Part shown: piece by piece, positions 1 through 64,000 of the stretch
How positions within the stretch are numbered: the stretch's first letter is position 1
How the letters are laid out: each line of letters starts with the position of its first letter
From: Oscillibacter sp.
GTDB lineage: Bacteria > Bacillota > Clostridia > Oscillospirales > Oscillospiraceae
NCBI RefSeq assembly: GCF_028693505.1
Contig: NZ_JAQUVF010000001.1
Coordinates: 87,037-151,036 of the forward strand
Length of the DNA: 64,000 nucleotides
Direction: 5' to 3'
The notes under the pieces: model-generated
The model's database searches: none
Told to the model about the DNA's origin: nothing
Seen by the model: only the letters and a program-made list of their open reading frames with translations
Position numbers and translations under genes: made by a program

Positions 1-210
1 GCCAATGCCAAGACCCGTCCGGACATCATGACGCTTTGCGATATCTGCGGGGCCAAGGTGTCGGACGTTTCAACCACCTCCATGACGATGGAGGTCTCCG
101 ATACGCCGGACCGGCTGGATACGTTTCAGGAGATGATGCGAAAGTTTAATATTCTGGAAGTGGTCCGCACCGGCGTGATCGCGCTGCAAAAGGGCGCGGG
201 AAAAATTTGA
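1..210 (+). CDS. ilvH: Acetolactate synthase small subunit, C-terminal end (partial)
   Basis: Only the last 69 codons are in the window, read from base 1 to the TGA at 208-210. The fragment matches the C-terminal domain of the acetolactate synthase regulatory subunit and aligns with the end of the complete small subunit at 1963-2529 (AKVSDV with AKVIDV; NILEVVRTG with GILEIAKTG). In this family the N-terminal ACT domain, absent here, binds branched-chain amino acids and tunes the catalytic subunit. The catalytic gene starts 28 bases downstream, so the window opens inside an ilv operon that carries two small-subunit genes. It could be a divergent regulatory paralogue; its full length cannot be judged. 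Confidence 0.85.
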   Translation, partial: ANAKTRPDIMTLCDICGAKVSDVSTTSMTMEVSDTPDRLDTFQEMMRKFNILEVVRTGVIALQKGAGKI

Positions 211-238
211 GTGCTTGGGCAAAGAGGGGGAATTCATT

Positions 239-1966
239 TTGAAGATCCGCGCAACACAGGCCATCATGGAATGCCTGCTGGAACAGGAGGTAGACACCGT
301 ATTCGGCTATCCCGGCGGAACGATTTTAAATGTCTACGACGAGCTGTACCGCTATCAGGGAAAAATCCGCCATGTGCTCACGGCCCACGAGCAGGGGGCT
401 TCTCACGCGGCGGACGGCTACGCCCGGTCCACGGGGAAGGTGGGCGTGTGCTTCGCAACCTCCGGTCCCGGCGCTACAAACCTCACCACCGGCATCGCCA
501 CCGCCTATCTGGACTCCTCCCCCGTGGTGTTCATCACCTGCAACGTGGGAGAAAATCTGCTGGGCCGGGACGCCTTTCAGGAGGTGGATTCCACCGGCAT
601 TGCCATGCCCATCACCAAGGCGGCCTTTCTGGTCCGGGATGCCCGGCAGATCCCGGACGTCATGCGGCAGGCCTTCGCCGTGGCGGCCACCGGCAGACCC
701 GGTCCTGTTTTGATCGACTTTTTGAAAAACGTGACTGCCCCCAGTCAGGAGATCGACTATACCTTCATCCCCTGGCGGGAAAACCGGGAAAACCGGGAAA
801 GCAGCGGAATGCAGGCGTTGAACGAAAGCCGCCGGACCCAAAAACCGGAGCCGGATCGGCAGGACATCCGCATTTTGCTGGAGATGATCGCTAAGGCTAA
901 GCGCCCGCTTTTGATTTGCGGCGGCGGCGTTGTCCGGGGCAGAGCCCACCGGGAATTCCGGGCGTTTGCCGAAAAGCTGGACGCGCCCGTGGCCATCACG
1001 CTGATGGGCGGCGGCGCCTTTCCCGGCGGGCACCCGCTCACCACCGGCATGATCGGAATGCATGGCTCCCGGGCCTCCAACGTGGCCTGCGACGAGTGCG
1101 ATCTGCTCATCGCCGTGGGCAGCAGGTTTTCCGACCGGGTGGCGCTGGACCCCGCCACCTTTGCCGCCCAGAGCAAGATCGTGCAAATCGACATCGACCG
1201 GGCCGAGATCGACAAAAACGTGGTGACGGACCACCACATCATCGGCTCCGCCCGTAGGGTGCTCTCCCTTTTAAACGAGGAGATGCCCCAGTATCACCAC
1301 GAGGAGTGGAAGACGCGGATTTTGCCCCTGCGCGCGCCCTCCGCCGCGCCGGAGAGCGAGCATTTGACGCCCCAGCAGATTCTGGAGATCATCCGCCAGC
1401 GCGCGCCGAAGGACGCCATCGTGGCAACGGACGTGGGCCAGCATCAGATGTGGGCCATCAAGTACCTGCATTTCGACTATCCCGGCCAGCTGCTCACCAG
1501 CGGCGGCTTTGGCACCATGGGCTTCGGCCTTGGGGCCGCCATCGGCGCGCAGATGGGAAATCCCGACAAGCGGGTGCTCCACATCACCGGCGACGGGTGC
1601 TTCCGCATGAACTGCCACGAGCTGTGCACGGTGGAGCATTACGGACTGCCCATCGTGTCCGTGGTGTTTAACAACGGGACGCTGGGCATGGTGCGCCAGT
1701 GGCAAAACCTCATTTACGACAAGCGCTTTTCCGAAACCACGCTGGACCGTGGCCCGGATTTTGTGAAGCTGGCGGAGGCTTACGGCCTCAGGGGCTTCCG
1801 CGTGACAAACCGGGCGGAGATGGAGGACGCGCTGGAACAGGCGCTTGCCGGGGGAAATGGCGCCGTCATCGACTGCGTGCTGGACGCAGACGAGATGGTG
1901 CGGCCCATGGTGGCGGCAGGGTCCCCCATCACCGACTTTTTACTCAATGAGGAGGGACGCGCATGA
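239..1966 (+). CDS. ilvB: Acetolactate synthase, large catalytic subunit
   Basis: 575-residue thiamine-diphosphate enzyme that condenses pyruvate into 2-acetolactate (or pyruvate plus 2-oxobutyrate into acetohydroxybutyrate), the first committed step to valine, leucine and isoleucine. Seen: GYPGG near residue 25, the HEQGASHAADGYAR block carrying the catalytic glutamate, a central FAD/NAD-like domain, and the thiamine-diphosphate motif GDGCFRMNCHEL near residue 450. Length is normal for the family. The open frame extends to a TTG at 215, but the TTG at 239 has AAAGAGGGGG eight bases upstream and gives the usual N-terminus MKIRATQAIMECL, so I start there. It overlaps the next gene by four bases (ATGA), implying coupled translation of the two subunits. 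Confidence 0.95.
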   Translation: MKIRATQAIMECLLEQEVDTVFGYPGGTILNVYDELYRYQGKIRHVLTAHEQGASHAADGYARSTGKVGVCFATSGPGATNLTTGIATAYLDSSPVVFITCNVGENLLGRDAFQEVDSTGIAMPITKAAFLVRDARQIPDVMRQAFAVAATGRPGPVLIDFLKNVTAPSQEIDYTFIPWRENRENRESSGMQALNESRRTQKPEPDRQDIRILLEMIAKAKRPLLICGGGVVRGRAHREFRAFAEKLDAPVAITLMGGGAFPGGHPLTTGMIGMHGSRASNVACDECDLLIAVGSRFSDRVALDPATFAAQSKIVQIDIDRAEIDKNVVTDHHIIGSARRVLSLLNEEMPQYHHEEWKTRILPLRAPSAAPESEHLTPQQILEIIRQRAPKDAIVATDVGQHQMWAIKYLHFDYPGQLLTSGGFGTMGFGLGAAIGAQMGNPDKRVLHITGDGCFRMNCHELCTVEHYGLPIVSVVFNNGTLGMVRQWQNLIYDKRFSETTLDRGPDFVKLAEAYGLRGFRVTNRAEMEDALEQALAGGNGAVIDCVLDADEMVRPMVAAGSPITDFLLNEEGRA

Positions 1967-2529
1967 AACGGCAGCTGGACACAAAGCGCAAGCTCTACAC
2001 CCTGTGCATTCTGGTGCAGGACATTCCCGGCGTTTTAAGTCAGGTGGCCCGCCTGTTTTCCCGGAAGGGGTATAACATTGAATCCATTGTCTCCGGCGAG
2101 ACGGATCTGCCCGGCATCACCCGCATTACCATCGGCATTCTGGCGGATCAGGGCATGATCGAGCAGATTGCCGCCCAGTGCAGCAAGCTCCTGCCGGTGA
2201 CGGCGGTGAAGATTTTGGACGAGGAGACCTCCATCCGGCGGGAAGTCGCGCTGGTGAAGGTGGGCGCGGCGGACCGCAACGCCCGGGACGAGGTCATTCA
2301 GCTGGCAAACATCTTCCGGGCCAAGGTCATCGACGTGGGACGGGAGTCCCTGACCCTTGGCATTTTCGGCAGCGGCAGCAAAATCACGGCGCTCATCGGA
2401 ATGCTGACGGATTTCGGCATTCTGGAGATCGCAAAAACCGGTACTATCGCAATCGAGAGAGGGCGTAGCACGATATACGATGACAATAAATTGAAGGAGG
2501 AATATGATTATGGCAAACATGTTTTATGA
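1963..2529 (+). CDS. ilvN: Acetolactate synthase small regulatory subunit
   Basis: 188 residues. An N-terminal ACT domain (about residues 10-85, including [15 protein letters not shown]) is followed by the conserved C-terminal activation domain. The family binds valine and regulates the IlvB catalytic subunit. Its ATG overlaps the ilvB stop, and its own end overlaps the start of ilvC by 20 bases, so ilvB, ilvN and ilvC form a tight operon. A second small-subunit gene lies at the left edge of the window, so this is one of two paralogues flanking ilvB. Confidence 0.93.
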
Positions 2530-3529
2530 GAAGGACTGTGACCTTGGAAAGTTGGATGGCAAGAAAATTGCCATCATTGGATACGGCTCTCAGGGCCATG
2601 CCCACGCGCTGAACCTGAAGGAGTCCGGCTGTGACGTTTGCGTGGGTCTTCGTGCCGGCAGCAAGAACTGGGCCGCCGCGGAAAAGGCGGGCTTGCAGGT
2701 CAAGACCGTGGCGGAGGCCGCCAAGTGGGGCGACATCGTGATGATCCTGGTGAACGACGAGGTGCAGGCGGAGGTCTACAAAAAAGAAATTGCCTCCAAT
2801 TTGGAAGCCGGCAACACCCTGATGTTCGCCCACGGCTTCAACATCCATTACAAGCAGATCGTCCCCCCCAAGGACGTGGACGTTGTGATGATCGCCCCCA
2901 AGGGCCCCGGCCACACCGTCCGTTCCACTTATGTCAATGGCAAGGGCGTGCCCTGCCTGATCGCCGTAGAGCAGAATCCCACTGGCAAGGCCTATGACGT
3001 CGGTCTTGCCTATGCAGCCGGTATCGGCGGCGCCCGCGGCGGCGTGATGGAGACCACCTTCGACGATGAGACGGAGACGGATCTCTTCGGCGAGCAGGCT
3101 GTTTTGTGCGGCGGCGTGGTGGAGCTGATGAAGATGGGCTTCGAGACGCTGGTGGAGGCAGGCTATGCCCCCGAGAACGCCTATTTCGAGTGCATTCACG
3201 AGATGAAGCTCATCATCGACCTCATCAACAAGGGCGGCGTCGCCATGATGAACTACTCCATCTCCGATACCGCCGAGTACGGCGAATATGTCTCCGGCCC
3301 CCGCATCCTGCCCTACGACGAGACGAAGAAGAACATGAAGGCCGTCCTCACCGACATCCAGAACGGCAAGTTTGCCGGCAAGTGGATCGCCGAGAACAAG
3401 AATGGCCGCACCTTCTTCAATTCCTCCCGCGCCATCCTTGCCAAGCACCCCATGGAGACCGTGGGCGCGGAGCTGCGCCGCAACATGCTCTGGGGCGACG
3501 ACACCGATCCCGATACCGCCTCTAACTGA
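2510..3529 (+). CDS. ilvC: Ketol-acid reductoisomerase (class I)
   Basis: 339 residues, the usual class I length. It converts acetolactate to 2,3-dihydroxyisovalerate with NADPH and Mg2+. Seen: the Rossmann motif [13 protein letters not shown] near residue 24, and the loop LRAGSKNW, whose Arg and Ser are the residues that usually favour NADPH. The C-terminal knotted domain has [17 protein letters not shown] and [13 protein letters not shown], with metal-binding acidic residues. AAGGAGG at 2494-2500 sits only 3 bases before the ATG at 2504 but 9 before the ATG at 2510, so I start at 2510. Confidence 0.96.
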
Positions 3530-3540
3530 CGCGTCGGCCC

Positions 3541-5202
3541 ATGAGAAGTGATGTAGTCAAAAAGGGCGTCCCCGCCGCCCCCAACCGCTCGCTGCTGTAT
3601 GCCTTGGGGTATACCAAGGAAGAGCTGGAGCGGCCGCTGATCGGCGTGGTGTCCTCCTATAACGAAATTGTCCCCGGCCATATGAATCTGGATAAGATCG
3701 CCGAGGCGGTGAAGGCCGGGGTCCGGGCCGCCGGCGGCACGCCGGTGGAATTCCCCGCCATCGCCGTGTGCGACGGCATCGCCATGGGCCACGTGGGCAT
3801 GAAGTATTCTCTCGTGACCCGGGACCTCATCGCGGACTCCACGGAGGCCATGGCCATGGCCCACCAGTTCGACGGTCTTGTGATGATCCCCAACTGCGAC
3901 AAAAACGTCCCGGGGCTTTTGATGGCGGCGGCCCGGGTGAATATCCCCACCATCTTTGTCTCCGGCGGTCCCATGCTGGCGGGTACCCTCAACGACGGAC
4001 GGCGCACCTGCCTTTCCCATATGTTCGAGGCGGTGGGCGCTTACTACGCGGGCAAGCTGGACGAGGCGGGCGTGGAGGAATATGAAAACAGCGCCTGCCC
4101 GACCTGTGGGTCCTGCTCCGGCATGTACACCGCCAACTCCATGAACTGTCTGACCGAGGCCATCGGCATGGCTCTGCGGGGCAACGGCACCATTCCCGCC
4201 GTCCACTCCGCCCGGCTGCGGCTTGCTAAGCACGCGGGCATGCAGATCATGGACTTGGTGGAAAAGGGCATTCGCCCCCGGGATATCATGACGCCCGCGG
4301 CCTTCCACAATGCCGAAACGGTGGATATGGCCTTAGGCTGCTCCACCAATACCATGCTCCACCTGCCCGCCATTGCCCACGAGTGCGGCATCGCCCTCTC
4401 CTTCGACATGGCAAACGAGATCAGCGGCAAAACGCCGAACCTGTGCCATCTGGCCCCCGCCGGAGACACCTATATGGAGGATCTGGACCGGGCCGGCGGC
4501 GTGTACGCCGTCATGGCGGAGCTTGAAAAGGCAGGGCTGCTGGATACCGGCCTTCTCACCTGCACCGGCAAAACGGTGGGTGAAAATCTCACGGGGGTGG
4601 TGAACCGGAATCCGGAGCTGATCCGAAGCGTGGAAAATCCCTTCTCCAAAACCGGCGGCATCGCCGTTTTGAAGGGCAATCTGGCCCCCGACGGATGCGT
4701 GGTGAAGCAGTCCGCCGTGGCAAGCGAGATGATGCATCACACCGGTCCCGCCCGGGTGTTTGACTGCGAGGACGACGCCATCCGCGCCATCTACGACGGC
4801 AAGATCGTCGCCGGGGACGTGGTGGTCATCCGCTATGAAGGACCCAAGGGCGGACCCGGCATGCGGGAGATGCTCAACCCCACCTCCGCCATCGCGGGCA
4901 TGGGGCTGGACAAGGACGTGGCACTCATTACCGACGGCCGCTTCTCCGGGGCTACCCGGGGCGCGTCCATCGGACACGTCAGCCCGGAGGCCGCCTCTGG
5001 CGGACCCATTGGACTGGTGGAGGAGGGCGACCTCATTGCCATCGACATTCCGGGCCATACCATCGAGCTGCAGGTGTCGCCTGAGGCGCTGGCGCAGCGC
5101 AGGGCGGCGTGGGTCTGCCCGGAGCCCCGCATCAAAACGGGGTATCTGGCCCGCTATGCCAAAATGGTGTCCTCGGCGGACCGGGGCGCCGTGCTGGAAT
5201 AA
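3541..5202 (+). CDS. ilvD: Dihydroxy-acid dehydratase
   Basis: 553 residues. It dehydrates 2,3-dihydroxyisovalerate to 2-oxoisovalerate and the isoleucine equivalent. Iron-sulfur cluster cysteines are visible in PNCDKNVPG (about residue 119) and [18 protein letters not shown] (about residue 186). GRFSGATRG lies near residue 466 in the C-terminal domain. It follows ilvC by 11 bases and has only a weak ribosome-binding site, so translation probably depends on ribosomes arriving from ilvC. With ilvBNC this gives the shared steps of valine and isoleucine synthesis up to the transaminase, which is not in the window. Confidence 0.96.
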
Positions 5203-5210
5203 AACCCATC

Positions 5211-5236
5211 GGGCCGCGCTTTTCGGAGCGCGGCCC
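5211..5236 (+). terminator. Hairpin after ilvD
   Basis: A perfect 10-bp stem (GGGCCGCGCT with AGCGCGGCCC) with a 6-base loop, 8 bases after the ilvD stop. No run of T follows, so it may stabilise the mRNA end or terminate only weakly. Confidence 0.55.
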
Positions 5237-5254
5237 TGAGAGGAAGGAACCGAT

Positions 5255-6565
5255 ATGTACCGAGAACTTGCGCATCTGCTGCTGTACAGCGATCTGGGAC
5301 GGGACGAAATTCTGGTCCGACTCAGTGAGATCTTCCGGGACTGGGAGGGCGGCGCGGCGGACCGGGACGCGCTGGTGGGCCGCATTTATGCCCAGATCAA
5401 GCGACTTTTGGACCTCGCCACCGTCTGCGGCTTTGACGAAAACCTCTGGCAGTGCTATCTCACGTGGCTGCTGATGACAAATCACAACTCCTTCACCCAG
5501 ACCTGCGAGCGGGTGGGCGCCAGCGACGGCAGCGTCAATCACTTTGCCAAAAGCGATTTTGCTGTGTTCCGCCGCCTGATGGATTTTGACTTCGGCCCCA
5601 TCGAGCGGGACCTTGGCATCGACTGCTTTTCCACGGTGTGCCAGTACCGGGCCATCCCCAAGCGGGAGCGGATGTACAACCGGGACATCAGCCAGCAGGT
5701 GGGCACGCTGCGCCGAAAGCTGGCAAGCGCCCGAAGCGCGGACGAGCTGTTTGACCGTTTGACGGACTATTACCGCCAGTACGGCTACGGCGTGTTTGCC
5801 ATGAGCCGGGCCTTTCGCATCCGGCGGGAGGCGGAAGGGGCGGTCTCCTTCCTCCCCATCAGCAATATCGACCGTGTGATGCTGGACGACCTTTTGGGCT
5901 ACGAGTACCAAAAGCAGGAGCTGCGATGCAATACCGAGGCGTTTCTTACCGGCAAGCGGGCCAACAACGTCCTGCTCTACGGCGACGCGGGCACCGGCAA
6001 GTCCACCAGCGTCAAGGCCCTCATCAACGAGTATTTTGATCGGGGACTGCGGATGATCGAGATCTACAAGCACCAGTTTGGGGACCTCTCCGCCATCCTG
6101 GCCCAGATCAAAAACCGCAACTACCGCTTTATCATCTTCATTGACGATCTGTCCTTTGAGGAAAACGAGGTGGAGTACAAATTCCTCAAGGCCGTCATCG
6201 AGGGCGGTGTGGAGACCCGGCCGGACAACGTGCTGATCTACGCCACCTCCAACCGCCGCCACCTCATTCGGGAGACGTGGAACGACCGCACGGACATGGA
6301 GCACCACGGCGACATCCACCGCTCCGACACCATGGAGGAAAAGCTGTCGCTGGCCAGCCGCTTCGGCGTGGCCATCAACTTCAACGCCCCCACGCAAAAG
6401 GAGTATCACGAAATCGTCCGGATGCTGGCGGCGCGCCATGGCATTGCCATGGACGATGATAAGCTGCTGGCCATGGCCAACACTTGGGAGATCCGCCACA
6501 GCGGCTTTTCCGGGCGGACGGCCCAGCAGTTCATCCAGTATCTGGAAGGACTGCCCAAAGAATAA
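5255..6565 (+). CDS. AAA+ ATPase, DUF815 family
   Basis: 436 residues. The C-terminal half carries a P-loop GDAGTGKS (about residue 243) and a Walker B segment FIIFIDDLSFE (about residue 292), followed by TSNRRHLI and a lid region. The N-terminal half (1-200) is helical with no motif I recognise. DUF815 proteins are common in Clostridia. Their substrate is unknown, and a loader or remodelling role is only inferred from the AAA+ fold. It stands alone between a hairpin and a strong terminator. Ribosome-binding site AAGGAA precedes the ATG. Confidence 0.85.
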   Translation: MYRELAHLLLYSDLGRDEILVRLSEIFRDWEGGAADRDALVGRIYAQIKRLLDLATVCGFDENLWQCYLTWLLMTNHNSFTQTCERVGASDGSVNHFAKSDFAVFRRLMDFDFGPIERDLGIDCFSTVCQYRAIPKRERMYNRDISQQVGTLRRKLASARSADELFDRLTDYYRQYGYGVFAMSRAFRIRREAEGAVSFLPISNIDRVMLDDLLGYEYQKQELRCNTEAFLTGKRANNVLLYGDAGTGKSTSVKALINEYFDRGLRMIEIYKHQFGDLSAILAQIKNRNYRFIIFIDDLSFEENEVEYKFLKAVIEGGVETRPDNVLIYATSNRRHLIRETWNDRTDMEHHGDIHRSDTMEEKLSLASRFGVAINFNAPTQKEYHEIVRMLAARHGIAMDDDKLLAMANTWEIRHSGFSGRTAQQFIQYLEGLPKE

Positions 6566-6570
6566 GCGCA

Positions 6571-6608
6571 AAATCCCCGGCGGATGGATCCATCCGCCGG
6601 GGATTTTT
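6571..6608 (+). terminator. Palindromic terminator, bidirectional
   Basis: A perfect 36-base palindrome centred on GATC (6571-6606), with T bases after it on the plus strand and A-rich sequence before it. It ends the DUF815 gene and can also serve the convergent minus-strand gene. Confidence 0.85.
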
Positions 6609-6652
6609 GATAAAAGGCGTCAACTGCGGCAAAGAAGGCCGACGCGTGCGCG

Positions 6653-7255
6653 TCAGTCCTCAGCCTGCGCGGCCTCCACGATCAGCTTCACGCAGGTGTC
6701 GTAGCCGAGAGCGCCGCTGTCGAGGGTCATGTGGTAATTGTGGCTGTCGCCCCACTTTTTTCCGGTGTAGTGGTTATAGTAGGTGTGGCGGCTGCCGTCC
6801 TTTTTGGCAATCATTTTCTGAAGCTCCGTGGCGTTGGTGCAGCCGGTCAGCTCACTGACCCGGACGGCCCGGTGGGTCTCGTCCGCGTGAATAAAGACGT
6901 TGATGCACTCCGCCCCCGCCTGGCGCAAAATATCATCCGCGCAGCGGCCCAGAATGACGCAGGGTCCCTCCTGCGCGAAGTGCAGAATCACCGCCCGCTG
7001 CACGTCGTGGATGGCCTCCTGTGTGTCGTTGTAGTAAATGCTGGAGGCGGAGCAAATGGTTTTAAAGAAGGAATTGGTTCGGGAAACGTCCTCCTGCTCC
7101 TCTTCTACCAGCTCGGGGTCAAAGCCGCTGGCCTTCACGGTCTCCCGGACGATATCGCGGTCGTAGAACGGGATGCCCAGCTTCTCCGCCACCTGCTTGC
7201 CGATGGAGTGTCCGCCCGCGCCGTATTCACGGCTGATGGTGATGATTTTGTTCAT
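6653..7255 (-). CDS. Cytidylate kinase-like protein
   Basis: 200 residues, matching the cytidylate kinase-like family seen in many Clostridia. Seen: N-terminal ISREYGAGGHSIGKQVAEKLG, a P-loop-like nucleotide-binding segment without the canonical GK[ST], then FYDRDIV, CVILGRCADDIL and a C-terminal DSGALGYDTCVKLI. Relatives of CMP kinase phosphorylate small nucleotide-like substrates, but the substrate of this branch is not established and the protein is distinct from Cmk. The ATG is preceded by GGAGGAGAAC. It converges on the DUF815 gene. Confidence 0.8.
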   Translation of the reverse strand: MNKIITISREYGAGGHSIGKQVAEKLGIPFYDRDIVRETVKASGFDPELVEEEQEDVSRTNSFFKTICSASSIYYNDTQEAIHDVQRAVILHFAQEGPCVILGRCADDILRQAGAECINVFIHADETHRAVRVSELTGCTNATELQKMIAKKDGSRHTYYNHYTGKKWGDSHNYHMTLDSGALGYDTCVKLIVEAAQAED

Positions 7256-7412
7256 AGTTCTCCTCCGCTTCCCCGCCGCATACGCGGTACAATTTTCCTG
7301 TAATTATCATATCATATTCCCCGCGTCGGCGCAATCAAAATCTCCGCATCTCCCGGGGGGGCGGGGGAAAGCTTTCGCCCCCGCCCGCAGGGGGCGTGTT
7401 GCCGGTTTGGCG

Positions 7413-7441
7413 TTGACAAACCCGGAAAGTGTGCCTATAAT
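7413..7441 (+). promoter_or_regulatory. Consensus sigma-A promoter of the corA-like gene
   Basis: TTGACA at 7413-7418 and TATAAT at 7436-7441 with a 17-base spacer: a perfect vegetative promoter. It puts the transcription start near 7448, about 190 bases before the CorA start codon, so the message has a long leader. Confidence 0.9.
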
Positions 7442-7447
7442 TTTAAG

Positions 7448-7638
7448 TGTTTACCCTGTGCCACCGGCGGTTTTTGGCGGTGCAAAACGGACGGACGGGC
7501 CGTGAGGGCACAAGCATGGAAAGGATGTGATGGTATGGAGCCGGAGCGAAGTACGGACGTACCTTTATTGGAGAGGAACCATTTATAAGACTGCGTCGTG
7601 CCTTTTGCGGCCCGGCGCCGCGAAAGGACGACTTTGAT
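7448..7638 (+). promoter_or_regulatory. Structured 5' leader of the CorA gene; candidate ion-sensing RNA
   Basis: A hairpin at 7601-7627 has an 11-bp stem (one G-T pair), and its 3' arm contains the CorA ribosome-binding site (GAAAGGA, 7622-7628). Upstream, AGGGCAC at 7505-7511 can pair with GTGCCTT at 7598-7604. That pairing would break the outer part of the sequestering hairpin and enclose about 86 bases as a possible sensing domain. ATGGT (7530-7534) and ACCAT (7578-7582) could pair inside it, and GTACGGACGTAC (7551-7562) forms a small hairpin. I do not recognise the M-box, yybP-ykoY or NiCo consensus here. The rest of the 383-base gap (7256-7412) shows only the minus-strand upstream region of the kinase-like gene, with TATGATAAT as a possible -10. 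Confidence 0.5.
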
Positions 7639-8583
7639 ATGACACATTATTACTTGACGGAGCAAGAGCAGCTCAAAGAGCTCCCGGCCCCCCAGAGCGG
7701 CTGCTGGGTTTCCGTGGTGGCGCCGGACGAGGGGGAGCTAAACCATCTGGCGGAACACTATCAGCTGGATATGGACCTTCTGCGCGCCGCGCTGGATACG
7801 GACGAGCGCTCCCGCATTGACACGGACGAGGGATATACCATGGTGCTGGTGAATATCCCCACGGTGGAGGAGCAAAGCGACAAGGAGCTGTACAGCACCA
7901 TCCCCATGGCCATCCTGATGACCGGGGACGCGATCATCACCGTGTGCAGCGAGGAATCCCCGGTGATTCAGGCTTTCGAGCGGGGGCGGGTGCGGGATTT
8001 TCACACCCAGATGAAGTCCCGGTTTATTTTGCAGTTCCTGTATCGGATTGACACGCTGTACCTCCAGTACCTGCGCAATGTGGATAAAAAGAGCGAAGAG
8101 GTGGAGGCGCAGCTCCATAAGTCCACGCAAAACCGGGAGCTGATCGAGCTTTTAAAGCTGGAAAAGAGCTTGGTCTATTTCACCACGGCGCTGCGCTCCA
8201 ACGAGGCGGTGCTGGAAAAGCTGCTGCGCACGGACCTTGTGAAGAAGTATCCGGAGGACGCGGAGCTTTTAGAGGACGTGATCGTTGAAAACAAGCAGGC
8301 CATTGAGATGGCCAATATTTACAGCGGCATTCTCAGCGGCATGATGGATGCGTTCGCCTCCGTCATCTCCAACAACCTCAATATCGTCATGAAGGTGTTG
8401 GCGATCATCACCATTGTCATGGCCATCCCCACCATGATTTTCAGCGCGTATGGCATGAACGTCAATGTGGCGGGAATGCCGTTTTCCCAGAGCGCGTGGG
8501 GCTTTCCCATCATCATCGGGGTGTCGGTGGCGCTGAGCGTGGTGGTGACGCTGATTTTCAGCAAGCTGAAAATGTTCAAGTGA
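7639..8583 (+). CDS. CorA-family divalent metal channel (Mg2+ type)
   Basis: 314 residues with CorA architecture: an N-terminal cytoplasmic domain, a long helical stalk (about 120-245), and two C-terminal membrane helices joined by the signature YGMNV (GMN motif near residue 274). These homopentameric channels take up Mg2+ and sometimes Co2+ or Ni2+. The ATG at 7639 has AAAGGA ten bases upstream, inside a hairpin that could control translation. It is a single gene with its own promoter and terminator. The ion is inferred from the family. Confidence 0.92.
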   Translation: MTHYYLTEQEQLKELPAPQSGCWVSVVAPDEGELNHLAEHYQLDMDLLRAALDTDERSRIDTDEGYTMVLVNIPTVEEQSDKELYSTIPMAILMTGDAIITVCSEESPVIQAFERGRVRDFHTQMKSRFILQFLYRIDTLYLQYLRNVDKKSEEVEAQLHKSTQNRELIELLKLEKSLVYFTTALRSNEAVLEKLLRTDLVKKYPEDAELLEDVIVENKQAIEMANIYSGILSGMMDAFASVISNNLNIVMKVLAIITIVMAIPTMIFSAYGMNVNVAGMPFSQSAWGFPIIIGVSVALSVVVTLIFSKLKMFK

Positions 8584-8617
8584 CCACCAAAGGCTCCCTG
8601 CTTTAAGAAGCGAAAAT

Positions 8618-8651
8618 AACAAGGCGGACGGCATTTGCCGTCCGCCTTGTT
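8618..8651 (+). terminator. Bidirectional terminator
   Basis: A 15-bp perfect stem (AACAAGGCGGACGGC with its complement) with a 4-base loop, between the convergent CorA and SLH genes. Confidence 0.85.
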
Positions 8652-8677
8652 CAATATGGTCTGGAGGTGCGCTTCTC

Positions 8678-10051
8678 TCAGGCGGCCAGATCGGAGTCGG
8701 AGATCTCCTGGAACTTGGAGAAATCAGGGTAGGTGATCTTGACGGCGCTGCCGGTGGCCTTGATGGTCATGGTCATGTCATAGTCGTAATCCGCGGCGAT
8801 GGTGCCAAGCTCCTCGCCCAGATCCATGGACATGCTGGCGGAAAAGACCATGGCGATGGTCTTGATCGCGCCGTCCCTGCCCACGGTATAAACGGCGGAA
8901 ATGTCACCGTAAGAGAGGTCCATGCCGCCCAGCTGGGTCTCGCCCAGAACAGAGCCCACCAAGTCGTTGGCGTATTTGCTCATGGAGCTGCCGATGACGA
9001 CGGTGTAGACGGTGTCGCTGCCGGACTTGGAAACGGCAATGGAGTCAAGCATGGCGAGGCCATTGATGTTGACTGCGCCGGTTTCCATGCCGCCCAGCGC
9101 TTCCAGCTCGGCAAGCGCGTCGGGGACCTGATACTTGAAGTTGCTCTGCTCGCCGTCGCTGGCGGTGGAGATGTATACCCAGCCGTCCTTCATCCACATG
9201 CCGGTGTCCACGGACAGCCCGTCCATCACGCTGGTCGTTTGATAGGCCATCCGGACGTCGGAGCCGTCCATGATGAACTTCATGTTGCCGGTGGAGACGG
9301 TGGGGATGGTGGTGGTTTCTCCGTCGGAGGACATGGACATGTTCATCTTCACGTTGATGTCGGCGTCCATGGCGGTTTCGTCCATCTTGGCGGAGACGGC
9401 GTTCAGGCTGCGGTAGGCCTCGATTCTCTCCGTCATGGCCGCGGCGGCCTTGGCGTCAATGGCGCCGCTTTTGACAAGGCTTGCGAGAAGATAGGTGCTG
9501 CCGTCCTTCAAATCGGCGGCCAGCGCCTGATAGGTCACGGCAGCCAGATCGTCCCGCAGGAAGGCACCGGTAAACAGCAGGGGGTCATAAAAGCCCTTGC
9601 TCTGGGCAAAGGTCAGGGCGTCGGCATAGGCAAAATCAGCGGTGTCCTGATAGCCCAGCGCCCGCAGCAAAAAGGTGACATAGTTCTGCGCGCTGCACGC
9701 CTTGGAAGACCCGAAGGTGGTGGCGCTGGTGCCGTTGGCAATGCCGTTGGTGGTAAGCCACGCCACATAGGGGGAGGCAAATTCGCTGACGTCCGTGAAG
9801 GGATGGCTGATCTTGCCGGCGGCGTAATCGGCCTTGGCGGTATCCTCCGCGCCGTAGAGTCTCACCAGCATGATGGCGGCCTCGGAGCGGGTGGGCGCAC
9901 GGTCCAGCTCAAAGCCGCTGGCGGTTCCCCGGAACATGCCGATTTTGGAGAGATCCTCTGCCACAGAGTCAAAGTCGGAGGCAGATGCGCTCACGCACAT
10001 GGCTGCGATCAACAGCATGGCGGTGATCAACGCGGTTACAATACGTTTCAT
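8678..10051 (-). CDS. Exported SLH-domain protein with C-terminal beta-rich domain
   Basis: 457 residues. Signal peptide at 1-25 (MKRIVTALITAMLLIAAM, cleavage near ASA/SD). Two to three S-layer-homology-like repeats follow (about 25-215, with RAPTRSEAAIMLVRLYG and HPFTDVSEFASPYVAWL). The C-terminal domain (about 230-457) has alternating hydrophobic strands and resembles the DUF6612/LppX-like folds that can bind hydrophobic ligands; that comparison is tentative. SLH repeats anchor proteins to cell-wall polymers. The open frame continues 38 codons upstream, but GAGGAG just before the ATG at 10051 fixes the start. It has its own promoter and ends in a terminator. Confidence 0.8.
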   Translation of the reverse strand: MKRIVTALITAMLLIAAMCVSASASDFDSVAEDLSKIGMFRGTASGFELDRAPTRSEAAIMLVRLYGAEDTAKADYAAGKISHPFTDVSEFASPYVAWLTTNGIANGTSATTFGSSKACSAQNYVTFLLRALGYQDTADFAYADALTFAQSKGFYDPLLFTGAFLRDDLAAVTYQALAADLKDGSTYLLASLVKSGAIDAKAAAAMTERIEAYRSLNAVSAKMDETAMDADINVKMNMSMSSDGETTTIPTVSTGNMKFIMDGSDVRMAYQTTSVMDGLSVDTGMWMKDGWVYISTASDGEQSNFKYQVPDALAELEALGGMETGAVNINGLAMLDSIAVSKSGSDTVYTVVIGSSMSKYANDLVGSVLGETQLGGMDLSYGDISAVYTVGRDGAIKTIAMVFSASMSMDLGEELGTIAADYDYDMTMTIKATGSAVKITYPDFSKFQEISDSDLAA

Positions 10052-10099
10052 TTTGGGTGCTCCTCTCAAATTTTTGCGGCAAACGCCGTTTCCAAAATA

Positions 10100-10128
10100 A
10101 TTATAGGCCTGCAAAAAATTTCCGTCAA
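10100..10128 (-). promoter_or_regulatory. Promoter of the SLH gene
   Basis: On the minus strand TTGACG (10128-10123), 17 bases, TATAAT (10105-10100). Confidence 0.75.
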
Positions 10129-10230
10129 GGGCGCAGGAAAAAAACGGCAGGAAACTGCGCAACACCTTTACCCGCTTTCTTAGAAAAAATCACGCTGCCT
10201 GCAAAAAAGATGACATTGCATAAAAAGAAT

Positions 10231-10264
10231 AAAACCGTTGAAACATTGATGTTTCAACGGTTTT
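10231..10264 (-). terminator. Terminator of tRNA-Ser
   Basis: A 14-bp stem (AAAACCGTTGAAAC with GTTTCAACGGTTTT) just beyond the CCA end of the tRNA, followed on the minus strand by ATTCTTTTTA. Confidence 0.8.
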
Positions 10265-10268
10265 ATTT

Positions 10269-10360
10269 TGGCGGAGAAGGAGAGATTCGAACTCTCGAAA
10301 CCCTTTAGGGGTTTACATGATTTCCAATCATGCGCCCTCGACCAACTAGGCGACTTCTCC
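10269..10360 (-). tRNA. tRNA-Ser (GGA anticodon)
   Basis: On the minus strand GGAGAAG pairs with CTTCTCC as the acceptor stem, and an encoded CCA is at 10271-10269. A long variable arm (AACCCCTAAAGGGTT) marks a class II tRNA. The anticodon loop within CATGATTGGAAATCATG reads GGA, decoding UCC/UCU serine codons. It has its own promoter and terminator. Confidence 0.95.
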
Positions 10361-10421
10361 ATCAAGCCGGAGCGCTTCCAAAAGAGGCGCTGGGCTGCTG
10401 TTGAAAAGCGACAGCGTTATT

Positions 10422-10449
10422 ATTATAGCAGAGATATTGATAAAGTCAA
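10422..10449 (-). promoter_or_regulatory. Promoter of tRNA-Ser
   Basis: Minus strand TTGACT (10449-10444), 16 bases, TATAAT (10427-10422), about 60 bases before the tRNA. Confidence 0.75.
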
Positions 10450-10460
10450 GCCCCATTTTT

Positions 10461-10493
10461 AAAAAAGAACGGAGAGCAAACCGCTCTCCGTTC
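10461..10493 (-). terminator. Terminator of the small membrane-protein gene
   Basis: An 11-bp stem (GAACGGAGAGC with GCTCTCCGTTC) followed on the minus strand by TTTTTT, seven bases after the stop of the gene at 10500-10679. Confidence 0.85.
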
Positions 10494-10499
10494 CGCGCA

Positions 10500-10679
10500 T
10501 CAGCGCATTTCCGAAACGATGTTATCCACGGCGTGATCCACGGCGACACCCAATTTGTGAATGCTTTTCCCAACTTGCGTTTTCATGGGATCTTTGCCGT
10601 AAGGCAGCATCATTCCAACTGCCGCGCCGACCATCAGTCCGGCGCTCATACCGACCCAAAATCCGGTACAGCTTCTCAT
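10500..10679 (-). CDS. Small membrane-anchored protein, YtxH-like
   Basis: 59 residues. One glycine-rich membrane helix (FWVGMSAGLMVGAAVGMML, residues 7-25) is followed by a short charged amphipathic tail. This resembles the small YtxH-like proteins of Firmicutes, whose role is unclear. AAGGAG lies 8 bases before the ATG at 10679; a GTG at 10688 is too close to it. It is monocistronic with its own terminator, which supports a real gene. No function is assigned. Confidence 0.65.
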   Translation of the reverse strand: MRSCTGFWVGMSAGLMVGAAVGMMLPYGKDPMKTQVGKSIHKLGVAVDHAVDNIVSEMR

Positions 10680-10749
10680 TTCAGTCACTCCTTTTTCGGC
10701 ATGGACCTAGTATGACCGGAACTTTGAAAAAAAAACAAAGCGGCGAGGT

Positions 10750-10778
10750 TTGCCAAAATGTTCCGAATGGTCTATACT
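10750..10778 (+). promoter_or_regulatory. Promoter of the phosphatase-acetyltransferase gene
   Basis: TTGCCA (10750-10755), 17 bases, TATACT (10773-10778), 34 bases before the ATG at 10812. Confidence 0.7.
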
Positions 10779-10811
10779 AAAATAAAAAAACAAACGATCC
10801 GGGGAGGAACC

Positions 10812-11921
10812 ATGACCAGAATTTATCTCATCCGCCACGCGGAGGCGGAAGGAAATCTTTATCGCATTGCCCAGGGTCAGTATGACAGCATTCTCACCGA
10901 CCGGGGCTGGCGGCAGGTGCACGCGCTGGAGCGCCGATTTGCCGACATTGCCGTGGACGCGGTATATTCCAGCGATCTCTACCGCACCTGCGCCACCGCC
11001 AGCGCGCTGTGCAAACCAAAGGGACTTTCCCTCCATCGGCGGCGGGACCTGCGGGAGATCTCCGTGGGCGACTGGGAGCAGCAAACCTGGGGAGAGATCT
11101 ATCGCCGGGACCCGGTGCAGATGGAAAACTTCAGCCGGCGGCTGACGCAGTGGCACACGGCGGGGGCGGAGCGGCCGGAAGCGGTCCGGGACCGGGTTTT
11201 GGGGGCCGTGCGGGAAATTGCCGAAAAAAACGAAGGCAGGACCGTGGCGGTTTTTTCCCACGGATATGCCATCCGGCTGCTGCTGGCGACGCTGCAGGGC
11301 TGCACGCTGGAGGAAGTGGGCAATACGCCCCACGGGGACAACACGGCGGTTTCCCTGCTGGAAGCGGAGAAAGGCGCGCTGCGGGTGGTATTTCGGGACG
11401 ATAACAGCCACCTGCAAACGCCGGAGTTTCTGGCCGGGGAAAAGGTCCGCAGCAGAGATAGCGCGCTGGAGCCGGGGCTGTGGTTTGCGCCGCTGAAGCC
11501 GGAGGAGCAGGCCTCCTTTTTGACGGACTGCGTGGCGGAGGTTTGGCCGGAGGTGGGCGGAGGACGCCCCTTCCAAAAGGAGCGGCTGCTCTCGGACGCT
11601 GCCAGGCGGCCCACGCTGGTGGGGTATCTGGGGGAAGAACCGGTGGGCCTTTTGCAGCTGGGACCTGCCCGGGAGTGGATTTCTCTCGTGTGCGTCCGCC
11701 GCCAATACCGGACCCGGGGCTTCGGGGTCCAGATGATCGGGCAGGCGGTGCAGCATGTTCGCCCGCTGGGCGGAGAGGCGCTGCGGATTGCCCTGCCCAA
11801 GGACAGTTCGGCGGGAGCGTTTTTCGCCGATTACGGGTTTCACCCAAAGGGAGAAACGGATGGAGAGCGGGACGTGCTGGAAAAGGACATCTGCTTTCGG
11901 CCGGAGTTCCTTGGAGAATAG
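10812..11921 (+). CDS. Histidine phosphatase fused to a GNAT-type acetyltransferase domain
   Basis: 369 residues with two domains. Residues 1-200 are a histidine phosphatase (phosphoglycerate mutase-like): the phospho-acceptor motif YLIRHAEAEGN is at residues 4-14, an ALERRF/SSDLYRT segment follows, and the second catalytic histidine is in VFSHGYAIRLL (about residue 154). The C-terminal part (about 215-369) resembles a GNAT acetyltransferase: GLWFAPLKPEEQ, then LVCVRRQYRTRGFGVQMIGQ, which is the acetyl-CoA loop. The substrates are unknown. GGGGAGGA precedes the ATG at 10812, so the 18 upstream codons are not used. Each domain is common alone; the fusion is less usual. Confidence 0.8.
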   Translation: MTRIYLIRHAEAEGNLYRIAQGQYDSILTDRGWRQVHALERRFADIAVDAVYSSDLYRTCATASALCKPKGLSLHRRRDLREISVGDWEQQTWGEIYRRDPVQMENFSRRLTQWHTAGAERPEAVRDRVLGAVREIAEKNEGRTVAVFSHGYAIRLLLATLQGCTLEEVGNTPHGDNTAVSLLEAEKGALRVVFRDDNSHLQTPEFLAGEKVRSRDSALEPGLWFAPLKPEEQASFLTDCVAEVWPEVGGGRPFQKERLLSDAARRPTLVGYLGEEPVGLLQLGPAREWISLVCVRRQYRTRGFGVQMIGQAVQHVRPLGGEALRIALPKDSSAGAFFADYGFHPKGETDGERDVLEKDICFRPEFLGE

Positions 11922-12088
11922 GCCCGGACAGGGGCGCATATACTGCCTTTGACGGAAAGGCCCGTCCGAGCGAGGGCTGCCGCTGACAAGAGATGCGCGC
12001 TCTTGTATCTGCTTTTCCGATCCGGCCTCATCGCACACGGCTGCGCGGCAAGAAGTTTGCAAACACAGGAAAGGATGGCGGAGAGCGG
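11922..12088 (+). promoter_or_regulatory. Structured leader before the Na+/Ca2+ exchanger gene
   Basis: Contains two clean hairpins, GCCTTT-gacgg-AAAGGC (11945-11961) and ACAAGAG-atgcgcg-CTCTTGT (11986-12006), with purine-rich linkers between and a GC-rich segment before the gene. I see no coding potential. A structured RNA before a sodium/calcium exchanger could be an ion riboswitch; the Na+-I (DUF1646) class is one candidate, unverified. Confidence 0.35.
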
Positions 12089-13042
12089 ATGGAGATTTGG
12101 GTGACGATTGCCCTGTTTTTGGTGGGATTGGTGCTGATCATGAAGGGCGGGGACTGGTTTTTGAACGGCGCGGTATGGATTGCGGAGGCCACCGGCGTTC
12201 CCCGGTTCATCATCGGGGCCACCATCGTCTCCCTTGCAACGACCCTGCCGGAGCTGACGGTTTCCGTGACCGGGGTGCTGCAAGGACAGGTGGATCTGGC
12301 GGTTGGAAACGCCGTGGGGTCCGTAACGGCCAATCTGGGTCTGATTCTGGGGATTTCCGTGGTCTGTATGCCCTCTGTGGTGAGTCCCAAGCAGTTTAAT
12401 ATGAAGGCGCTTTTAATGGTGGGCGGCGCAGTGCTGCTGTTTGCCCTGTGCCGGGGCGGCACGCTGGCGTTTCTGCCCGGCCTTGCGCTTTTCGCGGTGT
12501 TTATTTTGTACCTTGCAAACAATGTGGCGGACGCCAGAACCGGCATGGCGGCGCGGCGGGAGGAGCATGGGCGGCGCACCGTCTCCCACAGACAGATGGG
12601 GATGAAGCTGGGTCTCTTCGCCGTGGGCATCACGGCAATCGTGATCGGCTCCCGCCTGCTGATCGACTACGGCAGTGAGCTGGCGCTGCTGCTGGGCGTT
12701 CCCTCCAGCATCATCGGCGTGACGATGGTGGCCATCGGGACTTCGCTGCCGGAGCTGGTGACCACGCTCACCGCCATTGCCCGGCGGGAGGCGTCCATGT
12801 CCGTGGGCAACATTATCGGGGCCAACGTGATCGATCTCACCATGATTTTGCCGGTGTGCGCGGCGGTGTCCGGCGGACGGCTGACCATCGGCGCACAGAC
12901 CACGGCGCTGGACCTGCCCGCCTGTTTGCTGCTTTGCTGCGTGGCGGTGCTGCCGCCGCTGTTCAAGGGCCGGTTTTACCGCTGGCAGGGATTTTTGATG
13001 CTGGCGCTGTATGCCCTCTACGTGGTGGTGCTGATCGCGTAA
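12089..13042 (+). CDS. Na+/Ca2+ antiporter family protein (CaCA superfamily, YrbG type)
   Basis: 317 residues, about ten membrane helices in two inverted halves. Each half has the family's ion-binding repeat: ATIVSLATTLPELTVSVTG with GNAVGSVTANLGLILG in the first, and VAIGTSLPELVTTL with GNIIGANVIDLTMIL in the second. Relatives exchange Ca2+ for Na+ or H+ across the membrane. The second repeat has IDL where the usual motif is more Asn-rich, so the ion preference is uncertain. The ATG at 12089 gives a membrane start (MEIWVTIALFLVG); the upstream 32 codons belong to the structured leader. Confidence 0.88.
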   Translation: MEIWVTIALFLVGLVLIMKGGDWFLNGAVWIAEATGVPRFIIGATIVSLATTLPELTVSVTGVLQGQVDLAVGNAVGSVTANLGLILGISVVCMPSVVSPKQFNMKALLMVGGAVLLFALCRGGTLAFLPGLALFAVFILYLANNVADARTGMAARREEHGRRTVSHRQMGMKLGLFAVGITAIVIGSRLLIDYGSELALLLGVPSSIIGVTMVAIGTSLPELVTTLTAIARREASMSVGNIIGANVIDLTMILPVCAAVSGGRLTIGAQTTALDLPACLLLCCVAVLPPLFKGRFYRWQGFLMLALYALYVVVLIA

Positions 13043-13060
13043 AAGGCTGATTCAGAAAAG

Positions 13061-13097
13061 AAACCGCCCCCGGAATTTTTGATTCCGGGGGCGGTTT
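13061..13097 (+). terminator. Bidirectional terminator
   Basis: A 16-bp stem AAACCGCCCCCGGAAT with its complement around TTTTG, between convergent genes. Confidence 0.88.
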
Positions 13098-13101
13098 GCA
13101 C

Positions 13102-13710
13102 TCATTTTTCCGCCACGGCACGGGCGATCCGGGCGGTCATACCCCAAATCACATGCCCTTCATAGTGCCACACCGGCACCTCCACATGCCCGTGGCTCCA
13201 GGGATAGCTCCGGGGAATGCCCACGGACTCGTAGGGGAAATTCTCCGGCACCTGCGGGGACAGTTCGTAGCCGTAGAGCGCTGGCGCGGTCTCCCGGAAA
13301 AAGGACAGCGGCACGGTAAAGACCTCCGCCACCTCCGCCGGGGAGGGCCGCATGGCGGTGAGGCCTGCCGGGGAGACAAGGCCCAATACGGGCTGTAATA
13401 AAAAGCCCTTTTGATTACAAATAAAATCCGGTGTGCCCAAAAGCCGGACCGTGCTGGGGGGAATGGAAAGCTCCTCCTGCGTCTCCCGCAGCGCGCACAC
13501 GGAGGCAGTCTCCCCCGCCTCCATTTTCCCGCCGGGAAAGCAGACCTCGCCCCCCTGGCGCAAATGGGCGGCCCGGACCTCGAAAAGAAGGTGCAGCCCG
13601 TCGGGCCGTTCCAGCAGCGGGCACAAAACGGCATAGCTGTCCCGGGCGCCCAGCAGCCCCGGCACATGGCCATCGAATCGGCGGCGCAGCAGTTCCAACT
13701 CGTTTTTCAT
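13102..13710 (-). CDS. Nudix hydrolase, CoA pyrophosphatase type
   Basis: 202 residues. Nudix box GGKMEAGETASVCALRETQE followed by EL (about residues 60-81). Just upstream is the FEVRAAHLRQGGEVCFPGG segment, like the extra motif of CoA diphosphatases (NudL/YeaB group), which split CoA into phosphopantetheine and adenosine bisphosphate. The assignment to that group is from this motif. Its ATG overlaps the stop of the lipid-kinase gene (ATGA at 13710-13707), so the two are translationally coupled. There is no strong ribosome-binding site of its own. Confidence 0.82.
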   Translation of the reverse strand: MKNELELLRRRFDGHVPGLLGARDSYAVLCPLLERPDGLHLLFEVRAAHLRQGGEVCFPGGKMEAGETASVCALRETQEELSIPPSTVRLLGTPDFICNQKGFLLQPVLGLVSPAGLTAMRPSPAEVAEVFTVPLSFFRETAPALYGYELSPQVPENFPYESVGIPRSYPWSHGHVEVPVWHYEGHVIWGMTARIARAVAEK

Positions 13711-14594
13711 AGCAGAATGGACAGGGCCCGGGGGCGGTTTTCGATGTCCACCACCGGCATGCTGGGCGCATACTCGCCGTCCAGAGACCAGGGAAGCTCC
13801 GTGGCCGTTTCCAGATGGATGGAAGAGACGTGGCGAAAGATCAAGCCCTCCCGGTCGTATTGCTGCTCCAGCAGGGCCAAAACCAGATTTTGCAGGTCCA
13901 CCGGGTTTTTGGGACTTGGGATCAGCAGCATTTCAAACTTGCCGTCGTCCAGCACCACGCGCTCCGGGTCCAGCTTCATGAGGCCCCCGATGGAGGTGGA
14001 GTTGCAGACGGCGCCGAAGAGATACTCCCCGTCCAGCACCTCGCCGTCGGCGGTGAGCTTCACCTGATAGGGCCGCAGGGTGTTCAGGTCCTTCATCCCT
14101 TCAAGAATATAGGCAAAGTGGCCCAGCGCGTTTTTGGCGGCCTGGGAGGCGGTATAGGAGCTGCTGGTAAAAGCGCCGAAGGACGCCACATAGAGGAAGT
14201 GGCGGCCATTCCAGAGTCCCACGTCCAGCTGCCGGGGCGCTGCCTGTGTCATGGCGCAGGCGGCGGTGACGGGATTTGCGGAAATGTGGAGACTGGCGGC
14301 AAAATCGTTGGTGCTGCCTTGGGGAAGGTAGCCAAGCATCGGCGGATTTTTCAGCTCCATCAGCCCCCGGGAGACCTCGTTGAGGGTGCCGTCGCCGCCG
14401 ACAGCCACCACCACATGGAAGTGGGGGCCCTCTTTTGCGGCGTACTCTGCGGCGTCGCCGGCGGCTTTGGTTTCATGGATGGAGAGTAGGTACCCGGCCT
14501 CCGAAAACACGGTGGCCGCGTCAAACAGCGGTCCCCGGGACTTGTTCCGACCGGCCCGGGGATTCACGATAAAAAGCAGCTTTTTTTGTGACAT
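13707..14594 (-). CDS. Diacylglycerol kinase-family lipid kinase (YegS/BmrU type)
   Basis: 295 residues. Seen: IVNPRAGRNKSRG (residues 7-19), the ATP-binding VGGDGTLNEVSRGL (about 65-78) and LPQGSTNDFAASL (about 92-104), the standard catalytic motifs of the family. It phosphorylates diacylglycerol or a related lipid at the inner membrane face. GAGAGGTG precedes the ATG at 14594, so the 33 upstream codons are excluded. It has a sigma-A promoter and forms a two-gene operon with the Nudix gene. A second, less similar kinase of the family is at 61474-62400. Confidence 0.88.
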   Translation of the reverse strand: MSQKKLLFIVNPRAGRNKSRGPLFDAATVFSEAGYLLSIHETKAAGDAAEYAAKEGPHFHVVVAVGGDGTLNEVSRGLMELKNPPMLGYLPQGSTNDFAASLHISANPVTAACAMTQAAPRQLDVGLWNGRHFLYVASFGAFTSSSYTASQAAKNALGHFAYILEGMKDLNTLRPYQVKLTADGEVLDGEYLFGAVCNSTSIGGLMKLDPERVVLDDGKFEMLLIPSPKNPVDLQNLVLALLEQQYDREGLIFRHVSSIHLETATELPWSLDGEYAPSMPVVDIENRPRALSILL

Positions 14595-14664
14595 GGGAAA
14601 ACACCTCTCATTCGGGAACAAGGGCGGAAGAATTTCAAAAAGAACGTTAAGACGTGTAAAAGAC

Positions 14665-14716
14665 AGTATATCACGGTAAAATGAGGATTGCAATTCCCGG
14701 GGGGGCCGTGTAGAAT
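14665..14716. promoter_or_regulatory. Divergent promoters sharing one -35 box
   Basis: The palindromic hexamer TTGCAA at 14688-14693 is followed on the plus strand by 17 bases and TAGAAT (14711-14716), and on the minus strand by 17 bases and TATACT (14670-14665). Both promoters point at genes whose start codons are 27 and 71 bases beyond the -10 boxes. Confidence 0.65.
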
Positions 14717-14742
14717 AATCTTAACAAAATGAGGTGGTGGCT

Positions 14743-15987
14743 ATGAAACAGGATGCGCATGTGAAACTGGGCCTGGCGGCATTTGTGACCGTCAGCGCCA
14801 TTTTGCTCTTTTATGATACCCTGTTTGGAAGCCGGGTCCTCCCCGATGTGTGGGCGCAGCTGATGTCGGCGATCCAGCCCATCGGCTTTGGCGCGCTGAT
14901 GGCCTATCTTCTGGCGCCTGTGGTCAATTTTTTTGACGAAAAACTGCTTGCCCTCGCCCCCGGTAAGAGTCGCGGGCAGGACCGTCCGGTCTCCCCGGGC
15001 GTCCGGGCGGTCAGCATTCTGCTGACGTGGGCGGTCATCTGCGTGCTGATCTATCTGCTGGCCTCGGTGCTGCTGCCGGAGCTGTACCGGAGCATTCTCC
15101 AGCTGATCGCAAACGCCGAGACCTATTACCGGACGGTCAGCGGCTGGGTGGAGCAGCTCTTGGAGACGAACCCGTCGCTGGAGCGATGGGTGGCGGCGCA
15201 GATGGACACCTATTTTGCAGACGTCCAGACGTGGCTTGAAAAAGAGGCGCTGCCTCAGGCCCAGACCGTGATGAGCGCCCTCTCCGGGGGCGTTGTCTCC
15301 GCGCTGGTGTTTTTGAAAAATCTGCTGGTGGGCGTGATCGTGTCCGTTTACCTGCTGGCAACCAAGGAGCGCTGCGGCGCGTATGCCCGGAAGATGGCCT
15401 ATGGCCTGTTTTCCACCAAAAACGTCCACTGGGTGCTGCGGGGCGTGCGCAAGGTGGACAGCATTTTTTCCGGCTTTGTCCGGGGCAAGCTGCTGGACTC
15501 CCTGATTATCGGTATTCTGTGCTTTATTTGCTGCAGTATTTTAAAGTTCCCCTACACGCCGCTGGTCTCCGTGATCGTGGGCGTCACCAATGTCATCCCC
15601 TTTTTCGGACCCTTTCTCGGCGCGATCCCCAGCACGTTCTTGATTTTGCTGGTCTCGCCCATCAAGGCGCTGTACTTTGTGCTGTTTATTCTTGCCCTCC
15701 AGCAGCTGGACGGCAACGTGATCGGCCCCAAAATTTTGGGCGGCAAGACGGGCCTTTCCAGTCTCTGGGTCATTATCGCCATTTTGGTGGGCGGCGGCTT
15801 TTTCGGCTTGCCCGGCATGTTTTTCGGCGTGCCGGTGTGCGCGTGTCTGTATAGCGCCGTCACCTTTTTCCTGGAGGTCCGCCTGCGCAAGAAGCATTTG
15901 CCGCTGGACATCGAGGCCTACCGCGCCGGCATGCCGGAGCCGAGAGGTGCGGAACCGATCCCGCCGGAGGAGGAGCCGCGGCCCTGA
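14743..15987 (+). CDS. AI-2E-family transporter
   Basis: 414 residues with the fold of the AI-2E (PerM/YdiK) family: about eight membrane helices, a large soluble loop after helix 3 (about 110-180), and the conserved C-terminal stretch PLVSVIVGVTNVIPFFGPFLG with FILALQQLDGNVIGPKI. Members include antiporters and putative signal exporters; the family name does not prove AI-2 transport. GAGGTGG precedes the ATG at 14743; the GTG at 14734 is inside that site. A proline- and glutamate-rich tail ends the protein. Confidence 0.85.
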   Translation: MKQDAHVKLGLAAFVTVSAILLFYDTLFGSRVLPDVWAQLMSAIQPIGFGALMAYLLAPVVNFFDEKLLALAPGKSRGQDRPVSPGVRAVSILLTWAVICVLIYLLASVLLPELYRSILQLIANAETYYRTVSGWVEQLLETNPSLERWVAAQMDTYFADVQTWLEKEALPQAQTVMSALSGGVVSALVFLKNLLVGVIVSVYLLATKERCGAYARKMAYGLFSTKNVHWVLRGVRKVDSIFSGFVRGKLLDSLIIGILCFICCSILKFPYTPLVSVIVGVTNVIPFFGPFLGAIPSTFLILLVSPIKALYFVLFILALQQLDGNVIGPKILGGKTGLSSLWVIIAILVGGGFFGLPGMFFGVPVCACLYSAVTFFLEVRLRKKHLPLDIEAYRAGMPEPRGAEPIPPEEEPRP

Positions 15988-16023
15988 CGGGCTCGAAACG
16001 TCTCGAAACGCGGGAAAAAGCTC

Positions 16024-16237
16024 TTGCAATCGGAATTTAAATCATGTACAATACAGCTTTGCAGGCGTATTCGTTATAAAAATAACGACAGCGCCCGCAG
16101 GGCTGTATTCATCGTAGGCCCCACCGGGAACGCGAAACCGCGGTCTTAAAACTGAATAGAGCCGATCATACTGTCTGGGCGGGGCACTTCCCGTCCAACA
16201 CTGACTGCCACGGCAGCAGTGATAAAAGGAGAACGAC
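16024..16237 (+). promoter_or_regulatory. Promoter and long leader of the peptide transporter operon
   Basis: TTGCAA (16024-16029), 17 bases, TACAAT (16047-16052). The roughly 180-base leader that follows contains hairpins at about 16088-16106 (ACAG/GCCC pairing with GGGC/TGT) and 16198-16220 (CACTG-A-CTGC with GCAG-CAGTG), the latter just before the AAAGGAG ribosome-binding site. No known riboswitch was recognised. Confidence 0.5.
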
Positions 16238-17764
16238 ATGAAGAAGAACCTTTTGGGACTCCTTCTCTCCGTCGCTTTGGTGTGCGCCGTACTCAGCGGA
16301 TGCGGAGACGGCAGCGCAGCGCAGACGTCGGAGGACCGAGTGGCCGCCAACGCCATTGTCGTTGGCATCGCGCAAGATCTTGACGATAGTCTTGACCCTC
16401 ACAAAACCGTGAAGGCAGGAACCAGAGAAGTCATGTTCAATGTATTCGAGGGGCTGATGAAGCCCACTCCAAACGGAGATTTGACCCCTGCCGTTGCTGA
16501 GAGCTACACGGTTTCCGAGGACCACAGAACCTACACGTTTTCCCTGCGAGAAGGCGTGAAGTTCCATAATGGTGAACCGGTGACGGCAGAGGATGTAGTT
16601 TCTTCCATCCAGCGCTGCGCCGCCGCCACCGAGACAGGAATTGTTCAGGTGGAGGCGTTTTCTGTTATGGAGGACATTCGGGCAACCGACGAGCGAACCG
16701 TCTCCATCACGATTTCGGAGCCCAGCAACGAGTTCCTCTCCTACCTGACCACCGCCATCCTGCCCGCAGGCTACGACCAGCAGGACACCGCCCCCGTGGG
16801 CACCGGGCCCTTCCGCTTTGTCTCTCGCACCGCGCAGGATTCCATTGTGCTGGAGCGGTTTGACGACTATTGGGGAATGCCCGCTCAGCTCAAGCAGGTC
16901 ACCTTTAAGATCATCGAGAACGCCGACAGTTTGATGATGAGTCTCCAAAGCGGCGCCATCGATCTGTGCGGCCACCTCACCAGCACCCAGACCGCCCAGC
17001 TGGGGGACGATTTTGACGTGGCGGAGGGCACCATGAATCTGGTGCAGGCGCTCTACCTCAACAATGCCGAGGCACCCTTCGACGATGTGCGGGTCCGGCA
17101 GGCGCTGAGCTACGCGGTGGACCGGCAGGCCATCATCGATCTGGCCTTTGACGGGTACGGCAGCCCCATCGGCTCCAGCATGTATCCCGCCTTCGGCAAA
17201 TATTTTGACGAAAGCCTCACGGATTACTACGCCTGTGACGCGGAAAGGTCCAAAAGACTTTTGGCCGAGGCCGGGTATCCGGACGGCTTTGAGATGACCA
17301 TTACCGTGCCCTCCAACTATAAGCCCCACATGGATACCGCCGAGGTGCTGGTCCAGCAGCTGGCCGCCGTGGGCGTCCGGGCCACCATAGCGCCCATCGA
17401 GTGGGAGAGCTGGGTGTCCGACGTGTATACGAACCGGCAGTTCCAGTCCACCGTGGTGGGCGTGGACGCGTCCAACATGACCGCCCGAGCGCTGCTGGAA
17501 CGCTTTACCTCCACCTATGGAAAGAATTTCATCAACTACAACAACGCGGACTATGACCGTCTCTTCCGGGAGGTCCTTGCGACCTACGACGACGAAAAGC
17601 AGACCGCACTGTACAAGGAGATGGAGAAAAACCTGACGGAAAACGCCGCCAACGTCTATTTGCAGGACTTAGCGGACCTCGTAGCAGTGCGCAAGGGCCT
17701 CACCGGCGTGACCTTCTATCCCATTTACGTGCTGGACCTCTCCGGCATCCGTTACACGGCATAA
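16238..17764 (+). CDS. Peptide ABC transporter substrate-binding lipoprotein
   Basis: 508 residues, solute-binding protein family 5. The lipoprotein signal peptide ends in the lipobox VLSGC (Cys21). Typical motifs: LTPAVAESYTVSEDHRTYTF, FSLREGVKFHNGEPVTAEDV, GTGPFRF and VRQALSYAVDRQAI. It captures di- or oligopeptides (possibly nickel chelates) outside the membrane and passes them to the permease pair that follows. It is the first gene of a five-gene importer operon with the canonical order SBP, permease, permease, ATPase, ATPase. Confidence 0.93.
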   Translation: MKKNLLGLLLSVALVCAVLSGCGDGSAAQTSEDRVAANAIVVGIAQDLDDSLDPHKTVKAGTREVMFNVFEGLMKPTPNGDLTPAVAESYTVSEDHRTYTFSLREGVKFHNGEPVTAEDVVSSIQRCAAATETGIVQVEAFSVMEDIRATDERTVSITISEPSNEFLSYLTTAILPAGYDQQDTAPVGTGPFRFVSRTAQDSIVLERFDDYWGMPAQLKQVTFKIIENADSLMMSLQSGAIDLCGHLTSTQTAQLGDDFDVAEGTMNLVQALYLNNAEAPFDDVRVRQALSYAVDRQAIIDLAFDGYGSPIGSSMYPAFGKYFDESLTDYYACDAERSKRLLAEAGYPDGFEMTITVPSNYKPHMDTAEVLVQQLAAVGVRATIAPIEWESWVSDVYTNRQFQSTVVGVDASNMTARALLERFTSTYGKNFINYNNADYDRLFREVLATYDDEKQTALYKEMEKNLTENAANVYLQDLADLVAVRKGLTGVTFYPIYVLDLSGIRYTA

Positions 17765-17817
17765 AAAATGACAGGCGGGAAACACTTTTCCGCCCACCCG
17801 GAAGGGAGATGAGACCA

Positions 17818-18768
17818 ATGAAGTACGCATGCAGGCGTGTTGCCATGCTGGCGGTTACTATGGTGATCGTCTCCCTTTTGGCGTTTGTGGCGTTTGACCT
17901 GATCTCCGGCGACCCTGCCACCGCCATGCTGGGCACGGAGGCTACCCCTGAAAAGGTGGCGGCGTTGCAAAAGGAGCTGGGGCTGGACCGCCCGCTTCTT
18001 GTGCGCTACGGGGCTTGGCTGCTGGGCTTTTTTACGGGAGATCTCGGCGTTTCTTACAGCTATCACCAGAGCGTGTGGGACCTCATCGCGCCCAAGGTGG
18101 CGGTGACGCTGTGCCTGAGCCTTTTGAGCTTTTTGCTGATCGCGGCGGTCTCCATTCCGCTGGGGCTGCGCTCCGCGGTGCGCAGCGGCGGCGTGCTGGA
18201 TGGGGCAAGGACCGTTTTAAACCAGCTGTGCATGGCGGTCCCCCCGCTTTTTACCGGCATTTTGCTCTCGTGGCTCTTTAGCACCACCCTGCGCTGGTTT
18301 ATCCACGGGCAGTTTCCCGCCCTGTCGGCGGATTTTTGGGGCGCGATGAAGTATCTGCTCTTCGCCGCCGTGGCCATCGCCATTCCCCGCATTGCCATGA
18401 CGGTGCGGATGCTGCGAAGCACGGTCCGTCAGGAGCTGCAAAAGGATTATGTCCGCACCGCCATCTCCCGGGGCAACGACCGCAGCGCCGTGCTGCGGCG
18501 TCATGTGCTGAAAAACGCGCTGGTGCCGGTGGTGACGTTCTTGGCCCAGACCATGGCGGAGATCGTAGCGGGCAGCATTGTGGTGGAGCAGGTGTTTGCC
18601 ATTCCGGGCCTCGGACGGATGCTGGTGGCCTCCATCTCCAGCCGGGACTATCCCACCGTGCAGGCCATTGTGGTGATTCTGGCCTTTTGGGTGGTGCTGG
18701 CGGGCGCGGTGGCGGACCTCGTCAATCAGCGGATCGACCCCCGTCTGCGGCTGGGAGGGCGGTCATGA
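17818..18768 (+). CDS. Peptide ABC transporter permease (DppB type)
   Basis: 316 residues, six predicted membrane helices. Residues 30-75 hold the DppB signature (ISGDPATAMLG, LQKELGLDRPLLVRYGAWL). The ATPase-contacting EAA loop is DYVRTAISRGNDRSAVLRRH (about 219-238). AAGGGAG is 9 bases before the ATG at 17818 and abuts the in-frame ATG at 17809, so I choose 17818. Its end overlaps the next permease start by four bases. Confidence 0.93.
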   Translation: MKYACRRVAMLAVTMVIVSLLAFVAFDLISGDPATAMLGTEATPEKVAALQKELGLDRPLLVRYGAWLLGFFTGDLGVSYSYHQSVWDLIAPKVAVTLCLSLLSFLLIAAVSIPLGLRSAVRSGGVLDGARTVLNQLCMAVPPLFTGILLSWLFSTTLRWFIHGQFPALSADFWGAMKYLLFAAVAIAIPRIAMTVRMLRSTVRQELQKDYVRTAISRGNDRSAVLRRHVLKNALVPVVTFLAQTMAEIVAGSIVVEQVFAIPGLGRMLVASISSRDYPTVQAIVVILAFWVVLAGAVADLVNQRIDPRLRLGGRS

Positions 18769-19580
18769 AAAAAACACAGAAAAACGGCTATCTGCGGGTG
18801 GGTCTGCTGCTGACGGGCCTGATGGCCGCGCTCATTTTGCTGGGCATGGTGTGGACGCCCTACGATCCCCAGGCCATGTCCGTGGGTCCCAAGTTTGCTC
18901 CTCCGTCCCTGCGCTTTTTGATGGGGACCGACAACTTCGGGCGGGACATCTTTTCCCGGGTGCTGCAAGGGGCGGGCGCCACCTTTGTCATCGCCCTTTC
19001 CACCGTGGCGATCGGCGCGGTCTGCGGCACTGTGGTGGGCGCGCTGACGGGGTATTTTGGCGGCGCGGTGGACGAGACGCTGATGCGATTGAACGACGCC
19101 CTGACCGCCTTTCCCAGCATCCTGCTGGCGCTGGTGGTCATCTCCCTGTTGGGGCCGGGAAACAAGTACAATGTGATTTTGGCGCTGGGGCTGGTGTTCA
19201 TCCCCAGCTTTGCCCGGGTGACCCGAACGGCCTTCGCGTCGCTGCGGGAGGTCAATTACGTAAAAAGCGCCCGGCTGATGGGGGCCTCCACGGCGCGCAT
19301 CCTGCTGGTGCATATGCTGCCAAACACCCTGCACGTGCTGCTGCCCGCCCTGACCATCGGCTTTAACAACGCCGTGCTGGCGGAGGCTTCCATGAGCTTT
19401 CTCGACATTGGCGTCACGCCCCCGGACGCGTCCCTTGGCTATATGCTCTCGGAGGCGCAGAGCCTTTTTACCGCCGCGCCGTGGTATGCCGTGGGCACCG
19501 GGGGCGCCATCGTGCTGCTGGTGTTCAGCGTGGGCCTTTTGGGCGAGGGCTTGCAGCGCCGGGACAAGGGGGTGGTCTGA
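18765..19580 (+). CDS. Peptide ABC transporter permease (DppC type)
   Basis: 271 residues. N-terminal membrane helix, then the DppC signature LMGTDNFGRDIFSRVLQGA (about residues 48-66), and the EAA loop NYVKSARLMGASTARILLVH (about 166-185). The start ATG lies in an ATGA overlap with the previous gene; the open frame upstream of it is out of phase with the DppB gene and is not coding. Its stop overlaps the next ATG (TGATG). Confidence 0.93.
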   Translation: MKKTQKNGYLRVGLLLTGLMAALILLGMVWTPYDPQAMSVGPKFAPPSLRFLMGTDNFGRDIFSRVLQGAGATFVIALSTVAIGAVCGTVVGALTGYFGGAVDETLMRLNDALTAFPSILLALVVISLLGPGNKYNVILALGLVFIPSFARVTRTAFASLREVNYVKSARLMGASTARILLVHMLPNTLHVLLPALTIGFNNAVLAEASMSFLDIGVTPPDASLGYMLSEAQSLFTAAPWYAVGTGGAIVLLVFSVGLLGEGLQRRDKGVV

Positions 19581-20371
19581 TGCTGGAGATTCGCGATTTG
19601 CATGTGAAATTCCACAGTCGATCCCGGGAGGCCGTCTCCGGCGTGTCCCTCAGCATCCACGACGGGGAGATTCTGGGTCTCGTGGGAGAGTCCGGCTCCG
19701 GGAAGAGCGTCACGGCCATGTCCGTGGCGGGCCTGCTGCCCCGCCGGCAGTGCGATTTTAGCGGGCAGATCCTGCTGGACGGCACGGAGCTGCTCCACGC
19801 GGATCGGACGGTTTTGCGCCGAGTGCAGGGCAAGGAGATCGGCGTGGTGTTTCAAGAGCCCATGAGCTCCATGGACCCGCTGATGAAGGTGGGCGAACAG
19901 GTGGAGGAGGTCTTGCGCATCCACACCGGCCTTGACCGGCAGGCGCGGCGAGAGCAGGTGCTCTCGGCGCTGACGGCGGTGGAGCTGCCGGACCCGGCGG
20001 GTATCTGCGAACGATATCCCCATGAGCTTTCCGGCGGGATGCTCCAGCGGGCGATGATCGCGGCGGCCATTGTCATTCGGCCCCGGCTTTTGCTGCTGGA
20101 CGAGCCTACCACGGCGCTGGACGTCACCATTCAAGCCCAGATTCTGGAGCTTCTCAAAAAGCTGAACCGGGAGTCCGGCATTTCCATGCTGTTCATCTCC
20201 CATAACCTGCATGTGGTGCGCAAGCTCTGCACCCGGGTGGCGGTGATGCAGCGGGGCGCTATGGTGGAGGAGGGGGAGACGAATCAGGTGTTTTTCCATC
20301 CCCAAAAACCCTATACCAAACAGCTCATTGCCGCCATTCCCACCCGGCGGCGGAAGGAGGAGACGCCATGA
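19580..20371 (+). CDS. Peptide ABC transporter ATPase (DppD type)
   Basis: 263 residues. Walker A GESGSGKS (about residue 37), signature LSGGM, Walker [13 protein letters not shown] (about residue 170), and a switch histidine in [10 protein letters not shown]. It ends just after the [11 protein letters not shown] segment that begins the C-terminal oligopeptide-importer domain, so that extension (often with an Fe-S cluster) is missing and the protein is shorter than many DppD. It overlaps its partner ATPase by four bases. Confidence 0.93.
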
Positions 20372-21102
20372 ACGAGGAATTGGTCCTCTCTCTCCGCCAT
20401 GTCACCAGCGGCTATCACGGCGGCGGGCTTCTCCGCCGCGGCCCCTATCAAGAGGTGCTGCACGACGTCTCCTTTGACGTGCGGCACGGGGAAATTTTGG
20501 GCCTTGTGGGAGAGTCCGGCACCGGAAAATCCACGCTGGCCCGGACGATTCTCGGCATGGTATCGCCGGATTGTGGCGAGGTGGTCCACTTTACCAAGCG
20601 GCCTCAGATGATTTTTCAGGACCCGTACAGCTCGCTGAACCCGGCCTACACCGTGGGGTGGATTCTGGAAGAACCGCTGCGGATTTACGGCAAGTATGGC
20701 GCTGCCGAGCGCGCGCGCCGGGTGGGTGACATGCTGGAGCGGGTGGGCCTTCCAGAGGAGTGTTTGCGGGCAAAGCCGGCGGAGCTTTCCGGCGGGCAGC
20801 GCCAGCGGGTGAGTATCGCGGCGGCCCTCATTCAGCGGCCCCGCTTTCTCATTGCGGATGAGCCGGTCAGCGCGCTGGACGTGACCATTCAATCCCAGAT
20901 TCTGGCGCTTTTGAAGGCGCTGCGCCAGGAACTGGACCTGAGCTACCTCTTCATCTCCCACGATCTCAACGTGATCTATCAGCTCTGCGACCGGGTGCTG
21001 GTGATGAAATCCGGCCGGATTGTGGAGCGGGGCACGGTGGAGGAAATTTTTGAACATCCCAAAGAGCCCTATACCAGGCAGCTGCTCTCTGCGGCGGAGT
21101 AG
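20368..21102 (+). CDS. Peptide ABC transporter ATPase (DppF type)
   Basis: 244 residues. Walker A GESGTGKS (about residue 47), a Q-loop in [18 protein letters not shown] (typical of DppF), signature LSGGQRQRV, Walker [13 protein letters not shown]. It forms the ATPase heterodimer with the upstream gene. The C-terminus ends at [16 protein letters not shown], again with a short tail. Confidence 0.93.
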
Positions 21103-21106
21103 AATC

Positions 21107-22195
21107 ATGAAGGCATTTTTGAAAAGACACGGAAAACTGCATCTTTGGCTGGCGGCGGACGTTTTTCTGCTGGCTGCCTATCTCCTTTTCCGGCAAAACC
21201 GGGGGTGGATGAACGCGCTGGCAAGCGGCGTGACGGGCCCGCTGCGCCGCGCGCTGGGGCGGCTGTGCTACCGGACGGAGGTCTCCGTGATGGAGATTCT
21301 CTGCGTGGCGCTGGTGGTGGTAAGCGTCGGATACCTTCTCTGGAGCGTCATTGCCGTTGCGCGGGCAAAGGGAGCGCGGCGGGAGCGGGCGTACAGCGCG
21401 GCGCTTTGCGGTCTCTGCGCCGGACTTTCCATTTATGCGGGCTTTTGCCTTTTGTGGGGCGTCAATTACTGGACGGACAGCTTTCAGGACAGGTCCGGCA
21501 TCCGTGCCGAGGCAGTCACAAAAGAAGAGCTGGCGCGGGTGGCAGAACTGTTTGCCCGGCGGCTCACCGCGGCGGCGGGAGAGGTTCCCCGGGATGAGGA
21601 CGGCCTTTTTGCCGTCTCCCGCGCTGAGATTCTGGAAAAGAGCCCAACGGTATACGACGCGCTGGAAGGGCAGTTCCCCTTTTTGCGCTTCGAGGATACC
21701 GGCGTGAAGGCCATGCGGTTTTCACGGCTTATGAGCGCCATTGATTTCACCGGCTTTTACTGCCCCTATACCGGAGAGGCCAACGTGAATGTGGACTCTC
21801 CCGCCTGTCTTCTCCCCTCCACGGCGGCCCATGAGATGGCGCATCAGCGGGGCATTGCCTCGGAGCAGGAGTGCAATTTTTTGGCGGTGCTCGCCTCCAC
21901 CACCTCCGGCGAAGCGGCCTACGCCTATGCCGGGTGGCTGATGGGCTACATCCATCTGGGCAACGCCCTGTATCTCGCGGACCCGGACGCCTACTGGGCC
22001 ATTCGCGGCGCGCTGCCAGAAGGGGTGGAAGCGGACCTGCGGGACAACACCGCCTATTGGGACCAGTTTCGCGATAGGGCGGCACAGAAGGTTTCCAACA
22101 AGGTCTACGACGGGCTGCTCAAATCCTACGGCGACGAAAACGGCATCCGCTCCTACGGAACCGTTGTGGATTTGCTGGTGGCGTATTACAAATAA
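21107..22195 (+). CDS. DUF3810 membrane metalloprotease-like protein
   Basis: 362 residues. Three hydrophobic segments in the first 125 residues, then an extracytoplasmic domain with the zinc-peptidase-like motif HEMAHQRG (about residue 245) and a following EQECNFLAVLAS glutamate-rich helix. The family is DUF3810. The motif suggests a zinc-dependent hydrolase, but I know of no assigned substrate. It starts 4 bases after the transporter ATPase and is probably co-transcribed, so it may act on imported or surface peptides; that is inference. Terminator follows directly. Confidence 0.8.
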   Translation: MKAFLKRHGKLHLWLAADVFLLAAYLLFRQNRGWMNALASGVTGPLRRALGRLCYRTEVSVMEILCVALVVVSVGYLLWSVIAVARAKGARRERAYSAALCGLCAGLSIYAGFCLLWGVNYWTDSFQDRSGIRAEAVTKEELARVAELFARRLTAAAGEVPRDEDGLFAVSRAEILEKSPTVYDALEGQFPFLRFEDTGVKAMRFSRLMSAIDFTGFYCPYTGEANVNVDSPACLLPSTAAHEMAHQRGIASEQECNFLAVLASTTSGEAAYAYAGWLMGYIHLGNALYLADPDAYWAIRGALPEGVEADLRDNTAYWDQFRDRAAQKVSNKVYDGLLKSYGDENGIRSYGTVVDLLVAYYK

Positions 22196-22234
22196 AAAAG
22201 AACGGTTCGGCGTGATGCCGAACCGTTCTTTTTT
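22194..22234 (+). terminator. Bidirectional terminator
   Basis: An 18-bp stem beginning AAAAAAGAACGGTTCGGC, loop GTGAT, ending in TTTTTT; it ends the transporter operon and the convergent SLH gene. Confidence 0.92.
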
Positions 22235-22237
22235 CGT

Positions 22238-23671
22238 TTACCAGGGGTGTTCCCGCCAGGACTGTTCCGGCGTCATGCCAAAATAATCGTAACTGATGGT
22301 GCGCCCGCTGTCGCCCCACGTGGTGTCGATGTGGCACTGCGTCCCGTCCAGCGTGGCCACGGTCCAGATGTGCCCTTCGTTGGAAAGGGCGGTGCACTTG
22401 ATGCCCTCCAGCTTCAAAAGCAGGTTGTACGCGCCGGTATAGCCGTCGCACACGGCGGTTCCGTCGGCGAAGAGACTGTATGGAATGTGGCTGAGGGAGG
22501 TATTGGTGGCGCTGTAATCGTAGACACAGTTGTTGCAGATCCAGGTGTAGTACACCCGGGCCATCTCCGTTTGCGTCATGTCTGCGGTAAGCTGCCCGGT
22601 GCTCCAAAGCTCATCGTGGACGGCGGCAGCAAACTCCATGGTGGCGGTGCGGTATTCCTCTGTGCGGCCGCCGGTCCCGGCCGCCGAAAAGCTCAGCCGA
22701 AGATCGCCGCTGGAGAGATAGGTGCAGGAGACGGTGTTGTAGCCTTGCTCGCAGTAGCTCTTCACAATCGACAGCGCCTCCTCCATTTTGGACCGGGCGC
22801 TGACGGAGGTGACGGATGCATAGTGCAAAGACAGCGTGGAATCCCCGCTGGAGAGCATATAGCGGACGCTCTCGTCCATTTCCGCGCTTGTGGAGGGGGC
22901 GGAGACCAGCGTACCGGGGGTCACGAGACTGGAAAGCGTGGTTCCCGCAGCGGAGGAATAGGTGGTGAGATTCCAGTCCGGCTTGACGCGCAGCGAGGGG
23001 TCCACCATGCGGGTCAGCATGGCTGCTGCGGCGCCCCGGGTAATGGGAGCGTCCGGCTGGAAGGAGCCGTAGGCGTCGCTTCCCAGAGAGATGCCGCAGC
23101 GATAAAGGAACAGAATATCCTGATAATAGGGGGTGTACTCCGTCACATCCGTGATAAAGCGGCGGGTGGCATACCCCTCCGTCACCACGGCGTCGTTCAT
23201 CGGGAGAAGGACCTCGGATGGCAGGGTGCCCGAGAGCACGTGGGCCACCTGCGCGCGGGTGGCAAAAGCGGAAAACGGAGTGCCAAAGTCCGCGCCCACC
23301 ACGCCCTCTTCCTGCAAATAGCGCAGGTAGGCGTCTGCCATCTCGCCGCCGCTTGTCCGATAAGGCTCCACGCCGTATTCCGGGTCGCCGGTGCGGTAAA
23401 GACTGCGGATGCGGCCGGCAAAAATGAGGATCTGGCCCAGCGTCACGGAATCGGTAAGACCGAAGGTCCCGTCGGCCTTTCCCACGGACAGGCCGTATTC
23501 GTACAGAGCCGCCACGTTATCGTAAAACGCGGAGGCGGTGGCGAGGTCGGAAAACTGCCCGGTGTAGGCTTTTTCCCGGACAAAGTTGGCTGTCGTGTTG
23601 GAAGCGGCAGCGGCGGGCGCCGTCAGCAGCAAAACTGCCGCGAGCAGCAGGGCGGAGAGTCGGAGCTTCAT
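22238..23671 (-). CDS. Exported SLH-domain protein with transglutaminase-like domain
   Basis: 477 residues. Signal peptide 1-23 (LLLAAVLLLTAPAAAAS). Three SLH-like repeats occupy about 35-225, with GTFGLTDSVTLGQIL, FATRAQVAHVLSG and APITRGAAAAMLTRM. The C-terminal domain (about 330-477) has the transglutaminase-like/protease triad: Cys in GTAVCDGYTGAYNLLLKL, His in NEGHIWTVATLDG, Asp in CHIDTTWGD. The expected location is the cell surface, bound through the SLH repeats. It may crosslink or cleave wall proteins; the substrate is unknown. It starts 39 bases after the LCP gene and is probably transcribed with it. Confidence 0.85.
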   Translation of the reverse strand: MKLRLSALLLAAVLLLTAPAAAASNTTANFVREKAYTGQFSDLATASAFYDNVAALYEYGLSVGKADGTFGLTDSVTLGQILIFAGRIRSLYRTGDPEYGVEPYRTSGGEMADAYLRYLQEEGVVGADFGTPFSAFATRAQVAHVLSGTLPSEVLLPMNDAVVTEGYATRRFITDVTEYTPYYQDILFLYRCGISLGSDAYGSFQPDAPITRGAAAAMLTRMVDPSLRVKPDWNLTTYSSAAGTTLSSLVTPGTLVSAPSTSAEMDESVRYMLSSGDSTLSLHYASVTSVSARSKMEEALSIVKSYCEQGYNTVSCTYLSSGDLRLSFSAAGTGGRTEEYRTATMEFAAAVHDELWSTGQLTADMTQTEMARVYYTWICNNCVYDYSATNTSLSHIPYSLFADGTAVCDGYTGAYNLLLKLEGIKCTALSNEGHIWTVATLDGTQCHIDTTWGDSGRTISYDYFGMTPEQSWREHPW

Positions 23672-23710
23672 AGATACCTTCTTTCTTTGGAGCGGTGAGA
23701 AAACAAGGCG

Positions 23711-24695
23711 TCAGGACGGTATGTTCAGGTCCGCCGGGACCCGGTCTTCCACGTAGGGATTCAGGTGTTCGTTGACCAGCGTTAAAATCTCGTCCGCGTC
23801 CAGATGAATGTAAGGGGATTTCCACTCGCCGGGCAGTGTGGAAAAGGCGATGTTGTCGGAGCCGATGGAAATGGCCTGCCCGCCCAGCCATGCCAGATTG
23901 CCAAGGGTCAAATCGGTCTCCACGTACTTTTCGAAAATCTTGACAAAGGCGTCTACCCTGGCAAGATTGGAAACCTTCAGCGTCTGCCTGGCCACAGCCT
24001 TGAGGAAATTCTGCTGGGTCTGCATCCGCCCGATGTCCTGAGACGCGTACCCTTCCCGGAAGCGGACGACTTTGATGGCGTCCGCGCCGCTCAAATGCTG
24101 CATGCCCTTTGGAATGTGGATGTAGAGATCCTGATAGGGGTCCTCGTAATCCATGTCAATGGGGACCTCAAAATCCACGCCGCCGATGGCGTCCACTAGC
24201 GCCACAAAGCCCTTGAGGTTCACCAGCACCGTGTAGTCCACCGGAATGCCAAGCTGGCCTGCAATGACTTCGGAGAGCTTTTCCATGCCGCCGCTGTTGT
24301 AGGCGGCGTTGATCTTGTGGCTTTTTCCGTTCCACACCGCCTTGGTGTCCCGTGGAATACTGACGCCGTAGATGGAGTGGTTGGCGACGTCCACCGCCAC
24401 CAGAATGTTGGTGTCGCTGCCGCCGTTTCCGTCGTCCACACCGGAGACAAGAATTGTATAAAAATCCGACTTTCGCTCCCGGTGGGACGATTGCTCTTCA
24501 GCCGTGTCCGCCGTTTGCCCTGTCTGCACGGCACCGGAGGAAACCTCCTGCGCGGGGGGGGTCCTCCTTTTGTTCGGGGGGGCGCAAAACAAAGCAGCGA
24601 AGCAGCGCATACAAAATGGCTGCCAGGAGAATCAGCAGTAAAATCAGGCGCAAGCGGCCCTTGCCGCGCCGCTTGCGGTGGTGGGAATTGGACAT
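23711..24695 (-). pseudogene. LCP-family cell-wall ligase gene interrupted by a frameshift in a poly-C tract
   Basis: Two reading frames together make one LytR-CpsA-Psr protein. Frame 1 starts at the ATG at 24695 (after GAGGAG) and gives a basic N-terminus and one membrane helix (LILLLILLAAILYALL). Frame 2 gives the LCP domain to 23711: SIPRDT, NSGGMEKL, VVRFREGYASQDIGRMQTQQ. The coding strand has C8 at 24561-24554 and C7 at 24582-24576. Removing one C from the C8 tract joins KEDPP to AQEVSSG and gives a full 327-residue protein. LCP enzymes attach teichoic-acid-type glycopolymers to peptidoglycan. It could be phase-variable, recently inactivated, or a sequencing error. Confidence 0.8.
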
Positions 24696-24760
24696 CAGAA
24701 CAACGCTCCTCGGTAGCGCGGAGACCGCGCCGTGTGATCTCAAAGATTTACATAATGTAT

Positions 24761-24789
24761 ATTATACGGCGCGCTCTATAAAAAGACAA
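24761..24789 (-). promoter_or_regulatory. Promoter of the LCP gene
   Basis: Minus strand TTGTCT (24789-24784), 17 bases, TATAAT (24766-24761). Confidence 0.75.
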
Positions 24790-24819
24790 GCAGAAAGTCC
24801 CGCAATCTGCATCAGGCGC

Positions 24820-24850
24820 AAAAAAATAGCGGCTGTGCCGCTATTTTTTT
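24820..24850 (-). terminator. Bidirectional terminator after the 88-residue protein gene
   Basis: A 14-bp stem AAAAAAATAGCGGC, loop TGT, complement ending in TTTTTTT; 15 bases after the stop at 24866. Confidence 0.88.
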
Positions 24851-24865
24851 AAGACGCAGGGGGCT

Positions 24866-25132
24866 TTATGTCTCGTGGGACGAAGCTTCGGCCTTTTGAG
24901 CCTCTGTCAGCTGCTCCAGCAGCGTTTTGATGTCCGCCAGCAGCTGGTTTTGATAGGACAGGGCACAGCGGATGTAGTAAAGGGTCGGGTCCGACACCCG
25001 GGGTGGTTCCGTGCCGGACACCGGATGGGGCCAGCGGTGGACGACGGGCTCCGTATTAGACTCCGCCGGGGCGGTTTGCCTGACAGGGACGGCTCGCGCC
25101 TGTCGATTTTGGCCGCAGGAACGATTTGCCAT
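24866..25132 (-). CDS. Hypothetical 88-residue protein downstream of spoIIID
   Basis: GGAGGA lies 7 bases before the ATG at 25132. The first 55 residues are basic and proline-rich with no clear fold. The C-terminal 35 residues (YIRCALSYQNQLLADIKTLL, then EQLTEAQKAE) look like an amphipathic helix or short coiled coil. I do not recognise a family. It lies 44 bases downstream of the spoIIID C-terminal segment and ends in a strong terminator. Once the intervening element is excised it would be the second gene of the spoIIID transcript, so a sporulation role is a reasonable guess. Nothing in the sequence proves it. Confidence 0.55.
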   Translation of the reverse strand: MANRSCGQNRQARAVPVRQTAPAESNTEPVVHRWPHPVSGTEPPRVSDPTLYYIRCALSYQNQLLADIKTLLEQLTEAQKAEASSHET

Positions 25133-25176
25133 ATACACTCCTCCGATATGAACAGTTTGACGAAAATAGGGCCGCT

Positions 25177-25317
25177 CTAGCTGCCGCGGTACTTTTTACG
25201 GGTGGCAATGCCGCCCCGGATATGCCGTTGGGCCTTGTTGACGTCCAGCACCTCCTTGACTTGCAGATACAGCGCCCGGTTGAATTGGGGCAGCCGTTCG
25301 GAGATGTCCTTGTGTAC
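25177..25317 (-). CDS. spoIIID: SpoIIID, C-terminal segment (separated part of a split gene)
   Basis: 46 codons plus TAG. From VHKD onward the translation matches the C-terminal half of SpoIIID, the DNA-binding regulator of the sporulation mother cell: ISERLPQ, then VKEVLDVNKAQRHIRGG and TRKKY, against the Bacillus ERLPE...VKEILDYHKSIRHLRGG...KYK as I remember it. It has no start of its own: the open frame upstream runs through non-homologous sequence and a terminator of the neighbouring gene. The helix-turn-helix half is 8,950 bp away at 34375-34256. Joining at the shared core TTGTGTACGG keeps the frame and gives an 82-residue protein. Confidence 0.9.
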   Translation of the reverse strand, partial: VHKDISERLPQFNRALYLQVKEVLDVNKAQRHIRGGIATRKKYRGS

Positions 25318-25337
25318 GGACAATACAAAAAGGAACG
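25310..25337. other. Left attachment site of the spoIIID element
   Basis: Core TTGTGTACGG (25310-25319) is shared with 34260-34269. The element-side arm GACAATACAAAAAGGAACG (25319-25337) is a 16/19 inverted match to the arm at 34240-34258. The other side of the core is spoIIID coding sequence. Crossover by a serine recombinase is expected within the core. Confidence 0.8.
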
Positions 25338-25344
25338 CTTTTGC

Positions 25345-25396
25345 GGGTCCGATAAAAATAAAACCCACCCCCTCCGCATATGGGAGAGGGTGGAGA
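25345..25396 (-). terminator. Terminator of the XRE-cupin gene
   Basis: Minus strand hairpin of CCACCCTCTCCC pairing with GGAGGGGGTGG across ATATGC, followed by GTTTTATTTTTAT; just inside the left end of the element. Confidence 0.75.
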
Positions 25397-25416
25397 ATCA
25401 ACGGAATCGCGGCGTC

Positions 25417-25968
25417 TTACGCCGTGTAATAGATCAGCAGGCTCAGCTTTGCCGTTTCCGTGCCGATGTTGCTATAACAGTGGGGAACGTCGGCGTTGAA
25501 TTTCACGGAGTCCCCTTCCCCCAGCTCAAAGCGTTCGTCCGCCGCCCGAATTTCCACCGCGCCGCTGAACACCGTGATGTATTCTTCCGTCCCGGCCATA
25601 TGGGGCTGCGCCTGGAAGATGCCGCCCTCCAAAATTTCGATGCGGTACCCCTCAAACATCCGGCCCTCCTGAAAGGGAAAGATCAGATAACTGAGAAACT
25701 TCCCCTCCCCCTCCACCATGGTGGGGGTCTGTTCGCTGTGGATCACGATGGAGCCGCCTTCCTTTTTATCCACCAGCGAGGAAAAGGAAACGCGATAGCC
25801 GTTTGCAATCTTCCAGAGGACCGAAATGGTGGGGTTCGCGTCCCCCTTTTCAATTTGCGCCAGCATACTGCGGGAAACACCCGTCAGTCTTGCGGCGGCG
25901 TCCAAAGTCAGGTGCTTTTGTTCGCGAGCGGCCTTAATGTTTTTTGCAACGGTATAGTTGATGTCCAT
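25417..25968 (-). CDS. XRE-family regulator with C-terminal cupin domain
   Basis: 183 residues. Helix-turn-helix at about 8-62 (NIKAAREQKHLTLDAAARLT with GVSRSMLAQIEKG), and a cupin at about 105-180 (GTEEYITVFSGAVEI, GDSVKFNADVPHCYSN). Such proteins usually repress a neighbouring operon and respond to a small ligand bound by the cupin. The crotonase-hbd-thiolase operon is divergent and 181 bases away, with a GTCAA-TTAT-TTGAC repeat in the gap, so it is the likely target. It lies inside the spoIIID element. Confidence 0.88.
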   Translation of the reverse strand: MDINYTVAKNIKAAREQKHLTLDAAARLTGVSRSMLAQIEKGDANPTISVLWKIANGYRVSFSSLVDKKEGGSIVIHSEQTPTMVEGEGKFLSYLIFPFQEGRMFEGYRIEILEGGIFQAQPHMAGTEEYITVFSGAVEIRAADERFELGEGDSVKFNADVPHCYSNIGTETAKLSLLIYYTA

Positions 25969-25983
25969 TCCAACCTCCAGCTA

Positions 25984-26109
25984 TTGACAACAGTTGCGGT
26001 TTGCGATATATTGGAAAAAAATACGATATAAAGGACTGACGGCGCAAACTGCCAGAAAAGGTGCTTTATAGAGTTTAACGTAGAATAGACCGTTTGTCAA
26101 TTATTTGAC
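25984..26109. promoter_or_regulatory. Divergent promoter region, regulator and crotonase operon
   Basis: Plus strand: TTGACA (25984-25989), 17 bases, TATATT (26007-26012), reading to the crotonase operon. Minus strand: TTGACA, 17 bases, TAAACT (about 26100-26072), reading to the regulator. An inverted repeat GTCAA-TTAT-TTGAC at 26096-26109 overlaps the minus-strand -35 box and is a possible operator. Confidence 0.6.
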
Positions 26110-26149
26110 GATAAATGACGGCAAAGAAATCAAAAAAGGGGGAGAAACG

Positions 26150-26926
26150 ATGGCACTTGTTGACTTTACCGTAAAAGAGCAGATTGGCTATCTCACCATC
26201 AACCGACCCGAAGCGATGAACGCGCTGAGTGACGAGGTGCTGACGCAGTTTCACGAAGTGCTGGACGGCATTGATCCGGATGAGGTGCGCTGCATCATTG
26301 TGACCGGCGCCGGGGACAAGGCGTTTGCGGCCGGTGCGGACATTTCCCAGATGGCCTCCGCCACGCAGGCGCAGGGTGCGGCATATGCACGTCGCGGCAA
26401 CGATCTGATGCTGCGGGTGGAGGCGTATCCCATTCCCACCATTGCCGCGGTGAATGGATTTGCCCTGGGCGGCGGGTGCGAGCTGGCGATGAGCTGCGAC
26501 ATTCGTCTGGCCTCGGAGCGGGCGGTTTTCGGCCAGCCGGAGGTGAAGCTGGGCATCACGCCGGGCTTTGGCGGGTCCCAGCGGATGGCCCGCCTGATCG
26601 GCATGGGCCGCGCCAAGGAGCTGATCTATACGGCCCGCAACGTCAAGGCGGAAGAGGCGCTTTCCATCGGGCTGGTGCAGGCGGTGTATCCCGCCGAAAG
26701 CCTGCTGGCCGAGGCGGAAAAGCTGGCCCGGCGGATTGCCGCCAACGCGCCCATTGCGGTGCGCCAGTCCAAAAAGGCCATGAACGCCGGCATCCAGACG
26801 GATATCGTCAGCGGCGTGGCAATCGAGGTATCCGCCTTTGGCGAATGCTTTGAAACGGCGGATCAGCGGGAGGGAATGGCCGCTTTCCTGGAAAAGCGGC
26901 CCCATAAGCCATTTATAAATCGCTGA
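26150..26926 (+). CDS. crt: Enoyl-CoA hydratase/crotonase
   Basis: 258 residues, crotonase fold. Oxyanion-hole segments AFAAGADISQMAS (about 61-73) and FALGGGCELAMSCDIRLA (about 101-118), catalytic glutamates in GGGCELAMS and FGQPEVKLGITPG. It hydrates crotonyl-CoA to 3-hydroxybutyryl-CoA or the reverse. In this operon (crt-hbd-thl) it fits acetyl-CoA to crotonyl-CoA flow toward butyrate. GGGGGAG precedes the ATG at 26150; the 15 codons upstream are not used. It is cargo of the spoIIID element. Confidence 0.93.
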   Translation: MALVDFTVKEQIGYLTINRPEAMNALSDEVLTQFHEVLDGIDPDEVRCIIVTGAGDKAFAAGADISQMASATQAQGAAYARRGNDLMLRVEAYPIPTIAAVNGFALGGGCELAMSCDIRLASERAVFGQPEVKLGITPGFGGSQRMARLIGMGRAKELIYTARNVKAEEALSIGLVQAVYPAESLLAEAEKLARRIAANAPIAVRQSKKAMNAGIQTDIVSGVAIEVSAFGECFETADQREGMAAFLEKRPHKPFINR

Positions 26927-26980
26927 GAAATCGGCGTTTATAGAAAGAAAAAATAATGGAACATAACAGGAGGAGTTCGC

Positions 26981-27817
26981 GTGAAAGTAGCAATTTTTGG
27001 CGCGGGTACCATGGGCAGCGGTATTGCGCAGGTCTTTGCGGAAAAAGGCCACACGGCACTGCTTTTTGCAAGCAACCCCGCTTCTGCCCAGAAGCACAAG
27101 GATAAACTGGCCGCTTCTCTGGAAAAACGGGTGCAAAAGGGCAAGCTGAGCATTGATGCAAAGCAGGCGGTTCTGGACAACATCCTCATCGAGGAGACCA
27201 GCGCCTGTGCGGACGCCGATTTGGTCATCGAGTGCATCAAGGAAGAAATGAGCGCCAAGAAGGCTCTGCTCTCGGAGCTGGACGCGCTGTGCAAGAGCGA
27301 GACGGTGTTTGCCACCAACACCTCCTCCCTCTCCGTCACGGAGATGGGGCTGGGGCTGAAGCACTCCGTCATCGGCATGCACTTTTTCAATCCCGTCCCC
27401 ACCATGGCGCTGGTGGAGATCATTCGCGGCGCCAACACCACGCAGGAGACCTTCGAGTTTATCGAGAGACTGACCAAGACCATCGGCAAGGAGCCGGTGG
27501 AGGTTTCCGAGGCCCCCGGCTTTGTGGTCAACAAAATTCTGGTCCCCATGATCAACGAGGCCATCGGTCTGGTGGAAACCGGCGTGGCCTCCGTGGCGGA
27601 TATCGACAAGGCCATGATGCTGGGCGCAAACCATCCCATGGGCCCTCTGGCTCTGGGCGACTTTGTGGGGCTGGACGTGTGCCTCGCCGTGATGGAGACG
27701 CTGCACCGGGAGACGGGCGATCCCAAGTATCGTCCCGCGCTGCTGCTGCGCAAGATGGTTCGCGGCGGTCTGCTGGGCCGTAAGACCGGCAAGGGCTTCT
27801 ACGACTACTCCAAGTAA
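26981..27817 (+). CDS. hbd: 3-hydroxybutyryl-CoA dehydrogenase
   Basis: 278 residues. NAD(P)-binding [18 protein letters not shown] at residues 7-24; 3-hydroxyacyl-CoA dehydrogenase signature with the catalytic histidine in [17 protein letters not shown] (about 130-146); C-terminal domain with [16 protein letters not shown]. It reduces acetoacetyl-CoA to 3-hydroxybutyryl-CoA. It starts at GTG 26981 after AGGAGGAG. Middle gene of the crt-hbd-thl operon inside the element. Confidence 0.95.
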
Positions 27818-27870
27818 AATTTTTCAATACGGGCAGCTGAATGCCTGAAAATAACAGGAGGTTTTCCCCT

Positions 27871-29076
27871 ATGGAGACAAAGGAAGTTGTGATCGTCAGT
27901 GCGTGCCGCACTGCCATCGGCAAGTTCATGGGCCAGTTCAAGGCCGTTTCCGCAAGAGAGCTTGCCATCACCGCCGGCAGCGAGGCAATCCGCCGCGCCG
28001 GCATCGATCCCAAGATCGTGGATTCCATGGTTATGGGCGAGGTTTACGCCGGTATGCAGGGCTCCCTGCCCGCCCGTCAGGTTTCCATGCGCGTGGGTCT
28101 GGACGAGTCCAGCAACGCCGTGACGGTGAACCAGAACTGCGCTTCCGGTATGCGCGCGCTGGAGATCGCCTGCAACGATATCCAGCTGGGCAAGAGCGAG
28201 ATCGCGCTGGTGGTCGGCACGGAGAACATGACGCAGACCCCCTACCTGCTGGAAAAGGCCCGCATGGGCTATCGCATGGGCGACAGCAAGCTCATTGACT
28301 CCCTGCTGCACGACGCGCTGTACGACGATCTCAGCGGCGGACACATGGGCGTGACCGCCGACAACGTGGCAAAGCGCTACAACATCACCCGGGAAGAGTG
28401 CGACGCGCTGGCCGCCCAAAGCCATCAGCGCGCCTGCGCCGCCATCGACGGGGGCAAGTTCAAGGAAGAGATCGTCCCCGTGACCATCAAGAGCAAAAAG
28501 GGCGACCAGATCGTGGATACCGACGAGCATCCCATTCGCGGCTGCACGGCGGAATCCATCGGCAAGATGAAGCCCGCCTTCACCCCGGACGGCGTGACCA
28601 CTGCCGCCAACGCCTCCGGCATCAACGACGCCGCCGCTGCCGTGGTGGTGATGTCCGCCGACAAGGCCAAGGAGCTTGGCATCCGGCCCATGGCGAAAAT
28701 GCTTCATATTTGCAGCGAGGGCGTGGACCCCAACTACATGGGCATCGGCCCCGCCGTGGCGATCCCCAAGTGCCTGCGCGCCGCCGGACTCTCCTTTGAC
28801 GATGTGAATTACTGGGAGATCAACGAGGCGTTCGCCGCCCAGTTCCTCGGCGTGGAGCGCAAGCTGAAGGAGGACTGCGGCGTGGAGCTGGACATGAGCC
28901 GCATCAATGTCAACGGCTCCGGTATTTCTCTGGGCCACCCCATCGGCTGCACCGCGCTGCGCATCATCGTCTCCATGCTCTATGAGATGCAGCGCAAGGA
29001 CTACAAGGTCGGCTGCGCCTCCTTGTGCGTGGGCGGCGGTCCCGCCATGGCGTCCCTTTGGACCCGCGACGTGTAA
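27871..29076 (+). CDS. thlA: Acetyl-CoA C-acetyltransferase (thiolase)
   Basis: 401 residues. The acyl-accepting cysteine is in NQNCASGMRALEIA (about residues 88-101); NVNGSGISLGHPIGCTALRI (about 343-362) carries the catalytic histidine, and CVGGGPAMA the second cysteine. It condenses two acetyl-CoA to acetoacetyl-CoA, the entry to butyrate formation, or the reverse. AGGAGG before the ATG at 27871 sets the start; the ORF extends 10 codons further without support. Last gene of the operon; a strong terminator follows. Confidence 0.95.
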   Translation: METKEVVIVSACRTAIGKFMGQFKAVSARELAITAGSEAIRRAGIDPKIVDSMVMGEVYAGMQGSLPARQVSMRVGLDESSNAVTVNQNCASGMRALEIACNDIQLGKSEIALVVGTENMTQTPYLLEKARMGYRMGDSKLIDSLLHDALYDDLSGGHMGVTADNVAKRYNITREECDALAAQSHQRACAAIDGGKFKEEIVPVTIKSKKGDQIVDTDEHPIRGCTAESIGKMKPAFTPDGVTTAANASGINDAAAAVVVMSADKAKELGIRPMAKMLHICSEGVDPNYMGIGPAVAIPKCLRAAGLSFDDVNYWEINEAFAAQFLGVERKLKEDCGVELDMSRINVNGSGISLGHPIGCTALRIIVSMLYEMQRKDYKVGCASLCVGGGPAMASLWTRDV

Positions 29077-29139
29077 AAAACAGACTCCCTTTTACCCGCG
29101 CGCAGAGGAGGACCTCCCTCTTTTGCAGCGCACCCTCTC

Positions 29140-29178
29140 AAAAAACGCTGCCATGGAGAAATCCATGGCAGCGTTTTT
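29140..29178 (+). terminator. Bidirectional terminator
   Basis: A 17-bp stem AAAAACGCTGCCATGGA with its complement, ending in TTTTT; between thiolase and the convergent hydrolase. Confidence 0.9.
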
Positions 29179-29179
29179 C

Positions 29180-30127
29180 TTATTGGGCCAACAGGAAGCG
29201 CGTCACGCTCTCCATGGCGGCAGCGGCCTTTTTAGTGGGGAACATCTGAAATACGTGCCACATGTCCTCACTGACCTCCAGCCGGGCGGAAACGCCCGCG
29301 CGGCAGAGCTTTTCGTAAAGCGCCTCTGCGTCGGAGTAGAGAATTTCGTGGTCCCCCACCTGAATGAGCACGGGCGGAAAGCCCGCAAAGTCCCCAAAGA
29401 GCGGAGAAAGCGACGGAAGATGCAGGTCGGCGGCACCTGCGTAGGCGCAGCGCACCGCTTCGATATATTCCGGCGTCAGCATGGGGTCCAGCGTTGCCCG
29501 CTCCGCATAGGACGCCCCGCTCATGGTCATGTCGGTCCAGGGGGACATCAAAACCAGCGCGCCGGGCAGCCGCCGCGCCGCGGAGCGCAGCCGGTGACAG
29601 AGCACCAGCGCCAGGTTGCCGCCTGCGGAGTCCCCCGCCAGCACCACGTTTTCCGCGCCGTAGCCCAACAGCATCAGGTAGTCCCACGCCTGCACGGCGT
29701 CCTGCACGGCGGCGGGATAGGGGTGCTCCGGCGCCAGACGGTATTCAAAGCTGAGCACGTCGTAGCCGGTGGCGTTGGCCAGCTTGGAGGCGAGGACCCG
29801 GGAATAGCCCAGATTTCCGCTGGTATAGCCGCCGCCGTGGCAGTAGAGGACCACGTGGCGGTTCCCGTGGGGAGTTTTTAACCGCATCCACGCCGCCGCC
29901 ATGTCGCCAAGGCGGAATTCCTCCCACGCCATGCCCGACATCGGCGCGGTCAGCCGCCCTAAAATCTCCTGATTGCGCCGCTGGCGCTCCAGCTCCTCCG
30001 GCGTGAGAGCCTCCGGCGTGCTGGCGCTGTGCAGCGCTTTGAGCGCCCGCATCATCGGCGCAAGGCGCTTTTGCTCCGCCTCCTGCCGGGCAGCGCCCCC
30101 TTTGCCGCTTTTAAAAAGCCCTTCCAT
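29180..30127 (-). CDS. Alpha/beta hydrolase, hormone-sensitive-lipase family
   Basis: 315 residues. HSL-type motifs: oxyanion YCHGGGYTSGN (about residue 108), nucleophile GDSAGGNLAL (about 176), acid VGDHEILYSDAEALYEKL (about 266), histidine in MWHVFQMFP (about 297). It hydrolyses short-chain esters or related substrates in the cytoplasm. AGGAGG is 8 bases before the ATG at 30127; upstream ATGs lack a site. Divergent from an acyltransferase-like gene 244 bases away that may form or use the matching ester. Inside the spoIIID element. Confidence 0.88.
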   Translation of the reverse strand: MEGLFKSGKGGAARQEAEQKRLAPMMRALKALHSASTPEALTPEELERQRRNQEILGRLTAPMSGMAWEEFRLGDMAAAWMRLKTPHGNRHVVLYCHGGGYTSGNLGYSRVLASKLANATGYDVLSFEYRLAPEHPYPAAVQDAVQAWDYLMLLGYGAENVVLAGDSAGGNLALVLCHRLRSAARRLPGALVLMSPWTDMTMSGASYAERATLDPMLTPEYIEAVRCAYAGAADLHLPSLSPLFGDFAGFPPVLIQVGDHEILYSDAEALYEKLCRAGVSARLEVSEDMWHVFQMFPTKKAAAAMESVTRFLLAQ

Positions 30128-30371
30128 GCCGCGTCCCTCCTGTCGTTTGGTGTTTGCCATGCGCTCATACGGCCCTGTGCCGTCTCTAAAACACGGCCTT
30201 AAATTCAGACACCCACCCACGGCGTGGGCGGATGCACGTAAAATAACCGCTTTGCGGGTATTCTATCATAAATATTTCCGGAAAGGAAGTCCTTCGCTCT
30301 TCCTTGCGCATGAGAGCGCGCCGTGATACAATACCGGTATTAAAATTGCTCGCGGCCTGCGGGAGGCAGTT

Positions 30372-31640
30372 ATGGAAAAAAAGCGCTGGTACAAACTGGA
30401 CAACGCGGGAGTCCTTTATTCCGCCTTGCAGCGGGAGGAATATTCCGCCACATACCGCTTCTCTGCCCTGCTGCGCGACATGGTGGACCCGGCTGCGCTG
30501 CAGCGGGCCATCGACGCGGTGATGCCCCGCTTTCCCGGCTTTGCCATGCGGATTCGCCGGGGCGTGTTCTGGAACTATCTGGAGCCGAATCCCAGCCCCG
30601 GCCCCTTTTTGAAAGAGGATGTCTCCGATCCCTGCCAGCCCTTTCGCTTTCACGAGGACGACCGCTGGCTGGTCCGCTTCTATTATTACCGTACCCGCAT
30701 TTCCGTGGAGGTATTCCACGCGCTGTCCGACGGGGCCGGCACGCTGGTGTTTTTCCGCACGCTGCTGGCGGAGTATCTGCGCCAAAAGGGCTGGGAGATC
30801 CCGCCGGGAGACGGCGTGCTGGACCTGGGGGAGGCACCCCGGGCGGAGGAGCTGGAGGACGCGTACGCCCGGTATGCCGGGTCCCACGCAAGAAAGCTGA
30901 AGCTGCTGCCCAAGGCGTTTTTAAATCTTGGCACCGCGGAGCCGTTTTATACCTTCCACGTGACCATGGGGTTTGTCCCCCTTGGGGCGCTGAAGGAAAA
31001 GGCGCGGGGATACGGCGTTTCCGCCACGGAATATCTGGCGGCCGTGCTGATCTGGGTTTTGCTGGAGCGCCAGCGGCAGGCCCACCCCTACCGACAGCGT
31101 CCGGTGGCGCTGGCGGTGCCCATCAACCTGCGGGCCTACTTCCCCTCCGAGACGCTGCGCAATTTCATCACCACGGTCCGCCCGTCCATCGACCCCACGC
31201 TGGGGGAGTATTCCTTTGAGGAGATCGTGGGGCAGGTCCACCACTATATGAAGCTGCACGTGAACCGTCAGGAGATGCAGTCGGCCTTCACCGCCAACGT
31301 GCGCTTTACCACCACGGCGGCGCTGAAGATCATCCCGGCCTTTTTGAAAACTCCGGTCATGGCCGCCAACTACCGGCTCCACGGTGTGCTGCCCTACTCC
31401 TGCACCTATACGAATCCCGGCCTTTTCACGGTGCCGGAGGCCATGCGCCCCCATATCCGGGGGATGGAGGTCATTTTGGGGCAGGCCACGGTCCCCCGGT
31501 GCCACTGCGCGTCCATCGGCTATGGCGACACCATGGAGATCACCTTTGCCGGCACACAGGCGGAGAGCGACACGGAGCGGGACTTTTTTCGCTTTCTCGT
31601 TCGCGCGGGCATTCCCGTCCGGGTGGAGAGCAACCGCTGA
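30372..31640 (+). CDS. Alcohol acetyltransferase/condensation-domain-like protein
   Basis: 422 residues. Resembles the chloramphenicol-acetyltransferase/condensation superfamily: an active-site-like HALSDGAGT (about residue 118, form HxxxDG), an N-terminal acyl-carrier fold, and a later conserved block VALAVPINLRAYFPSETLRNF (about 250, last residue trimmed in other members). Such proteins move acyl groups from CoA or a carrier to an alcohol or amine. GGGAGG precedes the ATG. It is followed 15 bases later by the DUF6320 gene and faces a lipase-like gene, a cassette I have seen as typical of Clostridia; the pathway is unknown. Confidence 0.7.
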   Translation: MEKKRWYKLDNAGVLYSALQREEYSATYRFSALLRDMVDPAALQRAIDAVMPRFPGFAMRIRRGVFWNYLEPNPSPGPFLKEDVSDPCQPFRFHEDDRWLVRFYYYRTRISVEVFHALSDGAGTLVFFRTLLAEYLRQKGWEIPPGDGVLDLGEAPRAEELEDAYARYAGSHARKLKLLPKAFLNLGTAEPFYTFHVTMGFVPLGALKEKARGYGVSATEYLAAVLIWVLLERQRQAHPYRQRPVALAVPINLRAYFPSETLRNFITTVRPSIDPTLGEYSFEEIVGQVHHYMKLHVNRQEMQSAFTANVRFTTTAALKIIPAFLKTPVMAANYRLHGVLPYSCTYTNPGLFTVPEAMRPHIRGMEVILGQATVPRCHCASIGYGDTMEITFAGTQAESDTERDFFRFLVRAGIPVRVESNR

Positions 31641-31655
31641 AAGGAGGGGCTGTAT

Positions 31656-32348
31656 ATGCCCTATTGCGTCAACTGCGGCGTAGAACTGAATCCGGGGAGT
31701 AAAAGCTGCCCCCTTTGCAAAACCCCTGCCTGGCAGCCGGAGGCCATTGACCCGCCCTACTTCCCCACCAAGCCCGCGGAGGTGGCGCTGGTTTCCAAAC
31801 GGATGCTGGCGCTGATCGTCACGTGTATGCTGGTTTCCGTGGGGGCCAGCTGCGGCCTTGTCAACTTGATTTTGCCCACGGAGCGGCCGTGGTCGCTGTA
31901 CGTCATCGGCGCGGTGGTCATGCTTTGGATTTGGCTGGTGCTGCCCATGCTGCTGCGCCGGATGCCCACGTTTTTGCGCCTGACGCTGGATGTGGCCGCC
32001 ATCGGCATCTACGTTTACCTGATTTCCCTCGATCTCAACGGCACACACTGGTTCCGCGCTCTGGCACTGCCCCTTTTGGGCGTTTGCTGCGCGGTGGTGT
32101 TTTTGCTAAGCTTCTTGCTGCGGGGCAACCGGCGCTCCCGGCTCTCCGCCATTTCCCTCACCATCGGCGCGGCGGGCCTGATGGCGCTGGGCACGGAATT
32201 TTTTACGGACCGCTATCTGCACGGCGCGTGGGACCCCGGCTGGTCCCTTGCCACGGTGGTGATCTGCGTGGCGCTGATCATCCCCCTGCGCATCATCCGG
32301 CACGTGCCGTCTCTACGCAATGAGGTCCGCCGCCGCTTCAGCCTGTAA
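31656..32348 (+). CDS. DUF6320 membrane protein with zinc ribbon
   Basis: 230 residues. An N-terminal zinc ribbon (CVNC at residues 4-7, CPLC at 17-20) is followed by a cytoplasmic linker and six hydrophobic segments (about 48-215). AAAGGAGG precedes the ATG. It matches my recollection of the DUF6320 family, found beside acyltransferase-like genes. Function unknown; a membrane partner of the upstream acyltransferase is inferred only from position. Confidence 0.7.
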   Translation: MPYCVNCGVELNPGSKSCPLCKTPAWQPEAIDPPYFPTKPAEVALVSKRMLALIVTCMLVSVGASCGLVNLILPTERPWSLYVIGAVVMLWIWLVLPMLLRRMPTFLRLTLDVAAIGIYVYLISLDLNGTHWFRALALPLLGVCCAVVFLLSFLLRGNRRSRLSAISLTIGAAGLMALGTEFFTDRYLHGAWDPGWSLATVVICVALIIPLRIIRHVPSLRNEVRRRFSL

Positions 32349-32390
32349 ACAGTGCACGCCGCGTGAAGAAAGGACTTTTGAACAGTCCGA

Positions 32391-32433
32391 CATCCCGCCT
32401 GATCTCCTTTGAGATCGGGCGGGATGCTTTTTT
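32391..32433 (+). terminator. Terminator after the DUF6320 gene
   Basis: A 16-bp stem CATCCCGCCTGATCTC with GAGATCGGGCGGGATG (one G-T pair), loop CTTT, then CTTTTTT. Confidence 0.9.
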
Positions 32434-32477
32434 AAAGGGGTTTCCGCCGCTTCGCGGTTTGGAAAATGGACGGCGGG

Positions 32478-33962
32478 TCAAGGGCAAAGGTAGACGTCCA
32501 CAGCGCCGTCTTTGTCCACCTCAATTTTTTCCACCAGCTGGCGCAGCTGCGCGTTGTTGAACCTTTCCACGCTGACAAGCGCGGGCAGACGCTGCGCAAG
32601 GCCCTTTGCAATGCGCTGCGCGGCGGCAAGGTCCGGCGGGGCGGAGGGCAGTTTGGAAAGCGCCGATTCCAGCCGGGAAAGCTCCGCCCTGCCCCGGCCG
32701 AGGGCCTGCTCCAGCTCCTCCCGGGTGATGAGATCGTCGGCATAGAGCGCGGTGTATTTGCCCCGCTGCGTTTCAAGCTTTTTCATCTGGGCTTGCAGGC
32801 TTTTGCGGTGTGCGTCGGCTGTTTGCCGGTCCCGAAAAAGCTGCCTGAGCGCCCCGCGCAGAAGGCTTTCCAGGCGGCGATGGCCTTGCAAAAGCGTGAG
32901 AAAGTACCGGTCCAGCGCCTCTGCAAGGGCCTGCTCGTCCACGGCGGCGGCGTTGGGACAGCTGTCGGCTCCCTGCCCGTTGTGCCGGCTGCAAACCCAG
33001 CGGACGTATGTGTTGCGGTAGGTGCGGCTGACTCGGCGGAAGGACCAGCCGCAGTCCTTACAGCGGATCAGGGTGGAAAATAAGTACCGATTGCTCTCGC
33101 GCCTGTGCTCTTGGTGAAACGCCCGGCTCCGGTCGGCCATCAGCGCGCGGGCCCGGTCAAAGAGCGCGTCCGGCAGGATGCGCAGCTCCGGCGCGCTGAC
33201 CACCAGCCAGGTTTCCTCGTCCCGGTCGGCCCGGGCGCTGGTGAGAAAATCCGCGATCTCCTGCTTGCCGTTGATGACTTTTCCGGTGTAGAGGGGATTT
33301 GCGAGAATGCGGCACACGGCGCTTTGGTTCCAGCAGCAGCCCCGCTTGGTCCGCACCCCCTGCCCGTTTAAAAGCGCGGCAATTTTGCCGCCGCCATAGC
33401 CATCCTCCACATACCACTGGTAGATTTGGCGCACCACGGCGGATTCCGCGGCGTTGATGGAAAGGTGGAACAGGTCTCCGGGAATCTTGTCGTACCCATA
33501 GACCAGATTGGGGACCTTCCCCTTTTCCGCGTTGACCCGCTTGCCGAACTTTACCCGCTTGGACATGTTGGCGGATTCCTCCTGCGCCAGCGCACCGAAC
33601 ACCGTGAGGATGAACTCACTCTCCCCCATGGAGGTCATGTTGGCGGTGAGGAAAACGGTCTCGATGCCCAGCGCCTTGAGCCGCCGCACGCTTTGCAGCA
33701 GGTCCACCGTGTTGCGGGCGAGGCGGGAGATGTCCTTCACCACCACCAGCTCAAAAAGACCCTGCTCCGCGTCGGCCATCATCTGCTGAAATTCCCTGCG
33801 GCGCTTGACCTTCGTGCCGGAAAGCCCTTCGTCGGCATAGAGCCGGGTCAGGGTGTGGCGGTTTTTTTGCGCGTACTCCACAAAGAAGCGCTTTTGGGTA
33901 TCCAGCGAGTTGAGCTGATCGGCCTTGTCTGTGGAGACGCGGCAGTAAGCGGCAATCTTTAT
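32478..33962 (-). CDS. Large serine recombinase of the spoIIID element
   Basis: 494 residues. The N-terminal resolvase domain has the catalytic serine in AYCRVSTDKADQ (Ser10), then LYADEGLSGT, KDISRLARN and GEFxx-type helix E residues. The recombinase domain (about 170-270) reads YGYDKI, AALLNGQGVRTKRG and ANPLYTGKVING. A zinc ribbon (about 300-345) has CKDCGWSF and later cysteines, followed by a long coiled coil. The GTG at 33881 would delete the catalytic serine. Upstream to the in-frame TGA there is no ATG, GTG or TTG. AAAGGAGG sits 9 bases before an ATA at 33962, so I infer a rare AUA start (AUU at 33956 is possible). It should excise the element flanked by the two spoIIID halves. Confidence 0.88.
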   Translation of the reverse strand: MKIAAYCRVSTDKADQLNSLDTQKRFFVEYAQKNRHTLTRLYADEGLSGTKVKRRREFQQMMADAEQGLFELVVVKDISRLARNTVDLLQSVRRLKALGIETVFLTANMTSMGESEFILTVFGALAQEESANMSKRVKFGKRVNAEKGKVPNLVYGYDKIPGDLFHLSINAAESAVVRQIYQWYVEDGYGGGKIAALLNGQGVRTKRGCCWNQSAVCRILANPLYTGKVINGKQEIADFLTSARADRDEETWLVVSAPELRILPDALFDRARALMADRSRAFHQEHRRESNRYLFSTLIRCKDCGWSFRRVSRTYRNTYVRWVCSRHNGQGADSCPNAAAVDEQALAEALDRYFLTLLQGHRRLESLLRGALRQLFRDRQTADAHRKSLQAQMKKLETQRGKYTALYADDLITREELEQALGRGRAELSRLESALSKLPSAPPDLAAAQRIAKGLAQRLPALVSVERFNNAQLRQLVEKIEVDKDGAVDVYLCP

Positions 33963-33992
33963 GGCGAAACGCCTCCTTTCCGAATGAATGGG

Positions 33993-34154
33993 TCACGGGA
34001 CCTTGCCTGTGCGCCCCGTGGGTGCGTCCACGGCGGCGGAAGCGGGCGCGGACAGGGCGGCAAGAAGCTCCGGCGGCGCGGACTGCACCAGCAGGCTTAG
34101 CAGGCGTTCGAGAGAGGGCTCCTGATTTTCCGGCGGGTGAAAACGAACGGTCAT
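33993..34154 (-). CDS. Small ORF between spoIIID N-half and recombinase
   Basis: 53 codons from the ATG at 34154, with AAAGGAG 11 bases upstream. The product begins MTVRFHPPENQEPSLERLLS and continues with a leucine-rich helix and an alanine/proline tail. No family recognised. It overlaps the end of the element-derived tail of the truncated spoIIID frame (ATGA-type overlap near 34151-34154) and ends 30 bases before the recombinase start, so spoIIID-N, this ORF and the recombinase look like one transcript. It could be an excision cofactor or a translation-coupling leader; both are guesses. Confidence 0.45.
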   Translation of the reverse strand: MTVRFHPPENQEPSLERLLSLLVQSAPPELLAALSAPASAAVDAPTGRTGKVP

Positions 34155-34375
34155 GGCCTGTCCGGCTCCTTTCTGCTTAGAAAATCCTGCGGGGAGGGCG
34201 GAGCGGTGGGAGAAGGCAAACGGGGGCCGACGCAGATACCGTTCCTGTTTGTAGCGTCTTTGTGTACGGTTGATTTGCTGATGCCGAATTTTTGCGCGGC
34301 GGCGCGGACCGTGGTCCGGTTCTCTATGATGTAAAGAGCCAGGCGCTCGGCCCGCTCTTCCATGTTTTCTTTCAA
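34151..34375 (-). CDS. spoIIID: SpoIIID, N-terminal segment with element-derived tail
   Basis: Codons 1-40 (34375-34256) are the N-terminal half of SpoIIID with its helix-turn-helix: TTVRAAAQKFGISKSTVHKD against TVRVIAKEFGVSKSTVHKD in Bacillus as I remember it. After VHKD the frame enters element sequence and gives an unrelated 34-residue tail to the stop at 34151. The TTG at 34375 gives exactly the Bacillus-like spacing (eight residues to the ER) and has GGGGAG 9 bases upstream; a GTG at 34378 is an alternative. In this form the protein lacks the C-terminal basic region needed for DNA binding in SpoIIID. It becomes whole if joined to 25317-25177. Confidence 0.9.
   Translation of the reverse strand: MKENMEERAERLALYIIENRTTVRAAAQKFGISKSTVHKDATNRNGICVGPRLPSPTAPPSPQDFLSRKEPDRP
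34240..34269. other. Right attachment site of the spoIIID element
   Basis: The element-side arm CGTTCCTGTTTGTAGCGTC (34240-34258) is a 16/19 inverted match to the left arm. Core TTGTGTACGG is at 34260-34269, followed by spoIIID coding sequence. In the excised circle the arms would flank a 10-base spacer, giving a 48-bp attP of typical serine-integrase size. Confidence 0.8.
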
Positions 34376-34405
34376 CACACAACACTCCCCGCCTCTTGTT
34401 GCTCC

Positions 34406-34434
34406 ATCCTATGCAAACCGCGGCGGGGATATGA
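34406..34434 (-). promoter_or_regulatory. Sigma-E-type mother-cell promoter of spoIIID
   Basis: Minus strand TCATATC (34434-34428), 14 bases, CATAGGAT (34413-34406). The Bacillus sigma-E consensus is roughly KMATATT, 13-15 bases, CATACANT, so the match is 6 of 8 in the -10 and good in the -35. It lies about 30 bases before the TTG start. No other promoter is evident between here and the recombinase. The opposite direction of this 242-base gap holds the upstream region of the nitroreductase gene (TATGAT at 34555-34560 is a possible -10). Confidence 0.6.
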
Positions 34435-34617
34435 GCGGAGATGGCGGTTTCCTTGCGCAAAGCAAACGGATTGCTCCGGGGCGCGGCGGAGGGCCTCTTT
34501 TTATAATATAGGAACTGCGGCGCAGAAAATGATGGAGGTTTTCCAAAAACGTGCTATGATAAAATTGTGAGATCAAAAAACTGTGGGCATCGCAGACGAG
34601 GAAAGGAAGCGTATTAC

Positions 34618-35139
34618 ATGAATGAAACCGAAAAAGTCCTGCGCAGCCGGCGCAGCATCCGTCAATACAGACCGGAGCAGCTGGACGAGGCCGTGTTGAA
34701 CGCCATTTTGGAAGCGGGCACCTGGGCGCCCAGCGGCATGGGCCTTCAGTCCGCTGTGATGGTGGCCGTGCAGGACCGTGAAACCCTTCAAACCATGGCC
34801 CGCCTGAACGCGGAGATCATGGGAAAGCCGGACGCGGACCCCTTTTACGGCGCACCCACCGTTGTGGTGGTTTTGGCGGACAGCGACAAGCCCAACTGGA
34901 TGAAGGACGGCACGCTGGTCATGGGAAATCTGATGACCGCCGCCGCGTCCCTCGGCGTTGGCTCCTGCTGGGTCAACCGGGCGACGGAGCTGTTCGACCG
35001 GCCGGAGGGCAAGGCCCTTTTGGAAAAATGGGGGCTGCCCCAGACGCTGCGGGGCGTTGGAAACTGCATCCTCGGCTATGCCGACGGGCTAGTCCCCCTG
35101 CCAAAACCCCGGAAGTCGGGCTATATTGTTCGTGTGTAA
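34618..35139 (+). CDS. Nitroreductase-family protein
   Basis: 173 residues. FMN-binding nitroreductase fold: RSRRSIRQYRPEQLDEAVLN at residues 9-28, AGTWAPSGMGLQS (FMN loop, about 34-46), and MTAAASLGVGSCWVNRA near 105-121. Such enzymes reduce nitro compounds, quinones or flavins with NAD(P)H. The physiological substrate is unknown. GGAAAGGAAG precedes the ATG. It is followed 15 bases later by mtnA, so the two are probably co-transcribed. Confidence 0.88.
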   Translation: MNETEKVLRSRRSIRQYRPEQLDEAVLNAILEAGTWAPSGMGLQSAVMVAVQDRETLQTMARLNAEIMGKPDADPFYGAPTVVVVLADSDKPNWMKDGTLVMGNLMTAAASLGVGSCWVNRATELFDRPEGKALLEKWGLPQTLRGVGNCILGYADGLVPLPKPRKSGYIVRV

Positions 35140-35154
35140 GCGGAGGAGAAAGCA

Positions 35155-36234
35155 GTGAAGGATTCCATTCGGCAGGTGACCCACGTAGAAAATATCCGCT
35201 ATGACAAGGCGGCGGAAGCCCTCTATATCATCGACCAGACCCTTTTGCCGGGAGAGGAACGGGAGATCCGTCTCGCAACGCTCCCGGAAATGGTGGAGGC
35301 CATCCGCAAGCTGCGCATCCGGGGCGCTCCGGCCATCGGCATCTGCGCGGCGTACTGTATGTATGTGCTGGCGCGGTCCATTGAGACTCGGGACATGGCG
35401 GAATTCCTGTCCGGGCTGCACGAATATGGGGAGAGGCTGGGCGCTTCCCGCCCCACGGCGGTGAATCTGGGCTGGGCCATCGGGGAGATGCTGCAAACCG
35501 CTCGGGCCTGCCCGGCGGCGGCGCGGGACGCGCTTTTGGAAAGCCTCTACCGCCGGGCGGTGGAAATTCACGAGGACGACATTGCCAAATGCACCGCCAT
35601 TTCGGAGTATGGATTGAGCCTTTTAAAAGCGGGCGACGGCGTGCTGACCCACTGCAACGCGGGACCGCTGGCCACCTCCCGGTACGGCACCGGGCAGGGT
35701 CCCCTTCTGCTGGCGGCGGAACGGGGCATCGCCATCCGCGTGTTTGCGGACGAGACCCGCCCGCTGCTGCAAGGCGCCCGCCTCACCAGCTATGAGCTGC
35801 AGCGCGCCGGGGTGGACGTCACCCTGATTTGCGACAACATGGCCTCTATGGTGATGAAAAACGGATGGGTGCAGGCGTGCTTTGTCGGCTGCGACCGGGT
35901 GGCCGCCAACGGCGATGTCGCCAACAAGATTGGGACCTCCGGCGTGGCGATTCTGGCAAAGCACTACGGAATTCCCTTTTACGTGCTGGGCCCCACCTCC
36001 ACCATTGACATGCGCTGCCCCGACGGGGACCATATCCCCATCGAGCTGCGCGAGGGCGGGGAAATCCGGGAGCTGTGGTACGAAAAGCCCATGGCGCTGC
36101 CGGACGTCAAGTGCTACAACCCCGCCTTTGACGTCACGGACCACAGCCTGATCGCCGGGATCGTCACCGAAAAAGGCATCTGCCGCCCGCCCTATGCGAA
36201 GAGTCTGGCGGCGCTTTTCGACAACGAAAAGTAA
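35155..36234 (+). CDS. mtnA: S-methyl-5-thioribose-1-phosphate isomerase
   Basis: 359 residues, eIF2B-alpha/MtnA fold. Seen: [14 protein letters not shown] (about residue 54), catalytic Cys in [17 protein letters not shown] (about 164), catalytic Asp in [19 protein letters not shown] (about 244). It isomerises methylthioribose-1-phosphate (or the 5-deoxyribose analogue) to the ribulose form in salvage of methylthioadenosine/5'-deoxyadenosine. GTG start with GGAGGAG upstream. The next gene is a purine nucleoside phosphorylase that could supply its substrate. Confidence 0.93.
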
Positions 36235-36267
36235 TATTTACAATAAAAATAACAGGGAGGAATCGAA

Positions 36268-37002
36268 ATGGCAGTCAAAGAATCCCCCTCCGCCTGCATT
36301 GCGGCGGAGCAGGAGCACATTGCAAAGGTGGTCCTGATGCCCGGCGATCCCCTGCGGGCGAAGTTTGTTGCCGAGCACTATCTGGAAAATCCCGTCTGCT
36401 TCAACACGGTGCGCAACATGCTGGGGTATACCGGCACGTATCAGGGCAAACAGATTTCCGTCATGGGCCACGGAATGGGCGTGCCCTCTATCGGGCTGTA
36501 TACCTACGAGCTGTATCAGTTCTACGGGGTGGAGTCCATTTTGCGCATCGGGTCCGCCGGCGGCGTGGGCGAGGGCGTTCATGTTCGGGATGTGGTCATC
36601 GCCATGGGCGCTTCCACCAACTCCCGCTTCGCGGACCAGTACCGCTTCCCCGGCCAGCTGTGCGCCACCGCCTCGTGGCCCCTCCTCAAGGACGCGGTGG
36701 ACGCGGCGGAAAAGCTGGGCGTCCGGGCGGACGTGGGGCAGGTATTTACGGCGGACCAGTTTTACAACGACAACCCCGAAGCCGGGGAGATGTACCGAAA
36801 GTTTGGGATTCTGGCGTTGGAGATGGAGACGGCGGGCCTTTACTGGACGGCCCAGCGTCTGGGCAAGAAGGCCCTGTCCATTCTGACAATTTCAGACCAT
36901 ATTTTTACGGGGGAATCCCTTTCCTCCAAGGAACGGCAGGATTCCTTCCACGAGATGATGGAGATTGCGCTGGAGACGGCGTGGAAATCCGTGGAGGCGT
37001 GA
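36268..37002 (+). CDS. deoD: Purine nucleoside phosphorylase
   Basis: 244 residues, trimeric/hexameric PNP family. Seen: LMPGDPLRAKFVAE (phosphate-binding, about 22-35), VMGHGMGVPSIGLYTYEL, RIGSAGGVGEGVHVRDVV (about 92-109), ALEMETAGLYW (purine/ribose site, about 178) and SDHIFTGE. It cleaves purine nucleosides with phosphate. Its place after mtnA suggests it may also release the sugar phosphate used by MtnA, although classical methylthioadenosine phosphorylase is a different family. GGGAGG precedes the ATG. Confidence 0.94.
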   Translation: MAVKESPSACIAAEQEHIAKVVLMPGDPLRAKFVAEHYLENPVCFNTVRNMLGYTGTYQGKQISVMGHGMGVPSIGLYTYELYQFYGVESILRIGSAGGVGEGVHVRDVVIAMGASTNSRFADQYRFPGQLCATASWPLLKDAVDAAEKLGVRADVGQVFTADQFYNDNPEAGEMYRKFGILALEMETAGLYWTAQRLGKKALSILTISDHIFTGESLSSKERQDSFHEMMEIALETAWKSVEA

Positions 37003-37005
37003 GAG

Positions 37006-37272
37006 ATGGCGCTTTTCGGAAAACGGGAAGTTGTCTTTGAGACCGCGGGAGATCGGGAGCGGTGGAAGCGGGCCCGCGGGCTTTTGCAAACGGCGGGCAT
37101 CGAGATCATGGAATCCGGGTCCCGGGAGGGGGAAATGCCCCTTTGCAGCTGCGGCGCGAAAATCGACCGCCGGAATTACGGACCCGGCGGCTGGATCGAC
37201 CGGCGGGTGTACTACATTGCGGTCCGTCCGGAGGACGTGAAGGCCGCCGCGCAGGCGCTGCGGGAGGTCTGA
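37006..37272 (+). CDS. Hypothetical 88-residue protein
   Basis: Starts 3 bases after deoD, with GGAGG 9 bases before the ATG. A basic N-terminal half (LFGKREVVFE, RERWKRARGLLQTAGIEIM) is followed by CSCG and a DRRVYYIAVRPEDVKAAAQA segment that resembles small signal-transducing-type beta-alpha-beta proteins (DUF2007-like). The family assignment is tentative. Probably translated with deoD; no function assigned. Confidence 0.6.
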   Translation: MALFGKREVVFETAGDRERWKRARGLLQTAGIEIMESGSREGEMPLCSCGAKIDRRNYGPGGWIDRRVYYIAVRPEDVKAAAQALREV

Positions 37273-37288
37273 GCAAAAAAATGGGGCG

Positions 37289-37342
37289 ATGGTGACATTA
37301 TCACGGAGAATCCGACTGCACGTGCTAGAATGGTGACATAAT
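37289..37342 (+). repeat. Paired 13-bp direct repeats before trxA
   Basis: ATGGTGACATTAT at 37289-37301 and ATGGTGACATAAT at 37330-37342 match at 12 of 13 bases, start-to-start 41 bp apart (about four helical turns), in the 115-base gap before the thioredoxin gene. They may be operator half-sites of an unknown regulator. Confidence 0.4.
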
Positions 37343-37387
37343 AAAAGAAAAAAGCGAAAAGAAATCGCTTTGCAGGAGGAATTCAAC

Positions 37388-37711
37388 ATGATTGATACCA
37401 TTACAAAAGAGAACTTTGAACAGGTGGTTGAAAAGGCCGAAAGACCCGTTTTGCTGGAGCTGTGGGCGCCTTGGTGCGTGTATTGCCGCCGCCTTGCCCC
37501 GGCGCTGGACCGGGTCAGCGAAAAACGGAGCGATTCCCTGTCCGTGGGGAAAATCAACATCGACGAGGAGCCGGACCTTGCCCGCAAGCTGGACGCGGAG
37601 GTCATCCCCACGCTGTATGTCTATCAAAACGGCAGCCACGGGGAAAAGCTGGTGGCCCCGGCCTCTCAGGCGCAGCTGGAAGCGTGGATCGAAGAGCAGC
37701 TTGGAAAGTGA
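37388..37711 (+). CDS. trxA: Thioredoxin
   Basis: 107 residues, thioredoxin fold with active site WAPWCVYCRRL (Cys-Val-Tyr-Cys, residues about 29-32; the common thioredoxin motif is CGPC). The cis-proline is in EVIPTLYVYQNG. CVYC shifts the redox behaviour toward atypical thioredoxins of anaerobes. AGGAGG precedes the ATG at 37388. It forms an operon with an SDR and thioredoxin reductase. Confidence 0.92.
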   Translation: MIDTITKENFEQVVEKAERPVLLELWAPWCVYCRRLAPALDRVSEKRSDSLSVGKINIDEEPDLARKLDAEVIPTLYVYQNGSHGEKLVAPASQAQLEAWIEEQLGK

Positions 37712-37721
37712 GGACGGTCCG

Positions 37722-38471
37722 ATGAGACTTGAAAATAAAGTGTCCATCATCACGGGCGCTTCCCGTGGAATCGGCTTTTCCGTTGCCAGAGCGTTTTTGG
37801 CGGAGGGCGCGAAGCTCGCCCTTTGCGGAAGCCGTCAGGAGTCGGCGGAAGGGGCCGCCGCGCAGCTGAGGGCGGAATTTCCGGACCGGGAAATCCTGCC
37901 CATCGGCGCGGACGTCTCCGACACGGAGGCAGTGGGAAGGATGGTGGAAACCGTCCTGCATCGGTGGGGCCGGATCGACGTTCTGGTCAACAACGCCGGG
38001 GTGACTGCCGCAAAATCCATCTTTGAGATGGAGGACGAGGACTTTGACTCTGTTATCCGCATTAACTTGGTGGGCCCCTTCCGGTGCATCCGGGCGGTGG
38101 CGGGCGTCATGAAGGCGCAGGGCGGCGGAAGCATCGTGAATACCAGCTCCATGGTGGGCACCTACGGCGGCAGGATGCAGACGGCCTATTCCGCCTCCAA
38201 ATTCGGCATCAACGGCTTGACGAAATCCTGCGCCAAGGAGCTGGGGGCTTACGGCATCCGCGTGAACGCGGTGGCCCCCGGCGTTGTGGCGACGGACATG
38301 ATGAAGGCTTCCGTCAATGAGCAGATGCTGGAGGGACTCAACCGTGCAACGCCGCTGGGGCGGGGCGCGGAACCATCTGAGCTTGCCGGGGCGTATGTGT
38401 ATCTTGCGTCTGACGAGGCCAGCTTTACCACCGGCGCCATCCTTCCGGTGGACGGCGGCATTGTGCTGTGA
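37722..38471 (+). CDS. Short-chain dehydrogenase/reductase (FabG-like)
   Basis: 249 residues. TGASRGIG NADP-binding motif at residues 11-18, NNAG at about 90, Ser-Tyr-Lys triad in NTSSMVGTYGG and YSASKFGINGL. PG-type C-terminal substrate loop. The protein resembles 3-oxoacyl-ACP reductase or sugar-alcohol dehydrogenases; the substrate cannot be named. Lies between trxA and trxB in one operon (10 and 8 base gaps), an odd position that may reflect NADPH-linked redox function. Confidence 0.85.
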   Translation: MRLENKVSIITGASRGIGFSVARAFLAEGAKLALCGSRQESAEGAAAQLRAEFPDREILPIGADVSDTEAVGRMVETVLHRWGRIDVLVNNAGVTAAKSIFEMEDEDFDSVIRINLVGPFRCIRAVAGVMKAQGGGSIVNTSSMVGTYGGRMQTAYSASKFGINGLTKSCAKELGAYGIRVNAVAPGVVATDMMKASVNEQMLEGLNRATPLGRGAEPSELAGAYVYLASDEASFTTGAILPVDGGIVL

Positions 38472-38479
38472 GGTCGCGT

Positions 38480-39403
38480 ATGGAAAAGAAGTACGACGTG
38501 CTCATCATCGGGGGCGGCCCGGGGGGCTACTCCGCCGCCCTCTACTGCGCAAGAGCGGGCCTTTCCACCCTGGTGCTGGAGATGCTCAGCGCGGGCGGAC
38601 AGATGGCAACCACCCCGCAGGTGGACAACTACCCGGGCTTTGACGACGGGATTGACGGGTTTGAGCTGGGGGAAAAGATGCTCGCGGGAGCGGAACGCTT
38701 CGGCGCGGAAACCCGCTTTGCGGAGGTCACCAAGCTGGAATGGAAGGGCGCGGAAAAAATCGCCCACACCTCCGACGGCGACTTTTCCGCCAGAACCGTC
38801 ATTCTGGCCATGGGAGCCGGTCCCAAAAAGCTGGGCCTTGCCGAAGAGGAGCTTTTGACCGGCCGAGGCGTTGCCTACTGCGCCGCCTGCGACGGGATGC
38901 AGTACAAGGGCAAAACGGTGGCCGTGGCGGGGGGCGGAAACTCCGCCGTGGCGGACGCCCTCACCCTTTCCAAGCTGTGCAAAAAGGTGTATCTTGTGCA
39001 TCGGCGGGATATGCTGCGGGCGGACAAGGTCTATCTGGATGCCATCAGCGCCGCGGGCAACATCGAAATTGTCTGGAATGCGCGGATCGATGCGTTTTTA
39101 CACCACGAAAAATTTGAGGGACTCTCCATCACGGACACGGTGACAAAAAAGACGTATTCCCTGGCCTGCGACGGCGTTTTTGTGGCGGTGGGCCGCACGC
39201 CCAACACTTGGCTGGTGCGCGGCGCGCTGGAAATGGACGAGCAGGGCTACATTGCCGCCGATGAGACCACCTGCACCAGCGTTGGGGGCGTGTTCGCCGT
39301 GGGAGACATCCGCGCCAAGCCCCTGCGCCAGATCGTCACGGCGGTGGCGGACGGCGCGGTGGCGTCCAAATTTGTGCAGGAGTATCTTCTCAAGGGCGTT
39401 TGA
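38480..39403 (+). CDS. trxB: Thioredoxin reductase
   Basis: 307 residues. FAD-binding GGGPGGYSAALYCARAG (about residues 12-28), active-site pair CAACDG (about 136-141), NADPH-binding GGGNSAVADALTL, and C-terminal GVFAVGDIRAKPLRQIVTA. It recycles the thioredoxin two genes upstream. The ATG at 38480 follows GAGGT; a GTG at 38468 is in frame but overlaps the SDR end. Confidence 0.93.
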   Translation: MEKKYDVLIIGGGPGGYSAALYCARAGLSTLVLEMLSAGGQMATTPQVDNYPGFDDGIDGFELGEKMLAGAERFGAETRFAEVTKLEWKGAEKIAHTSDGDFSARTVILAMGAGPKKLGLAEEELLTGRGVAYCAACDGMQYKGKTVAVAGGGNSAVADALTLSKLCKKVYLVHRRDMLRADKVYLDAISAAGNIEIVWNARIDAFLHHEKFEGLSITDTVTKKTYSLACDGVFVAVGRTPNTWLVRGALEMDEQGYIAADETTCTSVGGVFAVGDIRAKPLRQIVTAVADGAVASKFVQEYLLKGV

Positions 39404-39500
39404 ATTGCCTTCCCCTGGGGCTGCGGTCCAAATGCCGCCGCCGCAGGACTCCTTTGGGCAACATTTACAAATTCTTCATAACTTTTCCGCAATTACCCCC

Positions 39501-39529
39501 TTTACAAATCCGGGGGAGTGTACTATGAT
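39501..39529 (+). promoter_or_regulatory. groESL promoter
   Basis: TTTACA (39501-39506), 17 bases, TATGAT (39524-39529), directly before the CIRCE operator. Confidence 0.85.
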
Positions 39530-39531
39530 AG

Positions 39532-39897
<366 letters not shown>

Positions 39898-39945
39898 ACG
39901 GGTCCGGACTGTATCTCACAAAAACACATCTTCTATTGGAGGTAA

Positions 39946-41577
<1,632 letters not shown>

Positions 41578-41618
41578 GATAGCGGGAAAGCGCACCGAAA
41601 TCCCTGCGTCATAAAGTG

Positions 41619-41654
41619 AAACGAATCCCACGGCTATGCCGGGGGATTCGTTTT
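41619..41654 (+). terminator. Terminator of groESL, bidirectional
   Basis: Stem AAACGAATCCC-A-CGGC, loop TAT, GCCG-G-GGGATTCGTTTT; convergent with the methyltransferase gene. Confidence 0.85.
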
Positions 41655-41659
41655 ACTTT

Positions 41660-42505
41660 TTATTCTTCCAGTAGTTCTTTGAGTCGGCGGATATAGCTGG
41701 GGGCGGAGCCGCAGCAGCCACCCAAATAGGTAATGCCCAGCTCCGCTGCCGGCAGGACGTCCTGGGCGAATTGCTCCGCCGCAACGGTTGCCTGTGTGGC
41801 GTCACCGACGATCTCCGGCATACCGGCATTGGGCTTGAATAGCAGCGGCAGCTCTGTGCGGCGGCGGAATTCCGCCATCACCGGCAAGGCGGCGGCGGGG
41901 CCGAGGGAGCAGTTCAGTCCCACGGCGTCCACGCCCAAAGGCGTCAACCCGTCCAGCATATCCTGCACGGAATTTCCCATCAGGGTGCGCCCGCTTTGCT
42001 CAAAGCTCATGGAGCAAAACACCGGCACGGAATAGTGCTTGGCAGCCCGCGCCGCGATTTTCAGCATCTCAATATCCATAAAGGTTTCGAGGAAGATCAG
42101 GTCCGGCTGCTCTGCCATGCCCGCCCCGATCAACTCTGTGTAAATATCCCGGGCGGTTTGCGCCTCCAGATCGCCGTACGGCTCCAGCAGCACGGGCAGC
42201 GGGCCGATATCCAGCGCGACTCTGGCGCGTCCGGCGGACGCTTCTTTTGCAAGACGCACCCCCGCCTGAATGACCCGGTCGACCCCATAGGGACTGCCGG
42301 CGACGGTATTCCGATTGGCGCTGAACGTGTTGGTCAGCAGGATCTGCGAGCCGGCGTCCAAATACGCCTGATGCACCTGGGTGACCACCTGCGGCGCTTC
42401 CAGATTGTACCGCCACACCGGCACCCGCTCAAGACCGCGCTGCTGCGCTTTTTCCCAGAGAAAGGTCCCTAAGGCCCCATCCAATAAAACGACGGAATGT
42501 TTCAT
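41660..42505 (-). CDS. Homocysteine S-methyltransferase-family protein
   Basis: 281 residues, a single Hcy-binding TIM barrel. DGALGTFLWEKA at residues 9-20, TNTFSANR, and zinc ligands in VGLNCSLGP (about 197) and GGCCGSAP (about 266). It transfers a methyl group to homocysteine from S-methylmethionine, betaine or a corrinoid partner. No B12 domain is present, so the donor is unknown. It has a long structured leader on the 5' side. Confidence 0.88.
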   Translation of the reverse strand: MKHSVVLLDGALGTFLWEKAQQRGLERVPVWRYNLEAPQVVTQVHQAYLDAGSQILLTNTFSANRNTVAGSPYGVDRVIQAGVRLAKEASAGRARVALDIGPLPVLLEPYGDLEAQTARDIYTELIGAGMAEQPDLIFLETFMDIEMLKIAARAAKHYSVPVFCSMSFEQSGRTLMGNSVQDMLDGLTPLGVDAVGLNCSLGPAAALPVMAEFRRRTELPLLFKPNAGMPEIVGDATQATVAAEQFAQDVLPAAELGITYLGGCCGSAPSYIRRLKELLEE

Positions 42506-42675
42506 GCGTCACTCCTTCTGTGCCGAAAGAGTCGGCTCAGCTGTTTGACCGTGGTCCAAGGGGAAAACGGTATGCGCGGCTTTTTCGCCGCCCATACCCA
42601 CCGTGTCGGTTTGGGTAAATCCGCAACTTTCTGGCAGCGGGGAGCGGCGAAGCGCCGCTCTTTTTGTGCAAACGG
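42506..42675 (-). promoter_or_regulatory. Structured leader of the homocysteine methyltransferase gene
   Basis: Minus strand hairpin GGTATG-g-GCGGC, loop GAAAAA, GCCGC-g-CATACC (about 42594-42565), and a second strong hairpin at 42660-42642. The latter reads as a terminator (stem then TTTTT) only on the plus strand. AAGGAG precedes the methyltransferase ATG. I recognise no S-box, SAH or THF riboswitch. Confidence 0.35.
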
Positions 42676-43020
42676 TTATTCCGAAACGATCAGAGCAATC
42701 ATTTCCAAAACCTCGCTGCTCTGGTTTTCAATGCCGTGGACTTCGCCAAAACCGGTGGCGCAGATGTCCCCGGTGTGGACAATGACCTCTTTGCCGTTGT
42801 CGTTGAACACGCCTTCGCCCTTGACGATGTAGTAAAACTCCGTCTCGTGGACGTGGGGATGGTCGCCGATGGAGCAGCCGGGCTGGATGGTGACGTGGGC
42901 GAACATGCGGCCGTGCCCGTACAGTCCGGCCTTGTCCGCGAGGTCCTTCACGTGGACCAGACCCTTGCCGTTTTGGATGCAGAAATCCCTTGCGGGACAG
43001 TTTTCAGAAAGCGTATACAT
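42676..43020 (-). CDS. Cupin-domain protein
   Basis: 114 residues, a single cupin barrel with metal-binding motifs GDHPHVHETEFYYIVKGEG (about 51-69; His-His-Glu) and DICATGFGEVHGIEN (second His). Small cupins of this form act as isomerases, epimerases or regulators of sugar metabolism. It lies 26 bases after an SDR in a catabolic operon, so a sugar or sugar-acid substrate is likely. Which one is not visible. Confidence 0.82.
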   Translation of the reverse strand: MYTLSENCPARDFCIQNGKGLVHVKDLADKAGLYGHGRMFAHVTIQPGCSIGDHPHVHETEFYYIVKGEGVFNDNGKEVIVHTGDICATGFGEVHGIENQSSEVLEMIALIVSE

Positions 43021-43046
43021 CGGTCAAACTCCTTATTTTACGTTCA

Positions 43047-43829
43047 TCAGAAGGCGATGGTGATACCGCCGTCCACGGCGATGGTCTGGCCGGTGACAAA
43101 AGAGGTGGCGTCGGAGGCCAAAAACAGCGCGGCGGAGGCAATTTCGCAGGGCTTGCCCAGACGGCCCATGGGGATGTGCGCCTCAAAATACTTCCGGGTG
43201 TCGGGACTGGCCTCCATCAGGCCTTCAATCAGCTTGGTGGCTGTCTGGCCGGGAGCGATGGCGTTTACGCGGATGCCGCGCTGGGCCCATTCCACAGCCA
43301 TGACCTTGGTCATGGAGGACACGCCGCCCTTGGCGGCGGCATAGTTGGAGTTGCCGGTGGTGTTGCCCACGATGCCGATAATGGAGGACATGTTGATGAT
43401 GGAGCCGCCCTTGTGGGCCAGCATGTAACGGCCCGCCTCCCGGTCGCACAGGAACACGCCCTTGAGGTCGATGTCGATGACCCGGCTCCACTGCTCCAGC
43501 GTCATCTCTTCGGCGGGAGCGCGAACGCTGACGCCGGCGTTGGCCACCACGATCTCCAGACCGCCCATTTTCTCCGCGCAGTCGTTGATGGCCTTGGCGA
43601 CCTGCTCCTCCTTGGAGACGTCACAGACGACGGAAAAGGCCTTGCCGCCCTGGGCGCGCAGCTCCTCCGCGGTTTTCTCCACAGCCTCGGCATTGATGTC
43701 CGCAACGGTGACTACGGCGCCTGCGGCGCAAAAGGCTTCCGCGATGCTCAGACCCAGACCCTGCGCGCCTCCGGTGACCAGAGCGTGCTTGCCCTCCAGA
43801 GAAAAGAGATTGTTGTAATCCTGAATCAT
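43047..43829 (-). CDS. Short-chain dehydrogenase (sugar/polyol type)
   Basis: 260 residues. TGGAQGLG cofactor motif at residues 17-24 (after EGKHALV), NAG at about 96, Ser in NMSSIIGIVGN, and Tyr-Lys in YAAAKGGVSSMTK. A following ADIN after strand 2 has an acidic residue, favouring NAD(H). Resembles gluconate 5-dehydrogenase and sorbitol-type SDRs. AAAGGAG is 9 bases before the ATG at 43829. Same strand as the transaldolase and a second SDR upstream, but a terminator lies between. Confidence 0.87.
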   Translation of the reverse strand: MIQDYNNLFSLEGKHALVTGGAQGLGLSIAEAFCAAGAVVTVADINAEAVEKTAEELRAQGGKAFSVVCDVSKEEQVAKAINDCAEKMGGLEIVVANAGVSVRAPAEEMTLEQWSRVIDIDLKGVFLCDREAGRYMLAHKGGSIINMSSIIGIVGNTTGNSNYAAAKGGVSSMTKVMAVEWAQRGIRVNAIAPGQTATKLIEGLMEASPDTRKYFEAHIPMGRLGKPCEIASAALFLASDATSFVTGQTIAVDGGITIAF

Positions 43830-43990
43830 GATAACGGCTCCTTTATTACTCAAATTTAGGGAATGCAATAAAATCCTGCTGCCCCTCCGTTTCGGGGATT
43901 CTTTCCTTTGCCATCATAGCAGAGGGGGAAACAGCCGTCCACACCGGGCAAAAGAAAAGATAGAAAATGACAGAAAGTGGTTAAAAAATG

Positions 43991-44040
43991 AAAGCCGACG
44001 CCGCTCGCTGCAGAAAGCACAGGAGCGGCGCCGGCTTTTT
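43991..44040 (-). terminator. Terminator after the transaldolase gene
   Basis: Stem AAAGCCG/CGCCGCTC with GAGCGGCG/CCGGCTTT around a 16-base loop; T-rich on both strands, so it can act in either direction. It separates the SDR-transaldolase pair from the SDR-cupin pair. Confidence 0.75.
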
Positions 44041-44043
44041 TCA

Positions 44044-45096
44044 TCAGATCCAGCGGCCGGTGGTCTTATTGGAGAGATAGGTCTCCAGCGGGGCCCAGCC
44101 GGTTTCCATAAACTGGCTCAGAAGCTTCTGCGTCACGCCGAAGGTAATGAATTCCTGAGGCTTCATGCCGTCCGGCTCGTAGGCGCGGACAAACTCGGGA
44201 ATCCGCATCAGCTGTTCCACAATCTTGGGGTCCATGGGCTCGTTGATTCTTTCCACCTGCTGGGGGTCCTCAGCAAGGATCATGTCCTGAATCCGGGTGT
44301 TGATGGTGTAGAGCAGTCTGCCGCCCGCCATCTCCGTCATGTGATAGGACCCGCGCAGACCGGCGGGCATGATGACGCAGTCGGACTTCATGTCCTCAAG
44401 GATGGCGTATGTCCGCTTTGCAACGGCCAGACCGGCGCGGGTAATGACTTCCTCCGGAAGGCCCAGCTTCATGTCCTGCGCCACGTCCCGCAGATAGTCG
44501 TCCAGACGGCCGACCTGCTGGACAACAATGCACAAAGGAGGCTTGACGCCGTTGGCGATGGCCTTCTTCTTGCCGCGCTCATAGGCCTGCGCCACGGCAA
44601 TGCCCTGGGCCACGGAGACGTTGATGGTGGCGCAGATGGGGATGCCCTCTTCCGCCAGATGCTCAATCACTTCCACGCCCGCAGCGGTGGCGGGCAGCTT
44701 TACAGCAATGTTGGGCGCCCAGGAATGCACCCGGCGGCCCTGCGCCAGCATCCCCTCGGCGTCGCCGGCGCGGGCGGGGTTCAGCTGACCCAGCGCGTAA
44801 CCGTCGGCTCCGTTGGTGGCGTCGTAAATGTGGCGGACCTTGTCGGCGGCGTAAGTGGCCACCAGCTTCAAAAGGGCCTCGGCGTGGGCCTCGGTGGAGG
44901 GGAAATCGTCGCCCAGCGCCAAAACCTTGGGTGTCCAGAGCTCCGGCTCGGAGGTGAAGGAGCGGAAGGTCAGCACGGGGTTCGTGGTGACGCCGGTAGC
45001 GCCGCGCTCAAGCGCCAGCTCGATTTCGGCCGGGTTGCCGGAATCATGCCACCAGCGGGTAGGCGTGCATTGATTGATCCATTCCAGGTAATTCAT
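44044..45096 (-). CDS. Transaldolase-family protein
   Basis: 350 residues, TIM barrel. DSGNPAEIELALERGATGVT (residues 18-37) is the transaldolase N-terminal signature. The Schiff-base lysine is in NIAVKLPATAAG (about residue 132), followed by CATINVSVAQ. Transfers dihydroxyacetone units or cleaves/forms six-carbon sugar phosphates. It is longer than the FSA-type (about 220) and differs from classical TalB in the C-terminal part. Next to SDRs, a cupin and a TIM-barrel isomerase it probably acts in a specific sugar route rather than the pentose phosphate pathway. Confidence 0.83.
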   Translation of the reverse strand: MNYLEWINQCTPTRWWHDSGNPAEIELALERGATGVTTNPVLTFRSFTSEPELWTPKVLALGDDFPSTEAHAEALLKLVATYAADKVRHIYDATNGADGYALGQLNPARAGDAEGMLAQGRRVHSWAPNIAVKLPATAAGVEVIEHLAEEGIPICATINVSVAQGIAVAQAYERGKKKAIANGVKPPLCIVVQQVGRLDDYLRDVAQDMKLGLPEEVITRAGLAVAKRTYAILEDMKSDCVIMPAGLRGSYHMTEMAGGRLLYTINTRIQDMILAEDPQQVERINEPMDPKIVEQLMRIPEFVRAYEPDGMKPQEFITFGVTQKLLSQFMETGWAPLETYLSNKTTGRWI

Positions 45097-45138
45097 AGTG
45101 GTTCCTCACATTCTGATTTAAAGTTATAGAATACGCTG

Positions 45139-45873
45139 TTAGCCCATGTACATGCCGCCGTTGACATCCATTTGCATACCGGTGATCCACTCGGCATCGT
45201 CGGAAGCAAGGAAGCACACCGCAGCGGCCATGTCGGTGGGGTGACCCAGACGGCCCAGAGGGATGCGGGTGAGCAGCCGGGCCATCGCCTCGTCGGAGAA
45301 AGCGGCGGTGATCGGCGTTTCCGTGGTGCCGGGGCAAACGGAGTTGACGTTGATCTTATAAGGGGCCAGCTGGCGGGCAAGACCCATGGTCAGTGCGCCC
45401 ACGGCGCCCTTGGAGGCGGAATACGCCATGCAGGTCTCAAACCCGCCCATGCGCCCGGCAAGAGAGCCGATGTTGATGACGCGGGGGTGCTTGGACTCCT
45501 TCAGATAGGGAAATGCCTGCTGGATCATAAAGAAGGGGCCCTTGGCGTTGATGGCCATGGTGCGGTCAAAATCCTGCTCGGTCACGTCGAACACCCGGGA
45601 CTTGGGAAGAATTCCGGCGTTATTCACCAAAATGTCGATCCCGCCAAGGCGCTCGCCGCACTCTCGCACCGCGCGGCCAATATCCTCGGCACTGCCCACG
45701 TTGCACTTCACGCCGAAACAATCCTTCAGCTCAGCGGCAGCCGCGCAGACCTTCTCTTCGTTGATGTCCAGCATGGCGACCTTGCAGCCTTCCTCATTGA
45801 GGCGCTGAGCAATGGCAAAACCCAGACCCTGCGCCGCACCGGTGACAATGGCGCATCTGTTTTCCAGCTTCAT
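45139..45873 (-). CDS. Short-chain dehydrogenase
   Basis: 244 residues. TGAAQGLG at residues 11-18, LDINEE (acidic residue, NAD preference), NNAG at about 83, Ser in NIGSLAGRMGG, Tyr-Lys in YSASKGAVGAL. Similar in type to the SDR at 43047-43829; the two could run an oxidation-reduction (epimerising) pair on one sugar acid or polyol. GAGAGGA precedes the ATG at 45873. It is the first gene of the minus-strand cluster. Confidence 0.87.
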   Translation of the reverse strand: MKLENRCAIVTGAAQGLGFAIAQRLNEEGCKVAMLDINEEKVCAAAAELKDCFGVKCNVGSAEDIGRAVRECGERLGGIDILVNNAGILPKSRVFDVTEQDFDRTMAINAKGPFFMIQQAFPYLKESKHPRVINIGSLAGRMGGFETCMAYSASKGAVGALTMGLARQLAPYKINVNSVCPGTTETPITAAFSDEAMARLLTRIPLGRLGHPTDMAAAVCFLASDDAEWITGMQMDVNGGMYMG

Positions 45874-46216
45874 AAAACGTATCCTCTCATTCCATAAATT
45901 ATCTAATGTCTGCATTTAAAAAGTCCATACCTTATCAAATATGACAAATGACTTTTTTTGAGAATACGGCAATTTCAGGGGATTGTCAAGAAAACCGGCG
46001 CCTTTTTATGAATGTGACAAATTGCGGCGGGCGGATTTGGTTAGTATTTCATAGTGAAAAAAATCACAAAAAAGCGGTGGCAATGTAAGAGAAGCTGCAC
46101 AAATATTACTTGTACTTTAACGAAGAAACTGATATTGTTAAACATATATAAAAGAGGGACATGAGGCCCCGGCCTCTTTAAATTCGGGGAGTTTAATTTG
46201 GAAAGGGACGATACCA
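45874..46216. promoter_or_regulatory. Divergent control region between SDR and isomerase genes
   Basis: A 343-base AT-rich gap. The plus strand shows TTGTAC, 17 bases, TATTGT (about 46110-46138), a possible promoter of the isomerase gene. Similar words ATATGACAAATGA and ATGTGACAAATTG (about 45939-45951 and 46013-46025) could be operator sites. A short hairpin GAGGCCCCGGCCTC (46161-46174) precedes the isomerase ribosome-binding site. No ORF is evident. Confidence 0.4.
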
Positions 46217-47068
46217 ATGTTTAAGTATGGCGTGGCCTGTTCACTGAGCGACGTGTCCACCACCGCCCCCATCATTTTGCGGGGAAGCATCGAGCAGCTG
46301 TGCGAGCAGGCGAAGGAGATCGGGTACGACGGCCTGGAGATCCAGCTGGCAAATCCCAGACAGTACGACTGGAACCACATCAAAAAGGTCTGCGGCGAGT
46401 ACGGGTTGGAGCTCATCGCCTTCGCCACCGGGCGGGAGCTGGGGGAAAACGGGCTGTGCCTGCTCTCTGACGACGAGAAGGTGCGCCGGGCGTCCGTCGC
46501 GCGGCTGAAGGAGCACATCGACTGCGCCAAAGAGGCCGGGTGTCAGGTGATCGTTGGCTCCATGCGCAAGCACATTCCGGACCAGAGTCAGCGGGAAAAG
46601 TACTGGAATTATCACCGGGACGCGGTTTTGGAGCTGGCGGACTACGCAAAAGACGCCGGTGTGCGCATCTGGATCGAAAATATTTTGAGCTATATCAGCA
46701 ACTTCCTCAACACCATGCGCGAGGTGCAGGACTTCGTGGTGGAGCTGGGGAAGGACAACGTGGGCGTGCATCTGGATACATACAGCATGAACATGGAGGA
46801 CAACGATATTGCGGGGTGCTACCGCTACTGCGCGAAGAATCTGGAATACGTCCACTTCTCCGACACGGCCCGGCTGTATCCCGGTGGGGGCAGCGTGGAT
46901 TTCAAGGCCCATGTGCGCGCCTTGAAGGAGATCGGTTACACGGGCTTCATCACCACCGAGTGCGTGCCCTTGCCCACGGCCTACGACTGCGCCAAAAACG
47001 GGTTTGAGTACATGAAGGCCATGGAGAAGATTGTCGACATCGAACTGGGCGCTTCCCGGTTCCAATAA
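46217..47068 (+). CDS. Sugar phosphate isomerase/epimerase-like TIM-barrel protein
   Basis: 283 residues, AP-endonuclease-2/xylose-isomerase-like barrel. Conserved acidic and histidine metal ligands are seen in YDGLEIQLANP (about 38-48), RIWIENILSY (Glu near 155), GVHLDTYSMN (about 178), YVHFSDTARLYPGGGSVDF (about 213) and FITTECVP (about 245). Members isomerise or epimerise keto-sugars and inositol derivatives. Divergent from the SDR/transaldolase cluster and upstream of a TRAP transporter, suggesting one catabolic regulon. Confidence 0.85.
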   Translation: MFKYGVACSLSDVSTTAPIILRGSIEQLCEQAKEIGYDGLEIQLANPRQYDWNHIKKVCGEYGLELIAFATGRELGENGLCLLSDDEKVRRASVARLKEHIDCAKEAGCQVIVGSMRKHIPDQSQREKYWNYHRDAVLELADYAKDAGVRIWIENILSYISNFLNTMREVQDFVVELGKDNVGVHLDTYSMNMEDNDIAGCYRYCAKNLEYVHFSDTARLYPGGGSVDFKAHVRALKEIGYTGFITTECVPLPTAYDCAKNGFEYMKAMEKIVDIELGASRFQ

Positions 47069-47370
47069 GCACGAATTTCCAAAAGAATGCACAAAGTTTA
47101 TATTTTAACAAGGATAGGACAAATTTGACAGGAAATGCTTGTGCTTTTGTACAAAATGGGACTTCACTGGCTGTAAAACGTTCCAAAAATTTTTCATGTA
47201 TCCTGCTTTGCCTTGAAAGATTTTTAAAGATGTGGTATTTTAGTATCGCTCCAATTCTGGGCGGGCTTTGTTTGTGGAGGAGTCCGCGTTCGGAAGAAGG
47301 GCACCTTTTGCCTTGCAGCGGGGTTTCCCCGCAAGGGCATTTTATTCTGTGAAAGAAAAAAGGAGAAAGA
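47069..47370 (+). promoter_or_regulatory. Upstream region of the TRAP transporter genes
   Basis: A 302-base gap without a convincing ORF. TTGACA (about 47117) with a TTTTGTACAAAA palindrome 17 bases on, and TTGAAA, 17 bases, TATTTT (about 47213-47241) are possible promoters. A hairpin GCGGGG-TTT-CCCCGC (about 47319-47333) lies before the AAAGGAG ribosome-binding site. Confidence 0.4.
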
Positions 47371-48438
47371 ATGATGAAGAAGTTTTTATCCCTGGTTCTC
47401 GTCCTGGGCCTCAGCGCCACCTTGCTGGCCGGCTGCGGTTCTAAGAAGGAAGAGGCTCCCGCGGCCAACCCCAGCGCTCCCGCAGCCGATGCCGCCACTT
47501 CCGAAGAGTATGACAAGCTGAATATCATTGCTGCCCACGGTGCTTCCGAGGCCACTTCCGAGCATGCCAGCTTTGTGAAGTTCAAGGAGCTGCTCGAAGA
47601 GCGTTCCGGCGGCGCCGTGACCGTGGACCTGTATCCCAACCAGCAGCTGGGCGGCGACCGTGAGTACACCGAGGCCGCGACCCAGGGCAACGTGACCATG
47701 GGCGGCCCCTCTACCGCCAACATCGCTCCCTTTGTTCCCGCTCTGAACGCGTTCGAGACGCCCTTCATGTTCTCCGACCGTGAGACCGTGTACACGGCGC
47801 TGGACAGCGATGCCGGCAAGGCACTGCTGGATTCTCTGGAGAGCGCCGGCCTGAAGGGTCTGGGCTATTTTGAGAATGGCTTCCGTCAGTTGACCTGCAA
47901 CAAGGACATCAACTCTCTGGCTGACCTGAAGGGCCTGAAGATCCGTACCATGGAGAACGAGATCCATCTGGCGATTTGGACCGCTCTGGGCGCCAACCCC
48001 GGCCCCTTGGCTTTCGGCGAGCTGTACACTGCTTTGCAGCAGAAGGCTTTCGATGCCCAGGAGAACCCCGCTGAGCTGATCTACAACACCAAGTTCTATG
48101 AGGTGCAGAACCACGTCTATCTGACCAACCATATCTACACCCCCTACATCGTTTACATCAACAAGGCTGTGTGGGATGGTCTGAACGCCAACACCCAGGA
48201 GCTGATCCAGAGCTGCATGGACGAGGCTGTCCAGTATTGCCGCCAGATCTGCACCGAGAACGAGCAGAAGGCATTTGACGCTGTCAACGCTTCCGGCAAG
48301 AGCAAGACCTATGAAGTCAGCCCCGAGCTGCATGACGAAATGGTCGCGGCCTGCAAGGACGTGTATAACATGGTCATCGAGAAGGCCGGCGGCACCTATG
48401 CCGAGGACCTGTGGGCTGCCGCAAACTTCCAGCCGTAA
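47371..48438 (+). CDS. dctP: TRAP transporter substrate-binding lipoprotein, copy 1
   Basis: 355 residues, TRAP solute receptor (DctP family). Lipoprotein signal with lipobox LLAGC (Cys21), then an Ala/Pro-rich linker. TRAP-specific features: VDLYPNQQLGGDRE (about 88), GLKIRTMENEIHLAIWTALG (the conserved Arg that binds a substrate carboxylate, about 190-209) and YTALQQKAFDAQENP. It binds an organic or sugar acid outside the membrane. A close paralogue follows 127 bases downstream; the membrane genes lie after that. Confidence 0.93.
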   Translation: MMKKFLSLVLVLGLSATLLAGCGSKKEEAPAANPSAPAADAATSEEYDKLNIIAAHGASEATSEHASFVKFKELLEERSGGAVTVDLYPNQQLGGDREYTEAATQGNVTMGGPSTANIAPFVPALNAFETPFMFSDRETVYTALDSDAGKALLDSLESAGLKGLGYFENGFRQLTCNKDINSLADLKGLKIRTMENEIHLAIWTALGANPGPLAFGELYTALQQKAFDAQENPAELIYNTKFYEVQNHVYLTNHIYTPYIVYINKAVWDGLNANTQELIQSCMDEAVQYCRQICTENEQKAFDAVNASGKSKTYEVSPELHDEMVAACKDVYNMVIEKAGGTYAEDLWAAANFQP

Positions 48439-48565
48439 GCTTTTTCCACAATGCCTGACACGGTGTGAGGCAATGTTACAACGAGACTCCATTTGAATCG
48501 TAACAGAAATTGACGGCGTGTGCAGGCAAAAGAAATGTTGAGTGATGAACGATGGAGGAAAAAAG

Positions 48566-49636
48566 ATGAAGAAGTTTCTGTCCTTGCTCCTGGTTTTGGG
48601 GCTGAGTGCCACACTGCTTGCCGGCTGCGGCGGTTCCAAAAAGGAAGAAGCGCCCAGCGAAAAGCCTTCTACCGAGACATCGCAGGCGGACGGCTACGAC
48701 ACTGTGAACATCATTGCGGCGCATGGTGCAACCGAGACCACATCCATGCACCAGTCTTGGCTGAAGTTTGAGGAACTGGTCGAAGAGCGTTCCGGCGGCG
48801 CCGTGACCGTGGACCTGTACCCCAACCAGCAGCTGGGCGGTGACCGTGAGTTCACAGAGGCCTCTACACAGGGCAACGTCACCATGGGCAGCCCCTCTCC
48901 CGCGGCGGTTGCTGCGCTGATGCCCTCCCTCAATGCGTTTGAAACACCGTTTTTGTTCTCCGACTACGAAACCGCGTATAAGGCGATGGATAGCGATGCC
49001 GGTAAGGCGCTGCTGGATTCCATGAGCTCTGCCGGTTTGCAGGGTCTGGGTTATTACGAAAACGGCTTCCGGAACCTCACCTGCAACAAAGAGGTCAATA
49101 CGCTGGCCGATCTGAAGGGCATGAAGATCCGCACGATGGAAAATGAAGTCCATCTGGCGATCTGGACGGCGCTGGGCGCCAACCCCTCCCCTCTGGCCTT
49201 TGGCGAATTGTATACCGCGCTGCAGCAGAAGGCTTTCGACGCACAGGAGAATCCTCTCGAGCAGATTTACAACAATAAGCTCCATGAGGTGCAAAGCCAT
49301 GTTTATCTGACCCAGCACGTTTACACCCCCTACATCATCTTCATCAACAAGGCGGTGTGGGACGGTCTGAACGCCAAAACCCAGGAACTGATTCAATCTT
49401 GTGTGGATGAGTCTGTTGCCTATAACCGCGAGCTGTGCGCTGTGAACAATCAGAAGTGCATTGAGGGCATCAACAATTCCGGCAAGAGCAAGGTTTACGA
49501 GGTGAACGAGGCGCTGCACGGCGAAATGGTTCAGGCCTGTACCGATGCCGGGATCTATGATCTGGTCATCGAGAAGGCTGGCGGAACCTACGCACAGGAT
49601 TTCTGGGCAGCTGCCGGCTTCAACTATCAGAAGTAA
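48566..49636 (+). CDS. dctP: TRAP transporter substrate-binding lipoprotein, copy 2
   Basis: 356 residues, a tandem paralogue of the preceding gene: long shared blocks such as SGGAVTVDLYPNQQLGGDRE and ALQQKAFDAQENP, and the same lipobox LLAGC. The carboxylate-binding Arg lies in GMKIRTMENEVHLAIWTALG. Differences cluster in the linker after the lipid anchor and in patches that could line the binding cleft (HVYLTQHVYTPYI and the SPSPAAVAALMPS segment). GGAGGA is 8 bases before the ATG at 48566. It may widen the substrate range of the one DctQM pair. Confidence 0.93.
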   Translation: MKKFLSLLLVLGLSATLLAGCGGSKKEEAPSEKPSTETSQADGYDTVNIIAAHGATETTSMHQSWLKFEELVEERSGGAVTVDLYPNQQLGGDREFTEASTQGNVTMGSPSPAAVAALMPSLNAFETPFLFSDYETAYKAMDSDAGKALLDSMSSAGLQGLGYYENGFRNLTCNKEVNTLADLKGMKIRTMENEVHLAIWTALGANPSPLAFGELYTALQQKAFDAQENPLEQIYNNKLHEVQSHVYLTQHVYTPYIIFINKAVWDGLNAKTQELIQSCVDESVAYNRELCAVNNQKCIEGINNSGKSKVYEVNEALHGEMVQACTDAGIYDLVIEKAGGTYAQDFWAAAGFNYQK

Positions 49637-49670
49637 GCGATTCGCAACAAACAATGATCGTATCCCACTG

Positions 49671-49700
49671 GGAAGAGACTGCCATCATGGCAGTCTCTTC
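49671..49700 (+). terminator. Hairpin between the binding-protein and membrane genes
   Basis: A 13-bp stem GGAAGAGACTGCC, loop ATCAT, complement; no T-run follows. Probably a partial terminator or mRNA-stabilising hairpin that lets the binding proteins be made in excess of the membrane subunits. Confidence 0.6.
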
Positions 49701-49777
49701 CGGGTAGTAAGGCATTGTTAAAAAACTGTTAAAATGAGCAAGTGTATCATTATAGAGAAAGGTGGTCAGTGAAGGGA

Positions 49778-50278
49778 ATGAAAGTCATTCGTTTTTTAGA
49801 TGAGAATATTGAGAAAATGATTTGCGTCCTCTGCTTGGCAACAATGAGTGTCCTGATCGTTGTGCAGGTCTTTTTCCGCTATGTTTTGAACAACTCCCTC
49901 TCTTGGTCTGAGGAAATGGCCCGTTATCTGTTCATTTGGATGATTTATATCGGCATCAGCTACGGCGTTAAGATGGATAAGCACATCTGCGTGGATGCTG
50001 TTTACGCCATCATGCCCAAAAAGGCACAGCATCCTTATGCCATCGTGGCCTATGGGTTGTTCCTGGTTTTCGCCATTGCAATTGTCTACTATGGCGACCT
50101 TGTGGTGGGTATGCAAATCACCAGCGGCCAGGTTTCCCCCGCCATGGGCATTCCCATGCAGTATGTGTACGCGGCGCCAGTTGTGGGCATGATTCTTACC
50201 ACGATTCGCCTGATCCAGAGCATCGGCGGCGAGGTAAAAGCCATGAAGTCCGGCGATCTGGAAGAGAAAGGGGAGTAA
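49778..50278 (+). CDS. dctQ: TRAP transporter small membrane subunit
   Basis: 166 residues, four membrane helices, with the family motif WSEEMARYLFIWMIYIGISY near residues 44-63. It links the binding protein to the large permease. ATG 49778 is used here; a GTG at 49769 with AAAGGTGG upstream is an alternative. Six bases before the large subunit gene. Confidence 0.92.
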   Translation: MKVIRFLDENIEKMICVLCLATMSVLIVVQVFFRYVLNNSLSWSEEMARYLFIWMIYIGISYGVKMDKHICVDAVYAIMPKKAQHPYAIVAYGLFLVFAIAIVYYGDLVVGMQITSGQVSPAMGIPMQYVYAAPVVGMILTTIRLIQSIGGEVKAMKSGDLEEKGE

Positions 50279-50284
50279 GAAATT

Positions 50285-51568
50285 ATGGAAGTAGCAATTT
50301 TATTTGGCACCTTTGCCCTTTTCCTGATTCTTCGGGTCCCCATCGGTATCTCCCTGGGTATGTCCAGCCTTGTCTCCATTCTGAGCAGCGGCGTGGTGCA
50401 GCCCACCTATCTGGCCCAGGGCCTTGTTACCGGCGCTGACTCCTTCCCCCTGATGGCTGTGCCGTTCTTCGTGCTGGCAGGCGAGTTGATGGCTACCGGC
50501 GGCATTTCCCGCCGTCTGCTGAACATTGCCGATGCCTTCCTTGGCCGTAAGTATGGCGGTCTGGCACTGGTGACGGTGGTGGCGTGCATGTTCTTCGCCG
50601 CCATTTCCGGTTCCGGCCCGGCTACCGTGGCTGCTATCGGCGGTTTGACGATCCCCAGCATGCTTAAGCAGGGCTATGATAAGCCTTTCGCCGGCGCGAT
50701 TACCGCGGCTGCCGGTTCTATCGGCGTCATCATTCCCCCCTCCATCCCCATGGTCATGTACTCCGTGGCCACCGGCGCTTCCGTTGGCGCCATGTTCCTG
50801 GGCGGCTTCCTCCCCGGCATTCTGATCGGTATTTCTCTGTGCATTTACAGCAGCTGGTACTCCAAGAAGCACGGCTATATCAATCACGAGGCCGCTCCCT
50901 TCTCCTGGGCGAATGTCGCTTACGTCTTTAAGGATGGCATCTGGGCGCTGCTGGTGCCTGTAATCATCCTGGGCGGTATCTACGGCGGTATCTTTACCCC
51001 CACCGAAGCCGCTGCCGTGGCTGTGGCTTACGGTCTGGTGGTTGGCCTGTTCGTCTATCGCGACCTGAAGCTGAAAGATCTCTATCGTATTTTCGGCAAC
51101 GCCGCGCTGACCACCGCCACCATCATGATCATTCTGGGCACGGCGACCACCTTCGGCCGTATCCTGACGCTGCAGAGAGTCCCGACCCTGATTGCCAACT
51201 TCTTCAGCTCTGTGACTGACAGCCGCATCGTGCTGCTCATGCTGATCAACATCCTGCTGCTGATTGTTGGCTGCTTCATGGAGACCAACGCGGCAATCAT
51301 CATTCTGGCCCCCATCTTCCTGCCCGTCGTGCAGGCAATGGGTGTGGATCCCATTCAGTTCGGCATCATCATGGTTGTCAACCTGGCCATCGGCTTCGTG
51401 ACGCCTCCTCTGGGCGTCAACCTGTTCGTGGCCTGCAACGTTGCCAATGCAAAGCTGGAACAGATCTGCAAGGGCATTCTGCCTATCCTGGGCGTGATGA
51501 TCCTAGACCTGATTCTGATTACTTATTGGGAGCCTCTGGCGATGTTCCTGCCCGGCTTGTATAGCTGA
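50285..51568 (+). CDS. dctM: TRAP transporter large permease subunit
   Basis: 427 residues, about 12 helices, DctM family. Conserved FVLAGELMATGGISRRLL (about 61-78), SGSGPATVAAIGG (about 104-116), PPSIPMVMYSVATGAS and a C-terminal TPPLGVNLFVACNVA. Uses the Na+ gradient to import the acid delivered by the binding proteins. The gene is followed by a strong terminator. Confidence 0.95.
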   Translation: MEVAILFGTFALFLILRVPIGISLGMSSLVSILSSGVVQPTYLAQGLVTGADSFPLMAVPFFVLAGELMATGGISRRLLNIADAFLGRKYGGLALVTVVACMFFAAISGSGPATVAAIGGLTIPSMLKQGYDKPFAGAITAAAGSIGVIIPPSIPMVMYSVATGASVGAMFLGGFLPGILIGISLCIYSSWYSKKHGYINHEAAPFSWANVAYVFKDGIWALLVPVIILGGIYGGIFTPTEAAAVAVAYGLVVGLFVYRDLKLKDLYRIFGNAALTTATIMIILGTATTFGRILTLQRVPTLIANFFSSVTDSRIVLLMLINILLLIVGCFMETNAAIIILAPIFLPVVQAMGVDPIQFGIIMVVNLAIGFVTPPLGVNLFVACNVANAKLEQICKGILPILGVMILDLILITYWEPLAMFLPGLYS

Positions 51569-51588
51569 TTTTATTACAAGATAGGCAT

Positions 51589-51624
51589 AAAACCGGCCCG
51601 GAAAATTTCCGGGCCGGTTTTTTT
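51589..51624 (+). terminator. Terminator of the TRAP operon
   Basis: A 16-bp stem AAAACCGGCCCGGAAA with its complement, ending in TTTTTTT. Confidence 0.92.
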
Positions 51625-51680
51625 GCGGAATAGGACGGATGCTGCAAGCCTGCTGCGCTCCGGCGCTGTCAAAATACAGG

Positions 51681-51714
51681 AAAAGGCCGTGGAAGAAAAC
51701 TTCCGCGGCCTTTT
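51681..51714 (-). terminator. Terminator of the FAD-oxidase/ETF operon
   Basis: A 15-bp stem AAAAGGCCGTGGAAG, loop AAAA, complement ending in TTTT (one mismatch-tolerant pair); 29 bases after the stop of the regulator gene. Confidence 0.8.
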
Positions 51715-51742
51715 CCAATAAGGGGGAGAGAGTTGGTTTCAC

Positions 51743-52468
51743 TTATATCTGGACAGATTTGCTGCGGACCTCCAAGCGCTCATTGACCAATTCGAAGTGC
51801 TCGTCCACTGCGGCATACCCGCCGGGGATATCCTTTTCAAAAATACATTCCACCATACGGCGATGGGCCGCAAAGAGTTTTCGCTTCCGCCCCTCCTCAG
51901 ACATGATATCCATACGAAGATCGGCGATAAAGCGATCCATCACGTCGGACAGCGCGTGGAGAATTTCCACAAACAGTACATTGCCAGAAGCGCGGGCAAT
52001 GGTGTAGTGCAGCTTTTTGTCCAGGAAAACGTTTTCCTCCTCGCTGACGCCAAGGTCCAACCGGGAGATAATCGTCTGCAATTCCGCGAGATCCACGCTG
52101 GTGGCATTCTCAACGGACAGCGCAAAAGCGTGCTTTTCAATGGCGTAACGCAGCTGGCTGACCTGCTGGAAGCTGAGCTCCTTAAGAAGAAACATGATGG
52201 ACATGGTCTCCACCAGAGAGTTTTCAAAGTTTCCGGCGATAAAGTGCCCGGCGCCCTGGGTGCTGACGGTGGTTCCCATGATCTCCAGAATACGCAGGGC
52301 CTCGCGGACGGAGTTGCGCCCCACGTTCAGCTGCTCCACCAGCGTCCGCTCCGGTGGGAGCCGGGACCCAATGTGCAGATTTCCAATGCGGATTTCCTGT
52401 TTGATATAGTCAATGACCCGGACATATGCCCGCTGGGAATCCTGCGTTTTGCTGATTGTTTCCTGCAT
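51743..52468 (-). CDS. FadR-type GntR regulator
   Basis: 241 residues. GntR winged helix at about 12-75 (RLPPERTLVEQLNVGRNSVR, then EALRILE) and an FCD ligand domain at about 95-225 with metal/ligand residues in LDKKLHYTIARASGN and FAAHRRMVECIFEKD. FCD regulators usually sense 2-hydroxy or sugar acids and bind TNGTNNNACNA sites. Two such sites occur in this window, at 57007 and 58458. It is the last gene of the operon controlled by one of them, so autoregulation is likely. Confidence 0.9.
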   Translation of the reverse strand: MQETISKTQDSQRAYVRVIDYIKQEIRIGNLHIGSRLPPERTLVEQLNVGRNSVREALRILEIMGTTVSTQGAGHFIAGNFENSLVETMSIMFLLKELSFQQVSQLRYAIEKHAFALSVENATSVDLAELQTIISRLDLGVSEEENVFLDKKLHYTIARASGNVLFVEILHALSDVMDRFIADLRMDIMSEEGRKRKLFAAHRRMVECIFEKDIPGGYAAVDEHFELVNERLEVRSKSVQI

Positions 52469-52540
52469 ACTTCCTCCGTATCATCGCAATGATGGAAGCG
52501 GGCCATGGCATCCATCCATGACCCGCCCCTTGTAATGCGA

Positions 52541-53494
52541 TCAGTTCTTGCGCGCCTTGACTTCTTCGATCAGCAGCGGCAAAATTTCAGTGACATTGCC
52601 CACAATGCCCACGTCGGCAACTTCAAAGATGGGGGCGTCCTCATCCTTGTTGATTGCCACAATAAAGCCGGAACCGGACATGCCGGAGACGTGCTGCATG
52701 GCCCCGGAAATGCCGCAGGCAATGTACAGCTTGGGGGCCACGATCTTGCCGGACTGGCCTACCTGATGGTTCCGAAGCACCCAGCCGTCCTCAATGGCGG
52801 GACGGCTTGCGCCAACCACGCCGCCCAGCAGCGTCGCCAGCTCATGGACCAGCTGAAAGTTTTCCGCACTGCCCATGCCGCGTCCACCGGCCACAATGAT
52901 CTCAGCGTCCTCCAGATTCACGCTCTCGCTGAGTTCCTGCACAGCGTCCTTAATGACGGAGCGCAAGGGCGTGGCATCCACGGTTTCCGCCGTGACGGGA
53001 GCGGTGCGGCCCTCGTCCAGCTCGGGCTTTCCAAAGGTCCCGGAGCGGACCGTGACAACGGCCTTGCCCTTGGCGGAGACCGTCTCCTGCAAAGAGCCGC
53101 CGTAGACGGAGCGCACCCATGCGCCGCTCTCCGTCATGGACATGGCGTCGGAGATGCAGCCACTGCCCGTGCGGGCCGCCACGCGGGCCGCAAGCTCCTT
53201 GCCGTCCCGGGTGGAACCCAGCAGCAGGCAGGAGACGTCGTAGCGCTCACAAAGCGCGGTCAGAATGTCGGTGTAGCGGTCCGGCTGATAGCCGTGGGCA
53301 GCCACGGTCAGCACCTCGTCCGCGCCGTAGGAAGCGGCGGCAGCGGCGGCGGAGGCGTCACCGATCAGCACGGCGCCCACTTTTTTACCGGACAGCTGCG
53401 CCAGCTTGCGGGCGGCGTTCATGGCCTCCAAAGAGACCTTCAGGATCTGACCGTCCGTGCTTTCCAAATAAACAAGAATTCCCTGATTTTCCAT
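52541..53494 (-). CDS. etfA: Electron transfer flavoprotein, alpha subunit
   Basis: 317 residues. C-terminal FAD-binding domain with [11 protein letters not shown] (about 202), the ETF-alpha signature [17 protein letters not shown] (about 261-277), and [13 protein letters not shown]. Together with EtfB it carries electrons between a dehydrogenase and another redox partner. The partners are probably the acyl-CoA dehydrogenase and FAD-oxidase encoded upstream in the same operon. 14 bases after etfB. Confidence 0.95.
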
Positions 53495-53508
53495 CTTCGT
53501 TCTCCCCC

Positions 53509-54294
53509 TTAAATCAGCTTCTGGCCGACCATGATCTCCATGGCGCGGCGCACGGCTTCGGCGGCTTCCTTCTCCTGGATCTTCACGCCGCTTTGGCGCT
53601 GGGGAGGGGCGGAAATTGCCGCGCGCTGGACCTTGGCGGCCTCAGGGCCGAACTTGGACGCATCCGCTTGGGCGTCGGCGGCGGTGAGTACGGCAACAGG
53701 CATTTTGCGGGCAGCCATCTTGCTCTTGATGGAGGGATAGCGGGGCTCGTAGTCGGGCTTTACGATGGTCACGACGCAGGGGCAGGCGGCTTCCACCACA
53801 CGGTAGCCGTCCTCGGTCTCCTGCTTGGCGGAAATGCCGCCGTCCTTGGGCTCCAGCGCCAAAACATTGGTGATGACGGGCAGACCCAGCGTCTCCGCCA
53901 GCTGCGCGCCCACCTGACCGGAGGCGGCGTCGGTGGATTCGCTGCCGCAGAAAATCACGTCAAAGGGCTGCTCGCCCGCCTTTTTGGAGGCTTGAGAGAG
54001 GAGATAGGCGGTCCCCTGCGGGTCGCAGACGGACGCTTCCTCCACGCGGCAGGCGCGGTCCGCGCCCACGGAAAGGCAGCTGCGCAGAGCCGGGACAGCG
54101 CCCTCGCCGCCGATGGTCAGCACGGTGACGGAGCCGCCGTTGGCCTCTTTGAAGCGGGCGGCCATCTCCAGCGCGTAGGTGTCAAATGCGTTGACAACAG
54201 GCGCGATATCGTCCAGCTTGGGAGCGCCGTCGGCGCCCATGGTCACGTTGACGGTATCGTCGGGCACCTGCTTGATACAGACTAAAAGTTCCAT
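53509..54294 (-). CDS. etfB: Electron transfer flavoprotein, beta subunit
   Basis: 261 residues. N-terminal LLVCIKQVPDDTVNVTM, NAFDTYALEMAARFKEAN, and the nucleotide-binding DVIFCGSESTDAASGQVGAQ (about 115-134). In bifurcating ETFs this subunit holds the second FAD. Whether this one bifurcates cannot be told by eye. Pairs with EtfA. Confidence 0.95.
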   Translation of the reverse strand: MELLVCIKQVPDDTVNVTMGADGAPKLDDIAPVVNAFDTYALEMAARFKEANGGSVTVLTIGGEGAVPALRSCLSVGADRACRVEEASVCDPQGTAYLLSQASKKAGEQPFDVIFCGSESTDAASGQVGAQLAETLGLPVITNVLALEPKDGGISAKQETEDGYRVVEAACPCVVTIVKPDYEPRYPSIKSKMAARKMPVAVLTAADAQADASKFGPEAAKVQRAAISAPPQRQSGVKIQEKEAAEAVRRAMEIMVGQKLI

Positions 54295-54371
54295 GTCACG
54301 TTTACTCCTGTTTTAGAATAGATTACAGGCAGGAGTCCGGCTTTTCGCCGGACTCCGCCCTTGGAAATTGA

Positions 54372-55511
54372 TTAAAACTTGCCGATGACGCTCTTGCCGA
54401 TGACCATGCGCTGGATCTCGTTGGTGCCCTCGTAGATCTGGAAGATCTTGGCGTCCCGGAGCAGCTTCTCCACGGGATATTCCCGGCTGTACCCATAGCC
54501 GCCCAGAATCTGAATGGATTCCAGCGCGTTTTGCACGGCGACATCGCCGGCGTAGCACTTGGCAATGGCGGACTCGCGGCTGTAAGGCAGGCCCGCGTCC
54601 ATCAGCTTCAGGGCGTGGGCCACCATCTGGCGGGCGGTCTCCACGCGGATCTCCATGTCGGCGATCTTGAATTGCAGGGCCTGATTCTTCAAAATGGGCT
54701 TGCCGAAGGTGACGCGCTGCTTGCCGTAGGCCACAGCCTCGTCAATGGCGCGCTGGGCAATGCCCACAGCGCCGCAGCCAACCCAGGTGCGGGACATGTC
54801 CAGCGTCTTCATGGCGATCTTATAGCCGTCGCCCTCGTTGCCCATCATGGCAGAGGCGGGAACGCGGCAGTCCTCCATCACGACGTCGCAGGTGTTGGAG
54901 GTACGGATGCCCATCTTGTTCTCGTGGTTGCCGGTGGAGAGGCCCGGCGTGCCGGCTTCCACCACGAATACGGACATGCCCTTGATGCCCTGAGACTTGT
55001 CGGTCATGGCGGTGATCACATAGAAGGAGGCCACGCCGCCGTTGGTGATGAAGCACTTGCGGCCGTTGAGGATGTACTCGTCGCCATCGCGCACGGCGGT
55101 GGTTTTGCTGTTGCCGGCGTCGGAACCGGCCATGGGCTCGGTCAGGCCGAAGGCGCCGTGGTTGCCCTCCATCAAAAGGTCGCAGCAGCGCTGCTTCTGC
55201 TCTTCACTGCCGCCGATCAAAACGGCCTTCAATGCCAGATTGCTGGCGGTGATGGTGGTCACGAAACCGGCGTCCGCTCTGGCGAACTCCTCCATGATGG
55301 CGGCCACGGTGATGCGCTCGAGGCCCAGTCCGCCGTATTCCTCGGGGACCTCCAGACCGTTATAGCCCAGCTCGGCGGCCTTTGCATAGATTTCGGCAGG
55401 CCATTCGCCGGAGACGTCGTACTCCTTGCACTGCTCCTTGATTTCTTTTTCGCAAAATTCGCGGACGCTGTCCAGCAGGTCCTGGTCTTCGGGATTAATT
55501 AAAAATGCCAT
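54372..55511 (-). CDS. Acyl-CoA dehydrogenase
   Basis: 379 residues, the standard length. FAD/substrate motifs FGLTEPMAGSDAGNSKT (about 120-136), CFITNGG, FGKPILKNQALQFKIADM, and the catalytic base region QIYEGTNEIQRMVIGK near the C-terminus. It oxidises short-chain acyl-CoA or, in reverse with ETF, reduces enoyl-CoA such as crotonyl-CoA. Located between the FAD-oxidase and etfBA. The substrate could be butyryl-CoA or a related acid from the locus; not decidable here. Confidence 0.94.
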   Translation of the reverse strand: MAFLINPEDQDLLDSVREFCEKEIKEQCKEYDVSGEWPAEIYAKAAELGYNGLEVPEEYGGLGLERITVAAIMEEFARADAGFVTTITASNLALKAVLIGGSEEQKQRCCDLLMEGNHGAFGLTEPMAGSDAGNSKTTAVRDGDEYILNGRKCFITNGGVASFYVITAMTDKSQGIKGMSVFVVEAGTPGLSTGNHENKMGIRTSNTCDVVMEDCRVPASAMMGNEGDGYKIAMKTLDMSRTWVGCGAVGIAQRAIDEAVAYGKQRVTFGKPILKNQALQFKIADMEIRVETARQMVAHALKLMDAGLPYSRESAIAKCYAGDVAVQNALESIQILGGYGYSREYPVEKLLRDAKIFQIYEGTNEIQRMVIGKSVIGKF

Positions 55512-55548
55512 TGTTTCGTTTCCGCCTTTCTATATTCAAAAAATGATT

Positions 55549-56967
55549 TTACAGCTTGTAGCAGACCTTGCCGGGGTTGAGAATCAGGTTGGGATCGAAC
55601 ACCTTCTTGATCTCTTCCATCAGCCGCATATTGACATCGCCCACGGACTTTGCCAGGAAGGGAACCTTGCCCCGGCCGATGCCGTGCTCGCCGGAGACCT
55701 GACCGCCCAGCTCGGTTGCCTTGATGTAGACGGCCTCCATAAACTTCTCTGCACGGGGGAGGAACTCGGCCTCCTCCAGATCGTTGCTGCAGCAATAAAT
55801 GTGCAGGTTGCCGTCGCCCGCGTGACCGAAGCTTCTCACCTTCAGACCCACGGTCTCCTCCAGAGACTCCACGTAGCCCAGGAAGGGAGCAATCTGCGTC
55901 ACAGGGACCACCACGTCGCACTCGTCGAGGAGCTTGGTGTCGGCCATAATGGCCTCCAGGAAGCTGCTGCGGGCGGCCCAGGCGTCCCGCTTCAAGGCGG
56001 GCGTATCCGCGACCAGCACGTCGATAGCGCCGGCCTCCAGCACCACCTCGGAGGCCTTCTCAATCACGGCGTCCAGCTCGTCGGCGTCGTTGCCGTCAAA
56101 GGTCACCAGCAGGTAGGCCTCGGCCTCCACGCCGTCGATCTTGCGGGGGAACACCTGCTTGCCCACGTAGGCCTCGGAGGAAATCACGATGTCCTTGCCC
56201 ATGAACTCCAGCGCCTGGGGATTCAGGTGATGCATGAAGAAGGCGGGCACGGTGGCAATGCAGGATTCCATGTCGGGATAAGGAATGATGAGGCTGATGG
56301 TCTCCTTGGGCTGGGGAATCAGCTTGAGCGTCAGCTCGGTGATGACGCCCAGCGTGCCCTCGGAGCCGATCATCAGGTTCAGCAGGCTGTATCCGGAGCT
56401 GGTCTTGGAGACGGAGCTGCCCAGATGAATGATCTCGCCGGTGGGCAGAACCACCGTCATGGCCTTCACATAGTCCCGGGTGCAGCCGTACTTCACGGCG
56501 CGCATACCGCCCGCGTTGGTGGAGACGTTGCCGCCCAGCGTGGCAAACTTCTCACCGGGATCGGGGGGATACAAAAGGCCCTTGGACGCGGAGTCCTCTG
56601 CCAGCGTGTTCAAAAGCACGCCGGGCTGGACCGTGACGGTAAAATTCTCCACATCATAGGAGAGGATCTGATTCATGCGGGTGGTCACCAGCAAAACGCC
56701 GCCGCAGATGGGCACCGCGCCGCCGACGAGACCGGTACCGGCGCCGCGGGGCGTCACGGGAATCCGGTTTTCGTTGCACAGCTTCATGACCGCTGCGATC
56801 TCCTCCGTGGAAGCGGCTTCCACCACCGCCTCGGGAACGGATTTGCCGTAAATGGGCATTTCATCATGGGCATAGTCCTCGTTGATGTCGCTGCCGGTAA
56901 ACACGCGGCCGGGAGCGATGGCGGACAGCTGCTGGATCAGCTCGGGAGACAAAGTCTGATAATTCAT
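55549..56967 (-). CDS. FAD-linked 2-hydroxyacid dehydrogenase (GlcD/lactate dehydrogenase type)
   Basis: 472 residues. FAD-binding domain with VTPRGAGTGLVGGAVPICGG (about 72-91) and GNVSTNAGGMRAVKYG (about 139), C-terminal FAD-oxidase domain ending GEHGIGRGKVPFL near 430. Homologues oxidise D-lactate or glycolate, and with a bifurcating ETF drive NAD+ reduction (as in Acetobacterium LctBCD). The operon also contains etfBA and an acyl-CoA dehydrogenase. First gene after the shared operator-promoter. Confidence 0.92.
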   Translation of the reverse strand: MNYQTLSPELIQQLSAIAPGRVFTGSDINEDYAHDEMPIYGKSVPEAVVEAASTEEIAAVMKLCNENRIPVTPRGAGTGLVGGAVPICGGVLLVTTRMNQILSYDVENFTVTVQPGVLLNTLAEDSASKGLLYPPDPGEKFATLGGNVSTNAGGMRAVKYGCTRDYVKAMTVVLPTGEIIHLGSSVSKTSSGYSLLNLMIGSEGTLGVITELTLKLIPQPKETISLIIPYPDMESCIATVPAFFMHHLNPQALEFMGKDIVISSEAYVGKQVFPRKIDGVEAEAYLLVTFDGNDADELDAVIEKASEVVLEAGAIDVLVADTPALKRDAWAARSSFLEAIMADTKLLDECDVVVPVTQIAPFLGYVESLEETVGLKVRSFGHAGDGNLHIYCCSNDLEEAEFLPRAEKFMEAVYIKATELGGQVSGEHGIGRGKVPFLAKSVGDVNMRLMEEIKKVFDPNLILNPGKVCYKL

Positions 56968-57006
56968 AATGCAACCTCCTATGATATTTTTTCTGTAAGC
57001 GGGATA

Positions 57007-57061
57007 ATTGGTCCCACCAATTTACAAGTGATACTATACGACAGGTTGGAGTCTTTGTCCA
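57007..57061 (-). promoter_or_regulatory. Promoter with FadR-type operator, FAD-oxidase/ETF operon
   Basis: Minus strand TGGACA (57061-57056), 17 bases, TATAGT (57038-57033), followed by the palindrome ATTGGTCCCACCAAT (57007-57021), which would overlap the transcription start. The same arrangement precedes the iron alcohol dehydrogenase. The remainder of this 306-base gap (57062-57230) holds no ORF I can support. Confidence 0.8.
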
Positions 57062-57230
57062 GTAAAAATTTTGCGTGATTTATTAAAAAAAGCGACAATT
57101 ACTCCGCAAAAAAGTTCAAAAGAAAAGAAGGAAAGACGATTACGCGGAGAAAATGAATGAAAGCGGATGTGCAAAATCCAATTTTCAAAAGACGAAATTT
57201 TTTTCGCGCAATTTGATGCGCAAACCCACA

Positions 57231-57262
57231 AAAAAGGTCCGTGCCGCGGCACGGACCTTTTT
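57231..57262 (-). terminator. Terminator of the iron alcohol dehydrogenase gene
   Basis: A 15-bp stem AAAAAGGTCCGTGCC with its complement and almost no loop (GC), T-rich on both strands. Confidence 0.85.
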
Positions 57263-57273
57263 GAAGGGGCAAA

Positions 57274-58389
57274 TTACTTGTTGGCAGCGAGCCATGCCTT
57301 GGCGGCGGCGTCGGTGTCGAGGATGGCCTGGGTGAACTGTTCCTTGGTGATGGGGGTGGGAACATAGTTCCAGTTGGACATGGTGGCGGACTTGTCGACC
57401 AGCGTGGGCAGGTCGGACAGGGGCAGCTCAATATCGTCCATGGTCATGGGCAGGCCCAGAGCCTTGTAGAAGGGGAACATCTTGTCGCGCTGGGCAAACT
57501 GCTTATCCAGCGTCAGCAGGACCAGAATGCCCAGAGACACCACTTCGCCGTGGAGATGCTTGTGGGCGCCGGGGCACACGGTGCAGCCGTAGTAGAAGCC
57601 GTGAGCGATGGAGTCGTTGTAGAAATAGTCGTTGTTATGGGTCTCCACAGTCAGGTTGGAGACCATACCGGCGGTGATGACAATGCCCAGAACGACCTGC
57701 TGGAGCTCATAGCCGTCCTCATGATTGCGGATCTGCTCCATGGCCTTGACGCCGTAGTTCAAAAAGGCGGGGGTGCAGCAGCGGGCAATGGCAGTGCCCA
57801 TCAGGGGCGCGTGCTGAATCTTGAAGTCTGCCAGATCGTTGCGGGCGGCAAACTCAGACTCGAACTCCTTGGCAAGGGAGTCGCCGATGCCGGCCCAGAG
57901 ATACTCGGCGGGGGAGTTGGCAATGATCTCGCTGTCCATGAACGTGTGGATGGCGCAGCGCTTGGGATAGTACAGGTCCTTCATGGCGCCGTCGGGATAG
58001 TACATGACGCACAGCGTCGTGCAGCTGGCGCAGTTGGAGCCCAGGGTGGGGAATGCGAACAGGGGCTTATCCAGATGACCGGCGGCGCACTTGGCGGTGT
58101 CCATGGCGCGGCCGCCGCCGATGGCGAACACCATATCGGCGTTCTTCACCTCGGGCAGGGCTTCCAGCATGGCAGCGTTTTCATAGGATGCCTCGCCGCC
58201 GAACCAAATGGGCTCGCTCAGCTCCAGATCGGTGCCTTGGAGCGCAGCCTTCAGCTTCGGCAGGGACTTGCTCATGGCGGTGTGGCCGCCGATGACGGCG
58301 ACCTTCTTGCCGTATGTACGGACAATGTCATAAACCTCCTGATAGCAATCAGGGCCAATGCTCCACGCGGGCAGATAGAGAGTACTCAT
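57274..58389 (-). CDS. Iron-containing alcohol dehydrogenase/glycerol dehydrogenase-like
   Basis: 371 residues. NAD-binding FAIGGGRAMDTAKCAA (about 89-104; GGG motif), metal ligands in WAGIGDSLAKEFESEF (Asp, about 166), IAHGFYYGC and AHKHLHGEVVSLGIL (His residues, about 255-275). Resembles glycerol dehydrogenase and related polyol or hydroxyacid dehydrogenases; the substrate is unknown. It is a single gene with its own promoter carrying the same operator as the FAD-oxidase operon, so the two are probably induced together. Confidence 0.9.
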   Translation of the reverse strand: MSTLYLPAWSIGPDCYQEVYDIVRTYGKKVAVIGGHTAMSKSLPKLKAALQGTDLELSEPIWFGGEASYENAAMLEALPEVKNADMVFAIGGGRAMDTAKCAAGHLDKPLFAFPTLGSNCASCTTLCVMYYPDGAMKDLYYPKRCAIHTFMDSEIIANSPAEYLWAGIGDSLAKEFESEFAARNDLADFKIQHAPLMGTAIARCCTPAFLNYGVKAMEQIRNHEDGYELQQVVLGIVITAGMVSNLTVETHNNDYFYNDSIAHGFYYGCTVCPGAHKHLHGEVVSLGILVLLTLDKQFAQRDKMFPFYKALGLPMTMDDIELPLSDLPTLVDKSATMSNWNYVPTPITKEQFTQAILDTDAAAKAWLAANK

Positions 58390-58457
58390 AACGATGTTCC
58401 TCCTTCAAAATTTTAGAATCCAAATCGATCAGCGGAGATAGTAGATGGGAAAAATTG

Positions 58458-58512
58458 ATTGGTCCCACCAATTTACCATTACTACTATACGACGGGAAAG
58501 AAACTTTGTCCA
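58458..58512 (-). promoter_or_regulatory. Promoter with FadR-type operator, iron alcohol dehydrogenase
   Basis: Minus strand TGGACA (58512-58507), 17 bases, TATAGT (58489-58484), then ATTGGTCCCACCAAT (58458-58472). Spacing from -10 to operator is nearly the same as at 57007-57061. The rest of the 348-base gap to 58700 has no supported gene. Confidence 0.8.
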
Positions 58513-58700
58513 GTAAAAAATTTGCACCTACACTGCTTAAAAACGGAGAATACTTCACAAAAAAGTTGCAGAAAATACGTGGAAAGACGATTACGCAAAG
58601 AAAGGCTTCGTAAGCGAGTGGTGAAAATAGAAGGCCGGGCATTTCGAAAATTTTCACGCTGCCTTGACGGGGGAACCGTCCGGGATTTCTGAGGGCACAA

Positions 58701-58730
58701 TAAAAAGGAGAGCGGACGCTCTCCTTTTTA
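58701..58730 (-). terminator. Terminator of the SPFH gene
   Basis: A 14-bp stem TAAAAAGGAGAGCG with its complement around GA; 8 bases after the SPFH stop. Confidence 0.88.
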
Positions 58731-58737
58731 GGCGCTG

Positions 58738-59691
58738 TTATTGGGCGGCGTCCGCCTTGGGGTCCTCGCTTTCAAAAACTGTCTTGGCGCTGGCTGCCAA
58801 ACCGGCCAAGCCCTGCAGCTCGGAGGGAATGATAATCTTGGTGGCCTTGCCGTCGGCAATCTTTTCCATGGCCTCCAGCGCCTTGAGCTTCACCACCTGA
58901 TCGTTGGGGGCTGCGGCGTTGAGCAGCTTCAGGGAGTCGGCCGTGGCCTGCTGGACCTTGGCGATGGCCAGCGCCTCGGCGTCGGCTGCCATGATGCGGG
59001 CTTCCTTCTCGCCCTCGGCCTTCAAAATGGAGGCCTGCTTGGCGGCGTCGGCTCGCAAAATGGCGGACTGCTTCTCGCCCTCGGCCACCAGAATCTGGCT
59101 GGCCTTCTGGCCCTCGGCCTGCAGGATGGACTCGCGGCGTTCCCGCTCCGCCTTCATCTGCTTTTCCATGGCGTTCTGGATCTCCTTGGGGGGGATGATG
59201 TTCTTCAGCTCCACCCGGTTGACCTTGATGCCCCAGGGGTCTGTGGCCTCGTCCAGAATAATGCGCATCTTGGTGTTGATGATGTCCCGGCTGGTGAGGG
59301 ACTGGTCCAGCTCCATGTCGCCGATGATATTGCGCAGGGTGGTGGCCGTCAGGTTTTCAATGGCGTTCATGGGGTGCTCCACGCCGTAGGTATAGAGCTT
59401 GGGGTCCGTGATCTGGAAATAGATCACGGTATCGATCTGCATGGTGACGTTATCCTTGGTGATGACGGGCTGCGGCGCGAAATCCGCCACCTGCTCCTTC
59501 AAGGAGACCTTCTTGGCCACCCGCTCAATAAACGGGATCTTCACGTGCAGACCCACGTTCCACACGACGCGGAAAGCGCCCAGACGCTCCACCACGTAGG
59601 CCCGGGACTGCTGCACGATGACGATGTTGGCAACGACCACCAGCAGCACCAATACCAGCAGAACAATGATGGCAATGGCTCCGATATTCAT
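58738..59691 (-). CDS. SPFH/Band 7 membrane scaffold protein (QmcA/slipin type)
   Basis: 317 residues. One N-terminal membrane helix (IAIIVLLVLVLLVVVANIVI, residues 5-24), SPFH domain at about 25-180 (ERLGAF, DNVTMQIDTVIYFQITDP), then a long charged coiled coil at 180-260 (repeated AEGEKQSAIL, AEGEKEARIM). Such proteins form membrane rings or microdomains together with NfeD. Its ATG overlaps the nfeD stop (ATGA), confirming the pair. Confidence 0.93.
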   Translation of the reverse strand: MNIGAIAIIVLLVLVLLVVVANIVIVQQSRAYVVERLGAFRVVWNVGLHVKIPFIERVAKKVSLKEQVADFAPQPVITKDNVTMQIDTVIYFQITDPKLYTYGVEHPMNAIENLTATTLRNIIGDMELDQSLTSRDIINTKMRIILDEATDPWGIKVNRVELKNIIPPKEIQNAMEKQMKAERERRESILQAEGQKASQILVAEGEKQSAILRADAAKQASILKAEGEKEARIMAADAEALAIAKVQQATADSLKLLNAAAPNDQVVKLKALEAMEKIADGKATKIIIPSELQGLAGLAASAKTVFESEDPKADAAQ

Positions 59692-60143
59692 ACGTTCAAC
59701 TCCTCCAATACTTCTGTTTTTTCAACAAAGAGCTTGACGCCCTCCATTTTCAAAATCCGCACCGTCGTTCCCGCAGGAATCACGCTGCCGTTCACGCTGC
59801 GGGCGGTCCAGGTCTTGCCGTCCACATACACCGCGCCGCTGGCGTTTTCATTGTCCACGGTCTCCGTGACCCTTCCTGTCTCACCGATCACCCGGTCCAA
59901 ATTGGTGGCAACGGGACGGTTTGCCGTAAAGCGTTTTACCAAAGGCCGCGTTACCGCAAGCGCCGCCGCGGATACCACCACAAACAGCACCAGCTGCACC
60001 GTGAGCTCCGCCTTTAAAATGGACGCCAGCAATGCCACCAGCGCGCCCGCCACGAACCAGATAGAGACCAGTCCCGCGGTCAGCGCTTCCACGATCCCAA
60101 AGACCGCCGCCGCGCCAAGCCAAATCCAAATCATCCAATCCAC
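59688..60143 (-). CDS. NfeD-family membrane protein
   Basis: 151 residues. Membrane helices in the first 75 residues and a C-terminal OB-fold domain (about 85-150, with GETGRVTETV, GAVYVDGKTWTARS and GTTVRILKMEGVKLFVE). This short NfeD form pairs with SPFH proteins and is the upstream member of the operon. Confidence 0.92.
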   Translation of the reverse strand: MDWMIWIWLGAAAVFGIVEALTAGLVSIWFVAGALVALLASILKAELTVQLVLFVVVSAAALAVTRPLVKRFTANRPVATNLDRVIGETGRVTETVDNENASGAVYVDGKTWTARSVNGSVIPAGTTVRILKMEGVKLFVEKTEVLEELNV

Positions 60144-60250
60144 AGGAAATTCCTCCCTTCCGTAGATATTACGTTTTTTTCATACGATTAGTTGCAGTAT
60201 ATCATATTCATTTCCGAAAAACTATTTCATTTCTGTTACAAAGCCCCGCA

Positions 60251-60279
60251 TTGCACATTTTTCTTTTTCCTGTTATACT
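60251..60279 (+). promoter_or_regulatory. Promoter of the RNA methyltransferase gene
   Basis: TTGCAC (60251-60256), 17 bases, TATACT (60274-60279), 41 bases before the ATG at 60320. Confidence 0.75.
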
Positions 60280-60319
60280 GAATGTTACCAAATAAATTTG
60301 ATGATAGGAGGTGCGGGCC

Positions 60320-61429
60320 ATGACACTGACGGTTCCCTGCCTGTTCGGACTGGAAAGTCTGGTGGCGGATGAGATGAAGCGCCTGCAACTACAAAACGTA
60401 CGGGCGGAAAACGGCCGGGTCCACTGCGACGGGACAATGGCGGATATCGCCCGTTTGAATATCGGTCTGCGCTGCGGCGCACGGGTGCTGATGGAGCTGG
60501 GGTCCTTCCCAGCGCCGGATTTCGAGGCCCTGTTTCAGGGCGTTTTAGCGCTGCCGTGGGAGGACTATATCCCCCGGGACGGGGAGTTTCCGGTGAAGGG
60601 ATATACCATCAACTCCGCCCTCCATTCCGTTCCCGCCTGTCAGGCCATCGTAAAAAAAGCATCCGCTAAGCGGATGGGAAACGTTTACGGCTGTGAGACG
60701 CTGCCGGAGACCGGCAGCCGGTATCAAATCCAGTTCGCCATCATCAAGGACGTGGCGACGCTGTATCTCGATACCTCCGGCGAGGGGCTTTATAAGCGGG
60801 GCTACCGCGCCCAGAACATGGGCGCGCCTTTGCGGGAGACCATGGCGGCGGCGCTGGTGACCCTCTCCCGCTACCGGGGGCGGGACCCCTTCTGCGACCC
60901 CTTCTGCGGAAGCGGCACCATCCCCATCGAGGCGGCGCTCATCGCGAAAAACCGCGCCCCCGGTCTGGACCGCAGCTTCGCGGCCCAGCGCTGGAAGTCT
61001 ATGGACTCCAAGCTGTGGCTCAGCGCCGCCGAGGAAGCGCAGGACCGGGAATTCCACGGCACTTACGACATCTGGGGCGGCGACATCGACCCAAGCTGCG
61101 TGGAGCTGGCGCGACACAACGCGGAGCTTGCGGGCGTGGAGGATTGCATTCGCTTCGAGGTGGCGGACGCGGGCAAATTCCACCGGGACAGCGAATACGG
61201 TCAAGTGGTGACCAACCCGCCTTACGGAGAGCGTCTTTTGGAAAAGTCGGAGGCGGAGGCGCTGTACCGCTCCTTCGGCGCCGCCTGCAAAACGCTGCCG
61301 CCCAAGTGGCGCATTCTGGTGCTCTCGTCCCATACGGAGTTTGAGCGCAGCTTTGACCGCATGGCGGACAAGAAGCGCAAGCTGTATAACGGAATGCTGA
61401 AATGCGACCTGTTTATGTACGGAAAGTGA
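60320..61429 (+). CDS. THUMP-domain RNA methyltransferase (RlmL N-terminal/YpsC-like)
   Basis: 369 residues. N-terminal ferredoxin-like plus THUMP region (1-155), then a class I methyltransferase: DPFCGSGTIPIEAALIAKN (about 192-210, SAM motif I), GGDIDPSCVELARHNAELAG, and the base-flipping NPPYGERL (about 301, IV motif typical of N2-guanine methylation). It probably methylates a guanosine in 23S rRNA. AGGAGG is 9 bases before the ATG at 60320; the GTG at 60311 lies within that site. Confidence 0.9.
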   Translation: MTLTVPCLFGLESLVADEMKRLQLQNVRAENGRVHCDGTMADIARLNIGLRCGARVLMELGSFPAPDFEALFQGVLALPWEDYIPRDGEFPVKGYTINSALHSVPACQAIVKKASAKRMGNVYGCETLPETGSRYQIQFAIIKDVATLYLDTSGEGLYKRGYRAQNMGAPLRETMAAALVTLSRYRGRDPFCDPFCGSGTIPIEAALIAKNRAPGLDRSFAAQRWKSMDSKLWLSAAEEAQDREFHGTYDIWGGDIDPSCVELARHNAELAGVEDCIRFEVADAGKFHRDSEYGQVVTNPPYGERLLEKSEAEALYRSFGAACKTLPPKWRILVLSSHTEFERSFDRMADKKRKLYNGMLKCDLFMYGK

Positions 61430-61473
61430 CCAAGCCATACAAAAAGAAATAACGCACCGCGGGAGGACGCCGA

Positions 61474-62400
61474 ATGAAGCACGTGTTTGTCATCAACCCC
61501 AGAGCGGGAAAGCGCGATCAGACGACCCGCATTTACGACATGGCGAACCGGCTGCGCACGCAGCACGCACTGGAGTGCGCCTGTATGCTGACGGACCGAA
61601 AGGGCGGCGCGGCGGAAATGGTGCGGAAGCTGGCGGAGCGCGGAGAAGCGCTGCGGATCTACGCCTGCGGCGGCGACGGCACGGCTTTTGAAGTCGCAAA
61701 CGGGATCGCGGGCTTTCCAAACGCCGCCATGACCTGCATCCCCACAGGCACCGGAAATGACTTTCTCAAGAACTTCGGCCCGGATCTCGTCAAGTTTTCC
61801 GACGCTGAGAATTTGTGGGACGGGGACGTGTTTCCACTGGATCTGATCGAGTGCAACGGCCACCTCTGCCTCACCATCGCCTGCACCGGGATCGACGCCC
61901 GGGTGGCCGACAGCGTCCACCAGTTCAGTCGGTGGCCGCTGCTCAGCGGCCGGGGCAGCTATCTTTGTTCGGTGGCCGCAAACTTCCTGTTCCGGCCCAT
62001 TGGTCGGCAGTGGACGGTGACGCTGGACGGCCAGACGGAGGAGGACGCCTTTGCGCTGGTGTCCGTGTGCAACGGGCGCTACTATGGCGGCGGCTCCACC
62101 CCGGTCCCGGAGGCGAGGCTGGATGACGGCGTGCTGCGGACCATTCTGGTGAAAAACGTGGGCAAAGCGGCGTTTGCCCGGCTCTTTGGCGCCTATTCCG
62201 CGGGAAGGTACCGGGAACTGCCGCCGGAGCTGATCCGGGTTTCCACCGCCAGAGAGATCACCATCCGCGGCGAAGAACCGTTTGTCACCTGTCTGGACGG
62301 CGAGTGCTTCCACTGGCAGGAAGCCCGTTTGCGCCTGTCGGACCGGCGGCTGAATTTTTTTGGTCCCCGGGGCTGCGACCCGAATGCCACCGCCCGATAA
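61474..62400 (+). CDS. Diacylglycerol kinase-family lipid kinase
   Basis: 308 residues. FVINPRAGKRD (residues 5-15), ACGGDGTAFEVANGIAG (about 67-83), PTGTGNDFLKNFG (about 95-107), all standard catalytic motifs. Phosphorylates diacylglycerol or another lipid. Only distantly similar to the kinase at 13707-14594, so the two are not a recent duplicate. GGGAGGA precedes the ATG. Confidence 0.88.
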   Translation: MKHVFVINPRAGKRDQTTRIYDMANRLRTQHALECACMLTDRKGGAAEMVRKLAERGEALRIYACGGDGTAFEVANGIAGFPNAAMTCIPTGTGNDFLKNFGPDLVKFSDAENLWDGDVFPLDLIECNGHLCLTIACTGIDARVADSVHQFSRWPLLSGRGSYLCSVAANFLFRPIGRQWTVTLDGQTEEDAFALVSVCNGRYYGGGSTPVPEARLDDGVLRTILVKNVGKAAFARLFGAYSAGRYRELPPELIRVSTAREITIRGEEPFVTCLDGECFHWQEARLRLSDRRLNFFGPRGCDPNATAR

Positions 62401-62402
62401 GC

Positions 62403-62440
62403 AAAGACCGATACCCGCTTTGCCGTGGGTATCGGTCTTT
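62403..62440 (+). terminator. Bidirectional terminator
   Basis: A 14-bp stem AAAGACCGATACCC with its complement, loop of ten bases, ending TTT; between convergent genes. Confidence 0.85.
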
Positions 62441-62486
62441 CGCTGCTGCGGCGCCTCTGGGCATCCGTTACCGGATGGGGCGGAGG

Positions 62487-62687
62487 CTACGGATTGGTCT
62501 CGCCCACGGAGCCGTCCCCCTTCAGCTCGTGATACACCTTGAGCTCCGGACCGCTGGTGCCCCCGATGATGGGCTTTGCGGGTTCTTTTCCGTGTTTGGC
62601 CTTGCCCTGAATCAGCGGGACGGGAGGAACGTCGTTGTGAGGCTGTGTGTGCGTCCAGTTCGGACGAGCCATGCCCTTTTTTGCCAT
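62487..62687 (-). CDS. Small conserved-looking hydrophilic protein
   Basis: 66 residues, no hydrophobic segment, rich in Pro, Gly and Lys (MAKKGMARPNWTHTQPHND at the start, KPIIGGTSGPELKVYH in the middle). GGAGGTGATT gives a near-perfect ribosome-binding site before the ATG at 62687, supporting a real gene. I recall similar short proteins in Oscillospiraceae but no function. Possibly spore-associated, judging only from composition. Confidence 0.6.
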   Translation of the reverse strand: MAKKGMARPNWTHTQPHNDVPPVPLIQGKAKHGKEPAKPIIGGTSGPELKVYHELKGDGSVGETNP

Positions 62688-62763
62688 GCAATCACCTCCG
62701 GAACTAGTATGCCCGAAGGAGACTGCGATTAAATCGCTGTCACGCGGAGCAAAGACAAAATAA

Positions 62764-62803
62764 AAAGAAACGCTCAGGGCCTTGCGGCGCTAAGCGTTTC
62801 TTT
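62764..62803 (-). terminator. Terminator of the tRNA cluster
   Basis: Stem AAAGAAACGCT with AGCGTTTCTTT; on the minus strand it is followed by CTTTTTATTTT, directly after tRNA-Val. Confidence 0.8.
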
Positions 62804-62879
62804 GGTGGAGACTACTGGACTCGAACCAGTGACCTCCTGCGTGTGAAGCAGGCGCTCTAACCAGCTGAGCTAAGCCTCC
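62803..62879 (-). tRNA. tRNA-Val (CAC anticodon)
   Basis: Minus strand acceptor GGAGGCT with AGTCTCC, encoded CCA (62805-62803), D-arm TTAGCTCAGCTGGTTAGAG, anticodon stem-loop CTGCTTCACACGCAG giving CAC, and T-arm GGTTCGAGTCC. Decodes GUG. Last of three tRNAs in one minus-strand cluster. Confidence 0.93.
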
Positions 62880-62902
62880 ACATGGATATGAAATTTTGGA
62901 AT

Positions 62903-62935
62903 CCATAAGACGCCGTGTGCCACAGCGTCTTATGG
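62903..62935 (-). repeat. Inter-tRNA hairpin 1
   Basis: An 11-bp perfect stem CCATAAGACGC with GCGTCTTATGG between tRNA-Glu and tRNA-Val. A similar hairpin separates tRNA-Met and tRNA-Glu, so these may be processing signals. Confidence 0.6.
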
Positions 62936-62937
62936 GA

Positions 62938-63012
62938 TGGTGACCCGTACGGGATTCGAACCCATGTTACAGCCGTGAAAGGGCCGTGTCTTAACCACTT
63001 GACCAACGGGCC
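62938..63012 (-). tRNA. tRNA-Glu (TTC anticodon)
   Basis: Minus strand acceptor GGCCCGT with ACGGGTC, encoded CCA at 62940-62938, anticodon stem-loop CGGCCCTTTCACGGCTG giving UUC, T-loop GGTTCGAATCC. Decodes GAA/GAG. Confidence 0.93.
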
Positions 63013-63027
63013 AGTTATAATGGGGGG

Positions 63028-63057
63028 TCCATGAAGCGCCTAAAGGCGCTTCATGGA
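63028..63057 (-). repeat. Inter-tRNA hairpin 2
   Basis: A 13-bp perfect stem TCCATGAAGCGCC, loop TAAA, complement, between tRNA-Met and tRNA-Glu; similar in sequence and position to the hairpin at 62903-62935. Confidence 0.6.
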
Positions 63058-63058
63058 T

Positions 63059-63135
63059 TGGTAGCGGCACCTGGATTTGAACCGGGGACACTGCGGGTAT
63101 GAACCGCATGCTCTAGCCAACTGAGCTATGCCGCC
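63059..63135 (-). tRNA. tRNA-Met (CAT anticodon)
   Basis: Minus strand acceptor GGCGGCA with TGCCGCT (one weak pair), encoded CCA at 63061-63059, anticodon stem-loop TGCGGTTCATACCCGCA giving CAU, T-loop GGTTCAAATCC. Elongator methionine type; a lysidine-modified Ile tRNA with the same anticodon cannot be excluded by eye. Confidence 0.88.
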
Positions 63136-63164
63136 GTAGAAAACGCCCTGAACAGGCACGAATT

Positions 63165-63194
63165 ACTATACCAGATGGTCGGCTGTTTTGTCAA
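63165..63194 (-). promoter_or_regulatory. Promoter of the tRNA cluster
   Basis: Minus strand TTGACA (63194-63189), 18 bases, TATAGT (63170-63165), 30 bases before tRNA-Met. Confidence 0.8.
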
Positions 63195-63267
63195 GCCTTC
63201 CCGCCAAAAATTTTTTAATTTTTTTAAAATACCGCCCATGGTGACAGGCGCGGCGTTGTTCCGACAG

Positions 63268-63302
63268 GCAACCGCCCCCTGATGACGTCAGGAGGCGGTT
63301 GC
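63268..63302 (-). terminator. Hairpin after the right-edge SDR gene
   Basis: GCAACCGCC-c-CCTGA, loop TGACG, TCAGG-a-GGCGGTTGC; 22 bases after the SDR stop. No T-run follows on the minus strand, so termination strength is uncertain. Confidence 0.55.
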
Positions 63303-63323
63303 TCCGCCGGAAGCAATTAAAAA

Positions 63324-64000
63324 TTACAGGTCCTTTGCCTCGGGCAGGCCGGCCTTGCTCCAGCCGCCGTCGGTAAACAGCGTCTGGCCGGTGATGCCGC
63401 TGGCCTCGTCGGAGGCGAGGAACACCACGCTGTTGCCGATTTCCTCGGGCGTCAGCAGGCGCTTCATGGGGATGACCTTCATGATGTTTTCAATGTCGAT
63501 GATGCCCTCGTTGATGCCCTTTTGGATCATTTCGGTCATCACATAGCCGGGAGCCACGGCGTTGATGCGGATATTGAAGCGGGCCCACTCCACGCCCAAA
63601 GAGGCCACCAGACCGTTGACAGCCGCCTTGGAAATATTGTAAGCGGAGCGCTGGCTGGTGAAGCACTGGGAGTTGCCGGAGGAAATGCACACGATGCTGC
63701 CGCCGCCCTGCTTTTGCATGTAGCGGGCAGCCGTGCGGGAGGCCAGATAATAGGCCCGCATGTTGACGTTGATGACTCTGTCGAACTCCTCCACGGGGAA
63801 CTCGGTGGCCCACTTGCGGATCTGGATACCGGCGTCGTTCACCAGAATGTCAATGCGGCCGTACTTGGCGACCACGTCGTCCACCATCTTTTCCACGGCG
63901 GCGGCGTCGCTCAGGTCCACCATCATGGCCTCGATTTTGCCCAGCTCGCTCAGCTCGGCAACGGTCTTGTCGGCGTCCTCTTTGTTTTTGCCGCCCACAA
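63324..64000 (-). CDS. Short-chain dehydrogenase, N-terminus beyond window (partial)
   Basis: 225 codons of the C-terminal part; the cofactor-binding TGxxxGIG segment lies past base 64000. Visible: DVVAKYGRIDILVNDAG (NAG motif with NDAG), catalytic Ser in CISSGNSQCF, Tyr-Lys in YNISKAAVNGL, and GITGQTLFTDGGWSKAG near the end. Resembles gluconate 5-dehydrogenase/2-deoxy-gluconate-type SDRs. The substrate is unknown. Confidence 0.85.
   Translation of the reverse strand, partial: VGGKNKEDADKTVAELSELGKIEAMMVDLSDAAAVEKMVDDVVAKYGRIDILVNDAGIQIRKWATEFPVEEFDRVINVNMRAYYLASRTAARYMQKQGGGSIVCISSGNSQCFTSQRSAYNISKAAVNGLVASLGVEWARFNIRINAVAPGYVMTEMIQKGINEGIIDIENIMKVIPMKRLLTPEEIGNSVVFLASDEASGITGQTLFTDGGWSKAGLPEAKDL

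Follow-up and report, generated by a model that had tools for sequence, protein, structure and literature searches.

An 8,950-bp recombinase-bearing element interrupts the sporulation regulator gene spoIIID in an Oscillibacter genome

The interrupted spoIIID locus

The window, a stretch of 64,000 nucleotides from Oscillibacter sp., contains a spoIIID gene with exactly 8,950 bp (25315-34264) inserted in the part that codes for the DNA-binding motif. A reading made from the sequence alone had described two halves of the gene on the minus strand, and spoIIID is interrupted as first described, with the positions and strand of the halves unchanged (ORF 34378-34151; 3' half ending at 25177). The features of the locus, with the basis of each assignment, were:

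25177..25314, minus: spoIIID 3' half, from the crossover (25314-25313) through the stop codon
25315..34264, minus: intervening element, 8,950 bp between two CA core dinucleotides, missing in relatives with a contiguous spoIIID
25310..25340, minus: element end beside the 3' half, with the circle junction's left arm and a copy of the core repeat CCGTACACAA
25417..25968, minus: HTH-cupin transcriptional regulator (Pfam)
26150..26926, plus: enoyl-CoA hydratase, crotonase (profile matches)
26981..27817, plus: 3-hydroxyacyl-CoA dehydrogenase (profile matches)
27841..29076, plus: thiolase, acetyl-CoA acyltransferase (profile matches)
29180..30220, minus: alpha/beta hydrolase of the esterase/lipase family (Pfam and PHROGs)
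30372..31640, plus: 422-aa protein, no family match, PHROGs included
31656..32348, plus: DUF6320 protein (Pfam)
32478..33962, minus: large serine recombinase (LSR), 494 aa; Pfam Resolvase, Recombinase, and Zn_ribbon_recom above cut-off, PHROG phrog_95 integrase family
33993..34154, minus: 53-aa ORF (MTVRFHPPENQ...), candidate recombination directionality factor (weak small-protein-family match, 7.4 bits)
34237..34269, minus: element end beside the 5' half, with a copy of the core repeat CCGTACACAA and the circle junction's right arm
34151..34378, minus: spoIIID 5' half ORF, host-derived to the crossover (34264-34263), then element sequence to the stop codon (34153-34151)
34405..34434, minus: predicted sigma-E-type spoIIID promoter, -35 TCATATCC (34434-34427), 12-nt gap, -10 GCATAGGATG (34414-34405)

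The sequence shared by both halves at the split, also claimed earlier, is the core repeat CCGTACACAA, present at 34269-34260 and 25319-25310, and the crossover could be narrowed to the CA dinucleotide within the His codon of STVHKD (34264-34263 and 25314-25313). Precise removal of the element restores the spoIIID reading frame, as judged by the sequence of the joint and by the profile score. Scored separately against TIGR02844 the halves reached 45.6 and 66.4 bits, and the joined SpoIIID reached 111.8, marginally above the curated cut-off of 111.5. The sequence-only reading was right that the joint is in frame, though the product computed here has 83 residues rather than 82; it was also right that the product is colinear with Bacillus SpoIIID, residues 5-81 aligning with the B. 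subtilis protein (PDB 2l0k). The junctions that it predicted, AACCGTACACAAGGACATCT for the chromosome and GCGTCTTTGTGTACGGACAA for the circle, match the sequence.

The large serine recombinase reported between the halves, near the N-terminal one, is the 494-aa ORF encoded by the element itself, and Pfam indicates that it is intact over three domains. This ORF begins with an ATA codon at 33962; a gene caller confined to ATG, GTG, and TTG starts it at 33881, dropping the N-terminal catalytic motif. No phage structural or packaging genes were found when the nine element proteins were compared with PHROGs and Pfam, which returned only an integrase, generic regulators, and an esterase. A second crotonase homolog, 52% identical, is encoded elsewhere in the genome.

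No second spoIIID was found in the genome (97.65% complete), where a search for another intact copy, proposed earlier as a check, gave just two partial matches, the halves themselves. The gene was whole in relatives, the other check proposed, with the halves matching side by side in 20/20 loci, these being loci fetched around an intact spoIIID; in several of them the whole gene was flanked by the same neighbors as in the window. The idea that the halves are unrelated genes was rejected because they are contiguous in relatives. With the gene whole in relatives and no second copy present, neither of the two outcomes named earlier as speaking against a developmentally excised element was seen, as far as these sequences could tell. 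Wholeness was judged by model span and not by a tally against the TIGR02844 cut-off, since only 16 of the 86 genus genomes exceed it, making the tally a poor test. In the window organism sigK is likewise split, by about 35 kb, in a separate interruption on contig C28, and spoIVA is whole.

Related recombinases and attachment sites

A homolog of the window LSR was found with 15/15 split spoIIID genes whose halves lay on the same contig, in a sample from the organism's own genus and family. Among the 80 closest LSR relatives retained from named genomes, 74 adjoined a spoIIID 3' half and none (0/80) lay beside a full-length spoIIID. Carriers include Blautia, [Ruminococcus] torques, Schaedlerella, Agathobaculum, and others, and elements with one codon of insertion are spread across several families of Clostridia, many of the carriers being gut bacteria. 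Isolates with the split include Agathobaculum butyriciproducens DSM 100391, Schaedlerella arabinosiphila DSM 106076, and Blautia massiliensis GD8. A literature search on spores in Sporofaciens and Schaedlerella found nothing useful. In phage records, the best match to the LSR was at 49.7% and the next at 31% among the matches listed.

The 3' halves were still open in 80/81 elements, the remaining one being interrupted by a contig end, but because the elements move between species this may just mean that insertion was recent. For the same reason, a low pN/pS of the 3' halves (0.10, 18 pairs) was dropped as proof.

The element ends carry a short direct repeat plus an inverted repeat, as do the att sites of the gene-intervening class. 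The predicted circle junction of the window is an inverted repeat at 17/24 positions, a score reached in 0/1000 shuffles, and is centered on the CA of the His codon. All 24 elements whose two ends share a contig have CA-centered inverted-repeat junctions, and this common center led to the rejection of a chance repeat at the split. For 22 of the 24 the score was equalled by at most 2/1000 shuffles; the junctions of G100 and G143 were not significant against shuffles.

In G017 and G192 contigs stop precisely at the core on both of its sides, and in G398 on just one; coexisting inserted and excised forms would leave this signature, although it could also reflect strain mixtures. G010 has one split and one joined spoIIID copy that are one base apart left of the core, so a mixture of strains is as likely there as excision. 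G013, whose split lies a few bases beyond the shared site and at another core, was left out of the counts, and G195 and G369 were rejected as splits, since their overlapping matches resemble plain contig breaks.

The small partner gene, promoters, and alternative explanations

Between the spoIIID 5' half and the LSR lies the 53-aa ORF, whose ATG overlaps the stop codon of the 5' half (ATGA). An undescribed small protein of about 55 aa is carried by 60/81 elements. The window ORF matches this family weakly (7.4 bits, E 0.29 among 21 leniently searched elements) and is probably a relative; comparable ORFs were found by eye immediately upstream of the recombinase in L194, L195, and G446. Pfam, NCBIfam, and PHROGs gave nothing usable for naming the small protein, and any named proteins among the best 120 of its 453 database relatives were hypothetical or uncharacterised. 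We consider it a candidate excision or directionality factor.

The mother-cell-type promoter motif TATT-N13-15-CATA preceded the small gene in 22/41 non-redundant upstream regions, versus 9/619 control ORFs and 3/86 LSR upstream regions. The published B. subtilis sigma-E consensus (PMC3416734) gave only a modest contrast, with 12/41 for the small gene, 12/71 for the LSR, and 44/619 for controls. By promoter motifs, the LSR looks constitutive in many elements where the small gene has its own mother-cell-type promoter. In the window no mother-cell-type promoter was found ahead of the 53-aa ORF; the predicted spoIIID promoter fits the sigma-E consensus at 12 of 15 informative positions.

The earlier reading of a skin-like element is supported by the site geometry, the LSR homologs in 15/15 cases, the small gene with its mother-cell-type promoter, and the split sigK, and from these we infer developmental excision. 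We give a probability of roughly 70% to the interpretation that spoIIID is interrupted at the shared codon by an LSR element whose removal in the mother cell allows an intact SpoIIID to form.

Several observations would also suit an ordinary integrative element or prophage-like island that uses spoIIID as its attachment site and excises for its own transfer, in carriers that sporulate poorly or not at all. The cargo differs widely between elements, near-identical elements occur in diverged Blautia hosts, and three close LSR relatives (L205, L210, and L233) are located at sites without spoIIID. An unintegrated, spliced circle junction, which fits the mother-cell excision reading too, is also present intact in viral contig L274, the only contig with this junction after a scan of IMG/VR. 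However, a mother-cell-type promoter before the partner gene in about half of the non-redundant cases, the wiring of the window partner gene to the spoIIID reading frame, and the interruption of sigK in the same genome make this explanation unlikely. The split sigK could be taken as a sign that sporulation was lost in this lineage and that the halves are remnants of a dead insertion, but with both halves open and scoring above the cut-off when joined, the LSR intact across three domains, spoIVA whole, and the 3' halves open in nearly every element, this appears very improbable. The genome is a 49-contig draft, but fusion of two unrelated contigs at a short repeat is most unlikely, as the same split and center recur in 24 linked elements of other assemblies, isolates included.

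Under mother-cell excision, the LSR would cut at the CA of the His codon and circularise the element, with the small neighbor acting as the directionality factor that switches the LSR from integration to excision once turned on by mother-cell sigma-E. In the window, spoIIID would be repaired under the control of its own promoter, because the start codon of the small gene overlaps the stop codon of the broken gene and the LSR comes next on the same strand; with a single operon and a translationally coupled excision factor, the first mother-cell transcription would remove the element. Because sigK is also split, repair of SpoIIID would come first and that of sigK second, as two excisions in series. 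It is a tentative suggestion, slightly short of even odds, that spoIIID is a DNA switch in many gut Clostridia and is organised here as a self-repairing operon (sigma-E promoter, broken gene, coupled excision factor, recombinase) whose restored product opens the sigK element.

Comparison with known sporulation-gene elements

SpoIIID acts ahead of sigma-K in the mother cell, and the targets spsM, spoVFB, spoVR, and yabG are later or structural in role compared with spoIIID. An interrupted spoIIID would bring in an irreversible DNA step at an earlier stage of the program than any found described, because SpoIIID precedes sigma-K and controls skin excision in other species. No published description of an element interrupting spoIIID was found in one open literature library. 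As common gut genera repeatedly show the split, gene-presence tests would call spoIIID truncated or missing and could misjudge spore-forming commensals. Some elements hold operons detected just once by the search made, with the F-type ATP synthase beta subunit (G143) and ribD (G129), raising the question of how their removal affects the mother cell.

SpoIIID has a mother-cell role (PMC517825; PMC5025042), and skin excision is under its control in both C. difficile and B. subtilis (PMC5025042). The skin elements of these species, like the spoIIID element, carry an LSR and lie inside the gene of a mother-cell regulator, and in C. difficile skin-Cd is served by the LSR CD1231 and the directionality factor CD1234 (PMC5025042). 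The C. difficile element shares with the spoIIID elements a constitutive-looking LSR and a small factor, predicted in the latter to be under mother-cell control (PMC5025042). In contrast, skin sits in sigK and the window element in spoIIID, the controller of skin excision elsewhere; the small protein of the spoIIID elements has no family match, the element in the window has metabolic cargo, and there the spoIIID 5' half is followed by the candidate factor and the LSR.

The gin element in gerE of Bacillus cereus, which has an LSR, the directionality factor GirX, and a 9-bp core, resembles the spoIIID element in being non-phage and in lying within a small mother-cell transcription-factor gene (PMC5595907). 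It differs in having three serine recombinases, whereas each linked spoIIID element has one LSR of the window's family, and it is described from some B. cereus and B. toyonensis strains, whereas spoIIID elements span several families of Clostridia (PMC5595907). SP-beta in spsM, vfbin in spoVFB, and vrin in spoVR (PMC4191935), and yin in yabG, reported for a single strain (PMC10747680), are likewise recombinase-borne elements within sporulation genes whose excision restores the gene where tested, but their target genes are different (PMC4191935, PMC10747680). The spoIIID element is probably a new variant within the skin/gin class.

The divided spoIIID gene and its uninterrupted counterparts

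Two halves of spoIIID were found in the window, separated by an 8,950-bp element, with the following arrangement.

34378 to the crossover, minus strand: spoIIID 5' half, in frame to STVHKD
33993..34154, minus strand: 53-aa ORF
32478..33962, minus strand: large serine recombinase (LSR), 494 aa
25315-34264: element
25314 (crossover) to 25177, minus strand: spoIIID 3' half

As the sequence-only reading had claimed, the halves join in frame; the product, fused at a shared CCGTACACAA, has 83 aa. SpoIIID family scores were 45.6 and 66.4 bits for the halves alone and 111.8 bits (cut-off 111.5) for the joined protein, which could be aligned with B. subtilis SpoIIID (2l0k). The split falls within GISKSTVHKD, which we take as the recognition helix; DNA binding would therefore not be expected of either half. 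Two of the checks proposed with that reading agreed with it: no other spoIIID was found in this genome (2.06 Mb, 49 contigs, 97.65% complete), and the gene was uninterrupted in relatives, where matches to the window halves were adjacent at all 20 intact-gene loci. Many of these loci also had the window's flanking genes near spoIIID, and at locus L056 a nitroreductase match was ~170 bp from it. Because the halves are contiguous in relatives, this comparison of sequences indicates that the 8,950 bp is an insertion.

Among 86 genomes of the genus (our own count of the survey table), spoIIID was full or nearly full-length in 72, matched only partially in seven (G000, which contains the window, G028, G013, G017, G057, G058, and G020), and had no match in seven. 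LSR relatives of at least 50% identity were found in four of the 86: G000, G028, and G057, where spoIIID is split, and G034, with a near full-length spoIIID and a partial LSR match. At L148 in G034, a small ORF (...RFEIVDPNEAG...) was just upstream of the 51% LSR relative. In G013 (L035, L036) the split in spoIIID lies a few bases farther along and has another core (the short repeat at both element ends), possibly the work of another recombinase.

Recombinase, crossover site and cargo

Fifteen elements had both spoIIID halves on one contig (linked elements): the window and 14 genomes among 32 split-looking ones, chosen by eye within a family sample of 400 genomes. All 15 encoded a window-LSR homolog (E <= 1e-127), and in 14 the LSR terminates close to the spoIIID 3' half, its stop lying between 28 bp short of the crossover and 209 bp beyond it; the window differs, with its LSR behind the 5' half. 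In most linked elements (L136, L140, L142, and others) the LSR frame crosses the crossover, so the C-terminal tail would differ between integrated and circular forms.

When named genomes were scanned with 16 aligned LSRs, at least 369 relatives were found, of which the best 80 were kept as a sample of the closest. Among these best 80 of at least 369 loci, the spoIIID 3' half followed the LSR match by 44-197 bp in 74, the 5' half was also present in nine, and full-length spoIIID was beside the LSR in none. The 74 included Blautia massiliensis, B. glucerasea, B. schinkii, [Ruminococcus] torques ATCC 27756, Schaedlerella arabinosiphila, Sporofaciens musculi, Agathobaculum butyriciproducens, and Angelakisella massiliensis. 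The six loci lacking the 3' half were L194 and L254, where sequence ended within 63 bp of the LSR, L195, with 1,162 bp free of spoIIID beyond it, and L205, L210, and L233. Near LSR relatives with similar element ends were seen at sites without spoIIID in L205, L210 (Christensenella), and L233, possibly other attachment sites. Twenty of the genomes behind these LSR loci were searched for spoIIID; partial matches were found in 19, none strong on both sides of the split, and no match was found in Christensenella, one of the 20. At none of 80 LSR loci in viral contigs was spoIIID seen.

The circle junction was best read as an inverted repeat centred unshifted on the CA of the His codon in STVHKD in 15 of 15 linked elements (seven shifts compared), and likewise in 9 of 9 named-genome loci holding both element ends. 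At most 2 of 1000 shuffles scored as high in 22 of these 24 elements; the repeat was not significant against shuffles in G100 and G143. Reconstituted chromosome sites had inverted-repeat scores of 7-10 of 24, and such asymmetry between paired sites is typical of large serine recombinases. L274, a 62-kb IMG/VR contig whose LSR is 53% identical to that of the window, has at the LSR 3' end an uninterrupted junction, AACCGTTC...[CA]...GAACGGTT. In both G017 and G192 the core contains the end of the 5'-half contig and the start of the 3'-half contig; in G398 it contains the end of the 5'-half contig. Such ends are what an assembler would make of inserted and excised forms together; a mixture of strains would give the same. 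In G495, the genome of L270, three matches resembling the 5' half were on contig C52 and the 3' half on another, perhaps from repeated insertions.

Element sizes ranged from 2,565 to 52,551 bp, and cargo differed among carriers: crt-hbd-thl in the window, an F-type ATP synthase operon in G143 (L141), ribD, ribE, ribBA, and ribH in G129 (L136), and a phage tail sheath in G446. The atpD of the G143 element and the ribD of the G129 element were the only ones over the cut-off in their genomes. In two Blautia loci (L199, L201) the elements were 97% identical, the spoIIID 3' halves 81%, and the next host DNA 75-80%, a pattern that reads as horizontal transfer; another 5 kb further out was again 96% identical.

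The small partner protein and predicted expression

A ~55-aa protein (KLNYRFHNPN...LLKILIEAN..KVE.AI), a candidate directionality factor for which no usable family match was found, was encoded in 60 of 81 elements (15 linked and 66 non-duplicate named loci from the best 80 of at least 369, several incomplete). TATT-N13-15-CATA was present in 22 of 41 non-redundant upstream regions, drawn from 55 small-partner genes. The corresponding counts were 3 of 86 upstream of LSRs and 9 of 619 for control ORFs; TATAAT was in 41 of the 86 LSR upstreams. The contrast was weaker with the B. subtilis sigma-E consensus published in PMC3416734, at least 12 of 15 positions of which were matched in 12/41 small-gene upstreams versus 12/71 LSR upstreams, 44/619 controls, and 4/205 shuffles. 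On this consensus, 13 of 24 spoIIID 5' halves reached the same score. CATA-N4-7-GGACAA was upstream of 19 of the 55 small genes (expected 0.035). If GGACAAG is the SpoIIID box, as we assume, SpoIIID, once restored, would feed back on the candidate factor gene.

The window's 53-aa ORF (MTVRFHPPENQ...), a probable relative, showed a weak match to this family (7.4 bits; E 0.29 when 21 elements were searched leniently). Look-alikes identified by eye immediately preceded the LSR in L194, L195, and G446, whose LSRs group with that of the window (SH-aLRT 95, in a quick tree with long branches). The ATG of the 53-aa ORF overlaps the stop of the spoIIID 5' half (ATGA), and the LSR, with an apparent ATA start (33962-33960) preceded by a strong AGGAGG site, begins 10 codons after the stop of that ORF (TGA), in the same frame. 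The G123 recombinase also had an ATA start. By the B. subtilis consensus, a sigma-E-like site is kept upstream of window spoIIID (12 of 15), and none was found between the crossover and the LSR (8 of 15; control mean 9.68). The overlap, the common frame, and the site kept at spoIIID alone lead us to predict that the spoIIID promoter drives both candidate factor and LSR in the window.

Split sigK and other interrupted sporulation genes

The sigK gene of G000 is also split, outside the window (contig C28:3375-39502; L174, L175), with halves ~35 kb apart and an LSR distantly related to that of the window (52.6 bits) ending at the sigK 3' half. By eye, this insertion had pilus/secretion-like ORFs and a 2,568-aa peptide-synthetase-like ORF. 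At least 4 of the 31 other split-spoIIID genomes (G114, G446, G234, and that of L257) had sigK in two pieces meeting at the same place (search at E 1e-25), on different contigs in G114 and G446.

The sequence-only reading knew of no interruption of spoIIID, and no report of one was found in the single open-licence library searched. The sources consulted name sigK, spsM, spoVFB, spoVR, gerE, and yabG as interrupted sporulation genes (PMC4191935, PMC5595907, PMC10747680, PMC6957869, PMC5025042), and mention that two strains of Anaerostipes hadrus differ in spoIIID in some unspecified way (PMC12888040). In C. difficile, skin excision is described as under sigma-E and SpoIIID control, with a faint excision band left in a spoIIID mutant (PMC5025042). 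In G000, a serial order may apply, in which restoration of SpoIIID would be followed by that of sigK.
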